A stretch of DNA of 46,668 nt from IMG/VR virus record IMGVR_UViG_3300035204_001443, positions 1 through 46,668 of that record; one strand, 5' to 3'. Source of the stretch: a virus. A program made the translations under genes and the position numbers. The notes beneath the pieces were generated by a model that ran no database searches, was not told the origin of the DNA, and saw nothing but the letters and a program-made list of their open reading frames with translations. Below are positions 1 through 46,668 of this stretch, piece by piece; positions within the stretch are counted from its first letter, which is position 1; each line of letters begins with the position of its first letter.

Positions 1-171
1 GGTAAAAAAGGTGGTAAAAAAGGTGGTGCAAAAGTGAAAATCAAAGAAGCATCAAATATAAACAGCTTCCTTCGGAGTCTAACGGAGAAAAACTATGCTG
101 AAGCTAATAAATATTTACACGCTGTATTAGGTGGTAAGATAAAGAATCGTATAAGAAATACAGCAAATTAG
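1..171 (+). CDS. Partial small basic protein, possible prohead core protein (gp67/68-like)
   Basis: Only the last 56 codons are present; the gene enters from the left edge. The visible part opens with a lysine/glycine repeat (GKKGGKKGG) and then forms an amphipathic helical stretch (NSFLRSLTEKNYAEANKYL) before a basic tail. It sits directly upstream of the gp22 scaffold gene, the place where T4 keeps its small prohead core genes 67, 68 and 21. The helical pattern is loosely like T4 gp67, but the similarity is too weak to name it. The gene ends in TAG, and the following GAT makes a TAGGAT Shine-Dalgarno-like site for gp22, so the two are probably co-transcribed. Confidence 0.5.
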   Translation, partial: GKKGGKKGGAKVKIKEASNINSFLRSLTEKNYAEANKYLHAVLGGKIKNRIRNTAN

Positions 172-181
172 GATTTTAATT

Positions 182-1072
182 ATGGCAACAAATAACATTA
201 AAGAAGCGTTGAAAGAGGAAGCCAAAGATCTTCTTTCCGAAGATAATCTCAACGAAATTGAGACAGCGTTTAACACCGCGGTTTCTGAACGCGCGACACT
301 AGCGGTTGAAGCTGCCCTTGTACAGCAAGATGACGACCACGCTCAAAAGGTCCAGCAGTTGTTAGAAGCCATTGACGAAGATCACACTAAGAAATTGCAT
401 CGGATTGTAGAGGCAATTAATACGAATCACTCACAAAAATTAGTACAAGTTGTTAATAAAATGTCTGGACAGCTGCAAAACGAAGCGGTTAAGTTTAAAG
501 GTAATTTAGTTGATAATGTAAGTAATTATCTCGATCTTTATCTTGAAAAGACTTTCCCACAAGACATGCTCGAAGAAGCTGTTAATAACAAACGAGCTGA
601 TCAAATGCTAGGCGAACTTAGAAAGATGCTCGCAGTTGATATGGCTCTTGCTAAAGACTCCATTAAGGGAGCTGTTGTTGATGGTAAGAAACAGATTAAC
701 GAAGCTAATGAGCAACTAGCTACTATTGTTCATGAAAACGAACAACTAAAGAGTACATTAGCAGCTGCTCATTCAGAGAGTGTATTAGAGCATCTTTCAC
801 GAGATCTTCCTGAAGTAAAGAAAAATTATATCAAAAAAGTCTTAGGTAACAAAGATGCAGAATTTATTAATGAAAATTTTGACTACACAGTTGAGATGTT
901 CAACAAAGAAACTGACGCCCAAGAGAGAGAATTAAAGCAACAAGCAGTACAAGACGTTAAAGGTAACGTCCATTCGGGAGTTGAAGAAGTTGTAGTCGAG
1001 AGTACTACTTCAGTAGGGCAAGAGCCAGATCCGGTTTTTAATGCATATATGGGAGAGCTCGGCAAATATTAA
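182..1072 (+). CDS. gp22: Prohead core scaffolding protein gp22
   Basis: A 296-residue, acidic, almost wholly alpha-helical protein rich in Glu, Lys, Ala and Gln, with a long predicted coiled coil through residues 5-100 and 160-260, as in the T4 gp22 scaffold. In T4 this protein forms the internal prohead core on which gp23 assembles, and gp21 later degrades it to peptides. Position immediately before the major capsid gene supports the call. Several L-x-E tripeptides could serve as protease sites. The ATG follows an AGGA element about 9 nt upstream that overlaps the stop of the preceding gene. No promoter is visible just upstream, so transcription probably enters from the left. Confidence 0.88.
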   Translation: MATNNIKEALKEEAKDLLSEDNLNEIETAFNTAVSERATLAVEAALVQQDDDHAQKVQQLLEAIDEDHTKKLHRIVEAINTNHSQKLVQVVNKMSGQLQNEAVKFKGNLVDNVSNYLDLYLEKTFPQDMLEEAVNNKRADQMLGELRKMLAVDMALAKDSIKGAVVDGKKQINEANEQLATIVHENEQLKSTLAAAHSESVLEHLSRDLPEVKKNYIKKVLGNKDAEFINENFDYTVEMFNKETDAQERELKQQAVQDVKGNVHSGVEEVVVESTTSVGQEPDPVFNAYMGELGKY

Positions 1073-1087
1073 TTTCAAAATTCTATG

Positions 1088-1119
1088 AGGTGCTCGCCAC
1101 CTGACGGCCCACAGTGGCC
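1088..1119 (+). other. Two short hairpins in the gp22-gp23 gap
   Basis: The 84-nt gap holds an AGGTG/CACCT stem (1088-1092 with 1098-1102, 5-nt loop) and then GGCC/GGCC (1106-1109 with 1116-1119). Neither is followed by a T run, so they are not intrinsic terminators. They could mark mRNA processing or stabilisation ahead of the highly expressed capsid gene. No NATAAATA box is seen in the gap; an AAAGGA element lies about 13 nt before the gp23 ATG. Confidence 0.25.
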
Positions 1120-1156
1120 TAACCAAATAATAGATTAGAAAGGAAAATCAAAACGT

Positions 1157-2620
1157 ATGAAACAGATTAGACCATCGCAATCCTATATAGATTCGGATAG
1201 GGCTGGCGCGTTGTTGGAAAAATGGAGTCCTGTATTGGATTACAATTCTGACAAGGTTGCTACTATCGAAGATGATCACACTCGTTTGAATACTGCTATT
1301 CTCTTGGAGAACCAGGAGCAGTGGTGTTTGAAAGAGCAAAATGTGGCTGGTGGAGGCAGTAGTGCATTTGGTAGCGGCCTTGAGCCGACCAGCACGAGCT
1401 TCTCCGGTGACAATTATGCCGCGGGTGATGCACGTCTTCCTAAGATCCTTATTCCGATGATTCGCCGTACATTCCCTGAGTTGATTACTAACGAAATCGT
1501 TGGTGTTCAGCCCATGAGTGGCCCGGTAGGACTCGCGTTTGCACTGCGTTACAAGTATGAGGACGACGCCCTAGGCGCGACCACAGCTGCAGGTGTTGAC
1601 GGTTCACTAGATGCGGGTACCAGAGTTACTGGTATCGGCAATGCTGGTGGAGCGACAAACCAGGAGTTGGGTTACCAATTACTTGATACACGCTTCACAG
1701 GTACATCTTCTCTCACTCTGTCTGGTGGCTCCGCTGGAGTTGCTAATGCAGATTGGACACAAGTAGGTGAAGACCAGGGTGTTGCAGCGTTACTCGCTAA
1801 TTACGAGCTAACAAGCAAAATCCCACAAATGGTAGTCAACTTCGAGAAGACCGCCGTTGAAGCAGGTACGCGCAGGCTCGCCGCTCGTTGGAGCGTAGAG
1901 TTAGAGCAAGATCTGAAGAATATGAATGGCATCGATATCGATACCGAACTCACAAATGCAATGTCTTATGAATTGCAGGCTGAGATCGATCGTGAGATGA
2001 TCATGCGTATGATTCAGGTAGCCCTCAATGCTGGACATCCTAAGGGATGGAGCTTGTGGAGCGCTGCTAGTGCAGACGGTCGTTGGATGGCCGAGCGCAA
2101 TCGTGACCTTTACCAAAGGTTAATTGTTGAAGCTAACAGGATCGCTGTTCGTAACCGTCGTGGTGCTGCAAACTTTGTAGTTGCAACCCCGCGCGTTTGC
2201 GCAATTTTGGAAATGCTTCCAGAATTCAATGTGATGCCCGTTACCGGAAACGTTAATACTCAACCAGTTGGCGTAGCCAAGGTTGGTAACTTAGGTGGTA
2301 GGTTTAACGTATATCGTGACACTCGTACAGAAGGTCAGTTCGAAGATGCCGCACAAACCGGAAGAACTACAAGACTTGAGTATGCCCTCTTGGGCTACAA
2401 AGGTCCTGAGTTCTACGACACAGGCATTGTTTACTGCCCGTATATACCTGTCATGGTACAGCGTACAATCGGTCCTAACGACTTCTCACCACGTGTTGGT
2501 ATGTTAACTCGTTACGGCGTAGTTGACCATATCTTCGGTGCGAACTTGTATTATCACTTGGTAATCATCAAGGATCTGGGTGTAGCGTTTACTCCTGGTA
2601 ACCAAAGCGTATACGTATAA
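1157..2620 (+). CDS. gp23: Major capsid protein gp23
   Basis: A 487-residue homologue of T4 gp23, the hexameric HK97-fold shell protein. Typical T4-like landmarks are FPELITNEIVGVQPMSGPVG near residue 110, QMVVNFEKTAVEAGTRRLAA in the middle, the ELQAEIDREMI segment, and FVVATPRVCAILEML, all regions used to recognise marine gp23. T4 gp23 is cleaved by gp21 after Glu65; candidate L-x-E sites here are at about residues 49-51 (LLE) and 58-60 (LKE), followed by a glycine-rich stretch. The gene lies after gp22 and ends 40 nt before a strong hairpin terminator, so it is the last gene of the head transcript. Confidence 0.97.
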   Translation: MKQIRPSQSYIDSDRAGALLEKWSPVLDYNSDKVATIEDDHTRLNTAILLENQEQWCLKEQNVAGGGSSAFGSGLEPTSTSFSGDNYAAGDARLPKILIPMIRRTFPELITNEIVGVQPMSGPVGLAFALRYKYEDDALGATTAAGVDGSLDAGTRVTGIGNAGGATNQELGYQLLDTRFTGTSSLTLSGGSAGVANADWTQVGEDQGVAALLANYELTSKIPQMVVNFEKTAVEAGTRRLAARWSVELEQDLKNMNGIDIDTELTNAMSYELQAEIDREMIMRMIQVALNAGHPKGWSLWSAASADGRWMAERNRDLYQRLIVEANRIAVRNRRGAANFVVATPRVCAILEMLPEFNVMPVTGNVNTQPVGVAKVGNLGGRFNVYRDTRTEGQFEDAAQTGRTTRLEYALLGYKGPEFYDTGIVYCPYIPVMVQRTIGPNDFSPRVGMLTRYGVVDHIFGANLYYHLVIIKDLGVAFTPGNQSVYV

Positions 2621-2660
2621 CGTATATCTTTTACCAGGTCTAAACAGACCCAAAAATCAC

Positions 2661-2690
2661 AACCCATCCTTTCGGGGATGGGTTCTTTTT
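2661..2690 (+). terminator. Intrinsic terminator after gp23
   Basis: A perfect 9-bp stem AACCCATCC/GGATGGGTT (2661-2669 with 2676-2684) encloses a TTTCGG loop and is followed by CTTTTT. It lies 40 nt after the gp23 stop and just before a late promoter, so it separates the head transcript from the next unit. Confidence 0.93.
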
Positions 2691-2691
2691 G

Positions 2692-2699
2692 TATAAATA
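2692..2699 (+). promoter_or_regulatory. T4-type late promoter TATAAATA
   Basis: A perfect TATAAATA octamer ends 9 nt before the ATG at 2709. T4 late transcription starts about 6 nt after this box, so the 5' untranslated region would be only about 3 nt. It is placed directly after the gp23 terminator. Confidence 0.85.
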
Positions 2700-2708
2700 A
2701 CTATAGAC

Positions 2709-3233
2709 ATGAGCGAGATTAATGTAGATAATGTTGATGTAGGTACTAAGATAGTATTTCCGGATGGAACTGAGCAAACAACTGCTGCTAGTGGAAAAGT
2801 AAAACAAGTGATACAACGAGTTCAAGGAGAAGAAACAGCATCAGTTACGGTGGCCAATGGCTGGGTACCTACTCAGTACAGGGTCAGTATTACACCGACA
2901 TTAGCAACCAGTAAAGTGTTAGTTAGTTTTCATGGTACAATTTTCGTGGATAGTTCCAACGACGGAGTAAACTGGGGAATTTTTAGTGAAACTGCGAGTA
3001 CTTCCGCTATAGCACTTTCTGCTGGATATGTTGATAATCACGGCTATTACAATACAAGTAATTTAGCATGCCAGCTGTTACATTCACCTGGCGCTACTGA
3101 TGAAATATCGTATAGACTATATATCAAGTCTCCTTATACAACAATCACATATGCTATAGGTTATAGTTATGATGCAGCTCTATTGGCACCATTTCATCAG
3201 GTAACTAGTACAGCAATGGAGATAGGAGCGTAA
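2709..3233 (+). CDS. Virion accessory protein, likely tail-fibre-like
   Basis: A 174-residue protein of unknown family. The start (KIVFPDGTEQTTAASGKVKQ) resembles the repeat-like openings of fibre and appendage proteins in marine T4-like phages. The rest is rich in Ser, Thr, Val, Tyr and Gly with few charged residues, as expected of a beta-structured surface protein. It has no signal peptide or membrane segment. The perfect late promoter upstream agrees with a virion role. The next gene starts 5 nt after its stop and is probably co-expressed; it could be a partner or assembly protein for this one. Confidence 0.5.
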   Translation: MSEINVDNVDVGTKIVFPDGTEQTTAASGKVKQVIQRVQGEETASVTVANGWVPTQYRVSITPTLATSKVLVSFHGTIFVDSSNDGVNWGIFSETASTSAIALSAGYVDNHGYYNTSNLACQLLHSPGATDEISYRLYIKSPYTTITYAIGYSYDAALLAPFHQVTSTAMEIGA

Positions 3234-3238
3234 ATTTT

Positions 3239-3592
3239 ATGGACGAGATACAAAGACATCTTGAAGCTGGTGGATCAATTAATATCAGCTTAGCATTGAA
3301 GTCATTACGACCTGGTGCGTCTTGGGCCATCCGTGGTCAAGAATATAGTGGGCTCGAGTGGCGGGATAATACACAAGAAAAGCCTACCGAACAAGAGTTA
3401 CTTGATGAAGTTGAAAGACTTACCGCTCTTAGACAGCAACTAGCTTATCGTGGTCAACGCAGAGTTGAATATCCTTCCATTGAAGATCAGTTAGATATGC
3501 TCTGGCACGAGATGGATCAAGGTAACACGCCTAAATTGGCTAGTTTTTATAATGCCATAAAGGCTGTCAAAGATAAACACCCTAAGGCATAA
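3239..3592 (+). CDS. Small hypothetical protein, possible tail-fibre assembly partner
   Basis: A 117-residue, charged, mainly helical protein. The centre contains LEWRDNTQEKPTEQEL, and the C-terminal half (YPSIEDQLDMLWHEMDQG then a lysine-rich tail) resembles short proteins often found next to tail-fibre genes in phages. It follows the preceding late gene by 5 nt and so shares its late promoter. Its stop is immediately adjacent to the stop of the convergent queF gene, leaving no room for a terminator between opposing transcripts. The assembly-partner role is an inference from position and general character only. Confidence 0.5.
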   Translation: MDEIQRHLEAGGSINISLALKSLRPGASWAIRGQEYSGLEWRDNTQEKPTEQELLDEVERLTALRQQLAYRGQRRVEYPSIEDQLDMLWHEMDQGNTPKLASFYNAIKAVKDKHPKA

Positions 3593-4507
3593 TCACTGTC
3601 TAGGTGTCTTACTAAACGGCACATCCATATCAATCAAACTATCTGTAAGTAAGTCAATATGAGATAGACGAGTAGGATTAATGTCAATACCACCACGTCT
3701 AGCATAAAGACAAGTAACAGCCAGTTCCGTAGGCTCGAACGTGTCCCAGAGTCTCTTATAGATCGTCTCTGCGATTTCCTCATGAAAATGATTTTCGTCT
3801 CTAAATGAGACAATATATTGTAATAGGTTTTTTGGTCTAACTACCTTTTTACTCTTCATCGCGATATATACATCACCCCAATCTGGCTGATGTGTAACGC
3901 GACAATTAGACTTTAATAGGCTACTATGATACCGTTGATCAACTAAGTAAGGTTGATCTATAATATAATCCTCAGCAAGTAATTCTGGCGACTCATTGTA
4001 TACATTAAATGCTAAGTCTCTACAATCACTCCATGTTTCTAGTGTGTTATAGCCTTTGTGAAAGTATGGTTTGGTTGGACCTACTTCTTCCGGGGCAAAA
4101 ATGGTCACCTGTACATTTGTCTCTAATAATTTCGATAAGTCCTCTTCAGTATGATACTTAATGAGATCCCGAGCTTGATCAGCGGTATCACCTAGCTGGG
4201 TCATATTGAATGAGTTAAAATACAGCTTAAGAGACTTTGATTCAACAATGTACTTATTATCGCAAGGATATACAATCTTAGCAATACCAGTAACAGGAAA
4301 GCCTTTTTTTGTCAGGCATGACACTTCATACGCATTCCAGATATCATATCCACAGAATGGTAGATTATTATCATTTAGATCTAGATGGTCACGATTACTC
4401 TGTCTAGGTTCTCGTACGAGAATTGAAGAGTCGTATTGATCTGGATAGTCCACGGTCTTACCGAGAACTTTACTAACGTTAGAATTATCTAATTGTGCTG
4501 TGCTCAT
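3593..4507 (-). CDS. queF: NADPH-dependent 7-cyano-7-deazaguanine reductase QueF (bimodular type)
   Basis: QueF reduces the nitrile of preQ0 to the primary amine of preQ1. The 304-residue length matches the bimodular E. coli type. Clear family motifs are the substrate-binding ESKSLKLYFNSFN at residues 89-101, the catalytic cysteine in LKSNCRVTHQPDWGD (Cys202), the FHE of SFRDENHFHEE (241-243), and RRGGIDINP (270-278). It is the last gene of the minus-strand operon that begins with the dpdA-like gene, and its start overlaps the kinase gene by 23 nt. Its presence means preQ1 rather than only preQ0 is a likely product. Host queuosine salvage is the alternative use, but the dpdA neighbour favours DNA modification. 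Confidence 0.95.
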   Translation of the reverse strand: MSTAQLDNSNVSKVLGKTVDYPDQYDSSILVREPRQSNRDHLDLNDNNLPFCGYDIWNAYEVSCLTKKGFPVTGIAKIVYPCDNKYIVESKSLKLYFNSFNMTQLGDTADQARDLIKYHTEEDLSKLLETNVQVTIFAPEEVGPTKPYFHKGYNTLETWSDCRDLAFNVYNESPELLAEDYIIDQPYLVDQRYHSSLLKSNCRVTHQPDWGDVYIAMKSKKVVRPKNLLQYIVSFRDENHFHEEIAETIYKRLWDTFEPTELAVTCLYARRGGIDINPTRLSHIDLLTDSLIDMDVPFSKTPRQ

Positions 4508-5048
4508 ATTCTTCTATTGCTATTTTAATATCTTCAAATCGTTTATCAAGGTTATCAGGGTATAAAGTTACTAATTTTCCTTTGTATGGCTCGCAATAGG
4601 CCTCTTGATATAATAGCATTGTCATATTATTAGCTATATCTTTCTGAAAACTCTCATTAGTGCTTCGTTCTCCATCATCTTCCATCTCTAACGGACAACA
4701 ATAGAATATAATATCTAAATCATGAACAATATCATTAAATGTATTCCATGCATACATATACGTCTCTTCATTTACTTTTTGGTTATTAAATAGCCATTGA
4801 GTATATATGTAGCCGTCAATGATACATCGATCCATAATAACATTATCTAGTTTATTATTTTTAATATGAGCATCAATTATAGCTCGTTGAGTCTCATCTC
4901 CACCATCCTCGTTAATGGGTAGACCTTTACGGGCAATAGGTCGAGTAACTTCGGTCACATATTCAAACTTATCACCGTAGTACTCTTGACACATCTTGAG
5001 TAACGTACTCTTTCCTGAACATCCTGTACCTGTAAATGAAATTTTCAT
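4485..5048 (-). CDS. P-loop kinase/ATPase (AAA_28, NadR-kinase-like)
   Basis: A 187-residue single-domain P-loop protein. The Walker A is GTGCSGKST at residues 7-15, and a conserved aspartate lies in VIMDRCIIDGY, as in small nucleoside or nicotinamide riboside kinases of the AAA_28/thymidylate-kinase type. The substrate cannot be told from sequence. It is related to the 39308-40042 protein. It sits between small unknown genes and queF in the modification operon, so a role in handling nucleotides or modified bases is possible. Its own promoter-like sequence (TTGAAA-N16-TAAAAT) lies 6 nt upstream of the ATG, with no Shine-Dalgarno sequence. Confidence 0.75.
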   Translation of the reverse strand: MKISFTGTGCSGKSTLLKMCQEYYGDKFEYVTEVTRPIARKGLPINEDGGDETQRAIIDAHIKNNKLDNVIMDRCIIDGYIYTQWLFNNQKVNEETYMYAWNTFNDIVHDLDIIFYCCPLEMEDDGERSTNESFQKDIANNMTMLLYQEAYCEPYKGKLVTLYPDNLDKRFEDIKIAIEEYEHSTIR

Positions 5049-5052
5049 TATT

Positions 5053-5229
5053 CTATTTTAACATATTTTCTACGAGTTTCAACGCATCCATTCTTTCATC
5101 TGTTCGCCTACAATGCATATTACCATGAGCCATCTTCACTACAATTTTGAGAGCATTAACTTCAACTTCGTGGAGAGGGGATGGATGTGTTTCTTTTCCA
5201 GCTAGTTTATATTTTTTTTCTTCGTGCAT
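5053..5229 (-). CDS. Small hypothetical protein (58 aa)
   Basis: A short, lysine- and histidine-rich protein of no recognised family (HEEKKYKLAGKETHPSPL near the start). I chose the ATG at 5229: it overlaps the stop of the upstream DUF1599 gene as TAATG, and GGGGA lies 5-6 nt upstream. A start four codons earlier at 5241 is possible. Placement between two operon genes with a one-base overlap at its start supports a real gene, but nothing indicates its function. Confidence 0.5.
   Translation of the reverse strand: MHEEKKYKLAGKETHPSPLHEVEVNALKIVVKMAHGNMHCRRTDERMDALKLVENMLK
5055..5082 (-). promoter_or_regulatory. Sigma-70-like promoter before the kinase gene
   Basis: On the minus strand this reads TTGAAA (5077-5082), a 16-nt spacer, then TAAAAT (5055-5060), with 6 nt to the ATG at 5048. 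It lies inside the end of the upstream small gene. The architecture is the same as at the other early promoters of this window and predicts a leaderless mRNA. Confidence 0.5.
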
Positions 5230-5573
5230 TATTTTCCCCATTTACCATTAACTACAATCTGTGCAATAATCCCATATACAGACAAATCCTTAAATGCATC
5301 TTCTACAGGCTCGTTTTGTGCCTTAGCTTTTCTTCTAAGAACCAAATTAAAAAGTCTCTGAATCTTGTCGTTAATTCTAATAATGATTGCAGTAATAGAC
5401 AGATGACAGTTGTCGGGATCAGACAGATCCATACCAAGGGTAATGTTATGTTGTCCGTAATCGTACTGCTTTTTACAGAACGTATCATACTGTTCTTTTT
5501 GTATTTTTTTAAATTCATTGCACGTCTCTGGATACGTCTTTTCAATTTCTCTTACTATTTTTCCATGATTCAT
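5229..5573 (-). CDS. DUF1599 family protein (nucleotide modification associated domain)
   Basis: A 114-residue protein with the hallmarks of the DUF1599 family: FCKKQYDYGQHN in the first half, then the hydrophobic/basic helix IIIRINDKIQRLFNLV and the C-terminal EPVEDAFKDLSVYGIIAQ. The family has been linked to phage nucleotide and base modification systems through gene neighbourhoods; its activity is not known to me. Here it lies in an operon with dpdA-like, formyltransferase and queF genes, which fits that link. The start is inside the end of the small upstream gene (32-nt overlap). The family call is from motif memory and should be checked by profile search. Confidence 0.7.
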   Translation of the reverse strand: MNHGKIVREIEKTYPETCNEFKKIQKEQYDTFCKKQYDYGQHNITLGMDLSDPDNCHLSITAIIIRINDKIQRLFNLVLRRKAKAQNEPVEDAFKDLSVYGIIAQIVVNGKWGK

Positions 5574-5694
5574 AATGCTTAATTAGTTTTTCTTCTGACA
5601 TTGTTTTATAACCAGTACAACCATAATAAACAAGGGTAAATATATCTGACGGTTTTAATATTTTAGAATCTCGCTTAGATAAGTCATTTCGCAT
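5542..5694 (-). CDS. Small conserved-looking protein (50 aa)
   Basis: A short reading frame from the ATG at 5694 to TGA at 5542, encoding a 50-residue protein that begins MRNDLSKRDSKILKPSDIF and contains LVYYGCTGYKTMSEEKLIKHY. The frame stays open upstream past the ATG (reading NYTPEQIEK), so the true start may be a non-ATG codon a little earlier, near the end of the formyltransferase gene. It fills the otherwise empty gap between the formyltransferase and DUF1599 genes and overlaps the latter by 32 nt. It contains no catalytic motif I recognise. Similar small proteins seem familiar from marine T4-like phages, but I cannot name a family. Confidence 0.6.
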   Translation of the reverse strand: MRNDLSKRDSKILKPSDIFTLVYYGCTGYKTMSEEKLIKHYESWKNSKRN

Positions 5695-5719
5695 TTTTTC
5701 TATTTGCTCTGGTGTGTAA

Positions 5720-6247
5720 TTAATCGCTAAGCCTGTTTGTTAGAAATTCTGACCACATATCAACTGATAAATCATGTAGGTTACTATAAACCTGATCTAA
5801 TGGCAACCCTTTAATTTCAATACTACCTTCTTTAAGAATTTTACCAGCATCTACTTCTGCTACTGCTTCATGTATAACACAGCCAGCAATTTCATGTCTA
5901 GAGTAAAATGCTTTCTTTTGAGGGTCTTTTCCTTTAAGCTCCGGCCACTTTGTAATAAGTCCTGGGTGACCATTGTATATAGTTCTATTTTCACAAACTT
6001 CGCCGGGTACAATTCTTAGCCAACCGTGCATTGTAACTAGTGCATCTTCTGGAATATGTTGCAAGTATTCTTCAACTGTTGGCTTTTTATCAGTAAAGAT
6101 GATTGGTACTTTACCGATAAGATGTTCGTTTATACTTTCAAAACCATCTTGTCTATTACAGAGAATCATATCAGGATACCTACCGATTCTTTCCGATATC
6201 TGATAAATTTCAGACCCTGTTTGCGAAAATAATGTATACCATTTCAT
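5720..6247 (-). CDS. Formyltransferase (PurN/Fmt-like fold), candidate dPreQ1 formyltransferase DpdN
   Basis: A 175-residue protein with the formyl_trans_N core. The catalytic Asn-x-His is in TIYNGHPGLITKWP (Asn92, His94) and the catalytic Asp in AEVDAGKIL (Asp133), the triad that 10-formyl-tetrahydrofolate enzymes such as PurN use to formylate a primary amine. It is shorter than typical PurN (about 210 residues) and lacks the glycine-rich phosphate-binding start of that enzyme. It lies in one operon with a dpdA-like gene and queF, whose product preQ1 carries a primary amine. A phage dPreQ1 formyltransferase, DpdN, has been predicted for N-formylated dPreQ1, and this gene fits that role by fold and context. 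GAR transformylase is the alternative. Confidence 0.8.
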   Translation of the reverse strand: MKWYTLFSQTGSEIYQISERIGRYPDMILCNRQDGFESINEHLIGKVPIIFTDKKPTVEEYLQHIPEDALVTMHGWLRIVPGEVCENRTIYNGHPGLITKWPELKGKDPQKKAFYSRHEIAGCVIHEAVAEVDAGKILKEGSIEIKGLPLDQVYSNLHDLSVDMWSEFLTNRLSD

Positions 6248-6618
6248 TTTTTGTAATTACCTTTCTCTGGAATAACGTTTCGAACACCACCAGCTGGATC
6301 ATATGGCGTACCGTTTTCAAATCTTCCTAAGTCACCTTCTCTCCTCGGTATAAGATGTACATGAGGGTACATTACAGTTTGGCCAGCATGTTCACCCATA
6401 TTCATACCGATATTAAACCCATCACAAAAACCTTCTTTGACAAGTGCTTGGCCTTGCTTATATGCACCGAGAAAGCATTTATCTAAATATACTTCATGAT
6501 CTTCTACAGGCACGAAAAGGAGGTGACCTTCTGTTACAGGGTATTTGTCCCTATATACATGATAGTGATTAGTTTCACTAATTGGATCAGACCACGGATA
6601 ATTCTTTTTCTTTGTCAT
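6244..6618 (-). CDS. HIT family protein (nucleotide phosphohydrolase/transferase)
   Basis: A 124-residue HIT-domain protein. The core strand and helix (VTEGHLLFVPVEDHEVYLD) are followed by the HIT motif as YPHVHLIPRR at residues 84-93. Compared with the usual H-x-H-x-H-x-x motif, the first histidine is a tyrosine, while the nucleophilic middle histidine (His86) and the third (His88) are kept. HIT enzymes act on dinucleoside polyphosphates or AMP/GMP adducts. The gene is locked between the dpdA-like gene (32-nt overlap) and the formyltransferase gene (4-nt overlap), so it is translated with them. Its substrate is unknown; a role in nucleotide metabolism of the modification pathway is an inference. 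Confidence 0.82.
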   Translation of the reverse strand: MTKKKNYPWSDPISETNHYHVYRDKYPVTEGHLLFVPVEDHEVYLDKCFLGAYKQGQALVKEGFCDGFNIGMNMGEHAGQTVMYPHVHLIPRREGDLGRFENGTPYDPAGGVRNVIPEKGNYKK

Positions 6619-7423
6619 ATCTACCTAAAATATGTTTGAACATTTTAGTATTGTACAATACGTCGTCAAGCTCATCTGTATCAACATTTGCATTAATTAA
6701 ATTACAGAGCATTGTTGAGGGTTTTTCTTGCAGGCCAAGATCACTATTATATCTTAACCCTTTGAGACTCGCCACAATAGGATTAGATGTGTCACAACTA
6801 CGAATATTAGTAATGTTTTTATCAACGTAATACCTAAATTCTTTGGCTAAACTACATCCGAGTAGATGGTGAGGTTTAGACCAATTCCAATATCCTTTAT
6901 CAATTAGATCTTGAATAAAGCGCTGCCGACCAGAGCACCACAACTCAAGTTTATCTCTACCGTATCCTGTATATTTATAGTAAGAATAATCAAAACTAAT
7001 AGCAATATAATCTGATTCTTCTGACATGAATTTATAGCAATCAATTAAATCCTGCCATGTTTTACCTTGAACTACTCCAATCTTAAGAGATTTATTATTT
7101 GGTGGTTGGTAATTATATTCCCAATCTTGCCATTGTTGCATAGTACCAGTAGCGTCTTCTAGAACATCAGGTACAATATAATAATTTGGATTAATCTCTT
7201 TAAGCCAATGTGCGTATCTTTTCGGGTCAAATGATTTACCCAGTTCAAATATACTATTATCTAGTAGAACGTCTGCTCCAAATCTCTTATTAACTGTAAG
7301 GAACCAATCCCGGTACTCTTCACTTTCTTCCATTAAATGAACCAAGCAATATTGATAATCATTGTAAGATAATGATGCTTCGAAGAGCTGAATCGGTGAT
7401 TCATGGGATACTAATAATTTCAT
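6587..7423 (-). CDS. dpdA: DpdA-like DNA guanine transglycosylase (TGT fold)
   Basis: A 278-residue protein with the order of motifs found in tRNA-guanine transglycosylases and their DNA-acting DpdA relatives: the general acid region DVLLDNSIFELG (Asp55), YIVPDVLED (Asp86), the base-recognition IGVVQG (residues 115-120, matching the GIVQGG of TGT), a HHLLGCS segment, and the nucleophile region IRSCDTSNP (Asp211). It lacks the C-terminal zinc site of bacterial TGT and is much shorter, as phage DpdA proteins are. DpdA exchanges guanine in DNA for a 7-deazaguanine. It leads the operon that ends with queF, behind a near-consensus sigma-70 promoter. Which DpdA subfamily it belongs to I cannot say. 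Confidence 0.82.
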   Translation of the reverse strand: MKLLVSHESPIQLFEASLSYNDYQYCLVHLMEESEEYRDWFLTVNKRFGADVLLDNSIFELGKSFDPKRYAHWLKEINPNYYIVPDVLEDATGTMQQWQDWEYNYQPPNNKSLKIGVVQGKTWQDLIDCYKFMSEESDYIAISFDYSYYKYTGYGRDKLELWCSGRQRFIQDLIDKGYWNWSKPHHLLGCSLAKEFRYYVDKNITNIRSCDTSNPIVASLKGLRYNSDLGLQEKPSTMLCNLINANVDTDELDDVLYNTKMFKHILGRYDKEKELSVV

Positions 7424-7429
7424 ATACTA

Positions 7430-7457
7430 ATTATAAAGCTTTACACAGGAAGGTCAA
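7430..7457 (-). promoter_or_regulatory. Strong sigma-70-like early promoter of the DNA modification operon
   Basis: On the minus strand: TTGACC (7452-7457), 16-nt spacer, TATAAT (7430-7435), then only 6 nt to the ATG at 7423. The -35 lies within AGCTTGACCTTCCT, also present before 17152 and, as AGCTTGAACTTCCT, before queD. No Shine-Dalgarno sequence can fit, so a leaderless transcript is predicted. Confidence 0.85.
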
Positions 7458-7478
7458 GCTGTATTTTGATGTTTTCGT

Positions 7479-7486
7479 GATAAATA
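7479..7486 (+). promoter_or_regulatory. Late promoter GATAAATA
   Basis: GATAAATA ends 5 nt before the ATG at 7492, in the 68-bp divergent gap shared with the early promoter of the dpdA operon. The box position decides the start of the structural gene: the longer reading frame from 7372 would begin upstream of the promoter. Confidence 0.7.
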
Positions 7487-7491
7487 TTGAT

Positions 7492-9030
7492 ATGGGTGCA
7501 GCAGCAGCACAAACAGCAAATCAACTAGCAATGGCCAACGCGCAAGAAGATGCGGGGAATGGGATATTACAATCCACTGGGGGAGCTATTGTTGATACAA
7601 TAAAAGGTATAGGTCAAGATACAACTAATACATTTACAGGTATTACAAAGCGGATAGGTGAAAAGCTTGCTAATACACCATCCGACGTTGCTAATATGCC
7701 ATTAGCACCTGGTACTAGTCCAACACAAGTTGCAAAACAAGCAGCGGCGGGCGATCTCGGAGGTCTCTCCAAATCATTACTGAATATAGCAGGTATTAAT
7801 ATACAATCAGCTGTTCCAGATGGAGGTAAAGCACCATCAAGGCCTGATTTAGAAGCAAAATTAAAAAACTTTTTATCTTCAGTTAGACGTGAAATAGCTA
7901 CTGCTTTAAGACATTGTATCGAAAAGTGGCTAAACTATTTAAAAAATAAATATAAGATACTCGCTATATTGTTAGATCTTGAAGGTTGGATTCAAAGGCA
8001 AATATCTAGATTGAGAGCGCTTATACGAGACTGGCTACGAAAATGGCAGGAACGATTATCAGTTAACAGAGCAGTAAACTATCAAACAAGTCGATATCGA
8101 CAACTGATATCTAGAATGATAAGAAAACTTTGCCCAAAACTACCTAGTTCAAAATATAGTAAACGGTCTGCAGCGGGCGATTTTTCACCTTCATGGATAC
8201 GTAAATTGCAAACTGACCCAACGTGGAGCCTTGTTGATGGAGTTACACCAGTAAATATGTTAGCAAATCGCAATGCGGCGGTCGCAGTTGCTATTGAAGA
8301 TCCAAATAACACAGGTGAAATATTTGAGAATAATATAGATTACGCTATGAATGATGTCGTAACTGAACTGCAGATCCAACAAGGTGGATATAATAACTAC
8401 AGTGCTAGTGATTTTGTTGATATTGGAGAATCATCAATAATATCAATTACAGGAACGGGGGCCGCGGAAGATTCTACTTGGCGATCGGCAGGTACTAATG
8501 CAGGCAATGCGTTAAGCACTACTGGAGAAGACGGTGTATATACACTTGATGCTCAAAATATAACATACTGGGAAATTTTTAATGAACTTGCTAACGAGAC
8601 AGGTTATACAATATATGCTCCTAAATCTCTATTATCTCAAAGAGCTACAATTAATATAACAGGTACTATAGAGTATATAATAAACACACTATTAGCAGCA
8701 AGAAGAAATATTGATGTTAACACAGCCGACAAGACGATTACTATTGGTAGTGTCATCTCTACAATAGTAACTCTTGGTGACAACTGGGTACCAAGACGCG
8801 GAACTGACGGTGAAGTTGCGAATGCGCGTGTTACTGGTAGTGGTATTGGTAGTGGTAGTGGTCTTACCGATAACGTTGTAGTAAGTATTGAAGATACAAT
8901 TGCTGCACTTATAGCAAGATTTTCTGCTTTAGGACTATCAACTGATGAGATAATTGAAAGAATTGTTGAAATGTTAGGTGAAAGTAACAGAGACTTAATA
9001 GCCAAACTTGTCAAAGAAATGTGTCACTAA
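7492..9030 (+). CDS. Putative virion structural protein upstream of gp5
   Basis: A 512-residue protein of no recognised family. Residues 1-110 are Ala/Gly/Thr-rich with little order. Residues about 120-210 form a very basic, amphipathic helical block rich in Arg, Lys, Leu and Trp. The rest is Thr/Ile/Asn-rich and probably beta-structured, with a short Gly/Ser repeat (TGSGIGSGSG), and the end is helical again. The start at 7492 is chosen because a late promoter lies just upstream. It ends 1 nt before the gp5-like gene, so the two share a late transcript and it is probably a baseplate or tail part. Confidence 0.55.
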   Translation: MGAAAAQTANQLAMANAQEDAGNGILQSTGGAIVDTIKGIGQDTTNTFTGITKRIGEKLANTPSDVANMPLAPGTSPTQVAKQAAAGDLGGLSKSLLNIAGINIQSAVPDGGKAPSRPDLEAKLKNFLSSVRREIATALRHCIEKWLNYLKNKYKILAILLDLEGWIQRQISRLRALIRDWLRKWQERLSVNRAVNYQTSRYRQLISRMIRKLCPKLPSSKYSKRSAAGDFSPSWIRKLQTDPTWSLVDGVTPVNMLANRNAAVAVAIEDPNNTGEIFENNIDYAMNDVVTELQIQQGGYNNYSASDFVDIGESSIISITGTGAAEDSTWRSAGTNAGNALSTTGEDGVYTLDAQNITYWEIFNELANETGYTIYAPKSLLSQRATINITGTIEYIINTLLAARRNIDVNTADKTITIGSVISTIVTLGDNWVPRRGTDGEVANARVTGSGIGSGSGLTDNVVVSIEDTIAALIARFSALGLSTDEIIERIVEMLGESNRDLIAKLVKEMCH

Positions 9031-9031
9031 T

Positions 9032-11605
9032 ATGTCAGAGAGAGTAAGCAATGTACACCCTAGTGCGAAATCGCGGAAGACGCGCCGGAAAAAGTTTTAT
9101 GGAAACTATCTAGGTATTGTTGTACAGAATGACGATCCAGAGCAACGGGGGCGAGTTAAAATCTACGTACCTCACATTAGTGTAAAATTATACGGTAACT
9201 GGGATGATTTAAAAGAAGAAAAGACAAAAGATAAAAAGACATTTAAAGATAAAAAATTTAAAGCTTTAGGTTCCAATGTATCTCCAGAACTTACTAACGT
9301 TATAGATGAAATAAAACCGAGATTGCCCTGGGCTGAATGTGCATCACCACTAATGGGTGAATCAAGTAGTGGACGATATAATGCTAAAACAGAGCTGGGT
9401 ACTATTTCTGATAGTGCAAGATTAGAGACATGTAGCACCTCGACATCAGAAGATGTTAATACGAAATATAAATTAAATGAGGAAGGGTTAGGTGAAAGTC
9501 CTGGTTATTTATATGAAACAGAAGCGGCTCCGCTTGAAGATGCATTTTCGAAAACATTTTCTCAAAGTGATAAAAGAGATAAAACTAGCTTTCCCGTTAA
9601 CGTCAACAAATTAACAGCTCAATGGAAACCAAGTACATATAGTAATAGATGTAAAGGTATATTTTCGGTACCTAGTGTAGGTAGTCATATATGGATATGG
9701 TTTGAAGGTGGTAATCATATGAAGCCTGTATATTTTGCGGTGTCTCACGGTAAAGAAGACTGGCGAGGTATTTATGAGAGCTCAGATGATGATCATGGGG
9801 TCGACTATCCTGGTACATATGAAAATAAAAGTGGTCGAGATGATTCAACATATAACCACAATACAGAAACATATCGTAATAAATTTGTATTCAATCAAAA
9901 AGGAGCAGCTATAGAAATATGTAGTACAGATAATCGAGAGCTATTAAAACTAACTCATTATTCAGGCTCGTTCAAAGAGTATAATAATAAAACTACTAAG
10001 GAATTAGCAACGAACAATCATGAAACGTTTGTATTAAATGACTCATTTTCTACAGTTAGAGGTTCAAGACAAGATAGTGTTGATGAAGAATTTGATCTTC
10101 TTATTAGAGGGGATCATTATCGCAGAGTCGGTACATTTAATAAAAGTAGGTTTTTAGAGTGGCAAGGGTTAGTAAGAGATTTAGCAAATTTTAAACAATA
10201 TTTTGAGGTAGCGCGCTGTAATTATGTTGAACCTGAAGTAGGTGACTTTCAAGCTCAGTCTCCTGGTCAATTACGAGTACCGGCTCCCGGTACTGATGGA
10301 TTTGCACAATGTCCAATGTGTACAGCACCTGTTGCGAAAATGTGGAAGGATGTTAATACTGGTCTAACACTTTTAAATACACCTATCATTAATTCTACTA
10401 ATGCTGGTCACACAACAACAAACAATACAGTATATACAAATTACGTTGCACCGCCTGGCGGTGCAAATCCGGCAACCTTTTCATGGGCACTTCCAACCGG
10501 TGGTAAGTCTGATTTTCTCCAGGACGGAAATTGCCCGTTGTGTGGAGGGACAGGTCTAAGTACATCTTCTCTAAACGGTACTTGGAGTGATCAAATTCAT
10601 AATCCTGAAACGGGTGAATCAGCATCAAAAGATGCTTTGATATGGGAAAAGGAGAAGCTATTAACAGACATCCTAGTACCTATTGAAAAGGAAATGGGAT
10701 TAGGTGGTAGTGAGATGGTACACATTACCAAGCATAAACTCGAGACAATAGGATTAATGATGAACGATTACCCATGTGTTCGAATTGATCCAATTGGTAA
10801 ATTAGAACGTAATGGAATGTTAGTGCTACCCGGGGGTGTTGTTGAAAATATGGCGCCGTGTTCACTTCTTGAAGAGGTTCATGTTGATGACTTACCTGGT
10901 GGTACTTATACATTAGATGTATGTAATAGATTTAATACCTACGTAGGTGCGGGCGGTATTAGCTTTAAGACTGTTGGTAATATGGAGATAGGTGGAGCTA
11001 AAGTTACTATTACTGGGGAACAACTCAATTTAGGTTCTCGCAATGAAATAAACATCAATAGTAGCCGTGTTAGTATTGTGGCAGATATATTATCGCTAAG
11101 ACAGAAAAACTATGAACAAGTATTTGTTGACAGCAGTTTAGGTATATCAAAGAATCTGGTCGTTGGAGGTGGTGCACACATTGAAGGTGAACTGTCATGT
11201 CATCATATTACTGCGCCTGTAGAAATTCAAGAAACAGAACAAACAGACTTATATGGTCAACTATTGAATGGTCTGTCATTTGATGTCAACATTTCCGGTG
11301 GCACTCACACAGACGCAGCAAACTCAGCAGACAATCACGATAGCTGGACAGGTGCTAAGATCACATTAACTGCTGACAGTACTCACGATTTAGTTCGAAT
11401 GTACGCACACAGTCATCAATTCAAGAATGTTCCATTACATCTAATGAAGACGAGTAGCGATGTCCGTGCAATAGGTAAAGATTGTGTTGTGGACGGATCA
11501 CAGCCAAGACGTGAACGGGTTCCAGCTAAACCTGTTGAGAATCAATGTAAAGGTAATAACACAGACGGTGAAGGGCTAGAATCGTTAGGTGAAACTATAA
11601 GCTAA
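9032..11605 (+). CDS. gp5: Baseplate hub/spike protein, gp5-like (OB-fold)
   Basis: An 857-residue protein. The N-terminal OB-fold signature (YLGIVVQNDDPEQRGRVKIY) and the later SVPSVGSHIWIWFEGG match the gp5/VgrG-type hub domain of contractile tails. The C-terminal third, with repeated short strands and glycine turns, could form a beta-helical spike. I see no clear T4-lysozyme domain, so cell-wall digestion is not supported. An unusual part is a CPMC (Cys427, Cys430) and CPLC (Cys501, Cys504) pair that could bind zinc. The ATG at 9032, 1 nt after the preceding stop, is preferred over an upstream TTG at 9008. The 3' end overlaps the convergent dCMP deaminase gene by 11 nt. Confidence 0.78.
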   Translation: MSERVSNVHPSAKSRKTRRKKFYGNYLGIVVQNDDPEQRGRVKIYVPHISVKLYGNWDDLKEEKTKDKKTFKDKKFKALGSNVSPELTNVIDEIKPRLPWAECASPLMGESSSGRYNAKTELGTISDSARLETCSTSTSEDVNTKYKLNEEGLGESPGYLYETEAAPLEDAFSKTFSQSDKRDKTSFPVNVNKLTAQWKPSTYSNRCKGIFSVPSVGSHIWIWFEGGNHMKPVYFAVSHGKEDWRGIYESSDDDHGVDYPGTYENKSGRDDSTYNHNTETYRNKFVFNQKGAAIEICSTDNRELLKLTHYSGSFKEYNNKTTKELATNNHETFVLNDSFSTVRGSRQDSVDEEFDLLIRGDHYRRVGTFNKSRFLEWQGLVRDLANFKQYFEVARCNYVEPEVGDFQAQSPGQLRVPAPGTDGFAQCPMCTAPVAKMWKDVNTGLTLLNTPIINSTNAGHTTTNNTVYTNYVAPPGGANPATFSWALPTGGKSDFLQDGNCPLCGGTGLSTSSLNGTWSDQIHNPETGESASKDALIWEKEKLLTDILVPIEKEMGLGGSEMVHITKHKLETIGLMMNDYPCVRIDPIGKLERNGMLVLPGGVVENMAPCSLLEEVHVDDLPGGTYTLDVCNRFNTYVGAGGISFKTVGNMEIGGAKVTITGEQLNLGSRNEININSSRVSIVADILSLRQKNYEQVFVDSSLGISKNLVVGGGAHIEGELSCHHITAPVEIQETEQTDLYGQLLNGLSFDVNISGGTHTDAANSADNHDSWTGAKITLTADSTHDLVRMYAHSHQFKNVPLHLMKTSSDVRAIGKDCVVDGSQPRRERVPAKPVENQCKGNNTDGEGLESLGETIS

Positions 11606-12020
11606 CTTGACTAACGTCAATATTAGCTTTACAGAGTAAGTCGATACCACCTGTGTCTCTATACTGATCCAAATAAACAACTCTATTTATACCGCTTTGA
11701 ATCATTAATTTGGCACAATCAAAACAAGGGGAGAGAGTTATATAAATAGTTGCACCTTTACTGCTTTGGGTGCTTTTGGCCAACTTAGTTAACGCATTGG
11801 ACTCAGCATGAAGTACTTCTGGCTTAGTCTCTAAGCCAAATCTAGTTCCATATTCACAAGCATTATCAAATCCATGAGGTGTTCCATTGTATCCATCGCT
11901 AATTATTTGACCACTTTTTACAATTAAACAGCCTACCTGTTTTCTTTCAGCTTTAGACAACTGACCCCAGATTTTGGCCATTTCTATATAAGTTTTATCT
12001 AGTACGTCTTGTGCTGGCAT
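11595..12020 (-). CDS. cd: Deoxycytidylate (dCMP) deaminase
   Basis: A 141-residue zinc enzyme that converts dCMP to dUMP, feeding dTTP synthesis. Zinc ligands and catalytic glutamate are in HAESNAL (His71, Glu73) and SPCFDCAK (Cys99, Cys102). The NGTPHGFDN loop is typical of dCMP deaminases, and the length is close to the family norm. It follows nrdB by 43 nt on the same strand, making a nucleotide-supply block with ribonucleotide reductase. No good promoter is seen in that gap, so it is probably read from the nrdA promoter. Confidence 0.95.
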   Translation of the reverse strand: MPAQDVLDKTYIEMAKIWGQLSKAERKQVGCLIVKSGQIISDGYNGTPHGFDNACEYGTRFGLETKPEVLHAESNALTKLAKSTQSSKGATIYITLSPCFDCAKLMIQSGINRVVYLDQYRDTGGIDLLCKANIDVSQVSL

Positions 12021-12063
12021 AGTGTGGGATTAGGTCGTATATGTGCGGTCACCCGGTTTATAA

Positions 12064-13137
12064 TTAAAACTTAAACTCATCTACATCCATGGTTTTCATG
12101 TCCTGCTCGAACGATCCGATTTTATATGACTCAATCTCTGATTCTTGGGGAGCTATTTGGACTTTCTTACTTTCAGTCCAATTTTGTATCCAATTAATTG
12201 GGTTCGGACAGTCATCAAAAACAGGATGTAGACCAATACCTCGCATTCGTTTATTAGTCAAATGGTGCATATATTGTACTAGAATTTTTTCATTAAGGCC
12301 TAATATAGACCCATCCTTAAAGAGGTAATGAGCCCATTCCATCTCTTCTTCAGCTGCAGACATATACATGTTAATAACGGTATCCTCACACTCTTTGACA
12401 ATATGTTGAAACCCTTCGTCCTTATTGTCTTTCAAGAGTTTCAGTATAGTCTGAGTAAAGGCTAAGTGTAAGTTTTCATCCCGATTTATCAATGAGATAA
12501 TCTTAGCACTACCTTCCATTTTTTTATTTTGGGCCAGCGCGTAATTACAGGCAAATGATACGTAAAATCTTATACCTTCCAAGATATTAATACTGACAAG
12601 AGTTAGGTATAATTTTCTCTTGAGTTCATTAATATCTGTATCGTTAATAGAATTAATAAGATCGTCATAATGTTTTGTTACGGATGTTGCTCGCTTCAAA
12701 ACTTCCTCATCTGTTAAAATATCATCAAATATATCTGAGGGATTAGAATATACATTTTTAACAATATACGTATATGAATATGAGTGTATTGTTTCTGAGA
12801 ACTCCCAGGCTTTTGCAAATGCTTCAAATTCCGGATTAGAACAATCTGCCAACAAATGTGATATTCCTCTACCCTGGACACTATCTAAGAGAGTTTGATA
12901 GGATAAATTTTTTGTAAAAATAAACTTTTCATGATCTGTTAAAGTTATGAAATCGTTTTTCTCTTTACCACCTAAGTCAACCTCTTCTGGTCTCCAAAAG
13001 AATGATAACTGTTGCTGAAATAAATCGAATAACTTCTTGTACCTGTATCTATCATAACGTTGAAGATTCAGACCCTCACCAAAAAATAACGGTTGCTTAG
13101 TTGTATCTACATTTTTTTTATTGATTATATTTTTCAT
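12064..13137 (-). CDS. nrdB: Ribonucleoside-diphosphate reductase beta subunit NrdB
   Basis: A 357-residue class Ia small subunit carrying the di-iron tyrosyl radical. Ligand residues are visible: Asp85 in LLDSVQGRG, Glu115 and His118 in EFSETIHSYSY with the radical tyrosine at Tyr122, the glutamate in NILEGIRFY, and the final Glu/His pair in NRDENLHL. The C-terminal tail, which docks on NrdA, ends EQDMKTMDVDEFKF. The start overlaps the nrdA stop by 4 nt, so the two subunits are translationally coupled. It supplies dNTP precursors from host ribonucleotides during infection. Confidence 0.97.
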   Translation of the reverse strand: MKNIINKKNVDTTKQPLFFGEGLNLQRYDRYRYKKLFDLFQQQLSFFWRPEEVDLGGKEKNDFITLTDHEKFIFTKNLSYQTLLDSVQGRGISHLLADCSNPEFEAFAKAWEFSETIHSYSYTYIVKNVYSNPSDIFDDILTDEEVLKRATSVTKHYDDLINSINDTDINELKRKLYLTLVSINILEGIRFYVSFACNYALAQNKKMEGSAKIISLINRDENLHLAFTQTILKLLKDNKDEGFQHIVKECEDTVINMYMSAAEEEMEWAHYLFKDGSILGLNEKILVQYMHHLTNKRMRGIGLHPVFDDCPNPINWIQNWTESKKVQIAPQESEIESYKIGSFEQDMKTMDVDEFKF

Positions 13138-15380
13138 ATACTACATGCTCCACCATTGCATGTTTCGACTTCATCTGTTTTGCCATCCTCTGTATTTGCA
13201 TAGTATAAAGTCTTTACACCTATCTTATATGAATACAGAAGATCATGAGCAATTTCAGACATGGGCAAATTGCCATTTTCATATTTAGCAAAGTTGTAAT
13301 AATGATTAGCTGATATAGCTTGATCAACATATTTTTGAATAACTGCAACAATATTAGTATAACCTTTATTATCTTTCATGTCATATGCTAAAGTATACTT
13401 GTTGCGTAAATTATGTATATCGGGAACTACTTGAGGTAAGAGACCTTGTTTAGATTTCTTGACTGAAAGTAACCCGCGCGGAGGTTCAATACCATTAGTC
13501 GAATTAGTAACCAGTGCGCTAGACTCACACGGCATAAGAGCTGTCAGTGTTGAATTTCTCATTCCATACTTCTCTATATCTGCTCGTAATTTGTCCCAAT
13601 TGAGTTTTAGTTTACGAGTGACGAGTTTATTAACACCTTTGTTATGTGTATCTATAGGTAAAATACCTTGCGAATATTTTGTTCTGTCAAACCACTCACA
13701 TTTACCTTTTTCTTTTGCTAGCTGTACAGATGCTTTAATCAAATTATACTGTATATACTCCATAAGCTCGTCTACAATATCGCAAGCTTCAGGGTCATCA
13801 TATGATACGCCATTCTTGGCTAAATAATATGCCAGATTTGTAATACCAACACCAATACTTCTCCGCTTTAACATTTTCATTGATGCACCGACAGGGTATA
13901 GTTGACATTCAATTACAGAATCAAGTGCACGAACAATGTTCATACATATATCTTTTAATTCTGACAATTTAATAGCTCCTACATTAATAGCGGATAGCAC
14001 ACATAAGGCAATTTCCGCGTCAGTATTACAGTTGTCATCTATATGACTAAGCGGGGTTGTAGGTAGTGTAATCTCCTGACATAAATTAGACATTTTAATC
14101 TTGTCTTTAAACGAACTATGATCGTTACAATGATCAATATTCATCACATACATCCTACCAGTCTCAATCCGCTCCTTACAAAACTGGTTAAATAGTGTGC
14201 GTGCCTTTATTTTCTTTTTCCAGATAGTTCTAGACCTCTCGTAGTGCTCATATAACTCTTCAAACTTTTTATTATTATAGCCAAACACCTCGTACAAATC
14301 TTTTACTTCATGAGGAGAAAATAATGTGATATATTTATCTTCTACAAACCGACGATAAAATAATCTACAAAATTGTATCGAGTAGTCCATTTTTCTAACT
14401 CTGTTATCATCAGTACCTCTATTATTCTTGAGTACTAAGATGTCTTCAATCTCTTTATGCCAGAAAGGGAAATGAGTAGTACTAGAACCACCCCTTACCC
14501 CATTTTGTGTACATGACTTAGTTGTCGATTCGTACATTTTTAGGAATGGAATGACTCCAGTATGTACCACTTCACCGTTGCGTATTTTGCTTCCCACTCC
14601 GCGGATTTCTCCAAAATTTAATCCAATACCAGCTCTGTTAGCAGTATAATAACCGACAGCAGTATTAGAGTGAAAAATAGAAGGTAGATTATCTCCAATA
14701 TCGATTAGTGTACAGCTTGAATATTGTCGTGAAGGTGTTCTGACCCCACACATTATTGGTGTAGGTAAACTTATTTTAAATGTCGACAAATCATTATACA
14801 AATCTTTAATCAACGTGCGGCGCCTAACTTTATCCTTTTCTTTTGCAAGAAGGGTCATACAGATAAGCATGTACATGTATTGAGGGGTCTCGTATATCTG
14901 ACCAGCTGACCTATCTTTAAGGAGATACTTATCAATCAACTGTTGTAGACCGGCATAAACAAAATCATAATCCCTCTTATGCTTTATAATGTTATCTAAT
15001 TTTTTAATTTCAGACTCTGAATAATATTTTAAAACCTCGTCATCGTATATATTACTTTTAATATTGCTATTAATAACATCCAAAAGAGCTGGCATATTAT
15101 CTGAAGTACCAAACACTTCCTTTCTAAGATAGAAGTTCAACAAATTTGCTGCAACATGCTGATAATTGGGAGTCTTCTCAGTGATCATATCAGCGCAACC
15201 TTGTATGAGTACTTGATGGATTTGTTTTGAAGTTATACCATCAAAAAATTGTGGTGCGACTTTTATTTCAATATCACTTACAGTTACTCCTTTAAGCTTC
15301 TCTGTAGCCCAGAATAAGACTTCATGAATTTTTTCCGTGTCAAACCTTTCAACCCTGGCATCTCGCTTACATATGTTCAT
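13134..15380 (-). CDS. nrdA: Ribonucleoside-diphosphate reductase alpha subunit NrdA
   Basis: A 748-residue class Ia large subunit. It begins with an ATP-cone (residues 1-90, ICKRDARVERFDTEKI), suggesting retained allosteric activity control. The first active-site cysteine is Cys223 in RQYSSCTLIDIGD; the radical cysteine region is MSNLCQEITLP; TNGIEPPRG follows near residue 635; and the C-terminal redox pair is in ETCNGGACSI. Length and order match E. coli NrdA and I see no intein. It heads a nrdA-nrdB-cd transcript behind a TATAAT box 5 nt before the ATG. Confidence 0.97.
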   Translation of the reverse strand: MNICKRDARVERFDTEKIHEVLFWATEKLKGVTVSDIEIKVAPQFFDGITSKQIHQVLIQGCADMITEKTPNYQHVAANLLNFYLRKEVFGTSDNMPALLDVINSNIKSNIYDDEVLKYYSESEIKKLDNIIKHKRDYDFVYAGLQQLIDKYLLKDRSAGQIYETPQYMYMLICMTLLAKEKDKVRRRTLIKDLYNDLSTFKISLPTPIMCGVRTPSRQYSSCTLIDIGDNLPSIFHSNTAVGYYTANRAGIGLNFGEIRGVGSKIRNGEVVHTGVIPFLKMYESTTKSCTQNGVRGGSSTTHFPFWHKEIEDILVLKNNRGTDDNRVRKMDYSIQFCRLFYRRFVEDKYITLFSPHEVKDLYEVFGYNNKKFEELYEHYERSRTIWKKKIKARTLFNQFCKERIETGRMYVMNIDHCNDHSSFKDKIKMSNLCQEITLPTTPLSHIDDNCNTDAEIALCVLSAINVGAIKLSELKDICMNIVRALDSVIECQLYPVGASMKMLKRRSIGVGITNLAYYLAKNGVSYDDPEACDIVDELMEYIQYNLIKASVQLAKEKGKCEWFDRTKYSQGILPIDTHNKGVNKLVTRKLKLNWDKLRADIEKYGMRNSTLTALMPCESSALVTNSTNGIEPPRGLLSVKKSKQGLLPQVVPDIHNLRNKYTLAYDMKDNKGYTNIVAVIQKYVDQAISANHYYNFAKYENGNLPMSEIAHDLLYSYKIGVKTLYYANTEDGKTDEVETCNGGACSI

Positions 15381-15385
15381 TCTAT

Positions 15386-15415
15386 ATTATATGTGTATTT
15401 ACACTCTAGTGTGAA
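15386..15415 (-). promoter_or_regulatory. Sigma-70-like promoter of the nrdA operon
   Basis: Minus strand: TTCACA (15410-15415), an 18-nt spacer and TATAAT (15386-15391), 5 nt before the nrdA ATG. The -35 lies within the end of the upstream gene. The -10 is perfect; the -35 is weaker and the spacer longer than at the other sites. Confidence 0.55.
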
Positions 15416-15969
15416 TAATCAAAAGTGTATCCGACGGATTTACATAGTATATATAAATTAAAATTTGCAATGTTTAAGAACCATGGCATGTCTGATTTAT
15501 TGATCATATTGGCAAAGCCGCTATCAATTTCATGAGAAAAATCTTTTCGCGATATACTGTTTAGATGTTTGGTATCAATTGGATATACTCCATCACAAGT
15601 ATACCTATAACACTCGTCGCACGTCAAATTGTATTGTGTCAATTGATTTTGATAACTCTTAACAAGCGATTCAGCATTACAGTTATTAGCAATTGCTACG
15701 CCATCATTCAATGAATCCAATAAATCACTATATTGCAGTTTTGGTCTAATTTCAATACCATATAAAAACACGGGCTCGAGTTGATCTGTCCATTTAAAGT
15801 GTGCAATGTGAAGAGGGTTATATTTGGACTTTATCTGCAGACGAGCTTCGTCAAATTTGTTCTTAATTTTATATCCGAATATCAATTTTGGGAGTTTATC
15901 AATTCCATAGATTTGATAATTCTTGATAGATATCGGGTGATCTGCTAATTTGATATCTGCTGACTTCAT
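15406..15969 (-). CDS. Hypothetical protein (187 aa)
   Basis: Not recognised. The protein is soluble-looking, with many Ile, Asn, Lys and Tyr residues and five cysteines, including a CDECYRYTC cluster at about residues 117-125 that could hold a metal or form disulphides. There is no signal peptide or membrane segment. It has its own promoter-like sequence 7 nt before the ATG and ends 25 nt before the nrdA start, so read-through into nrdA is possible. This early placement suggests a role in takeover or nucleotide metabolism, which is an inference only. Confidence 0.6.
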   Translation of the reverse strand: MKSADIKLADHPISIKNYQIYGIDKLPKLIFGYKIKNKFDEARLQIKSKYNPLHIAHFKWTDQLEPVFLYGIEIRPKLQYSDLLDSLNDGVAIANNCNAESLVKSYQNQLTQYNLTCDECYRYTCDGVYPIDTKHLNSISRKDFSHEIDSGFANMINKSDMPWFLNIANFNLYILCKSVGYTFDYSH

Positions 15970-15976
15970 AACACCT

Positions 15977-16004
15977 ATTATACTGTATGATCACAAAAAA
16001 TCAA
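15977..16004 (-). promoter_or_regulatory. Sigma-70-like promoter before the 15969 gene
   Basis: Minus strand: TTGATT (15999-16004), 16-nt spacer, TATAAT (15977-15982), 7 nt before the ATG. It occupies the 46-nt gap between two minus-strand genes and predicts a leaderless message. Confidence 0.6.
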
Positions 16005-16015
16005 TGCATATTTTA

Positions 16016-16246
16016 TTAAGCACGAAATTGATTTATCAGCGAACCGCTTGGAAGTTTATGAACTTGTCCTATTCGAGTACCATCTGGTTGTGATACAACA
16101 AATGATACTACATTTCCGGATACTATTGGTGGTGTTTCAAGCTTACCACGGGGAGAAATAACTCCGACCTGTATACCCTTAGTAGCATTTACAACCTTTA
16201 AAAGGCCTTGACCTGTGTCATGTACTGTAAATAAGTTATGATCCAT
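16016..16246 (-). CDS. Hypothetical protein (76 aa)
   Basis: A small protein with many Val, Gly and Ser residues, probably a compact beta-barrel (LLKVVNATKGIQVGVISPRG then VVSFVVSQPDGTRIGQVHKL). The strand pattern is like small SH3 or OB-type folds, but no family is recognised. The start overlaps the end of the upstream gene by 11 nt, so it is the last gene of the three-gene operon starting at 17152. Function unknown. Confidence 0.6.
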   Translation of the reverse strand: MDHNLFTVHDTGQGLLKVVNATKGIQVGVISPRGKLETPPIVSGNVVSFVVSQPDGTRIGQVHKLPSGSLINQFRA

Positions 16247-16607
16247 CGTTTAAAACATTCTTAATAAATTCTTTTACATCCGGGTCCGTCTTTATAACAC
16301 CCAGCTGATTATTGTCACAATTATTTAATCTGATTTTCAAATTTGGATCGTTAGTACTAACTATTTCTCTTAATTCACTTTCGGATAGTTGTTGTTTAAA
16401 ATCAGGCTCAACACCTAATGTCTGTGTAATATATTTAACGTCATACCCTTTCTTGAGCAATTGCTTTGCCTCCATACATATATATGATCGATGGAGATCT
16501 TCTTCAGATCCTGCCTTTTCCACCTTTTTTTGGTAATACTCTTTACCTGCAAACAATGCACGGCCTGTAACATTGCATACCAATTTTCGTGTTTTTCGTT
16601 CTTTCAT
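16236..16607 (-). CDS. Hypothetical protein, paralogue of the upstream gene (123 aa)
   Basis: A basic 123-residue protein of unknown function. Its N-terminal half is related to that of the next gene upstream: both carry C-x-V-T-G near the start, then K-x-GSE-(D/E)-D, a helical A-x-x-LL-x-x-G segment and V-x-x-I-x-x-x-L. Over a 41-residue gap-free stretch I count 13 identities. It lacks the cysteine-rich tail of the paralogue. The start overlaps the upstream stop by 4 nt. Size and charge suggest a nucleic-acid-binding or regulatory protein, which is an inference. Confidence 0.65.
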   Translation of the reverse strand: MKERKTRKLVCNVTGRALFAGKEYYQKKVEKAGSEEDLHRSYICMEAKQLLKKGYDVKYITQTLGVEPDFKQQLSESELREIVSTNDPNLKIRLNNCDNNQLGVIKTDPDVKEFIKNVLNDGS

Positions 16608-17152
16608 CGCTGTTTACGCTTTCTTTTCTCATGTGACAATCTTTTTTGATAGCACATACAATGTTCATAATACGGGCAATCATTACATGCATGGTCATTC
16701 AAAGATAAAAATACATCAGGGCGTATGCATGTACCTCCTCTACTTCTGCCTATGCTAGTATTTTCTTGAACCCATTCACGAAATGACATATTTTCTTTTC
16801 GCTTTTCCCAAGCAGCTATCTTATCTCTAAACTCTTGTGAATTAAGATACTGTTGCCGTTCTAATCTTTTAATTGATTCTTGTGCACGCTGACCTTTCTT
16901 TTTACGTAAAAGCTGTAACCGTGTTAGAATGATTAGAGGTATCTTCGGTAAATCTGTTATATTTAGTTGTTTTCTGATTTCATCAACGGTGGTACCAGCT
17001 CTTAAGAGTTTGGCTGCTGAAGGTGAGACGAAATGTTTTCGAAAGTCATCTTCACTACCAAATTTAGATATTTTAACTTTAGCTAAACTTGGTGGTATAT
17101 ACCTTTTCTCACCAGTTACTATACAACTGTAATGATTCTTTTCACTGTTCAC
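16604..17152 (-). CDS. Hypothetical basic protein with a cysteine-rich C-terminus (182 aa)
   Basis: The first gene of a three-gene early operon. Residues 1-60 form a domain shared with the next gene. Residues 75-125 are a highly basic helix. The end has a cysteine cluster (CIRPDVFLSL then ACNDCPYYEHCMC, residues about 140-168) that could bind zinc or an Fe-S cluster, followed by a Lys/Arg tail. This combination suggests a nucleic-acid-binding protein. The start is GTG at 17152, only 6 nt after a good -10 box; no in-frame ATG occurs until well inside the protein, so a leaderless GTG start is the simplest reading. Confidence 0.65.
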   Translation of the reverse strand: MNSEKNHYSCIVTGEKRYIPPSLAKVKISKFGSEDDFRKHFVSPSAAKLLRAGTTVDEIRKQLNITDLPKIPLIILTRLQLLRKKKGQRAQESIKRLERQQYLNSQEFRDKIAAWEKRKENMSFREWVQENTSIGRSRGGTCIRPDVFLSLNDHACNDCPYYEHCMCYQKRLSHEKRKRKQR

Positions 17153-17158
17153 TTAAAC

Positions 17159-17187
17159 AGTATATAATGTGAATTAAGGAAGGTCAA
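17159..17187 (-). promoter_or_regulatory. Strong sigma-70-like early promoter
   Basis: Minus strand: TTGACC (17182-17187), 17-nt spacer, TATACT (17159-17164), 6 nt before the GTG start. It shares AAGCTTGACCTTCCT with the dpdA promoter. It fills the 39-nt gap after the portal stop codon. Confidence 0.8.
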
Positions 17188-17191
17188 GCTT

Positions 17192-19021
17192 TTAAGGTAG
17201 TGCGGTTTCTCCACCTACTGGTGCTGGTTCAGCTGGAGCTCCTTCTGGAGCCTCACCTGCGGGAGCTCCACCTTCTGGAGCAGGTCCAAACTCTGGTGGT
17301 AATCCCCCTTCACCTGGACTACCCATTGGAGCTCCTCCACCACCGAATTCACCGGGCATGCCAGCTTCGGGTGGCTCAGCTGCAGCTTCTAAGGCTTCTC
17401 TCCAATTTGGACCTGAAGCTGCTATCTGCCCTAGCTCCCATTGAAGAGCTGCATCTTTCCGAAGCAATTCTCTATTAACCAATATTTCTTGGTCAGTCAT
17501 TTCTAACATATGCTTCTTAGCGTATGTATCAGCTACCATTGGATTTTGTGTAGCAGTAGCATAATTATTCCACTTAAGTTCGCGTAGTTGTTGGTTCCGC
17601 AATTCATGAAAATTTCTTGGCGCATTAAATTCTATTTTAATGTCTGTTTCTTTTAACTCATACTCGTCCCAAATCTCTCTGAGCTTGAGATGTGTCATAA
17701 ATGACGATTTCAAACCTTCAGCAATACGAGATTGTAATCTCATTATGAAGCGGGCGAATTTTAATTCCTCTCTTAGAATGGTCGAGCCTTGCGCATCGTG
17801 TTGTGCTTCAGAATCTAATCTCGCAACCGGTACTTTAAGTGCCTTATACAATTTCTGCCTAAAGTATAAGAGATCTGCCAACTCACCTAAATTTTGGCCA
17901 CCCTGTAATGATCTGACATCCGTGCCTTCACTGCCTTGTCTCTTGGCAAACCAGAAACTATCCAGCATAGATTGGGGACTAAATGCTTGTACAGACTTAC
18001 CTTGAGAGCTGTCATAAGTTTTTCTCCCCCAATAGTTTTGCATAAGTTTCTTTATATACGCTTCTGCTTTTGGTGGAGCCATATTACCTACATCAACGTT
18101 AAATACCAATCTCTCCGGAGCTCTAACTAACCTGTAAATAAGGATTGCATCTTCGATCAATGATAATTGTCTATAAGACCGTCGCGCAGTTTCAATAAAT
18201 GGCAATCTTAATGATTTTGTTTCATTCCAGATACCACTATTTAAATATGTGACTTGATTTTTATCAAATGGAATAAATTGTGGTTTGGTTGCCGGGTCAG
18301 CTGATTGCATTTGAGGTGAACCAGATTTTGAGTCTCTCTGCTCCATAACCGGTTTGCGCAATATAAAACCTTTAATTAGCTGATTTTGAACATTGTCATA
18401 TATAGGATCTACTAAATCGCTCGGTATTTGTATAACACCTAGAATACCGGCTTTTTTATGATCTTTATGAATAATATGTTCAAAGAATACTTCACCATCA
18501 ACAAGAAGTGATCTGAAATACTCCCAACCTCGCATATCAAATTCATAATGTTTAATGAACTTTCTAAACTCATCTCTAAGTTGATTTTCAATATTAATAT
18601 TAAATTTGGTGTTTGGAAATTTTACTTTTAAGACTCTACCGTCGTCATCTTCTACAATAGCGTCGTCGCAAATTTCATCTAAAGCATCTGACACTTCAGC
18701 AAATTGTGCCATAACTCTATAATCACGAAGTCGTTTGGCTTTATCATAATCTACATTTGCATACATAAACGCATGATAATTCTTATCAAGCGCTACACTG
18801 GCCATAGGATGTTTAGATTCTTCGCTCTTATGTGTCGAAACTGAATGTCTTACTAGTAGTTCTTCTTTATTACTACCCGCATCAAAAAAGTCCTTATATC
18901 TAGGATTTATTTTTTGAATATTGTTAATTATTTCGAAAGGTGCACTATACGGTAGCTTTGATGATACATATGTCATCAATGATCTACCGAATCCTGATTG
19001 TCCTCTGCCTTCTTCTGCCAT
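17192..19021 (-). CDS. gp20: Portal vertex protein gp20
   Basis: A 609-residue T4-type portal, the dodecamer through which DNA is packaged and ejected and to which the neck binds. Diagnostic stretches include RDYRVMAQFAEVSDALDEIC, the YRQLSLIEDAILIYRLVRAPER region and AQHDAQGSTILREELKFARFI. The body matches the family, but the C-terminus (from about residue 545) is a low-complexity tail of Gly, Pro, Glu and Ala, longer than in T4. A CATAAATA late box lies 9 nt upstream of the ATG. In T4, gene 20 lies just before 21-22-23; here it is on the opposite strand and about 16 kb from gp22/gp23. Confidence 0.95.
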   Translation of the reverse strand: MAEEGRGQSGFGRSLMTYVSSKLPYSAPFEIINNIQKINPRYKDFFDAGSNKEELLVRHSVSTHKSEESKHPMASVALDKNYHAFMYANVDYDKAKRLRDYRVMAQFAEVSDALDEICDDAIVEDDDGRVLKVKFPNTKFNINIENQLRDEFRKFIKHYEFDMRGWEYFRSLLVDGEVFFEHIIHKDHKKAGILGVIQIPSDLVDPIYDNVQNQLIKGFILRKPVMEQRDSKSGSPQMQSADPATKPQFIPFDKNQVTYLNSGIWNETKSLRLPFIETARRSYRQLSLIEDAILIYRLVRAPERLVFNVDVGNMAPPKAEAYIKKLMQNYWGRKTYDSSQGKSVQAFSPQSMLDSFWFAKRQGSEGTDVRSLQGGQNLGELADLLYFRQKLYKALKVPVARLDSEAQHDAQGSTILREELKFARFIMRLQSRIAEGLKSSFMTHLKLREIWDEYELKETDIKIEFNAPRNFHELRNQQLRELKWNNYATATQNPMVADTYAKKHMLEMTDQEILVNRELLRKDAALQWELGQIAASGPNWREALEAAAEPPEAGMPGEFGGGGAPMGSPGEGGLPPEFGPAPEGGAPAGEAPEGAPAEPAPVGGETALP

Positions 19022-19030
19022 ATATGTTAA

Positions 19031-19038
19031 TATTTATG
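19031..19038 (-). promoter_or_regulatory. Late promoter CATAAATA before gp20
   Basis: Minus-strand CATAAATA ends 9 nt before the gp20 ATG. It overlaps the last codons of the upstream structural gene. Confidence 0.75.
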
Positions 19039-19543
19039 TTTTTACTATAATACCCGCACCACTAAGATCTTTTGATAGTAAGCAGTATCCAGCTATATTT
19101 ACAATAACCAAGTCAATATAGCCAACCGCTTGTGGTGCCTCTAATGCAATTTTCATGATATTGTCGGTTTCTACATGCCACGCAGATGCATCTAATTTAC
19201 GACCAGAAAATGCTGGAAATTGTGATAATAAGTCCTTACCTGTTAATGCTGATGCATCACTGAACAAATTAAAAGCTGTCACACTTGACAGTGAAGTGGT
19301 ATATACACCAGGTGCAGCGCTAACATAAACACTAGTAGTGTGTTTAAATCTATAACCTTCTATACTAAATTCTTGTGAGTAGCCAACAGCCATATATGGA
19401 AACACTCTATCGCCCCATACAGGGTCATTATACCAAGGTGTTACATATGTTACTTGAGGCCTCGCAGACAAAGATACAAGCTCTGTGACAATTGTTCGCG
19501 CTGACAATACTGTACCGCTTGTTGTTGTTGTATTACTATGCAT
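19034..19543 (-). CDS. Putative virion structural protein between gp15 and gp20
   Basis: A 169-residue protein rich in Ser, Thr, Val, Ala and Tyr, probably beta-structured, with no charged low-complexity parts and no membrane segment (TYVTPWYNDPVWGDRVFPY near residue 35). No family recognised. Its ATG overlaps the gp15 stop as TAATG and its end lies 12 nt before gp20, so it is expressed with the neck and tail genes. A role in the neck, head or tail completion is likely from context. It is not obviously gp13, gp14 or gp16 of T4. Confidence 0.55.
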   Translation of the reverse strand: MHSNTTTTSGTVLSARTIVTELVSLSARPQVTYVTPWYNDPVWGDRVFPYMAVGYSQEFSIEGYRFKHTTSVYVSAAPGVYTTSLSSVTAFNLFSDASALTGKDLLSQFPAFSGRKLDASAWHVETDNIMKIALEAPQAVGYIDLVIVNIAGYCLLSKDLSGAGIIVKT

Positions 19544-20208
19544 TAGATGTAATCAAATCCCGTCACAGGTGTAAAGTTTGTTTCAACATAGAATATATTT
19601 GACGATGTATTGCTCGTTCCCGGGAATAACCAACCTTTAATTGTAAAAGATGTGTCTGCAGTTACTCGATATCGATCTGAAGCATTCAACTCTGTCGGAT
19701 ATGTTAATGATATACTTCCGCTCCACAACACCTCTGTTCTAATTTCTTCTAATTGATTTGATATAGTTGCGGGTACAGGCCACGATATAACTATATAAGG
19801 ATTAGTGTATGGTATAAAATTAGACAATATTTGATCCATGTCTGTTTGATATTTTGTAATCATAGACATGTCAACTTCAATATTAACAGGAACCGGTGGT
19901 GGGGTATCCTTTACTGTAGCGCTATTATCCGCAGTAGGTACTTGTGTGCTAAGTAGTTTATTAAATACTCGATTTTCGTCTCTAGAGATACTACTAATAG
20001 ATACAGATACTGCAGGCAATGTAACGTGCTGAGACTTATTAATCAAATCATTCAATACCCGCTCCTTTGGAGCATATAAATATCTTACGTGGATTTTATC
20101 AACAACTTCTCTACTCTTATTATATCTGTTGACAACAACATCATTAAATGCAGATATGAACTGTGTAATGATATCTTTTACTTCAAAATGATATGATTGA
20201 GTTTTCAC
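19543..20208 (-). CDS. gp15: Proximal tail sheath stabilisation protein gp15
   Basis: A 221-residue protein with the pattern of T4 gp15, the tail terminator that caps the sheath and joins tail to head. Matching segments are the opening HFEVKDIITQFISAFNDVVV, IHVRYLYAPKERVLNDLINK, the LPAVSVSISSISRDENR stretch, the PVNIEVDMSMITKY strand and the final FTIKGWLFPG. It is shorter than T4 gp15 (272) and lacks the proline-rich tail. The start is GTG at 20208, placed 6 nt after a GATAAATA late box; no ATG is nearby. Confidence 0.82.
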   Translation of the reverse strand: MKTQSYHFEVKDIITQFISAFNDVVVNRYNKSREVVDKIHVRYLYAPKERVLNDLINKSQHVTLPAVSVSISSISRDENRVFNKLLSTQVPTADNSATVKDTPPPVPVNIEVDMSMITKYQTDMDQILSNFIPYTNPYIVISWPVPATISNQLEEIRTEVLWSGSISLTYPTELNASDRYRVTADTSFTIKGWLFPGTSNTSSNIFYVETNFTPVTGFDYI

Positions 20209-20214
20209 TGTAAG

Positions 20215-20222
20215 TATTTATC
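20215..20222 (-). promoter_or_regulatory. Late promoter GATAAATA before gp15
   Basis: Minus-strand GATAAATA with 6 nt to the GTG start of gp15. It overlaps the 3' edge of the gap after the upstream small gene and starts the gp15-structural-gp20 late transcript. Confidence 0.75.
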
Positions 20223-20224
20223 AA

Positions 20225-20578
20225 TTATGTATTGTACTTGATAGTTAGAGTATTATCATATAATTTAGATTTTTTGCCTATAGATTTACTAATACTTTCT
20301 ACAAGTCTTTTTATATTTGATGATTTGTGATGGATATGTATTAATCTGTAATCAAACGTAATACCTGTAGGCTCAATGATTACCCTATACGGGAGAGGGA
20401 TGTCATACGTTTTTGTCTGCTCTTTTTTTGTGATCAATACGAACGAGACATAAAAATCCTTCATATTATACATTATTAACTTACCCTCTCTCAAAGCCTT
20501 ACCGTTTACAATAAATTGCACATCTCTTTGTAGAGTATCCTTTAACTGATCTTCAATGTATATATCACTATGTTTCAT
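20225..20578 (-). CDS. Hypothetical protein (117 aa)
   Basis: A 117-residue protein of unknown function with alternating hydrophobic strands (YVSFVLITKKEQTKTYDIPL then YRVIIEPTGITFDYRL) and a basic helical C-terminus. It overlaps the upstream gene by 4 nt and is the last gene of an early-type operon starting at 22352. Nothing identifies a catalytic site. Small proteins of this style occur beside replication and structural genes in T4-like marine phages, but I cannot assign a family. Confidence 0.6.
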   Translation of the reverse strand: MKHSDIYIEDQLKDTLQRDVQFIVNGKALREGKLIMYNMKDFYVSFVLITKKEQTKTYDIPLPYRVIIEPTGITFDYRLIHIHHKSSNIKRLVESISKSIGKKSKLYDNTLTIKYNT

Positions 20579-20952
20579 ACACTCATAAAACTTGATTTCT
20601 GTTGTGGGGTCATTTTAGCTATTTTCTCTGTAAAGTAATCCCAGAACAGTTCGTTATCGGGTATAAGAGAAATAAGATTACAACTATCACAATTTATCGT
20701 GCGATAACTTTGCATAAAAATATCCCATGTGATGATTAGATTTTTAGTCGATGGGTTATATTTTGGTGCTGTAGTTGGTGGTGTATAGTTTAACGCAGCC
20801 AAACCTTGAGGAGAGTTTAACAACGAACCACTATTCGTGCAAAACATTCTTCTGTAAGGTGGCTTACCAAGCTTTGGTGTACGACGTGTAAATCGTATCT
20901 CAACTGCATTATTCTGTAGAACGCTTTGTAGTGCGTTTTGACTTATTCGCAT
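20575..20952 (-). CDS. Small protein, possibly WYL_2/DUF2693-like (Sm-like fold)
   Basis: A 125-residue protein. The part VEIRFTRRTPKLGKPPYRRM, then a long loop, then NLIITWDIFMQSYRTINCDS has the spacing of the Sm-like WYL_2 (DUF2693) proteins seen in T4-type phages, in which two strands frame a variable loop. Three cysteines are present with no clear metal motif. It overlaps both neighbours (44 nt with the GroES-like gene, 4 nt with the next), so expression is coupled. The family suggestion is tentative. Confidence 0.5.
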   Translation of the reverse strand: MRISQNALQSVLQNNAVEIRFTRRTPKLGKPPYRRMFCTNSGSLLNSPQGLAALNYTPPTTAPKYNPSTKNLIITWDIFMQSYRTINCDSCNLISLIPDNELFWDYFTEKIAKMTPQQKSSFMSV

Positions 20953-21373
20953 CGTTTTTATTTAGCTTCACAGGTTTACAAATACCAAAGATCCTACCTT
21001 CATTTAAGAATGTAGCATCCTTAAGTATACCAGTACCAACAACATTTAAGTTATTGCAAGGTATACCTTTATCGCTGGGAAAACAAACATAGTCACCGAC
21101 CGCAACATAATTACAGCGCGGACCAGCAAGAACAATTTTACCAATACGCCAAGCGCGCTCTACGTGCGCTAGAGGAATTGCAATTCCATTTCTAACTACA
21201 GTCTGACCCGTCTCGTCACCTAAATCCGCGTACTGTATGAGAATAATATCGTCGAGTACTTGTGATAATGAATATCCAAACAATGTAAAATTATCATTTG
21301 TATATTTGTCTAAATCAATCAATCCATATTCATTTGGCTCTAATGCTTGAGCTTCACTTGCGTCTATTGGCAT
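20909..21373 (-). CDS. GroES/gp31-like co-chaperonin candidate
   Basis: A 154-residue protein whose core looks like the Cpn10 fold: DDIILIQYADLGDETGQ matches the first strand of co-chaperonins such as T4 gp31; a flexible loop with a hydrophobic NGIAIPLAHV tip follows, as in the GroEL-binding mobile loop; then come WRIGKIVLAGPRCNYVAVGD and YVCFPSDKGIP, like the V-x-x-GD segment of GroES. T4 gp31 replaces GroES so that GroEL can fold the large gp23. It lies in an early-type operon, earlier than the capsid genes. The call rests on pattern similarity; structure prediction would settle it. Confidence 0.55.
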   Translation of the reverse strand: MPIDASEAQALEPNEYGLIDLDKYTNDNFTLFGYSLSQVLDDIILIQYADLGDETGQTVVRNGIAIPLAHVERAWRIGKIVLAGPRCNYVAVGDYVCFPSDKGIPCNNLNVVGTGILKDATFLNEGRIFGICKPVKLNKNDANKSKRTTKRSTE

Positions 21374-21762
21374 GTTTTCTTTAACCTTTCTATATCTATA
21401 TCAGTAGAATTTATGTAATAATTTATCTCTCTTTCTGAAAGTTCAAGATTTCTAGCTAAAACTTTAGTTACTCGAGCCTTATCATCTACCTGTTTATTAC
21501 CTTTTTTAATATATGATATACGGTAAGGCTTGGATTTAGGTAAAAATGATACTAGGAATTTATAGTTATCTTTTTTTGTACTGAATACAGAATAATATCT
21601 ATTAGTTGTATTATTAATCAGGATTGACATTTGAGGAGAGTACATACTAATCCATCTATTAATCATATACGGATTGTACTCCGATTCAGCATCAATATTA
21701 TCTAGTAGATCTCCTTTCTTTTTAAAGAGAATGTCATTAATAAAATTAAAAATGTTGATCAT
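21364..21762 (-). CDS. Clamp loader small subunit, gp62-like candidate
   Basis: A 132-residue protein resembling the short gp62 of marine T4-like phages: FNFINDILFKKKGDLLDN at the start, YNPYMINRWISMYSPQMSI next, a FLVSFLPKSKPYRISYIKK segment, and a final helical part with LSEREINYYI. In T4, gp62 joins gp44 in the complex that loads the gp45 sliding clamp on DNA. gp44 is not in this window, so neighbour support is missing. Overlaps of 10 nt with the downstream gene and a 2-nt gap upstream show operon expression. Confidence 0.55.
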   Translation of the reverse strand: MINIFNFINDILFKKKGDLLDNIDAESEYNPYMINRWISMYSPQMSILINNTTNRYYSVFSTKKDNYKFLVSFLPKSKPYRISYIKKGNKQVDDKARVTKVLARNLELSEREINYYINSTDIDIERLKKTCQ

Positions 21763-21764
21763 TA

Positions 21765-22352
21765 TTATATGGTAAGCTTGGTAGTTGCTATAAACATATT
21801 GTCATTCATATGATAAAACAAGTCAATAACGTCCTTCATAAAGCTGTCGCATTGATCATCTGAGAGGTTTGTTGAGAACGCAAATACAGGTGCTTTTCGA
21901 CCAGCTACAACATTAATAGCAGTGTGTCCAATTGCTACATTATCTTTAGAATAGGTAATGCTGACACTACACTTACCCTTAGGTTGAACGATTCCGTGCT
22001 GTTCGTGTTCTTTATGTATAATTAAATCATCACCGTCAACTTCAATAGGAGCGTTAAAATATTCAGAATGTAGGATATTAGCGACTTGTGTATTGAATAA
22101 GCGCTGCCATGCTACAGCTCCGAATGGATCTAAATTTGGAATTTCCCAACAAAAATTAATTGCATCATCACTATATATGAAATCATTATTAATAAGATCT
22201 TCATTATCAATCATACCAGCCGCTTCTACAAGCATTGGAGCTCGAAACGCTAAAATATTTCCTATGGGGAGAGTTTTATTTCGAAAGTATCTATAAGCAA
22301 ACCTACTGTGAATTAAGGAGCCGTCATAACAATCAATATCTTTAACAATCAT
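21765..22352 (-). CDS. DUF366 family protein
   Basis: A 195-residue protein that fits the DUF366 family: CYDGSLIHSRFAYRYF at the start, ILAFRAPMLVEAAGMIDNED, the IYSDDAINFCWEIPN strand, a GDDLIIHKEH segment and KGKCSVSITYSKDNVAIGHT. The biochemical function of DUF366 is not known to me. I chose the ATG at 22352; a TTG one codon upstream is also possible. The ATG lies 7 nt after a TATAAT box, so the message would be leaderless. It is the first gene of a five-gene operon running to 20225. Confidence 0.72.
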   Translation of the reverse strand: MIVKDIDCYDGSLIHSRFAYRYFRNKTLPIGNILAFRAPMLVEAAGMIDNEDLINNDFIYSDDAINFCWEIPNLDPFGAVAWQRLFNTQVANILHSEYFNAPIEVDGDDLIIHKEHEQHGIVQPKGKCSVSITYSKDNVAIGHTAINVVAGRKAPVFAFSTNLSDDQCDSFMKDVIDLFYHMNDNMFIATTKLTI

Positions 22353-22359
22353 CAAATCA

Positions 22360-22387
22360 ATTATAGTATATATACATGTAAATGCAA
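22360..22387 (-). promoter_or_regulatory. Sigma-70-like promoter of the DUF366-gp62-GroES operon
   Basis: Minus strand: TTGCAT (22382-22387), 16-nt spacer, perfect TATAAT (22360-22365), 7 nt to the ATG at 22352. It sits in the short gap after the stop of the glycan island. Confidence 0.6.
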
Positions 22388-22397
22388 GTATTATGAA

Positions 22398-23444
22398 TCA
22401 TAACGCGGCGCGCGCGGTGTTGCGAGATTTAACTTGACTACTAATCCATTTATATACCTCTTTAAGCCCATCCTCAAGTGGCTTTTGAGGGGCCCAGCCA
22501 AGCTTTTCCTTAATAAGTGTATTATCAGAATTTCTACCCTTAACTCCCAAGGGGCCTGGAATGTGTACTCTACTCAACTTCTTTCCACCAATCTGACATG
22601 CCAGATCAACGAGCTCGTTAATAGTAACCATTTCATCTGATCCAATATTAACAGGGCCGTTAAAGTCATCACACTCCATAAGCCGGCGAACACCTTCTAT
22701 GCATTCATCAATATATAAGAAGCTTCTGGTCTGTGTACCGTCGCCCCAAATTTCAATTTCTCCGGTGGACTCGATAACCTTGCGACATATAGCAGCTGGA
22801 GCCTTTTCTCTACCACCGTCCCATGTACCTAGCGGGCCGAAAATATTATGAAACCGAGCGATACGAACCGGGATGTCATGATTTCGATTATATGCTAAAT
22901 ATAGTCTTTCACTAAACAGCTTCTCCCATCCATATTCACTATCCGGGTTAGCTGGATATGCACTATCTTCTGCACAATTAGGGTTATCAGGATCCATTTG
23001 ATTATGTTCCGGATACATACAAGCGCTACTACTATAGAAAATCTTAGTTCTACCGTCATTAAATTTATGTACCGCGTCAAGGATGTTTAAGTTGATAGTA
23101 GCAGAATTGTGCATAATATTCGCATCGTTTTCTCCTGTAAATATAAATCCTGCGCCTCCCATATCAGCAGCTAATTGGTATATCTCATCAAAAGGTAGTC
23201 TGTATTGATCCGGTACACTATTATAGAAATTACCTTGCTGACCGTCGAACCGGATAGCTCTCTCGCATGTATTATAGTTTCGCAGATCAGCCACGCTTCC
23301 GCTAATAAATTCATCTGCTTCCGTATGACTATACTCAGGGTCTTTAAGGTCAATTCCTCTAACCCAATAACCATCTTCTTTTAATCTCGATACAAGATGA
23401 TTACCAATAAATCCACCTGCACCACATACTAATGCTGTTTTCAT
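22398..23444 (-). CDS. GDP-mannose 3,5-epimerase
   Basis: A 348-residue extended SDR enzyme that converts GDP-D-mannose to GDP-L-galactose (or GDP-L-gulose). NAD-binding GAGGFIG is at residues 8-14. The catalytic Tyr-x3-Lys is in YGWEKLFSE. Stretches nearly identical to plant GME are ADMGGAGFIF, SSSACMYPE, RFHNIFGPLGTWDGGREKAP, WGDGTQTRSF, VNIGSDEMVTINEL and GRNSDNTLIKEKLGWAP, which makes this one of the surest assignments in the window. It is the last gene of the glycan operon and overlaps its neighbour by 4 nt. The C-terminus has a short extension (KSRNTARAAL) encoded by unusually GC-rich DNA. Confidence 0.95.
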   Translation of the reverse strand: MKTALVCGAGGFIGNHLVSRLKEDGYWVRGIDLKDPEYSHTEADEFISGSVADLRNYNTCERAIRFDGQQGNFYNSVPDQYRLPFDEIYQLAADMGGAGFIFTGENDANIMHNSATINLNILDAVHKFNDGRTKIFYSSSACMYPEHNQMDPDNPNCAEDSAYPANPDSEYGWEKLFSERLYLAYNRNHDIPVRIARFHNIFGPLGTWDGGREKAPAAICRKVIESTGEIEIWGDGTQTRSFLYIDECIEGVRRLMECDDFNGPVNIGSDEMVTINELVDLACQIGGKKLSRVHIPGPLGVKGRNSDNTLIKEKLGWAPQKPLEDGLKEVYKWISSQVKSRNTARAAL

Positions 23445-24073
23445 AATTTAATAAATGTTTTAAATAGTGTTTTGTTTTCTATAAACCTTGTATTCCAAGG
23501 TTCGTGATATGTAAGGTTTAAAATGTCAGTAGGTATATCTCTGTCAAAAATTTCAATACCAAAATCATGAGCCATTATCATATCATCTCGTTTGAGAAAA
23601 TGTCCATACTCAAGTACTTCGCGCTTTTTATCTCCACCATCACATATGATTAATGTTTTATATTTCTCCATATTGTTACGTACTACTGTCTGTGCTTCTT
23701 CGCTTAAGGCATCTAACTCAAACGATCTACAGTATGGTGATATTGTTTCTAGTTTTTCAAACCAGTGACCAACACCTTCATCTTCGCGCTTATACCACGC
23801 TCCAGCCTTATCAAGTTCAAACGTATGAAACAGAAATTGTTCTGATGCTGAGGCATGATTTGCTAAATATAAACTAAATGATCCTTTTTGTGATCCGATC
23901 TCGACTACATATTGAGGTCTTTCCGTGGCTATGTACCGCTCTAATATTAGATATGCAAGAAGATTTTGAGACGCGCCACCACCTAAAAATCGTATATTAA
24001 TATGGCATGGATCGACATCCCTGTTATACTCCTCCGGGGGTATACTACTTGCATGCGTTGAATGAAAGTTCAT
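23441..24073 (-). CDS. Class I SAM-dependent methyltransferase
   Basis: A 210-residue protein with a Rossmann methyltransferase motif I as VVEIGSQKGSFSLYLAN (around residues 56-72), followed by an acidic strand end (FHTFELDKAG) and LIICDGGDKKREVLEYG, where the aspartates resemble the metal-dependent Methyltransf_24/cephalosporin hydroxylase-like group. It probably methylates a sugar hydroxyl in the glycan made by the neighbouring enzymes. Start overlaps the upstream gene by 29 nt. The acceptor cannot be predicted. Confidence 0.72.
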   Translation of the reverse strand: MNFHSTHASSIPPEEYNRDVDPCHINIRFLGGGASQNLLAYLILERYIATERPQYVVEIGSQKGSFSLYLANHASASEQFLFHTFELDKAGAWYKREDEGVGHWFEKLETISPYCRSFELDALSEEAQTVVRNNMEKYKTLIICDGGDKKREVLEYGHFLKRDDMIMAHDFGIEIFDRDIPTDILNLTYHEPWNTRFIENKTLFKTFIKL

Positions 24074-24509
24074 CTATGTCCTTGTATGATAGTATATTGT
24101 CACTGCATATGCCACTGCATACTGATAAATTTTTAATATTGTAATTTTTTGGTAGTACCGATATACAATTAGGTACCACCGGTTTACCGGGATATGCCCA
24201 TATATAATTCCGGGACGTTATGGTGTAGTCATCTTCCTGATGCCAAAAGCAATGTATCTTGCTGTTGCGTATCATACTGCTTAATGCTTGTAGATTCTTG
24301 GCATGACACCACAATTTATCATTTTCTAAAAACGATTCTTTTACAAAGAAATCTGGCGAGTCGTGACCTAGCAGATAATTACCATTGATGTTCCAAACAT
24401 CTACTTCACAATCAAAACCAGCTCTAAGTGCAAGGGATATATAAACTGGATAATTTTCCAATAATGGCTTGGCTCCAGATATATTTCCTCTGTGTGATAT
24501 AAGGAACAT
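24045..24509 (-). CDS. Glycerophosphodiester phosphodiesterase-like (GDPD) protein
   Basis: A 154-residue protein with features of the GDPD TIM-barrel family: the opening ISHRGNISG (family motif HRG), an EVDVW segment (usual E-x-D), LGHDSPDF (H-D), and then WCHAKNLQAL. It is shorter than typical GDPD enzymes (about 240), so part of the barrel may be reduced. Such proteins can act on phosphodiester-linked glycerol or sugar substituents in surface glycans. It overlaps its upstream neighbour by one base. Confidence 0.68.
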   Translation of the reverse strand: MFLISHRGNISGAKPLLENYPVYISLALRAGFDCEVDVWNINGNYLLGHDSPDFFVKESFLENDKLWCHAKNLQALSSMIRNSKIHCFWHQEDDYTITSRNYIWAYPGKPVVPNCISVLPKNYNIKNLSVCSGICSDNILSYKDIDELSFNACK

Positions 24510-25351
24510 TAGAATTCAAAACGAATTAACCCATCGGCGGCTGGTGTATGAGGGGTATTATACCAACTATTAGCAGTCGCATGCGTACTACACCATCCAC
24601 ATATAGATTTATATTGATAATTAGTTCGTTGCGGGTCAATATCATTTGCTCTAAGCTGAAACCCTAAGCAAATTTCAGATGCCGGAATAGGGCCTTCCAG
24701 ATCAATTCCGGTACCCGGACAATGGTGCCTGAAGTCAAGTATATGGTTATATGTATCGGCATATACATTCATAGCTTCACTATTACCAAAAGCAAAATTA
24801 TCTGAAACGAACGGGACAGTTTGATCTTGCTCATATAAAAACCGATTTCTGGGTTCTTTAGGACCGTGATCTAACCCTGACCAACCGACGAATACCATTT
24901 TTGAATTTCTGCTAGCTTGTGTCAATTCATCATCTAACAATTTGTTAATGAAAAAGCTATCTGGCCGACATCTAATTACTATATCATATTTTTCTCCTGT
25001 AAGATTTTCTTGGTCACTCTTAAGTTGATTTACAGCGTATATGCCATAATACATAGCCGCAGTAGTCTTTCGTTTTGTCATCGGATTTTTATGTATACAA
25101 TTGAAATCCCACTCCAGATCGTTGAACGATTCAGACTTAACGTTGCAAGCGCCTCTACTCAAGAAATAATCATCATTTACAGGGTCTTGAGGCATATCGG
25201 TAAACCTCAAACTATCGCCCCCTATAGATATATCATTCCAGTGATGAACAAATAAATCACCATTGTATGGTTCGAGAAGGTTCTTTTTTATAAGAGGTAA
25301 GCTGAACCGAACAGCACGCGTTAACCCAGATAAACAGACGGCGACTTTCAT
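24509..25351 (-). CDS. Putative glycosyltransferase (280 aa)
   Basis: A glycosyltransferase-like protein opening with KVAVCLSGLTRAV, with a central IVIRCRPDSFFIN stretch that resembles the R-x-R-x-D segment of WavE-type and other capsule transferases, and a later PFVSDNFAFGNSEAMNVY that is common in these families. The end is histidine- and tryptophan-rich. It is similar in layout to the 30584-31408 product but not an evident close paralogue. The donor and acceptor are unknown. It is embedded in the glycan operon with one-base overlaps on both sides. Confidence 0.65.
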   Translation of the reverse strand: MKVAVCLSGLTRAVRFSLPLIKKNLLEPYNGDLFVHHWNDISIGGDSLRFTDMPQDPVNDDYFLSRGACNVKSESFNDLEWDFNCIHKNPMTKRKTTAAMYYGIYAVNQLKSDQENLTGEKYDIVIRCRPDSFFINKLLDDELTQASRNSKMVFVGWSGLDHGPKEPRNRFLYEQDQTVPFVSDNFAFGNSEAMNVYADTYNHILDFRHHCPGTGIDLEGPIPASEICLGFQLRANDIDPQRTNYQYKSICGWCSTHATANSWYNTPHTPAADGLIRFEF

Positions 25352-26046
25352 TAAAATTCCAATCCAGACTCGATAGCATCGCTACGGAACAATTCAGATT
25401 TAGCGACGGCTACTTCATCGAGATCCTTACCGAGCCTTACTAATTTATCTATAATAGGCCCCGGGGCTGTTACGATTTCACAGCCACATCTCTCTGCGTC
25501 AATTACACTCAGAACCCTTTGGCACCCGGCCCATAATGTCTCTACATGGGAATATTTTGTAAGGCGGTCAGTACAGTATCGTACAATAGGCTCCGGAGAA
25601 ACTCCAGCATCTGAAATCCCGCCCGCAAATACAGAAACAATAGTAGGTGTTTGGTTTTCGTTACTAAAGATATCAAGTAATGAATCTATTTGGTTCAGTG
25701 TATGTACTACAGTGACGTTAACCTTAATATTTTCGTCATGCAACTTTCTGATCAACTCAACTGTAGAAGAACCACTAGCAGTAACTACTGGAATTTTAAC
25801 ATATACATTTTCTCCCCATGAGTTAATAATCCTAGCTTGTGCTTCAATCTCATCAATATCATCTGCCCAAGCCTGGAAGGATATAGGCCTTCCATTAGCA
25901 TGCTCTAAGCATTCCGTGGAGAACTCTACATACTTATTTCGGTTGCCTTGAGCCATAAACGATAAGTTGGTTGTAAATCCTACTACATCTTGATGATGAC
26001 TATAGTCGCCAACGTCAACACCATCGTAAAAAATTTTAATATTCAT
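25351..26046 (-). CDS. Transaldolase/fructose-6-phosphate aldolase-like protein (TalC family)
   Basis: A 231-residue TIM-barrel protein of the small transaldolase group. The opening IKIFYDGVDVGDY, the GFTTNLSFM segment (the family's T-T-N-P-x-L region), the Schiff-base lysine in VYVKIPVVTASG (Lys at about residue 84) and INVTVVHTL-like NVTVVHTLNQID support it. Phage talC genes usually steer host carbon flow, but this one lies inside the glycan island beside HldE-C-like and GT9-like genes, so it may make or consume a sugar precursor such as sedoheptulose 7-phosphate. That role is an inference. Confidence 0.78.
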   Translation of the reverse strand: MNIKIFYDGVDVGDYSHHQDVVGFTTNLSFMAQGNRNKYVEFSTECLEHANGRPISFQAWADDIDEIEAQARIINSWGENVYVKIPVVTASGSSTVELIRKLHDENIKVNVTVVHTLNQIDSLLDIFSNENQTPTIVSVFAGGISDAGVSPEPIVRYCTDRLTKYSHVETLWAGCQRVLSVIDAERCGCEIVTAPGPIIDKLVRLGKDLDEVAVAKSELFRSDAIESGLEF

Positions 26047-28102
26047 TAGATATACTTTCCTGTTCTACAAGCTTTGTGAGCCACACAATTGCCATAATAA
26101 TAGCAAACAATCCGTGATCTTTGCTCACTTTCATTCTAAACGGGACAAATCGAATAAAATACATGCACATATAAAACATACCCTTATTAATAACCGTTTG
26201 TCTGTCGTCGTTTAATGTTTTTTGCCAAAACGAAACAATATCAACAATATCAGTGTTCATAGAAACGTTAAAATATTCTTCGACACACTCAAAGCTAGTT
26301 TCACTATAGTTATATAGTGGTGCAGGGAGATATTTCCACTCTTTATAGTTTGAAAAGATGGACTGACACATCTTACCTAAATCTAACTCAACTGCATCAA
26401 AATAATCTGATCCGTCCATATCAATCAATTTAACGTTAGACCCGTTCCATAAAATATTTTCAAATGTGAAATCTCCGTGGATTGGTCGAGTGAATTTAGG
26501 CTTTATCTTATGCTTATCTATACGGCGTAGAAGATTGTTCAAGCCAGAATACATCTTTGAATTAATCATAACATGATCTGAATTTATTAGTAAGTTAAAC
26601 TCCGGATCCCAGGTACAATACATATCAAATTTAGGAAAAATCTTTCTAGTTAAATGATTATTAACCCACTGTATACCGTCTATTTCTCGCTTATAAGAAT
26701 ATATAAACTCATTCATTTCTGGGAACAGGTGCTTTAAGGCATTGATCCTATCGGTTGAAGGTATATCTGCTAGACTTTTATACTCAGCTAAATGTTCCAT
26801 ATCATAGTAGAATTCGTAATTAGAATCGTGACTAGATATAATTTTAGGCGTTATGCCGGGTCGCATAAAATCAAATCTTGCAAGGTCATTCATTTGTCGC
26901 TTTAATATATTATAGTGCTGTATTACGTCTGGATTTTTGATGATTCGCTTTCTAACAAATAACTCACCCGATGAGTCTTTTACTAAGTGCGTCTTGGCGA
27001 ACGACCCTCCATCGAAAGTCTTCTCGAGTACTAAATCGTTAGTACTGATAATATCAGAAATATTAGCATTACATAACCCGTCGTTTCGATTCACTTCAAT
27101 TGAGTTAGCCTGTGGGGTAAACAATTTCGACGGTTTATGATCGTTAATTAAGATGCGAGGTCCAGCCGCAAGGCTCATAACCAACTCATCATATTTAATA
27201 TTAAAATGAGATAGAAGATTGATAACGCTTTGACGGTATTTTTCATTTCTGGCTGTGGTCAGTATTATTTTATGACCGAATTGTTTCCACTCATTCAATG
27301 TATGTGCTCCTTCTAGTAGTGTATTCGATTCCGAATCATTAGTAGAATGTGGATGATGTTTTAGTAGTACGCCATCAATATCACACAGAATTGTACATTT
27401 TTTTCGTAAATGATTTATATGAGTTTCTAGCATATCGGGCGTGCCAAAGAAATGAGCATATCGCGGACTTGTGATTTTTATTTTTTTGTGTAGCGAGTGT
27501 AGCTCTCGTAAGGCATCCGAAACATATGTTGAGTCGTCGTGTATAAACAGAGTTTCAACATTCTTAAATCCGATACACCCGATAATACCTCTAACAGTAT
27601 ACTCATTACTTTCAATTCGTTGCTTCTCACATATCATTTGAACTGTATTATTCTGATCTAGGACGAGCTTTGACCAATTCATCCACTCACCTGGGTTTAT
27701 ACTCCAAGTAGGAATTACAGCATCCCATTCATTAGTATTCAAACTGGTAACAATTTCATCAACATCTAACATATGATCACAATCACATATTATTGACGAC
27801 CCTGTAATATTACCTTTACGAATACCATGCATCAGAGTTTCATAAGGGCCGGAAGTTTTATTGTCTAGAATAATGATATGTACATTAGAATGTGATATCA
27901 AATTCTTGATTGTAGACGATACGTTATATTGATTTTCCTGTTCTTGCGTACATATAAAGTATACGGCGTCAATATCATCCACCCAGCGTTTAAAAGGTAT
28001 AAATACATTTTCAATAAAGGTAATATCACCGATTTTCAAAAACGGCTTAAATGTACTACCAAATCTATCTGCGTTACCAGCGACAGGAAATATAAGATTC
28101 AT
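26036..28102 (-). CDS. Trifunctional fusion: nucleotidyltransferase, HAD phosphatase, APH-like kinase
   Basis: A 688-residue protein with three domains. Residues 1-235 are a sugar nucleotidyltransferase (LIFPVAGNADRFG at the start, CDCDHML near 106). Residues 236-345 are a HAD phosphatase (ILCDIDGVLLKHH, nucleophile Asp241 and acid Asp243, then ILTTARN). Residues 350-688 are an aminoglycoside phosphotransferase/choline-kinase-like kinase with HGDFTFENIL (His542, Asp544) and LIDMDGSD (Asp561). The three activities would suit making an NDP-activated sugar or a choline-like substituent in one polypeptide. LicC/LicA-type phosphocholine activation is a partial parallel, but the HAD domain is extra. 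It overlaps the next gene by 11 nt. Confidence 0.82.
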   Translation of the reverse strand: MNLIFPVAGNADRFGSTFKPFLKIGDITFIENVFIPFKRWVDDIDAVYFICTQEQENQYNVSSTIKNLISHSNVHIIILDNKTSGPYETLMHGIRKGNITGSSIICDCDHMLDVDEIVTSLNTNEWDAVIPTWSINPGEWMNWSKLVLDQNNTVQMICEKQRIESNEYTVRGIIGCIGFKNVETLFIHDDSTYVSDALRELHSLHKKIKITSPRYAHFFGTPDMLETHINHLRKKCTILCDIDGVLLKHHPHSTNDSESNTLLEGAHTLNEWKQFGHKIILTTARNEKYRQSVINLLSHFNIKYDELVMSLAAGPRILINDHKPSKLFTPQANSIEVNRNDGLCNANISDIISTNDLVLEKTFDGGSFAKTHLVKDSSGELFVRKRIIKNPDVIQHYNILKRQMNDLARFDFMRPGITPKIISSHDSNYEFYYDMEHLAEYKSLADIPSTDRINALKHLFPEMNEFIYSYKREIDGIQWVNNHLTRKIFPKFDMYCTWDPEFNLLINSDHVMINSKMYSGLNNLLRRIDKHKIKPKFTRPIHGDFTFENILWNGSNVKLIDMDGSDYFDAVELDLGKMCQSIFSNYKEWKYLPAPLYNYSETSFECVEEYFNVSMNTDIVDIVSFWQKTLNDDRQTVINKGMFYMCMYFIRFVPFRMKVSKDHGLFAIIMAIVWLTKLVEQESISNEY

Positions 28103-29215
28103 TTAAGGCTCCTTAGTATTATTTTCTAACCACTTCTTTTGGGGCAGAATATCTTCCATTATAGGGCCCGGAGGTGGCATTCTCTCCGATAATGATTTTA
28201 ATATAAAGGATGGGCTAACATCAGGATCTGTCTGTCTTAGAGCAATCCATTCATGTAAATGTGTCTGAAGCCATTGAGGTTGAGATACGATAAATTTCCA
28301 TTTTTCGTCGAAGGGGTAATCTTTGAGCTTTAATTTATGTATCGATGATGTAAACACATATCGATTTACACAATAGAATACTCCGCGGGGTTTTAGAGTT
28401 GAGTGTATTATGTTAAAGTAATACGATAATAGCTCTTCAGTCATTTCACCTAGCGATCTCATATTAACAACCAAATCAACATTGAGTTTAGTTATATGTT
28501 GCCCATACCAACTAGGAAGCAATGCTACATTATAGTCGCCAGTCTTCAACATAGACATAATGTCGCGATCGCCAATATCTTTTAATGTTAGTATTTTTCG
28601 ATCAGGATTAATTCTACTCAAGTTGTAATGCTGAACTCCTAAACTCTCAGGTAAATCTAAAACAATATACTTACTATCAGGATATAGATTCATAAGCTTA
28701 TTACACAAGCATCCATACCCTGCACCAATTTCTAGAATAGTGTTAGGTTCAGTTTGTAGATGTTGAAGGGTTCGATGTATTTGCCAAAGAGCGTATATAT
28801 TATAAACGTCGTCAAAATTATATTTTACTCCGTCAATTAAGCAATGACAGGGATTACCAACTTCACAATCTATATATTGCTGAATGAATTCCGGGCCCAC
28901 CATCTCCTCTAACTCATCTACACGACTCTTCATCTCATCCACCTCGACATCAGAGTAATATTCTGAGTATAATTTTTTATTTTTAATGTAATCTTTCCGA
29001 TCTTTAGCATACAGGCCTGTTTCTAACATACAGGTGATACCATTTCGTCTAAAATTTTCCCAACCGGCTGGTTCAGATATCAGATCATAATAGTCACTAT
29101 CGAAAGCATCCCAGTGATCGTTCTCAGGTTTGTGTATAATGTTGTCGCTATTGTTGCATATATATTGAGCAACTCCAAGCTTCATACTCTGTAAAATATC
29201 ATCTAATAATGTCAT
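28103..29215 (-). CDS. Putative sugar O-methyltransferase
   Basis: A 370-residue SAM-dependent methyltransferase. Motif I is ILEIGAGYGCLCNKLM near residue 162, followed by YIVLDLPESLGVQHYNL, the signature of the putative sugar O-methyltransferase family found in capsule and O-antigen clusters. The N-terminal 150 residues (DHWDAFDSDYYDLISEPAGW) are a family-specific cap, and VNMRSLGEMTEELLSYYF follows in the C-terminal half. It abuts the fusion gene with no gap. It probably methylates a sugar of the phage-specified glycan. Confidence 0.78.
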   Translation of the reverse strand: MTLLDDILQSMKLGVAQYICNNSDNIIHKPENDHWDAFDSDYYDLISEPAGWENFRRNGITCMLETGLYAKDRKDYIKNKKLYSEYYSDVEVDEMKSRVDELEEMVGPEFIQQYIDCEVGNPCHCLIDGVKYNFDDVYNIYALWQIHRTLQHLQTEPNTILEIGAGYGCLCNKLMNLYPDSKYIVLDLPESLGVQHYNLSRINPDRKILTLKDIGDRDIMSMLKTGDYNVALLPSWYGQHITKLNVDLVVNMRSLGEMTEELLSYYFNIIHSTLKPRGVFYCVNRYVFTSSIHKLKLKDYPFDEKWKFIVSQPQWLQTHLHEWIALRQTDPDVSPSFILKSLSERMPPPGPIMEDILPQKKWLENNTKEP

Positions 29216-29217
29216 GG

Positions 29218-30591
29218 TTATTGCTTATTATTTTCCAGGTACGTATTTAGATCTTCTGGTGTACCTATACCCCACATTTTTTCAATATGAAATGTTTTGA
29301 TTTTTTTGTTGTCAGAAATAGCATGATTAAATACTGGGCAAACGTAGAATTCATTATTAACGCGGTAATTATTATCAATCATCTCGCGAGCATATTTAAC
29401 GTAGTCGGACCCTCTTTTCCAATAATAAATACCTACAGTTGCAACGTTGCTTATGGGTCGTTTTTCTGCCACCTCAGTCACAAAACCATCATCACCAAGT
29501 TTAGCGTAACTCCACTTTGGATGAGTAGAGGTGAATGACAATATACCACCGTCTATCTCATCCGCGACCATTGAGTACATAAACTCATTGCTATCCCACT
29601 CAACAAGTTGATCTGAATTAGCTATTAACAACGGGTCATCATTGTTAATATATTTCTCAGCTAATAGTGTTGTGCACGCGGCACCTTCTGTCATCCCATC
29701 TACTTGTACTATTTTACAATTTGGCGATATTGCTTGTAGGGTATCTTCCAGACTATACTTAGTATAGTGAGCTTTCTGTACAATAAAGATATGTTCAGCA
29801 TCCACATTTATATTTTCGATGACTGCTTGAATCATGGGGTTGCCGTGCACCTCAATTAACGGTTTAGGAAATGTATAGCCAGCTTGCTCAAATCGGCTAC
29901 CAGCGCCTGCCATTGGGATTAAAACTTTCATATTACCGCCCTGCCACTTTGGTTTAATTATATCTGTTTTGTTGCACTTATCAACTAAATTGTTAATATG
30001 CTCATATGTTACATCGCTAGGGTCTCTAACTGCACATAAATGTGCTCCTGATCTTATCGCACCCGCTCTTCCGATATGAGAATCCTCAACAATTAAAGTA
30101 TCGACCGGATCTATACCAGCTTTAATCATACATTTTAAATATATCTCAGTGGCTGGTTTCGGCTTTGATACGTCTTCATTAGAATAGAAAAAATCGATAT
30201 ATTCAATCAACCCTTTTCGCAACAACATCATCTTGACACTAGAGCGTATTGAATTTGAAGCAACAGATATGGTATAATTTTCGGATTTTAGCTTACGTAG
30301 AATACTTCTAAGACGCTCATCATACGTCATTTCTTCATCTACAATTTTATGTGTGAAATGCTGTTTTTTGGACCAGACATCATTATGATATTCTACTGGC
30401 AATTTTTTATTGTCAGTTAGAAGGTGTAACTTTTTAGTTGTAGGTCGGCCATCATATGTTGATAAATGCTCTTTTCTTGAAATAACATATTTGGAATCAA
30501 TACTCTCGAGAGCGCGATTTAATGCATCATAGTGCAACTCACGGGCATCCACTAACACCCCGTCTAAGTCAAATATAATATGACTAATCAT
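29218..30591 (-). CDS. Fusion of HAD phosphatase and sugar nucleotidyltransferase
   Basis: A 457-residue two-domain enzyme. Residues 1-215 are a beta-phosphoglucomutase-like HAD (IIFDLDGVLVDA with Asp8 and Asp10, VASNSIRSS, then KPKPATEIYLKC). Residues 220-457 are a nucleotidyltransferase (MKVLIPMAGAGSRFEQAGY, then GMTEGAACTTLLA and NSDQLVEWD). I chose the ATG at 30591 because AAGGAG (30601-30606) lies 9 nt upstream; the frame stays open 11 codons further. An ATG at the domain junction (29931) with AGGG 7 nt before it could also start the second domain alone. Pairing a phosphatase with a nucleotidyltransferase resembles sugar-nucleotide assembly. Confidence 0.85.
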   Translation of the reverse strand: MISHIIFDLDGVLVDARELHYDALNRALESIDSKYVISRKEHLSTYDGRPTTKKLHLLTDNKKLPVEYHNDVWSKKQHFTHKIVDEEMTYDERLRSILRKLKSENYTISVASNSIRSSVKMMLLRKGLIEYIDFFYSNEDVSKPKPATEIYLKCMIKAGIDPVDTLIVEDSHIGRAGAIRSGAHLCAVRDPSDVTYEHINNLVDKCNKTDIIKPKWQGGNMKVLIPMAGAGSRFEQAGYTFPKPLIEVHGNPMIQAVIENINVDAEHIFIVQKAHYTKYSLEDTLQAISPNCKIVQVDGMTEGAACTTLLAEKYINNDDPLLIANSDQLVEWDSNEFMYSMVADEIDGGILSFTSTHPKWSYAKLGDDGFVTEVAEKRPISNVATVGIYYWKRGSDYVKYAREMIDNNYRVNNEFYVCPVFNHAISDNKKIKTFHIEKMWGIGTPEDLNTYLENNKQ

Positions 30592-31408
30592 AATAATATT
30601 CTCCTTGAGGTTCCCATTGCGCAAATGGATATTTGTTGTCAGGTGTTTTTTCCCAGAAGATATCTACTCTTGGCATGACTTTAAATACAATATCACGTAT
30701 GCGCGCGCTTTCTGTTTCTGCTGCAAGTCGCTGTGGAGCTTTATCAACAAGATATTGTCTGTAATTATCAATGTGGTGCTTAGCTGTCTTAGAAAATTTA
30801 CCACAGTAGTGAGCTCCAATATGAATGTTCGGTCTTAGATCTTCAGTTTCCCATTGGAGGTTACCATCGGCTTGAGCGTGATGATCTCCGTATGTGGAGT
30901 GAGTACCACGAACAGGGTTTTCAGATAAAGGGCAGTTAAATAACTCTACCAGACTCTTTTTTGATCCCATAAAGAAATGATCTTGCGGGCAGTATGGATA
31001 TGTTCTATTATTTCCCCATACAAATATAGGATCACCAGTATCACTACTATCGATATATTGAAGTTTGGAGCATGTATCGAATTGTGATACAAAAAATTCA
31101 TACAGATCAGTAAAACAGTGATCGTATATCTTTTGATCAGATCTACATTTAACGATAACATCAGCCTCGCATACCTCAACACCTTTAAGGGAGCTAATTA
31201 GCTGTAAATTAATATTGCATTGACCTCCGTTTTCAGGCTTGTCTGTACGAACTACATTAGGCCAATTGATTAAACTATCATACTTTTCGTTGACCCATGT
31301 TGACAGTATGACATTATTGACGAAGGGTAACTGAGTATAATACGTCAATACCTCATTGGTTATAGGCCATATGCCGCCCTGTACTACAATATCAATCTTC
31401 TTACTCAT
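30584..31408 (-). CDS. WavE-like glycosyltransferase
   Basis: A 274-residue protein with the WavE (lipopolysaccharide synthesis) layout: DIVVQGGIWPITNEVLTYY at the start, VNNVILSTWVNEKYDSL, and the VIVKCRSDQKIYD stretch around residue 86. WavE proteins act in lipopolysaccharide outer-core synthesis of Vibrio and relatives. The gene is the second 'R-x-D' transferase of the island. It overlaps upstream by 4 nt and downstream by 8 nt, so translation is coupled. Donor unknown. Confidence 0.75.
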   Translation of the reverse strand: MSKKIDIVVQGGIWPITNEVLTYYTQLPFVNNVILSTWVNEKYDSLINWPNVVRTDKPENGGQCNINLQLISSLKGVEVCEADVIVKCRSDQKIYDHCFTDLYEFFVSQFDTCSKLQYIDSSDTGDPIFVWGNNRTYPYCPQDHFFMGSKKSLVELFNCPLSENPVRGTHSTYGDHHAQADGNLQWETEDLRPNIHIGAHYCGKFSKTAKHHIDNYRQYLVDKAPQRLAAETESARIRDIVFKVMPRVDIFWEKTPDNKYPFAQWEPQGEYYYD

Positions 31409-31845
31409 TTTAATAAGTCTATTTCTTTAATTATATTTGTCGTGGAATAGCCTTCAATTGTATTGAACACTTTAACAGTGGATATATCCGAGCCAACTAT
31501 ATATTTTGGATGGGTTTTTTCTGTCACGCTTATATCATAATCCCCGCCTTTAACAATAATATCAGGCTTAATCTGTTTAATCAGGTTATATGGTGTCTGT
31601 TCGTTGAATGTAATAACATCATCAACCCATCTAAGCGATTCTAAGATGTATATTCTATCTTGTTCCGTATTTATTGGTCGTGACGGGCCTTTTAATTCGG
31701 TTATACTTTCGTCGCTGTTTAAACCTACAATAACCTTTCCAGGGCCACCCGTCGTTTTATGTGCTAGGTCATGACAGTATTCTAATAATCTGACATGACC
31801 GTAATGAATAATATCAAAGCATCCGTTTGTAAAGATTATTTTCAT
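31405..31845 (-). CDS. Cytidylyltransferase-family protein, HldE C-terminal domain-like
   Basis: A 146-residue nucleotidyltransferase. TNGCFDIIHYGHVRLLE carries the H-x-G-H motif (HYGH), and KVIVGLNSDESI, KGPSRPINTEQDR, WVDDVITF and DIIVKGGDY follow in the order seen in domain II of RfaE/HldE, which adenylylates D-glycero-beta-D-manno-heptose 1-phosphate. The kinase half of HldE is absent. Glycerol-3-phosphate cytidylyltransferase is the closest alternative. With the GT9-like gene two positions upstream, it suggests transfer of a heptose or similar sugar. Confidence 0.82.
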   Translation of the reverse strand: MKIIFTNGCFDIIHYGHVRLLEYCHDLAHKTTGGPGKVIVGLNSDESITELKGPSRPINTEQDRIYILESLRWVDDVITFNEQTPYNLIKQIKPDIIVKGGDYDISVTEKTHPKYIVGSDISTVKVFNTIEGYSTTNIIKEIDLLK

Positions 31846-31846
31846 A

Positions 31847-32476
31847 CTATGCTGTCTTGAACACTCCTGTAAGTATGTTAGTTAATTCAGCTTCTGGCTT
31901 TCTTATAAGATCCTCAACATTAGTATAAGCCACCAACGTATACCCTATTTTACCCATAAAGGATTCAAGTGATGATTTATTGAAATGCCATAAATGTTCG
32001 TCCGGTCGACGATGTCTCCACTCTTTAAACCACTCGTCGCTTACGTTATGACACTCAGGTACAGATATATAGATATACTCTGCTTGTAGCTCTGATATAT
32101 CATGTATGTTATTAAAATGCTCTAGTACGTCAAAGAAGCATACCACCTCATATTCATTTTTATATATATCGGTAACTTCAGTGACGTTAGACGGTACTGG
32201 GTACCCGGATATATCACTACCAAAGCATGTGATACCTGCAGCAGTTGAAAGTTTAAGAAAATCACCGTTTCCATATCCCACATCTAGTAGTGTGCGCGGG
32301 ATGTGCCCGATAGTTTTTATTAGATATCCGAGCCGTAAATAACTCATAAAATTACCTAGCTCACCGTAGGAGTTATATCTAACATCAATATAATCTATAT
32401 CGTAAACTTTTTGCTTGTTAAAGATATGCTCCTGGTAAATAATACCGTCGCTGTTTACATTATAGCCATCGATCAT
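31847..32476 (-). CDS. SAM-dependent methyltransferase (Methyltransf_23-like)
   Basis: A 209-residue methyltransferase with motif I LLDVGYGNGDFLKLS near residue 63, FGSDISGYPV, and CFFDVLEHFNNIHD, the D-V-L-E-H motif typical of Methyltransf_23 and Methyltransf_11 proteins. ISVPECHNVSDEW and HLWHFNKSSLESF follow as in family members that act in surface-glycan clusters. An AATAAATA sequence lies 17 nt upstream of its start, inside the end of the previous gene, but it is farther than other late boxes and is not claimed as a promoter. The substrate is unknown. Confidence 0.8.
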   Translation of the reverse strand: MIDGYNVNSDGIIYQEHIFNKQKVYDIDYIDVRYNSYGELGNFMSYLRLGYLIKTIGHIPRTLLDVGYGNGDFLKLSTAAGITCFGSDISGYPVPSNVTEVTDIYKNEYEVVCFFDVLEHFNNIHDISELQAEYIYISVPECHNVSDEWFKEWRHRRPDEHLWHFNKSSLESFMGKIGYTLVAYTNVEDLIRKPEAELTNILTGVFKTA

Positions 32477-32492
32477 ATTCAGTACTTATCAC

Positions 32493-33224
32493 TTATTTAT
32501 TATACTTCCATCTCGCAGATAGTATAGGTTTTACAGATGTAAAACTCGGCGGCGTCCATCTGGAATATATATTAAGATTGTTGCATGTTATTAGTTTTTC
32601 GATAATACATACAATTATTGTATCTACAGTATGTATTTGTGTTGCATTCTCTATCACTTTACACCAATCGAATACACTAAATCCTGTATAAAATTCCATA
32701 TTAACAACCCTCATTGATGATGGATTGATATCAATATGTTCACATACACGAGTACCGGGCGGAGACCCGAAGTTTTTATTTATAAAAATATATTCATCAC
32801 CTTCTGTGAGACCTAGTACATCGCTAAATAGTGCATTTTCTTTCTCAGTATCTCTGTTAAATGTAATGTACTCTACCCAGTCGGTATAGTCGAGATTGAC
32901 CAGTTTATATTTACATACCATCACAGAGTCGTGTAGTTGATGCTGATCTGCATGTTGCAGCGGTATGTATAGAAGTTGATCTGTATCTATAATTGTATTA
33001 GTAGATGAATGATATATGTCTTGTCCTGGAAAGGTGTCATGTATATCTACATATTCTATTCTATTACTTTTTATATACGAGACATCATCTATGAAATTTG
33101 GTATAACCGGCCATATAATATTCAAATTATACTTTTCAATAATCTTTTTAGCAATCTTCTGACAGAATAATATATCCCCTAAGCCTGCGGGCTGCCTTAC
33201 CAAACAATTCTTTATAGTACTCAC
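32493..33224 (-). CDS. Glycosyltransferase family 9-like protein (heptosyltransferase-like)
   Basis: A 243-residue protein opening with VRQPAGLGDILFCQKIAK, matching the GLGD-x-(I/L) signature of GT9 heptosyltransferases, and with a C-terminal motif around HTVDTIIVCIIEKL where GT9 proteins have their donor-site T-x-D segment. It is shorter than typical GT9 (about 340), mainly in the middle. GT9 enzymes use ADP-heptose, which pairs with the HldE-like gene two positions downstream. Confidence 0.65.
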   Translation of the reverse strand: MSTIKNCLVRQPAGLGDILFCQKIAKKIIEKYNLNIIWPVIPNFIDDVSYIKSNRIEYVDIHDTFPGQDIYHSSTNTIIDTDQLLYIPLQHADQHQLHDSVMVCKYKLVNLDYTDWVEYITFNRDTEKENALFSDVLGLTEGDEYIFINKNFGSPPGTRVCEHIDINPSSMRVVNMEFYTGFSVFDWCKVIENATQIHTVDTIIVCIIEKLITCNNLNIYSRWTPPSFTSVKPILSARWKYNK

Positions 33225-34043
33225 TTATTCAAATAAGAACGGGTATTTTTTAAACATCCAGTCCTCCGGAATTCTATATTCTTCAACTCTGCCAAAATTA
33301 TCTTCAATAGCTGGTAGCATAGAATTATACTGTTCTTCAGACATATCATTTAGAATTTGATCTAGATCATCGACGCTATCGAAGAATATAATGCCATCTG
33401 AATTAAAATGATCACCTACACTTCTTGATCCCCAGAAAATAGGGATAGTTTTTGTTGCAAAGCAGTCGATTACCTTTTCTGTCCAGTAATATTCTTGAAT
33501 AGAATTTTCAATCGTTACCGAGTACCGATATTCAGACATCCCTTCTTCTTTAAACTCAACCGACTTATATTCTTTACCAAAAATGTCCATCTTATCTCTA
33601 AATCGTTCGATTACTTCATGGCGCATAGCGTGTCCACCTGTGAAGCGCTTTGGGGATGCGAAGATCGAACACATCTTCGTCTTATCTTCATTTTTATAGT
33701 TATTAATCCAACATCTACTATGAGGATAATATAGGAAATTTTCACCTCGATCGAGAAGCTCCTTATCATATGTCATTACAAAATCAAATAATCTATTATT
33801 AGCGGAGATCCATTCATATACTTGAGGGTATATAGCTCGAGGCTCATTGATCATTGCAACCTTTCGCTTAATAACCCCTGGCCGAGATCTTGCTGCATCT
33901 TCAAAGCATAAATCTGTAAACCAGCATGTTTTACTAACTAATTCGTTATCAAATACCCACTCAACATATTTGTTCGTAGCCATATGACACGATGAGTGGT
34001 GGCCAAATTGTTTATCTCTAATATTAACTTTTACACGTTCCAT
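33225..34043 (-). CDS. GT10 family glycosyltransferase (alpha-1,3-fucosyltransferase-like)
   Basis: A 272-residue protein with the GT10 donor-binding signature YRYSVTIENSIQEYYWTEKV, then ATKTIPIFWGSRSVGDHFN, matching the usual E-N-S, T-E-K and P-x-x-W-G elements. An FASPKRFTGGHAMRHEVI segment precedes it. GT10 enzymes usually move L-fucose from GDP-fucose, yet no GDP-fucose synthesis gene is seen in the window, whereas a GDP-mannose 3,5-epimerase is. L-galactose, the 6-hydroxy analogue, is therefore a plausible donor sugar. Its start overlaps the upstream gene by 13 nt. Confidence 0.85.
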   Translation of the reverse strand: MERVKVNIRDKQFGHHSSCHMATNKYVEWVFDNELVSKTCWFTDLCFEDAARSRPGVIKRKVAMINEPRAIYPQVYEWISANNRLFDFVMTYDKELLDRGENFLYYPHSRCWINNYKNEDKTKMCSIFASPKRFTGGHAMRHEVIERFRDKMDIFGKEYKSVEFKEEGMSEYRYSVTIENSIQEYYWTEKVIDCFATKTIPIFWGSRSVGDHFNSDGIIFFDSVDDLDQILNDMSEEQYNSMLPAIEDNFGRVEEYRIPEDWMFKKYPFLFE

Positions 34044-34900
34044 GTCTTAATATACTCCTTTAAATCTTCTTTTGAAATATTATCTATCTTGTCCATCTCT
34101 GCATGATTATTATTGTTACTCTTATGCGCATTCTTATTTGGATCGCCTTCTGGTGGATCATGAGGTAAATGAAACAATAGCGCATCTGCAGCGTTTACTC
34201 TCGTTACATTATATCCTAGCTTATGAACTCTTGTAGGTAATTCGTTATCTTCATATCCCCAACCTCTAAAGTTCGGGTTAAATCCTCTATACTCAAAGAA
34301 TGTTTCTCTATCAGTTAACACGCAACCACCAACTGCTGTATTATTTGGCGCCATACAATACTCATACACGTTTAATGGTGTACCATTTTGAGATGTACTA
34401 TAATCCTGTACCTTCTTTATATTATGATTTATTAATTCTCCGTTAAACAGCCACTCGCGCGGGATAAAGCATTCTAGCTTTTCGTATGTAGGATCGTTTT
34501 CAAAAAGTCTCTTAGCGTCGTAGGTTAGGTATATCGCCTGGCCGTTATATCCTATAACTAAATCAGAATCAGCTAGAATTGCCTGGCATATATGTTTTGG
34601 ATGTACTATAACATCTAAGTCTAAAAAGTATAAAAATTTTCTCGAACTAGCTTTAGCACCTATATTATAACAACCTGTCTTATGCCAGTTGTCACCGTTA
34701 TTGGTTATTATATGTTCATCTATATCACCCACAACGACATATTTTGACAGCTTATCATCGACATCATCCTCAATGAAGATAAATTGAGAGTTTACGGTAT
34801 AATCTTTATAGAAATTATATATCAAGGCAGCATTCTTACCACGCTCTTCATTATCTATTCTGCAATGAACGATAATTGATATGTCTTTAAAGTCATGCAT
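34031..34900 (-). CDS. Glycosyltransferase (GT2/galactosyltransferase C-terminal-like)
   Basis: A 289-residue transferase with a LDLDVIVHPKHI metal-binding D-x-D near residue 95 and the acceptor-side signature GGCVLTDRETFFEYRGFN then GWGYEDNELPTRVHKLGY, the galactosyltransferase C-terminal (Glyco_transf_7C) pattern. It is a paralogue of the 36335-37183 product, sharing the MHD start, the same order of motifs and the HLPH element near the end. Two such copies in one island imply two related linkages. Overlaps both neighbours. Confidence 0.82.
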   Translation of the reverse strand: MHDFKDISIIVHCRIDNEERGKNAALIYNFYKDYTVNSQFIFIEDDVDDKLSKYVVVGDIDEHIITNNGDNWHKTGCYNIGAKASSRKFLYFLDLDVIVHPKHICQAILADSDLVIGYNGQAIYLTYDAKRLFENDPTYEKLECFIPREWLFNGELINHNIKKVQDYSTSQNGTPLNVYEYCMAPNNTAVGGCVLTDRETFFEYRGFNPNFRGWGYEDNELPTRVHKLGYNVTRVNAADALLFHLPHDPPEGDPNKNAHKSNNNNHAEMDKIDNISKEDLKEYIKTWNV

Positions 34901-35546
34901 TTTTCACATATAAAGCATCGCCCCATGTCTCACCAGCTGGACGATAATTTCCCAATTTAGTATCGGTTATCCATTTAGTATCAACACGTGTAAAATTAAA
35001 TTTTGACAGATATTCATCAACTTCGTCAACTAATGCACATCCTTTGTATAGCTCTTCTTTGTTAACTTCAGCAATAATATAGTCTATGTATGTTAGTGTG
35101 TTCTTAGCACCTCGAAAAACTTCAAGTTCAAAGCCTTGTACATCAATATTAATGAAATTAAACACTTCGGCTGGCTCATACTTATCTAACGCGTGTACTT
35201 GAACTTTAAGAGTCGTTTCGAATGGTATATGAGGGTATTGTTCTTTATGAAGATGTGGTTCGAGTAACGAGTTAGATTGGCCGAGGTTAGACCTTTCTCT
35301 ATGCAGCTCCATTTCACACGAAAATGGACCGAGAGCTCTATTAACAGTCACTACTCTAGAATCGCCCTGGACTCGGTCGTTTAGAATTTTAAAGCTGTCT
35401 GGATCAGGTTCAAAGAACAACATATGTTCAATCGAATCATGTCTACAATATTCGTCGTATTCACTTCCGTGATGACCTCCAATATGAATAACACCTGTTA
35501 TATTCATATCGTACGTTTGTATGAGTAAGTTAAAGTCTAGTAGCAT
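34893..35546 (-). CDS. FkbM-type methyltransferase
   Basis: A 217-residue SAM-dependent methyltransferase of the FkbM type. VIHIGGHHGSEYDEYC is motif I, MLFFEPDPDSFKIL follows, and FNFINIDVQGFELEVFRGA is the hallmark N-I-D-x-E/Q-G-x-E-x-x-V/F-L segment. I chose the ATG at 35546, which overlaps the preceding stop as TAATG and has GGGAGA 7 nt upstream; six extra codons lie upstream in frame. FkbM proteins commonly O-methylate sugars in surface glycans. Confidence 0.88.
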   Translation of the reverse strand: MLLDFNLLIQTYDMNITGVIHIGGHHGSEYDEYCRHDSIEHMLFFEPDPDSFKILNDRVQGDSRVVTVNRALGPFSCEMELHRERSNLGQSNSLLEPHLHKEQYPHIPFETTLKVQVHALDKYEPAEVFNFINIDVQGFELEVFRGAKNTLTYIDYIIAEVNKEELYKGCALVDEVDEYLSKFNFTRVDTKWITDTKLGNYRPAGETWGDALYVKNA

Positions 35547-36334
35547 TAAATCTTCTCCCACCATTTAAGATATATATCATGATAATCTTGGGGACCGTCT
35601 GGACCGAACCATACCCCGGGCGCTATGACCTTTTCTTTTTTCTTACCCATCCACGCGCCCCACCATGCAAAGCTACTATTGCTCATAATTACAGAATCAC
35701 ACTGAGATAATATGTATAAATCTTCCAGCTCACTCTTAGCGTTTGAATATATAAACCCTAATTTATCCAAATCAAACTCCCCTTGTACTGATCTTAAATC
35801 ATCTGTACATAGGATAAAAATTGAATCTCCAGCCATTCTTTCCATACTAAATTTCTGAAGAGCACGCTCGTAATAATCTACCGGTTGAGGTGGGTGAGTT
35901 GTCGCGAATGTTTTATAATCACCTCTACGTATATGTACTCCTATTTTCTTTTTATTAATACTATTAAATTTAGTATCTATCTTGTCTTTAATATCGTCAG
36001 GAAATGTAAATAACTGATCAACCTCTTCTTTATAATCAGCAAAATATCGTTCACTTTGAAAATATCCGTCGATTAAGAGATCTTTATGGTTAGTAGGGAT
36101 AGGCACAAATTCAAATTTAGGTTCGTGATATGTCTCTTCAGGTACACCATCAGTCGACAAAATGTTTTTGTATAAGTTATCCCTATACTTGGTTGGAGGG
36201 TGCCCTTGAATACAATTGTGTTGCATATCATAATTGATGCCAAAATATGTACCGCAACGCCGGGCGTGCGCATATCCAGCTGCTATCTGAAAAAGTTGGT
36301 TGCAGAGACCACCTTTAATGTTTGATACTACCAT
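35546..36334 (-). CDS. GT11 family glycosyltransferase (alpha-1,2-fucosyltransferase-like)
   Basis: A 262-residue GT11 enzyme. KGGLCNQLFQIAAGYAHA at the start (the usual G-G-L-G-N-Q-L-F-Q with Cys in place of Gly), KIGVHIRRGDY in the middle (the GDP-sugar binding H-x-R-R-x-D), and MSNSSFAWWGAWM near the end are the three family motifs. It normally transfers L-fucose from GDP-fucose; with the island's GDP-mannose 3,5-epimerase, GDP-L-galactose is a likely alternative donor. The gene lies head-to-tail with its neighbours. Confidence 0.93.
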   Translation of the reverse strand: MVVSNIKGGLCNQLFQIAAGYAHARRCGTYFGINYDMQHNCIQGHPPTKYRDNLYKNILSTDGVPEETYHEPKFEFVPIPTNHKDLLIDGYFQSERYFADYKEEVDQLFTFPDDIKDKIDTKFNSINKKKIGVHIRRGDYKTFATTHPPQPVDYYERALQKFSMERMAGDSIFILCTDDLRSVQGEFDLDKLGFIYSNAKSELEDLYILSQCDSVIMSNSSFAWWGAWMGKKKEKVIAPGVWFGPDGPQDYHDIYLKWWEKI

Positions 36335-37183
36335 TTACATCCTCCATGAATGGGTATATTGAGTAAGTTCATCTCTACCCATATTCCGTATTTTAAAATA
36401 TAGTTGTTCATTAGTTGAATAATTAGACTGAGTTTCTTTTTTTGAACCTGTACCATCAAAATGAGGTAAGTGCCAGGCTGGTTTTTTTGTACCTGAAATT
36501 CTACCGCACGGAAAACCCAGCTTATTGATACGCCAAGGAATTTCGTCATCTTCGTAGCCCCATCCAACAAAATTAGGATTATACCCATTACACTTAAGCA
36601 AAGTATCCCTACGGCCCATTACACACCCACCAGTGCTATTTACATGACCGATTAAGATATCATTTTCAGTCTTATTGGCATGCACATACGCAGAGCTTGC
36701 ATCAACCCCATCATACGTCTCTACTAATGGTGGAAAATGCTTATCAAGTTCATTGTAATCTAAAGTAGTACAAAAATTATCTTTGATCTCATCTGACACA
36801 CATAAAAACAACCCATTAAATGGATATATAAGACCAGCGTTTGGTGTCTTAAGCTTGTCAACACCTTCTAGCAATTGTAGCGGATTAATAATAACATCTA
36901 CATCATTAAATGTTACATATTGAGTTTTGGTAAGCTTAATACCTTTATTATACCCTTCACACTTTCGCCACTCTCCATCATTTTTGGTAAAAACATATAA
37001 CATGTCAGTACTGATATGTAAGTGTTCTGGTACAACCGGCTTTTCATCCTCCTCAACTATTATATGCTGATAATTCTCACAATGGTTCCTATAATAGTTG
37101 ACCATCGACTTTAAATTTTTAATTCGAGCTTCGTTATCTAATTTAACAAATGTTATTAGTGTTAATTCATTTAAGTCATGCAT
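36335..37183 (-). CDS. Glycosyltransferase (GT2/galactosyltransferase C-terminal-like), paralogue
   Basis: A 282-residue transferase with VTFNDVDVIINPLQLL as the D-x-D region, and GGCVMGRRDTLLKCNGYN, GWGYEDDEIPWRINKLGF and HLPHFDGTGS matching the 34031-34900 product in order and spacing. The pair probably arose by duplication and diverged in acceptor specificity. Its start overlaps the first gene of the island by 13 nt. The sugar donor is unknown, though family members often use UDP-Gal or UDP-GalNAc. Confidence 0.82.
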   Translation of the reverse strand: MHDLNELTLITFVKLDNEARIKNLKSMVNYYRNHCENYQHIIVEEDEKPVVPEHLHISTDMLYVFTKNDGEWRKCEGYNKGIKLTKTQYVTFNDVDVIINPLQLLEGVDKLKTPNAGLIYPFNGLFLCVSDEIKDNFCTTLDYNELDKHFPPLVETYDGVDASSAYVHANKTENDILIGHVNSTGGCVMGRRDTLLKCNGYNPNFVGWGYEDDEIPWRINKLGFPCGRISGTKKPAWHLPHFDGTGSKKETQSNYSTNEQLYFKIRNMGRDELTQYTHSWRM

Positions 37184-38004
37184 CTTGATCTTTTCTGTTT
37201 TATATTCTTTAATCGCTGTATAACATCTTGCTGTAGAGTTTCAGGTACTCCTTGAGGTCCTCCTGGATATGTACCGTGCTTTTCTAAGAAATAAGCTGCA
37301 CCAGTATTAATATTATTTTCCCAATCAGCACTATTTCTAATAACAGCATGGGCCCGTTCTTCACTACAAGCTTGCTCATCAAGATAGTCATATGAATTTG
37401 CTACATCAGGCCACCACCAGTACGCTGGTATCCATTCTTGCTTAACTATACTATACGAGTGATCAACATGTTCCCATGCATTTTTATATGTTTCGTCCAT
37501 TAGACCTACACTGTTTAATACATCTTTATGGTAATAACAAAAAGCACCAACACAATGCTGGTTTAGGGACATTTTACATTTGTCACTATATTCTACAACC
37601 ATTCTAGGTCTTGGTGGTCCACCACTTATCATAGTACCAACCTCTTTACCTTTATTAGCGGGGCCGTGATAGCCAAACATTAAATGATATACTCCAGATT
37701 CATTTGCTAGCTCTATATATTTTTCAAACACTTGATCATTCTTAATTAAAATATCATCCTCTATAAGAAAAATATGATCACATCCAGCCTCCAATAGCCA
37801 CTGCATTGCTACGTTTTTAGATACACCAACTCCTTTATTTTGCTCATGATGAATATATGCCCCAGCTGGTGGAGGTTTATCATACTGTTTACCATCATTA
37901 ACAGTTATCAGTGAATCTATTTTATTCTGAGGTATAGAACTATAGCACTTTGTATAGAACTCCTCCCTATTGCATGTAATAATACCTAGGCCTATCTTGC
38001 CCAT
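37171..38004 (-). CDS. Family 2-like glycosyltransferase, first gene of the glycan island
   Basis: A 277-residue GT-A protein. IGLGIITCNREEFYTKCYSS and SLITVNDGKQYD at the start, QNKGVGVSKNVAMQWLLEAG, and HIFLIEDDILIKND (the acidic E-D-D metal site near residue 100) are typical GT2 features. MDETYKNAWEHVDHSY follows near residue 178. The ATG lies 7 nt after a TATAAT box with a TTGAAA -35 in front, so this gene would be on a leaderless mRNA that could run about 15.6 kb to GDP-mannose 3,5-epimerase. Confidence 0.85.
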   Translation of the reverse strand: MGKIGLGIITCNREEFYTKCYSSIPQNKIDSLITVNDGKQYDKPPPAGAYIHHEQNKGVGVSKNVAMQWLLEAGCDHIFLIEDDILIKNDQVFEKYIELANESGVYHLMFGYHGPANKGKEVGTMISGGPPRPRMVVEYSDKCKMSLNQHCVGAFCYYHKDVLNSVGLMDETYKNAWEHVDHSYSIVKQEWIPAYWWWPDVANSYDYLDEQACSEERAHAVIRNSADWENNINTGAAYFLEKHGTYPGGPQGVPETLQQDVIQRLKNIKQKRSRCMT

Positions 38005-38011
38005 ATTTTAT

Positions 38012-38039
38012 ATTATAACATCAATTCAAATAATTTCAA
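38012..38039 (-). promoter_or_regulatory. Sigma-70-like promoter of the glycan island
   Basis: Minus strand: TTGAAA (38034-38039), 16-nt spacer, TATAAT (38012-38017), 7 nt to the ATG at 38004. It is the only clear early-type promoter I found at the head of the 17-gene run, and it lies back to back with the late promoter of the phoH gene. Confidence 0.75.
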
Positions 38040-38043
38040 CTAG

Positions 38044-38051
38044 AATAAATA
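38044..38051 (+). promoter_or_regulatory. Late promoter AATAAATA before phoH
   Basis: AATAAATA ends 7 nt before the phoH ATG at 38059. It is 5 bp from the -35 of the divergent glycan-island promoter, so occupancy of one could affect the other. Confidence 0.65.
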
Positions 38052-38058
38052 CTTATAG

Positions 38059-38826
38059 ATGAAAAAACGCACTTCGCGCGCAAAGTCAACAGCTGAGACG
38101 AGACAACAAATTATAGAAGATACAGCTCCTTACATGTTCAGCAATCCTAATCCAATTAAGAGAGTTTTAAAAATAAAGCAGTTTCCTTGGACAGATAAGC
38201 AAAAAGATTTCTTTAAAGTAGCGTTACATAAAGACACTAATATTGTATTTGTCGAGGGACCTGCAGGTACATCTAAATCTCTATTATCTGTATATTGTGG
38301 CTTACAACTTCTCAATATGAAGGCGATCTCAGATATAATGTATTTAAGATCAGCAGTGGAAAGTTCTGAATCTAAATTAGGATTTTTACCGGGTAGCGCA
38401 GAAGATAAATTGATGTTTTATAATATGCCGTTTCTAGACAAACTAGATGAACTTTTACCGAATACACGGCTTGAAAAATTACAAACTGAAGGACGCATTA
38501 GTATGTTTCCAGTAAACTTTGCTCGAGGAATGAACTGGACTAACAAGTGTATTATCTTAGATGAAGCTCAAAACTCTACTGTTAAGGAGATTACAACCGT
38601 ACTAACTCGCTTAGGTGAAGGTACTAAGTGTTTTGTATTAGCTGATCCAATGCAAACAGATCTAAGATCTGATAGACTTAGCGGTGGGTTTGAAAGGTTA
38701 TATAAAACATTTACAGACCAAGAAAGTCAACGAATAGGAATTCATACCTTCAAATTTGATGAAGATGATATTATGAGATCTGAACTATGTAAGTTTATAG
38801 TTAAGAAGATAAGAACTATAAAATAG
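38059..38826 (+). CDS. phoH: PhoH-like ATPase
   Basis: A 255-residue P-loop ATPase of the PhoH family, common in marine T4-like phages. Walker A is in FVEGPAGTSKSLLSVYCG (near residues 66-83), Walker B in CIILDEAQNSTVKEI, and VLADPMQTDLRSD follows as sensor-like region. PhoH relatives are fused to RNA-processing domains in some bacteria, but the phage role is not established and the name does not prove phosphate control. It is the only plus-strand gene in about 35 kb, driven by a late-type box and ending 2 nt before a convergent gene. Confidence 0.9.
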   Translation: MKKRTSRAKSTAETRQQIIEDTAPYMFSNPNPIKRVLKIKQFPWTDKQKDFFKVALHKDTNIVFVEGPAGTSKSLLSVYCGLQLLNMKAISDIMYLRSAVESSESKLGFLPGSAEDKLMFYNMPFLDKLDELLPNTRLEKLQTEGRISMFPVNFARGMNWTNKCIILDEAQNSTVKEITTVLTRLGEGTKCFVLADPMQTDLRSDRLSGGFERLYKTFTDQESQRIGIHTFKFDEDDIMRSELCKFIVKKIRTIK

Positions 38827-38828
38827 AA

Positions 38829-39299
38829 TTAATAACCCGTTTGCTTATTACCGCTTTGACCTTCTTCATGCTCTCGCTGTTTTTGTCCCTCTGGCTTTTT
38901 ATCTTTAGCTTTTTCCTTAGGCTTGGTGTAGTTGCTAGAGGCCTTACCAGGAGCATCAGTTTTAGGTCGATGTGCAGACATTCCGCCCTCTACTACGGGT
39001 AGATCTTTTCCTTTTTTCCGTGGTGGAACTGGTGTTGGATTTTTTGTTTCTTCTGACTTAGCTTTCTCCTCATCAAGAAGCTTGTATTTACGAGGGTCAT
39101 TTATATGAAAGGTCATAGCTTTGCTAACTCGCTCAACTAAAGTCTTAGGATTAAGACCTTCGCTAATTAAACGGTCGTATTCTCTGTGGAATGCGTTAAT
39201 AAATTCTTCGCTCAACTTCATACCGCGTGGGTAGAATAAGCGTTTCATAGGAATTGGTTTGTAACCTTCTAATACTTGGTCAAGCTTACTGTCTTTCAC
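38829..39299 (-). CDS. Hypothetical late protein with a disordered charged tail (156 aa)
   Basis: Residues 1-75 look folded and helical (MKRLFYPRGMKLSEEFINAF, then a LVERVSKAMTFHI stretch); residues 76-156 are rich in Lys, Pro, Glu, Gly and Gln and almost certainly disordered. No family recognised. The start is GTG at 39299, 5 nt after an AATAAATA late box; the ATG one base upstream runs into an immediate stop. The late promoter suggests a virion or assembly role. It is convergent with phoH. Confidence 0.55.
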   Translation of the reverse strand: MKDSKLDQVLEGYKPIPMKRLFYPRGMKLSEEFINAFHREYDRLISEGLNPKTLVERVSKAMTFHINDPRKYKLLDEEKAKSEETKNPTPVPPRKKGKDLPVVEGGMSAHRPKTDAPGKASSNYTKPKEKAKDKKPEGQKQREHEEGQSGNKQTGY

Positions 39300-39304
39300 A
39301 TAAG

Positions 39305-39312
39305 TATTTATT
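39305..39312 (-). promoter_or_regulatory. Late promoter AATAAATA
   Basis: Minus-strand AATAAATA with 5 nt to the GTG start at 39299, overlapping the final codons of the upstream kinase gene. Confidence 0.65.
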
Positions 39313-40042
39313 GATAACCCTTGGGATTTTTAAAGGCTTGTGACTGAGAATCTGAAACTCCTAGCTTATCTTTCATGATTTCAATTTCATTAAGTTCACT
39401 CTCTGACATTAAACTACTTGAATCATCAATAGCGTTACCTTCTGCGTCTATATAGAGTTTAGCCATTTGAAGCCGTTCCTCTGGGTAACCGAAAAGTTCA
39501 ATAATTGCAGGTTTATCGCGAGGGTCAAAGAATTTTGAATCGTGATTTACATCCCAATCCCGCTTTACTGCCTTAAGAATATTATCAATCTCTACTCTAT
39601 AATTCTCATCTACAAGGCCTTTTTCTTTATTTGCAAGAAATTCTTCAGTGTCATATTCGAGTTTAGCTACTTTAGTTAACGGGATATAAAAAACAATATC
39701 AACAAGCTTTAACGTCTCTCTTACGACAGAAATACATTTTTCAACAAACTCATCATCAACACCATCAACTTTGTTACTATAAGCCCAAAGAGTTGATGCA
39801 ATATTGTCTAACACACCTCTATCGTATATAACATTATCATCTTTATCATGGCGTTGATGTTCATCAACCATACTATTTAAAATGTCCCACTGAACATCTT
39901 TGGTTGTTTTCATTCCCCACTCATCGCCTAATGAATCACGATAAGTTTTTTTAGGGGTTTTATAGATAGGCCATTCTTTAAGAAAGTCTTTAATGAATGT
40001 GGATTTTCCTTGGCTGCAAGTACCGGTTACACAAAGTCGCAT
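39308..40042 (-). CDS. P-loop ATPase/kinase (AAA_28-like)
   Basis: A 244-residue protein with Walker A GTCSQGKST (residues 7-15) and VIYDRGVLDNIASTLWAYSN, which parallels VIMDRCIIDGYIYTQWLFNN of the 187-residue kinase at 4485-5048. It is longer by a C-terminal part with the helical SESELNEIEIMKDKLG segment. The substrate is unknown; NadR-like or thymidylate-kinase-like phosphorylation is the family expectation. A TTGATA-N16-TAATAT promoter-like sequence lies 5 nt before its ATG, in line with early expression, while the next gene downstream is under a late box. Confidence 0.75.
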   Translation of the reverse strand: MRLCVTGTCSQGKSTFIKDFLKEWPIYKTPKKTYRDSLGDEWGMKTTKDVQWDILNSMVDEHQRHDKDDNVIYDRGVLDNIASTLWAYSNKVDGVDDEFVEKCISVVRETLKLVDIVFYIPLTKVAKLEYDTEEFLANKEKGLVDENYRVEIDNILKAVKRDWDVNHDSKFFDPRDKPAIIELFGYPEERLQMAKLYIDAEGNAIDDSSSLMSESELNEIEIMKDKLGVSDSQSQAFKNPKGYQ

Positions 40043-40047
40043 ATATT

Positions 40048-40075
40048 ATATTATGCTACCATCTGCGGGTATCAA
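40048..40075 (-). promoter_or_regulatory. Sigma-70-like promoter before the 40042 kinase gene
   Basis: Minus strand: TTGATA (40070-40075), 16-nt spacer, TAATAT (40048-40053), 5 nt to the ATG. A perfect TATAAT also occurs at 40045-40050, but it would give a 19-nt spacer and a start inside the gene. AGCTTGA around the -35 repeats the motif of other early promoters here. Confidence 0.5.
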
Positions 40076-40077
40076 GC

Positions 40078-40602
40078 TCAGAAGTTTAATGCTGACCCGG
40101 GCCCTTGACCTTGGCCGGCAGGAAACCCGGGATCATCTACCTCTTCCTCAGCAGGAGTACCACCGGCGGGTTGAAATGGGTTAGGTAATAATTTTACATC
40201 AGGCCAAACTGATGGATATTTTTTAGTAAAATCGAGAATATTCTGGGAAATTTTGTCAATCTCTTTTAAAGTCTTACCCTTTTGACTAGCATCTAACCCG
40301 GTAAATCCACCTTGTTCAATATTTTCAAGCTCTGAAAGAAGCCATTGCTCAGTTGTTCGCTGATTTTTCGCTAGTTGATCTATTATACTTCTCAGCGTAT
40401 TTTTTGAGTCTATATTTTTGTCAGGGTCACCTAGTTTACAACATGATTTATCCATAATATGTGTAATGAGAGTTTGATGCAACCAAACGGTTACTAGAGT
40501 TGCGCAAAAACTAACATCTTCTTCATGTTCTGGGTTATCACCCAGCTGGGTGATTATATTTTCGAGAAAATTATTTTCGATAGGGTGGTTGACATGTGGC
40601 AT
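40078..40602 (-). CDS. Hypothetical late-region protein (174 aa)
   Basis: Mostly helical and acidic, with a CATLVTVWLHQTLITHIM stretch near residue 40 that is hydrophobic but interrupted, and a proline/glycine-rich C-terminus (PAGGTPAEEEVDDPGFPAG). Several histidines and three cysteines are present without a clear metal motif. I chose the ATG at 40602, 7 nt after the upstream stop, rather than 25 codons earlier, which would overlap that gene. It is the last of a run of minus-strand genes that appear to be late. Function unknown. Confidence 0.55.
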   Translation of the reverse strand: MPHVNHPIENNFLENIITQLGDNPEHEEDVSFCATLVTVWLHQTLITHIMDKSCCKLGDPDKNIDSKNTLRSIIDQLAKNQRTTEQWLLSELENIEQGGFTGLDASQKGKTLKEIDKISQNILDFTKKYPSVWPDVKLLPNPFQPAGGTPAEEEVDDPGFPAGQGQGPGSALNF

Positions 40603-40609
40603 ATTATTT

Positions 40610-40960
40610 TTATTTCCATGGGTTAGGGTCTCTATCTGGCCGTGGTGGTAAACCAAACGAGTACCAATACTTATCATATTCTACCGGATGATTTTCCATA
40701 TACCATTCCGGCCAAGCTTTCATCATACTAGCCCCGTAGTGAGAATTTAAAGGATCTTTGTCTCGTAGTACTCGTAAATCACTGCGAGAGATCTCTGGTG
40801 ATACAGTACCAGGAACCCCTTCGGGAGATTCAGGAAAGTCGCGAGGATCTAAATCTACATCCAATTCACTTTTGACCATATGATGCCTTATTGCATCTAG
40901 AAGTGATGGGTCATTTTCAATAGCTTTTTGTAAAGCAACTGCTAACTCGTCAATACTCAT
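40610..40960 (-). CDS. Hypothetical protein (116 aa)
   Basis: An acidic protein with a helical start (MSIDELAVALQKAIENDPSL), a proline-rich middle (PESPEGVPGTVSPEISRSDL) and an aromatic end (AWPEWYMENHPVEYDKYWY). The start overlaps the preceding stop as ATGA. There is no recognisable family or catalytic motif. Neighbours suggest a small component of the same virion or assembly set. Confidence 0.55.
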   Translation of the reverse strand: MSIDELAVALQKAIENDPSLLDAIRHHMVKSELDVDLDPRDFPESPEGVPGTVSPEISRSDLRVLRDKDPLNSHYGASMMKAWPEWYMENHPVEYDKYWYSFGLPPRPDRDPNPWK

Positions 40961-42600
40961 TTTTTATAGTTTTGTATTTCAAACCACCGTTTACCTGATA
41001 ACATTCTACCTTCAAGTATCGGTTTACCTTTAGGTTTATAACTCTGATTGGTAGGTTTATGTTCATATTTCCCACTACCAGCTAGGGGGTAACTTAAGGG
41101 GTTTATCTTATTCCATAATTTAAAGCTCTCTGAATCAGACAACCCTTCCATCATATCACTAATAATATCCTGATTGATGTGTCCTTTTTCAAGAGCAATA
41201 TTAAAGTAAGTGTCATATACACCTCTTCCTCTAAAAGCGCTTGGATTTTTTAGAAAATAAGCATATTCTTGTACTGACGGAGAAGATCCGCTCGATTGAC
41301 CCACAGTGCCTGAAGCTGGGGGTAACCCTCCTTGAGGCCATTCACCTTCTTCACCTTGACCTGACGGCTGTTCACCTGCTGTAATTCTTGGTGGCACGAC
41401 ACCTGCTGTAATTTTTGGTGGCCCTTCACCTCCTGTAATTCTTTTAGGCTCTTCACCTGTTGTAATTCTTTTAGGCTCTTCACCTGGGCCTGACGGCTGT
41501 TCACCTTCACCGCGGCGTGGCGGTGGAATGACCGTTACCTGATCAGTTGGCACCTCGTCATGTGGATCCACCGGTGGCTTTCTGCGTCTGCGGCCGATGT
41601 CTACTCGGGACCCATCAAGGCCGATATTACTGGCAGAACCAGCAGTACCACCTACAACATCTCTAACACTAGATTTACCTACATCGCTAATGCGGATATT
41701 TGCTTCGTTTATATTTGATTCATTCATTAATGTTCCCTTATATTTTGTTGAACTATTTATATTTACTCGAGCTCCTCCGGCTCCAATATTACTAGTAGAA
41801 CCAGCTGTTCCACCAGTAACGTCACTAACACTAGATTTACCTACGTCCCTAATATTAATAGTTGGTGAAAAGGTCATACCAGAAGGAGCTGTTGGACCAG
41901 CTGGTACCTCACCGGAACCACCACCGGGACTATCACCGAGACTATCACCCTCTTTTTCACCTTTCTCTTTTGGACAGTGATTAATAAGTATACCTATTTC
42001 GGTGCGATGAATTTCATCAAACGCACTTATCACAGTCTTCCATTTAATCTGCTGTTGAGATAGTTGCTCAGCTGTTATACCATATGTACGCTTTATACGT
42101 TCCATCTCTTTGCTTGGCCCGGTTCCTGCTAATATATTGAGTATATCATATGGAGGTATAATCTGATTCTTAATTGCATTTATTACACTATCGACTGGAT
42201 TAGCGTCAGGCACAGCTGTAGTAGGCTCTTTAACACCAGCGACGTTTTGTATAGCTTTACCAGCAAGTTCTTTTGTCTTATCTACACCTTTTTCGATATA
42301 TTCTCCTGCTGTATTAACAGCTGCGGTTGCTTGTTGTCCCGCGGTAGCGCCAGGTAATACAGGAGGCTTTGCTGCAGGGTCTGATGGCCGTTCGGCAGGT
42401 AATACAGGAGGAACTTCACCGGGAGCTGCTGTCTCTTTAGGATCTATTACAGGAGGTATATTCTTGATACCAGTTTCACCCTTAGCTTTTCTCTGCTTTG
42501 CATCTTCTTCAGATATTTTATTCCCATCAGAATCTACCCACTCTTCATTGAGAAGTGACTTTTCAACCAAATAATCGAAATTTATATTTACAGGTTTCAT
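40957..42600 (-). CDS. Large proline/glycine-rich repeat protein, probable virion protein (547 aa)
   Basis: No family recognised. Residues 1-30 (NINFDYLVEKSLLNEEW) form a helix like the head-targeting starts of T4-like internal proteins. Residues 60-120 are Pro/Ala-rich, 140-210 helical, then two copies of an imperfect 34-residue module around DVGKSSVSDVTGGTAGS and DVGKSSVRDVVGGTAGS. A run of four 9-residue repeats (GEEPKRITT and variants) follows, then a folded-looking aromatic C-terminus. GGAGGAGAAGG just upstream of the ATG is the strongest Shine-Dalgarno sequence in the window. The repetitive, disordered style suits a structural protein or packaged internal protein. Confidence 0.6.
   Translation of the reverse strand: MKPVNINFDYLVEKSLLNEEWVDSDGNKISEEDAKQRKAKGETGIKNIPPVIDPKETAAPGEVPPVLPAERPSDPAAKPPVLPGATAGQQATAAVNTAGEYIEKGVDKTKELAGKAIQNVAGVKEPTTAVPDANPVDSVINAIKNQIIPPYDILNILAGTGPSKEMERIKRTYGITAEQLSQQQIKWKTVISAFDEIHRTEIGILINHCPKEKGEKEGDSLGDSPGGGSGEVPAGPTAPSGMTFSPTINIRDVGKSSVSDVTGGTAGSTSNIGAGGARVNINSSTKYKGTLMNESNINEANIRISDVGKSSVRDVVGGTAGSASNIGLDGSRVDIGRRRRKPPVDPHDEVPTDQVTVIPPPRRGEGEQPSGPGEEPKRITTGEEPKRITGGEGPPKITAGVVPPRITAGEQPSGQGEEGEWPQGGLPPASGTVGQSSGSSPSVQEYAYFLKNPSAFRGRGVYDTYFNIALEKGHINQDIISDMMEGLSDSESFKLWNKINPLSYPLAGSGKYEHKPTNQSYKPKGKPILEGRMLSGKRWFEIQNYKK
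41352..41501. repeat. Tandem repeats: four 27-bp units flanked by two 21-bp units
   Basis: Four in-frame 27-bp units (41373-41399, 41400-41426, 41427-41453, 41454-41480), each beginning CACCT on the plus strand, encode GEEPKRITT-like nonapeptides on the minus strand. Two nearly identical 21-bp units (CACCTTGACCTGACGGCTGTT at 41352-41372 and CACCTGGGCCTGACGGCTGTT at 41481-41501) flank the array. Units 1-2 and 3-4 are most alike, suggesting stepwise duplication. Confidence 0.9.
41754..41761 (-). promoter_or_regulatory. Possible internal late promoter TATAAATA
   Basis: A perfect minus-strand TATAAATA occurs inside the 547-residue repeat-protein gene, and AAGGGA followed 6 nt later by an in-frame ATG (41727) lies just downstream. 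This could express the C-terminal part alone. It may be chance, since the coding sequence there is Asn/Ile-rich. Confidence 0.3.
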
Positions 42601-42602
42601 GA

Positions 42603-43469
42603 TTAACCTTCTCCTCCTGCGGATGGCTTGTTCTTGTGAAGGTTGTTAAGATAATTAAAAGCTGAGTCAATAAACAGTTTTTCTTTTTCTATTTTATCTT
42701 TAATTTCCTTCGCGGAGGAGGGTAGTATCCCGGGTTTCTGACCTTTTGCCTGCGAGCGGTTCTGCATCTGGTGGAGCCACTCCAGCTGAGTTCCTTCCGG
42801 TAAATCGAAAAAACTCTTTATCATAGAGCTCTGGTGACGGAGCTCTACTGTAGCATTCACAAGACTACTTACCTGAGGACAATCAATACCTAATTTTATT
42901 ATCAACTCATGTGTAACTGCAATCATCTGCTCACCATCTAGTTGAAGTATCAATTCAATTAGTTCACTCGGGTCAGTTGCAAAAATAGATTGTGTATCAG
43001 AAACTCCTGAGACGGCGAATTTCTGAGCTTGCCGGAGTGCTACTACAAATATACCACGAATTTCATTATGATCATGATATCTCTTTTTAAAATCAAGGCC
43101 TGGTTCACCTTTTTTCTTTGCTTGCTGTAATGCGGGTGTCTTTTGGGGATCAATTCCTAGAGTTGTCTTGAACCAGCCTTGTATTTCTTGACCTGTAGGA
43201 GCAGCAGTTTTGGCTAGCATATCTCGTCTGAATTGATCCCAAACTATGTTAGTTTCATCTTCGAGCTCTGATTGACCCCATAGCTCTTCTGAACCTGGCA
43301 TTAGTGCAGATGCTACTCCACTACCAAATCCACCTCGCCCAGAAGCCCACCTTTTAGCTCCCGTTTTGAACCTATTATATGGCTTAAACCATGATAATTC
43401 GTTAACTATTTTAACATTGGGAATACTGTTATATACTTCAGTGAGCTTTTGATTTTCCTGTTTGCGCAT
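42603..43469 (-). CDS. Hypothetical late protein (288 aa)
   Basis: Unrecognised. It starts with a helix (ENQKLTEVYNSI) of the kind seen at the front of several T4-like virion proteins. A Gly/Arg-rich stretch (ASGRGGFGSGVASAL) and LELILQLDGEQMIAV-like hydrophobic helices follow, and the C-terminus is lysine-rich. No cysteine cluster or catalytic motif. AATAAATA lies 13 nt before the ATG. The next gene starts 2 nt after its stop, so the two probably form one late transcript. Confidence 0.55.
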   Translation of the reverse strand: MRKQENQKLTEVYNSIPNVKIVNELSWFKPYNRFKTGAKRWASGRGGFGSGVASALMPGSEELWGQSELEDETNIVWDQFRRDMLAKTAAPTGQEIQGWFKTTLGIDPQKTPALQQAKKKGEPGLDFKKRYHDHNEIRGIFVVALRQAQKFAVSGVSDTQSIFATDPSELIELILQLDGEQMIAVTHELIIKLGIDCPQVSSLVNATVELRHQSSMIKSFFDLPEGTQLEWLHQMQNRSQAKGQKPGILPSSAKEIKDKIEKEKLFIDSAFNYLNNLHKNKPSAGGEG

Positions 43470-43481
43470 AACTAGTTGTAA

Positions 43482-43871
43482 TTATTTATTAAGACTCACT
43501 GTGTTGTTTACATAGTTTACCCAAAACTCCCAGTTCATACATATAGTCGGATATCCAGTCATTTTAAATGCCTGTTTACCAGCATTAGCATAATATCGCA
43601 CACCAGGTGCACCTCTACGCCTTTGTCTTGATTTTATGACACCTCTAAAGAATGTTACACTAAATAAGCAATCGTCAGCTAAATCAGTTAATGGTTTGTA
43701 TCTTAAAGTAGATGAAGTAACCTGTTCTGCGACACCTATAAAATCACGTTTATCATTAAAATATCTTTCATATGTTTTGAATACGCGATATGTTTCTATA
43801 TCTGTTTTTTTAGCATTATATAATTGTTCAAGAAGCCAGTGAGATGGGTTGTTAAGAATTAATTCCGACAT
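43482..43871 (-). CDS. Hypothetical late protein (129 aa)
   Basis: A basic, aromatic protein (WLLEQLYNAKKTDIETYRVF, then FSVTFFRGVIKSRQRRR and a Trp/Tyr-rich end). The helical start with NNPSHWLLEQLYNA is reminiscent of small tail or head completion proteins of T4-like phages, but I cannot match it to a specific one. Two late boxes precede it, the nearer 6 nt before the ATG. Size and basic charge would suit a structural adaptor. Unknown otherwise. Confidence 0.55.
   Translation of the reverse strand: MSELILNNPSHWLLEQLYNAKKTDIETYRVFKTYERYFNDKRDFIGVAEQVTSSTLRYKPLTDLADDCLFSVTFFRGVIKSRQRRRGAPGVRYYANAGKQAFKMTGYPTICMNWEFWVNYVNNTVSLNK
43483..43490 (-). promoter_or_regulatory. Late promoter AATAAATA
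   Basis: Minus-strand AATAAATA, 13 nt before the ATG at 43469. It overlaps the stop codon of the upstream gene. It gives a slightly longer leader than most late boxes here. Confidence 0.55.
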
Positions 43872-43877
43872 CTTAAT

Positions 43878-43908
43878 TATTTATTCGGATTAACTTTCGT
43901 TATTTATT
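43878..43908 (-). promoter_or_regulatory. Tandem late promoters
   Basis: Two minus-strand AATAAATA boxes (43878-43885 and 43901-43908), 23 bp apart, sit within direct repeats of CCGAATAAATAA. The nearer lies 6 nt before the ATG at 43871. The 48-nt gap holds nothing else. Confidence 0.7.
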
Positions 43909-43919
43909 CGGAGCTAAAA

Positions 43920-44234
43920 TTATCCAACAGCAACTACCATAGAACTATAATATTGTGTTCTCCAGTATACTGCAGCGGCTGAGCCGGAATCCTGTACAGC
44001 TGACAATTGATTTGCATTTGTCAAACCTCTAAATGTAACTACGACATCTGCAGGTACTCTAAATGCTGTAGCTGTAGAAGGATCCCCTAAACCAGCGCCA
44101 TCTGAAACAAGACATCCACCAGCTGGGCCTACTACTAATATTTCAGAACATTCCTGAGCTGATAGTTGGGTCCAATTAGTGGCATGTAGCTGTTTCTTAA
44201 AATTCCTACAAACATTGTTATTAGTAAACGCCAT
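43920..44234 (-). CDS. Putative small virion decoration/fibre-like protein (104 aa)
   Basis: A compact Ala/Val/Ser/Thr-rich protein, probably beta-sandwich, with PAGGCLVSDGAGLGDPS and FRVPADVVVTFRGLTNANQL and the final VYWRTQYYSSMVVAVG, a layout like small phage decoration or fibre domains. No signal or membrane segment. It has a perfect TATAAATA 7 nt before the ATG, among the strongest late signals in the window, consistent with an abundant virion protein. Confidence 0.6.
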   Translation of the reverse strand: MAFTNNNVCRNFKKQLHATNWTQLSAQECSEILVVGPAGGCLVSDGAGLGDPSTATAFRVPADVVVTFRGLTNANQLSAVQDSGSAAAVYWRTQYYSSMVVAVG

Positions 44235-44241
44235 ACATGAT

Positions 44242-44249
44242 TATTTATA
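44242..44249 (-). promoter_or_regulatory. Late promoter TATAAATA
   Basis: A perfect minus-strand TATAAATA, 7 nt before the ATG at 44234. It overlaps the end of queE, so the switch from early to late genes occurs at this point. Confidence 0.85.
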
Positions 44250-45093
44250 CTCCTGTGGTCTGATTCCACGCAGAAATGTGTAATCGTGTCATACCAACAT
44301 ATCCATATTTTTTAGCCATTTGTAGACAGAATTCTGTTCTTTCATGAAAATTATCTTGATGATCCAAACCAGGCATCATGATAACCCTATCAGCAGGGAT
44401 TTTGAGAGGTCTAATAAAATCATTTTCAATTTCTTTCATATCATGCTCTTCGCTGACTACAAATTTAAACCAATAATTGCTATGACTCATAATACGCTTA
44501 AGTGACATAGCACAAAATCGCTTTGCGTGAGGCATTCCGCTATTAGATAGCTTAACACTACAGTTAATTTGATCTAGCTCATCAAAGAGATCGGGATCAA
44601 TCCATTGAGTACCGTTAGTCTCAATTTCATTGAATATTGGTAAGTTGTGATATTTGCATAACTTATTACCGTTGTACTTTTTGTTGAGGTAATTGATACA
44701 ATTAACAATGTCTCGTTGATGTTTACGTAGTGTTGGCTCACCTCCAGTCCATACAAGATGAACTCTCCCGTTTAATACCCAGTTTAGGATGCCTTCCTTC
44801 TCCCAATCTTCAATTAAAACATTAATATCTGTCCGATCACCACAACGCCATACAGCTTCTGAATCACACCACCAAGTAGCTTTACCACTTTTCATTAAAG
44901 CACCCTTACTACCACCACACATTAAATTACAACCTTTAAGTCTAATAAAATATGCTGGATATCCCGTTGATGAACCTTCACATTGTACGGAGTAGAAAGA
45001 TTCAGAGAGTGACAACGTCGGGTTTTCGGTCGTCGTACTCGAGGATTCCTTTATGTCTTGCATATGTTTTGATTTCGTTGTAGTGTTGCTCAT
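44245..45093 (-). CDS. queE: 7-carboxy-7-deazaguanine synthase QueE (radical SAM)
   Basis: QueE converts 6-carboxytetrahydropterin to 7-carboxy-7-deazaguanine with SAM, Mg2+ and a 4Fe-4S cluster. SFYSVQCEG corresponds to the usual F-x-S-x-Q-G-E-G (one Gly is Cys). The cluster cysteines are in KGCNLMCGG and WWCDSE: from the ATG at 45093 they are Cys55, Cys59 and Cys76, so C-x3-C-x16-C with an insertion of about 14 residues. VWTGGEPTL is the SAM glycine-rich motif and EIETNGTQ follows. The exact start is uncertain (ATG at 45093, or 45063); both overlap queD. Confidence 0.93.
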   Translation of the reverse strand: MSNTTTKSKHMQDIKESSSTTTENPTLSLSESFYSVQCEGSSTGYPAYFIRLKGCNLMCGGSKGALMKSGKATWWCDSEAVWRCGDRTDINVLIEDWEKEGILNWVLNGRVHLVWTGGEPTLRKHQRDIVNCINYLNKKYNGNKLCKYHNLPIFNEIETNGTQWIDPDLFDELDQINCSVKLSNSGMPHAKRFCAMSLKRIMSHSNYWFKFVVSEEHDMKEIENDFIRPLKIPADRVIMMPGLDHQDNFHERTEFCLQMAKKYGYVGMTRLHISAWNQTTGV

Positions 45094-45565
45094 AAAAATT
45101 ATCTTTTTCTCTCTGTGGTATCTCTGTATAGCACAACTCAGTCCAACAATTAGGTGTTTCAAATATCTTTACACTGCTAACATCAAGCATTGGATAATCT
45201 TCAAACAATATTTGTTCTGCTAATACAACTTCACGTGCAATATTTTCAACTGACGGGTTACAATACTCACCTTTACCGTTAAGACTCATTAACCATAATT
45301 TAGTTTTGAGGCTCTTAACAGTATTAATTACATATTCGTCTTTTGGATTGAGAAGCATTCCATGATCCAACAAATCATCAATCCATTGACAACCAACTCG
45401 CTTAATTTCTTTGAAGTCTAGTGCGTATCCAATATCTTCCATGGTATTAAACTCAAAGGTTAACTCATATAGATAGGTATGACCATGAAGATTGAAGCAT
45501 TTGTATTGCTCATTCATGACTCTGTGACCAGAGTCGAAGTTTCCTTTACGAGTTATGTATTGCAC
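45002..45565 (-). CDS. queD: 6-carboxytetrahydropterin synthase QueD
   Basis: QueD makes 6-carboxy-5,6,7,8-tetrahydropterin from 7,8-dihydroneopterin triphosphate, the first committed step to 7-deazaguanines. Zinc ligands are His14 in FDSGHRVMN and His27/His29 in NLHGHTYLYEL, with the catalytic Cys23 (YKCFNLHGH). Length 187 exceeds the minimal family (about 120) by a middle and a C-terminal part. The start is GTG at 45565, 6 nt after a TATAAT box, so a leaderless message is predicted. The end overlaps queE by about 90 nt, an unusually long overlap. Confidence 0.93.
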   Translation of the reverse strand: MQYITRKGNFDSGHRVMNEQYKCFNLHGHTYLYELTFEFNTMEDIGYALDFKEIKRVGCQWIDDLLDHGMLLNPKDEYVINTVKSLKTKLWLMSLNGKGEYCNPSVENIAREVVLAEQILFEDYPMLDVSSVKIFETPNCWTELCYTEIPQREKDNFYEQHYNEIKTYARHKGILEYDDRKPDVVTL

Positions 45566-45571
45566 ACATAC

Positions 45572-45599
45572 ATTATATAGTATGTTGAAGGAAGTTCAA
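45572..45599 (-). promoter_or_regulatory. Strong sigma-70-like early promoter of queD-queE
   Basis: Minus strand: TTGAAC (45594-45599), 16-nt spacer, TATAAT (45572-45577), 6 nt to the GTG start. It carries AAGCTTGAACTTCCT, nearly the same extended -35 as the dpdA and 17152 promoters, so the two halves of the 7-deazaguanine pathway appear to be co-regulated. Confidence 0.85.
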
Positions 45600-45601
45600 G
45601 C

Positions 45602-46507
45602 TTATATCCCAAATTTCTTGATCTCTAATTTTCTTTTGTACTCATCTAGGTTTGTTTGAATTAATTGTTGTAACCATGTCGATATGTCAGATACATGATT
45701 AAAAGTGTCTCTCCGCAGCGTTACTTCCTTTCTAATCTCGGCAAATTCTTCTTCCTCAATTGTTATATCTTGACCAGCAGATTTTTTAATTCTCATTACC
45801 TTGACAAGCTCTCCTAAACGGCTGGTGCGGTCTCGATTCTCCGAGCTCAGCTGTGTGAGTATATTAAAATCTTTCGGAAAGGTAGTAATAAATCTGCCAG
45901 CTGTACGAACAAGCTCTCTTTCTCCATGATCATGTACGAACTCTATAAGAAACTTTTCCACTTCATCTGTTGCTTGTGGAAACAGGCTCAGGTCAGGGTT
46001 AGCATCTCGCAGTGCTCTAAGAATGTCAGTGACGTGTCTATCTCGAGGTAGATACTCATTTACGGCCTTGCCACTTTGGCCAAGATTCCATAGTACATCT
46101 AATCCATAAGCTTTCAGTCTGAAAGCCTCGTTGCGCGCTTTAATGTATCCTCTAGTTTCGTCCTGCGCAGCCATAGCTTGGTCTTGAGCAGCTATAGTTT
46201 GGTCTTGAGCTATCTTAGCTTGGTCTTGAGCAGCTATAGTTTGGTCTCGAGCTATCTTCACCTGGTTTATTGCGTCTCGAAAGAGTGGTTCCCATTCTTC
46301 CGTGGCTTGATTGTATCCCATCTGTCCACCCCCGGATTTACCCTTAGCGTATCCCATAGCTCCTATAAATGCTGCTAAGCTTGCAGTGAAAGACATATAT
46401 ACAATTTTATCCCAATTATCAGATACCCATTTTTTTACTTTATCATATTTTTCACCTTCGGTTAGGAGGTATGCTTCAAAAATTAGTTGTGAGTCTTTAT
46501 CTCTCAT
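45602..46507 (-). CDS. Hypothetical protein with one membrane segment and a heptad-repeat coiled coil (301 aa)
   Basis: Residues 1-20 (MRDKDSQLIFEAYLLTEGE) resemble head-targeting peptides of T4 internal proteins. A hydrophobic stretch at about 35-55 (IVYMSFTASLAAFIGAMGYA) is a likely membrane segment. Residues about 84-115 are near-perfect heptads of A-A-Q-D-Q-x-x type, and the rest is charged and helical. No family is recognised. The DNA here holds five 21-bp tandem repeats. A GAGGG element lies 9-12 nt before the ATG. A packaged or membrane-acting virion protein is possible, but this is inference. Confidence 0.55.
   Translation of the reverse strand: MRDKDSQLIFEAYLLTEGEKYDKVKKWVSDNWDKIVYMSFTASLAAFIGAMGYAKGKSGGGQMGYNQATEEWEPLFRDAINQVKIARDQTIAAQDQAKIAQDQTIAAQDQAMAAQDETRGYIKARNEAFRLKAYGLDVLWNLGQSGKAVNEYLPRDRHVTDILRALRDANPDLSLFPQATDEVEKFLIEFVHDHGERELVRTAGRFITTFPKDFNILTQLSSENRDRTSRLGELVKVMRIKKSAGQDITIEEEEFAEIRKEVTLRRDTFNHVSDISTWLQQLIQTNLDEYKRKLEIKKFGI
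46161..46265. repeat. Five 21-bp tandem repeats
   Basis: In-frame 21-bp units at 46161-46181, 46182-46202, 46203-46223, 46224-46244 and 46245-46265. Units 2 and 4 are identical, and unit 3 alternates with them, so a 42-bp higher-order repeat is visible. They encode coiled-coil heptads (IAAQDQA-type) on the minus strand. Confidence 0.9.
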
Positions 46508-46540
46508 GTTATTACCCTCAACTGAGGTTACATATTATCC

Positions 46541-46668
46541 TCAGCCACCGCCTGGTGGTGGGTTGATGTCGGTTGTCTCTTCTTCTGAATCTTCTCCTTG
46601 ACATCGTGCACATCCACATCCAGTCCCTTCACCATCTCCGGATGCAAACCCTCTATAGAGCTTTAACA
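46541..46668 (-). CDS. Partial C-terminus of a cysteine/glycine-rich protein
   Basis: Only the last 42 codons are present; the gene runs off the right edge. The visible end reads LKLYRGFASGDGEGTGCGCA and then RCQGEDSEEE and a proline/glycine end. The C-x-C-x-x-C group could bind a metal. It lies upstream of the 46507 gene with 33 nt between, on the same strand. Function not inferable. Confidence 0.45.
   Translation of the reverse strand, partial: LKLYRGFASGDGEGTGCGCARCQGEDSEEETTDINPPPGGG

Follow-up and report, generated by a model that had tools for sequence, protein, structure and literature searches.

Gene content and layout of the locus

The window analysed is a stretch of 46,668 nt (IMG/VR record IMGVR_UViG_3300035204_001443) from a virus of aquatic bacteria. 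Eight minus-strand ORFs at positions 3593-7423, coupled or nearly so, form an operon. They are listed below in the order of transcription, together with the promoter-like site and three further genes of the window:

7430..7457, minus strand: promoter-like site TTGACC-16-TATAAT ahead of the operon (11/12 matches)
6587..7423, minus strand: putative DpdA-family (TGT-fold) guanine transglycosylase, 278 aa (phrog_19058, AlphaFold fold, motif alignment)
6244..6618, minus strand: HIT-family protein with HVHL motif, 124 aa (PF01230, 3.5e-9, above cut-off)
5720..6247, minus strand: 10-formyl-THF-type formyltransferase, 175 aa, predicted preQ1 N-formyltransferase, DpdN-like (PF00551, catalytic pattern)
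5542..5694, minus strand: ORF of 50 aa, no homologues
5229..5573, minus strand: DUF1599-like all-alpha protein, 114 aa (phrog_1485, 2e-14)
5053..5241, minus strand: ORF of 62 aa, no homologues
4485..5048, minus strand: P-loop (deoxy)nucleotide kinase, 187 aa (AAA_28, 1.9e-9, above cut-off; phrog_2107)
3593..4507, minus strand: QueF, bimodular NADPH-dependent preQ0 reductase, 304 aa (PF14819, PF14489, TIGR03138, motifs)
39308..40042, minus strand: second kinase of the same family, 244 aa, a paralogue outside the operon (kinase-family profile, 4.4e-10; AAA_28, 4.9e-4, below cut-off)
44245..45162, minus strand: QueE-like radical SAM enzyme, adjoining QueD (phrog_2076, 'QueE-like', 2.1e-42)
45002..45565, minus strand: QueD, 6-carboxytetrahydropterin synthase, 38 kb from the operon (PF01242, 2.2e-26; TIGR03367, 2.8e-16)

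Neighbouring ORFs of the operon overlap by 4-32 nt or are separated by gaps of 4-25 nt, and the stop codon of queF adjoins that of a convergent gene on the plus strand. The eight ORFs agree in place, strand and order with the operon of the first-pass annotation, and the near-consensus promoter described there is the best promoter match within 5 kb; the total count of promoter-like sites over those 5 kb is not above that of shuffled sequences. Neither a riboswitch nor a tRNA was found in the window.

The gene order is repeated across many independent lineages, far beyond chance, and Flavobacterium phage immuto shares the gene set, as do many IMG/VR lineages. Since relatives in bacterial genomes were found on only five MAG contigs, the family is regarded as essentially viral. 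Homologues of the HIT protein are confined to the closest relatives (L004-L006, and also L069, which duplicates the L005 contig). For the ORFs of 50 and 62 aa, none of 236 related loci yielded a homologue, and both were dropped as members of the conserved unit.

Assignment of the 278-aa protein

The 278-aa protein has no Pfam match. It matches phrog_19058 (7e-51), labelled 'unknown function', and by joint membership of this phrog it belongs to the same DpdA subfamily as gp056 of Campylobacter phage CP220. No match was obtained when the family profile was compared with PDB chains. Using hhalign, the comparison with the single DpdA sequence of Enterobacteria phage 9g was not significant (probability 2%, wrong region aligned), nor was that with the single E. 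coli TGT (E 0.024, probability 2%), in which the expected motifs are roughly in register. As the sequence-only routes to TGT gave nothing significant, the assignment is made from the predicted fold together with the motif alignment.

The AlphaFold (AF2) model has a pLDDT of 90, and the best 50 PDB matches listed for it are all TGT (TIM-barrel fold, E 3e-8). Among the viral fold matches are proteins of phiST and nt-1, and the closest include phage DpdA proteins. The putative catalytic residues D54, D85 and D210 align with D72, D114 and D215 of 9g DpdA, and the catalytic motifs are kept in 232-233 of 237 relatives. The zinc motif of TGT, CxCxxC, is absent from the protein and from all 237 relatives. 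According to model and motifs, the protein is thus predicted to be a TGT-fold enzyme with the catalytic aspartates of DpdA and not a tRNA TGT, which upholds its earlier description as DpdA-like. Net charge and pI, considered as signs of DNA binding, differ little and do not separate enzymes acting on nucleotides from those acting on DNA.

Synthesis and tailoring of the predicted base

QueF matches PF14819 (5.6e-36) and PF14489 (2e-22), both above cut-off, and TIGR03138 (4.5e-79) just below cut-off (266 vs 293 bits). It contains the motifs SNCRVTHQPDW, FHEE and ESKSLKLY, the last of which corresponds to the NADPH motif, defined as E(S/L)K(S/A)hK(L/Y)(Y/F/W) and kept in 198/203 relatives. An NADPH-binding motif marks the enzyme as a reductase making preQ1, as had been proposed from the sequence, and with QueD and QueE further members of the 7-deazaguanine pathway are present in the window.

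The formyltransferase matches PF00551 (Formyl_trans_N) with 1.3e-8, above cut-off, and has the catalytic pattern NGHPG...VDAG; N-x-H...D is kept in 172 of 184 relatives. Because the catalytic residues are intact, the predicted base is formyl-preQ1 and not plain preQ1. A DpdN-like action of this enzyme on preQ1 or dPreQ1 is predicted from its linkage with QueF and DpdA. The first-pass annotation had a preQ1-type base replacing some guanines. Of this, the 7-deazaguanine stands; plain preQ1 gives way to the predicted formylated base in view of the formyltransferase, and 'some' is open to revision, as guanine replacement may be complete rather than partial, members of this DpdA subfamily being present in Campylobacter phages noted for a high degree of dADG substitution. 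The kinase and the DUF1599-type gene, listed in that annotation but not drawn upon there, suggest together with the salvage genes of relatives that the mechanism may act on the nucleotide pool. Restriction resistance resulting from the base swap is plausible on the basis of published work (PMC6884629).

Kinase and DUF1599-like protein

The kinase matches phrog_2107 (thymidylate kinase) with 2.5e-19, its profile matches thymidylate kinase structures over the full length (1e-5), and the P-loop is kept in 218/219 relatives. Among 50,697 records of cultured phages, the closest homologues were found only in Campylobacter, Flavobacterium and some Streptomyces phages, the first two being the groups that carry this DpdA subfamily; there were none in the more than 1,300 T4-like phages among these records. 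The kinase as a general T4-like gene was rejected, its cultured homologues being mainly in phages of Campylobacter, Flavobacterium and Streptomyces.

The DUF1599-like protein is below cut-off in the Pfam test for DUF1599/Nmad1 (16.5 vs 25 bits), and the fold search gave nothing significant, with YpjD and RS21-C6 (MazG-type) appearing only at E > 2. Its slot is occupied in a neighbouring clade by a dATP/dGTP diphosphohydrolase (PF18909), and by position it is a candidate dNTP (dGTP) pyrophosphohydrolase.

Gene neighbourhood of the DpdA subfamily

The surroundings of this DpdA subfamily (109 lineages) were compared with those of 9g-type DpdA (54 lineages) as control. The partner met most constantly is the kinase, in 105 of the 109 lineages, followed by QueF (100) and the formyltransferase (90, of which 89 are linked with both QueF and DpdA). 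Hydrolase-type helpers are DUF1599 (42), MazG (32) and dATP/dGTP diphosphohydrolase (11), which are mutually exclusive and never occur together; the count of 42 includes the window, which was added by hand, its ORF being overlapped by an antisense ORF. Guanine-salvage genes are represented by XGPRT (36) and GMP reductase (16). Around 9g-type DpdA, FolE (53) and QueC (51) predominate, a kinase was found once (22 bits), and hydrolases, salvage genes, QueF and formyltransferase were all at 0. Fisher's exact test gave p ~7e-37 (kinase) and ~4e-25 (hydrolases), values which are a guide only, as the lineages are related. In 22 whole records, XGPRT-like genes were present in 17, CP220 included, and a search for PF18909 gave no match, nor did it in the controls. 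QueC, QueD and FolE are present in most of the larger relatives.

The newly seen association is that of this DpdA subfamily with the kinase, a trio of mutually exclusive helpers and guanine-salvage genes. It suggests that base exchange may take place at the level of the nucleotide pool, or that dGTP at least may be controlled there, and exchange at this level would account for complete guanine replacement. The kinase is retained in Campylobacter phage CP220, where QueF and the formyltransferase are absent, which argues for a role in the exchange and against one in the tailoring of the base.

Comparison with known systems

In the cultured Flavobacterium phage vB_FspM_immuto_2-6A (NC_055915), the order and strand of DpdA, formyltransferase, kinase and QueF are those of the window, at identities of 44%, 48%, 30% and 45%, respectively. 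Its operon lacks the HIT and DUF1599 genes, and QueD, QueE, FolE, XGPRT and a MazG-type hydrolase are found directly upstream, whereas QueD and QueE of the window are 38 kb away.

Cui et al. in 2023 are said to have found that DpdA3 accompanies complete guanine replacement, and DpdN is reportedly described there as a predicted dPreQ1 formyltransferase yielding fdPreQ1. The window genes fit both by description; post-replicative insertion was reportedly deduced in that study, whereas the neighbourhood found here is suggestive of the nucleotide pool.

CP220 belongs to the Firehammerviruses, which we take to be the dADG-carrying group of Campylobacter phages. In its gp056-gp057, a DpdA of the same subfamily (42%) is followed directly by the kinase (32%). 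The cluster has neither QueF nor formyltransferase, an HD-plus-kinase protein lies upstream, and QueC, QueD, FolE and an XGPRT-like gene are located elsewhere in the genome. That Campylobacter phages carry dADG is stated in a passage of PMC6884629, citing Crippen 2019. For these phages, the synthesis of a modified dGTP was once proposed, no DpdA having been found in them at that time (Hutinet 2019, PMC6884629).

The DpdA of phage 9g (DpdA1) has the TGT family and the catalytic aspartates in common with the window protein, and both are linked to preQ0 genes. However, the two are only ~16-19% identical, and the neighbours of 9g DpdA are preQ0 genes only, with no kinase, hydrolase or salvage gene. 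In 9g and CAjan, at most ~27-32% of G is replaced (PMC6884629).

Proposed route and alternatives

Starting from the computed enzyme identities, the operon and its conserved association, we infer the base, the level of exchange and the extent of replacement. The operon probably replaces guanine of the phage DNA with the predicted base 7-(formylamino)methyl-7-deazaguanine (formyl-preQ1). GTP would be converted to preQ0 by FolE, QueD, QueE and QueC (QueD and QueE being in the window, FolE and QueC taken from the larger relatives), and preQ0 to preQ1 by QueF. The formyltransferase would formylate the aminomethyl nitrogen, either of the free base or after insertion. The DpdA-family transglycosylase would insert the deazaguanine and release guanine, which in relatives could be recycled by xanthine-guanine phosphoribosyltransferase and GMP reductase. 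Kinase and dNTP hydrolase would act on the nucleotide pool, the hydrolase being the DUF1599-like protein in the window and dGTP diphosphohydrolase or MazG in relatives. As a counterpoint, GMP reductase would drain the GTP required by FolE.

Some phages replace all guanine, whereas exchange in finished DNA should struggle with reaching every G on both strands. We consider it about an even chance, or a little more, that DpdA acts on deoxyguanosine nucleotides (e.g. dGMP) instead of finished DNA, the kinase delivering the product as dNTP to the polymerase and the hydrolase holding dGTP low. That such a pre-replicative route, with the guanine-salvage enzymes also keeping dGTP low, leads to replacement of every genomic G is put just short of even. 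To our knowledge, the characterised members of the TGT/DpdA family all act on polymeric RNA or DNA. Insertion of 7-deazaguanine was reportedly concluded to be post-replicative by Cui et al. in 2023, and phosphates of dADG are said not to have been detectable in infected cells by Crippen et al. in 2019; both speak against exchange at the nucleotide level.

Alternatively, the transglycosylase may swap G in finished DNA like 9g-type DpdA, formyl-preQ1 being made by QueF and the formyltransferase, while kinase, hydrolase and salvage genes belong to ordinary nucleotide supply and share the operon by coincidence. This is quite possible, although we lean against it. The characterised DpdA proteins all act on DNA, dpdA mutants of CAjan lose the modification (PMC6884629), and 9g DpdA shares family and catalytic residues with the window protein. 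Kinase and hydrolase might serve no more than dNTP supply, and a kinase paralogue elsewhere in most of these genomes points to general uses, as in Streptomyces phages. However, no other gene accompanies this DpdA as constantly as the kinase, which stays even where QueF and formyltransferase are missing; 9g-type DpdA has virtually no kinase, hydrolase or salvage genes around it; and depletion of dGTP would hamper making G-containing DNA in the first place.

It is unlikely that the formyltransferase is a PurN-like enzyme of purine biosynthesis and the DNA contains plain preQ1: PurN is the best curated match, but with a low score of 36.9 bits it falls far short of the PurN cut-off of 150.1 bits, and the gene, tied to QueF and DpdA as described, never occurs in the 9g-type set. 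Alteration of host or phage tRNA (queuosine), or competition for Q precursors, with no DNA modification is highly improbable: QueF, QueD and QueE are enzymes of the Q pathway and an increase of Q in tRNA has been suggested for some phages (PMC6884629), but the transglycosylase has neither zinc site nor tRNA-TGT family match, phage DpdA proteins are among its closest viral fold matches, and a role in tRNA would hardly explain the presence of formyltransferase, kinase and dNTP hydrolases.

DpdA acting at the nucleotide level would parallel the pathway of 2-aminoadenine (Z) genomes (PurZ, MazZ, DatZ), in which a dNTP hydrolase feeds dGMP to the modifying enzyme, followed by phosphorylation and polymerisation. 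Chemistry and enzymes differ; this is an analogy only and no homology to PurZ is claimed. If true, nucleotide-level exchange would constitute a complete pathway, show a classic RNA-modifying fold carrying out its reaction on small molecules as well and offer a possible enzymatic source of 7-substituted deaza-dGTPs for DNA labelling. CP220 gp056, annotated as hypothetical, gains a likely function, of a kind missing from Campylobacter phages in the 2019 survey.

Operon layout and genome setting

Eight closely packed minus-strand ORFs were called exactly where the first-pass annotation had placed them, surrounded by T4-like genes (major head protein, portal, ribonucleotide reductase). The operon and further pathway genes in the window are:

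7457-7430, minus: promoter-like site TTGACC-16-TATAAT, the top sigma-70-like site within the surrounding 5 kb
6587-7423, minus: DpdA-like transglycosylase, 278 aa
6244-6618, minus: HIT protein
5720-6247, minus: formyltransferase
between formyltransferase and DUF1599-like ORFs, minus: 50-aa ORF
5229-5573, minus: DUF1599-like protein
between DUF1599-like and kinase ORFs, minus: 62-aa ORF
4485-5048, minus: kinase
3593-4507, minus: QueF
45002-45565: QueD
44245-45162: QueE-like protein

Because this IMG/VR record is a fragment of 46.7 kb, little can be concluded from the genes that it lacks. QueC, QueD and FolE were found in all larger relatives examined (at least 112 kb), save FolE in one of 127 kb (G012), and also in both complete cultured phages.

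Identity of the operon proteins

The 278-aa protein was assigned to phrog_19058 ('unknown function') and no Pfam family was found for it; sequence methods alone leave its DpdA identity unsettled. Its AlphaFold model is confident (pLDDT 90), and the best 50 PDB matches listed are all tRNA-guanine transglycosylases (50/50, E 3e-8). Among the viral structure matches are proteins from Cellulophaga phage phiST and from Vibrio phage nt-1; nt-1 carries a DpdA2 gene (PMC6884629). Aligned together with 9g-type DpdA (enzymes like DpdA1 of Enterobacteria phage 9g), the window protein has D54, D85 and D210 at the positions of D72, D114 and D215 of 9g, the motifs being LLDNSIF/FLDSGAF, VPDVLED/VLDGIGD and CDTSN/CDSSS. 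The zinc motif of tRNA-TGT was found in 0/237 relatives. The modelled fold, the aligned aspartates and the missing zinc motif together indicate that the protein is a transglycosylase of the DpdA side of the family, which may act on DNA.

By its Pfam matches (PF14819 5.6e-36, PF14489 2e-22), QueF is unambiguous. It carries the NADPH-binding motif ESKSLKLY, a pattern present in 198 of 203 relatives; this motif sets QueF enzymes that make preQ1 apart from QueF-L, an archaeal amidinotransferase. QueF proteins in Flavobacterium phage vB_FspM_immuto_2-6A (NC_055915; immuto) and other RefSeq phage records are named 'GTP cyclohydrolase', as is phrog_5949, and this label conceals the preQ1 step in phage annotations. 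The formyltransferase scored over the Pfam cut-off with the N-x-H...D catalytic pattern kept, and fell far under the cut-off of the PurN model. The kinase falls into AAA_28/phrog_2107; over its whole length, its profile matches structures of thymidylate kinases. A second kinase of this family (244 aa) lies at 39308-40042; such a paralogue also occurs in most large relatives, often a few kb from QueD.

Conserved neighbourhood of the DpdA subfamily

IMG/VR scans and one bacterial-genome scan gave 236 loci with window-type DpdA, corresponding to 123 lineages at 90% identity, 109 of them with at least 3.5 kb downstream. The conserved gene neighbourhood of this subfamily is the main new result: the kinase lies beside DpdA in 105/109 lineages, QueF in 100/109 and the formyltransferase in 90/109. 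DUF1599 (42/109, including the window as a manual addition), a MazG/PRA-PH protein (32/109) and a dATP/dGTP diphosphohydrolase-domain protein (11/109; PF18909 3e-20) never co-occurred among the 109 lineages, and one operon slot in neighbouring clades is filled by DUF1599 or by the diphosphohydrolase. GMP reductase is encoded inside the operon in 16/109 lineages (NF003966, 331 bits, slightly below cut-off). A xanthine-guanine phosphoribosyltransferase (XGPRT)-like gene was found at most 6 kb away in 36/109. Of 22 records searched in full, 17 have such a gene, Campylobacter phage CP220 among them. QueF and formyltransferase are missing too from the four kinase-less lineages (L130, L150, L154, L243), of which three are very divergent. 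Divergent L154 (IMGVR_UViG_3300032296_003307, 269 kb), where DpdA adjoins QueC, QueD, QueE, FolE and XGPRT with no kinase nearby, is a useful contrast on the role of the kinase.

As control, identical models were used on 86 loci with 9g-type DpdA (60 lineages, of which 54 extend far enough downstream). FolE (53/54), QueC (51/54), QueD (49/54) and QueE (46/54) were found there, whereas the kinase occurred in 1/54 lineages (22 bits) and hydrolase, salvage, formyltransferase and QueF genes in 0/54. As counts of non-independent lineages, the contrast is overwhelming.

The kinase gene is not a general feature of T4-like phages: of 50,697 records of cultured phages, those with its closest homologues are from Campylobacter (17), Flavobacterium (4) and Streptomyces (28) phages only, whereas >1,300 of these records hold a long match to the T4-like head protein of the window. 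A looser search with the immuto kinase adds further Streptomyces, 3 Rhodococcus and 1 Acinetobacter phage. The homologue in Streptomyces phage Samisti12 lies within an ordinary replication region.

Closest cultured relatives

Like the window, immuto carries DpdA, formyltransferase, kinase and QueF in identical order; QueD, QueE and FolE adjoin this set. In Campylobacter Firehammerviruses, e.g. CP220, DpdA (gp056, L002:5986-6777, annotated 'hypothetical', same transglycosylase family as in the window) is directly followed by the kinase gp057; unlike the window, this cluster lacks QueF and formyltransferase. In the 2019 survey by Hutinet et al., Campylobacter phages that contain dADG are grouped with the phages lacking DpdA, and a modified-dGTP route is noted as having been proposed for them (PMC6884629). 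CP220 gp056 is likely the so far missing enzyme that inserts dADG in this group of phages. Directly upstream, gp055 (L002:4868-5899) combines an HD phosphohydrolase domain and a P-loop kinase in one protein, possibly another dGTP-handling enzyme. DpdA3 and DpdN were reportedly described by Cui et al. in 2023, the former for complete replacement and the latter as a predicted dPreQ1 formyltransferase; the window operon presumably fits both names.

The proposal that this phage replaces some guanines with a preQ1-type base was right in kind. It was incomplete on the base, which is predicted to be formyl-preQ1, and its reading of extent and mechanism is probably incomplete as well. Given this neighbourhood, complete guanine replacement can be put to a direct test in a cultured phage.

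Level of guanine exchange

Because the kinase is retained beside the transglycosylase where base-tailoring enzymes are missing (CP220, dADG group), it should serve the exchange itself. In the nucleotide-level model, exchange would occur on dGMP (or the nucleoside) and not on finished DNA; the kinase would act on the exchanged nucleotide, which a polymerase would then incorporate, with dGTP as the source of dGMP and an outlet needed for the released guanine. In the published view, exchange takes place on finished DNA by post-replicative insertion, which requires no kinase and for which lower dGTP would be counter-productive. Nucleotide-level exchange requires exactly a kinase, dGMP from dGTP and a guanine outlet, which favours it. 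Against it, 7-deazaguanine insertion is reportedly post-replicative (Cui et al. in 2023), dADG phosphates are said to have gone undetected in infected cells (Crippen et al. in 2019), FolE requires GTP, such kinases have general uses and DUF1599 is only a candidate hydrolase. Nucleotide-level exchange followed by polymerase incorporation, which resembles the 2-aminoadenine pathway in logic, is favoured at about even odds. Much firmer than this placing of the exchange are the assignment of a formyl-preQ1 base and the general role of the operon in replacing guanine in phage DNA.

Additional genes in related loci

Microcystis phage Mel-JY01, in which a search with window-type DpdA gave no match, encodes a DUF1599 homologue (L065:5791-6345, 44% identical to that of the window) and, ~3.5 kb from it, an IMP dehydrogenase/GMP reductase gene (L065:9832-10929). 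In locus L039, a flavin-dependent tryptophan-halogenase-family protein (8801-10384; PF04820 2e-75) is encoded within the operon between DpdA and formyltransferase; the modified base may be its substrate for halogenation. In two loci closely related to the window, an ornithine cyclodeaminase/mu-crystallin family enzyme is encoded between formyltransferase and DUF1599 (L005:9395-10321, PF02423 2e-70; L006:9906-10826). In two further loci, kinase and QueF are separated by a twitch-domain radical SAM protein (L021:11446-12765, NF033640, 302 bits; L047:10566-11891).
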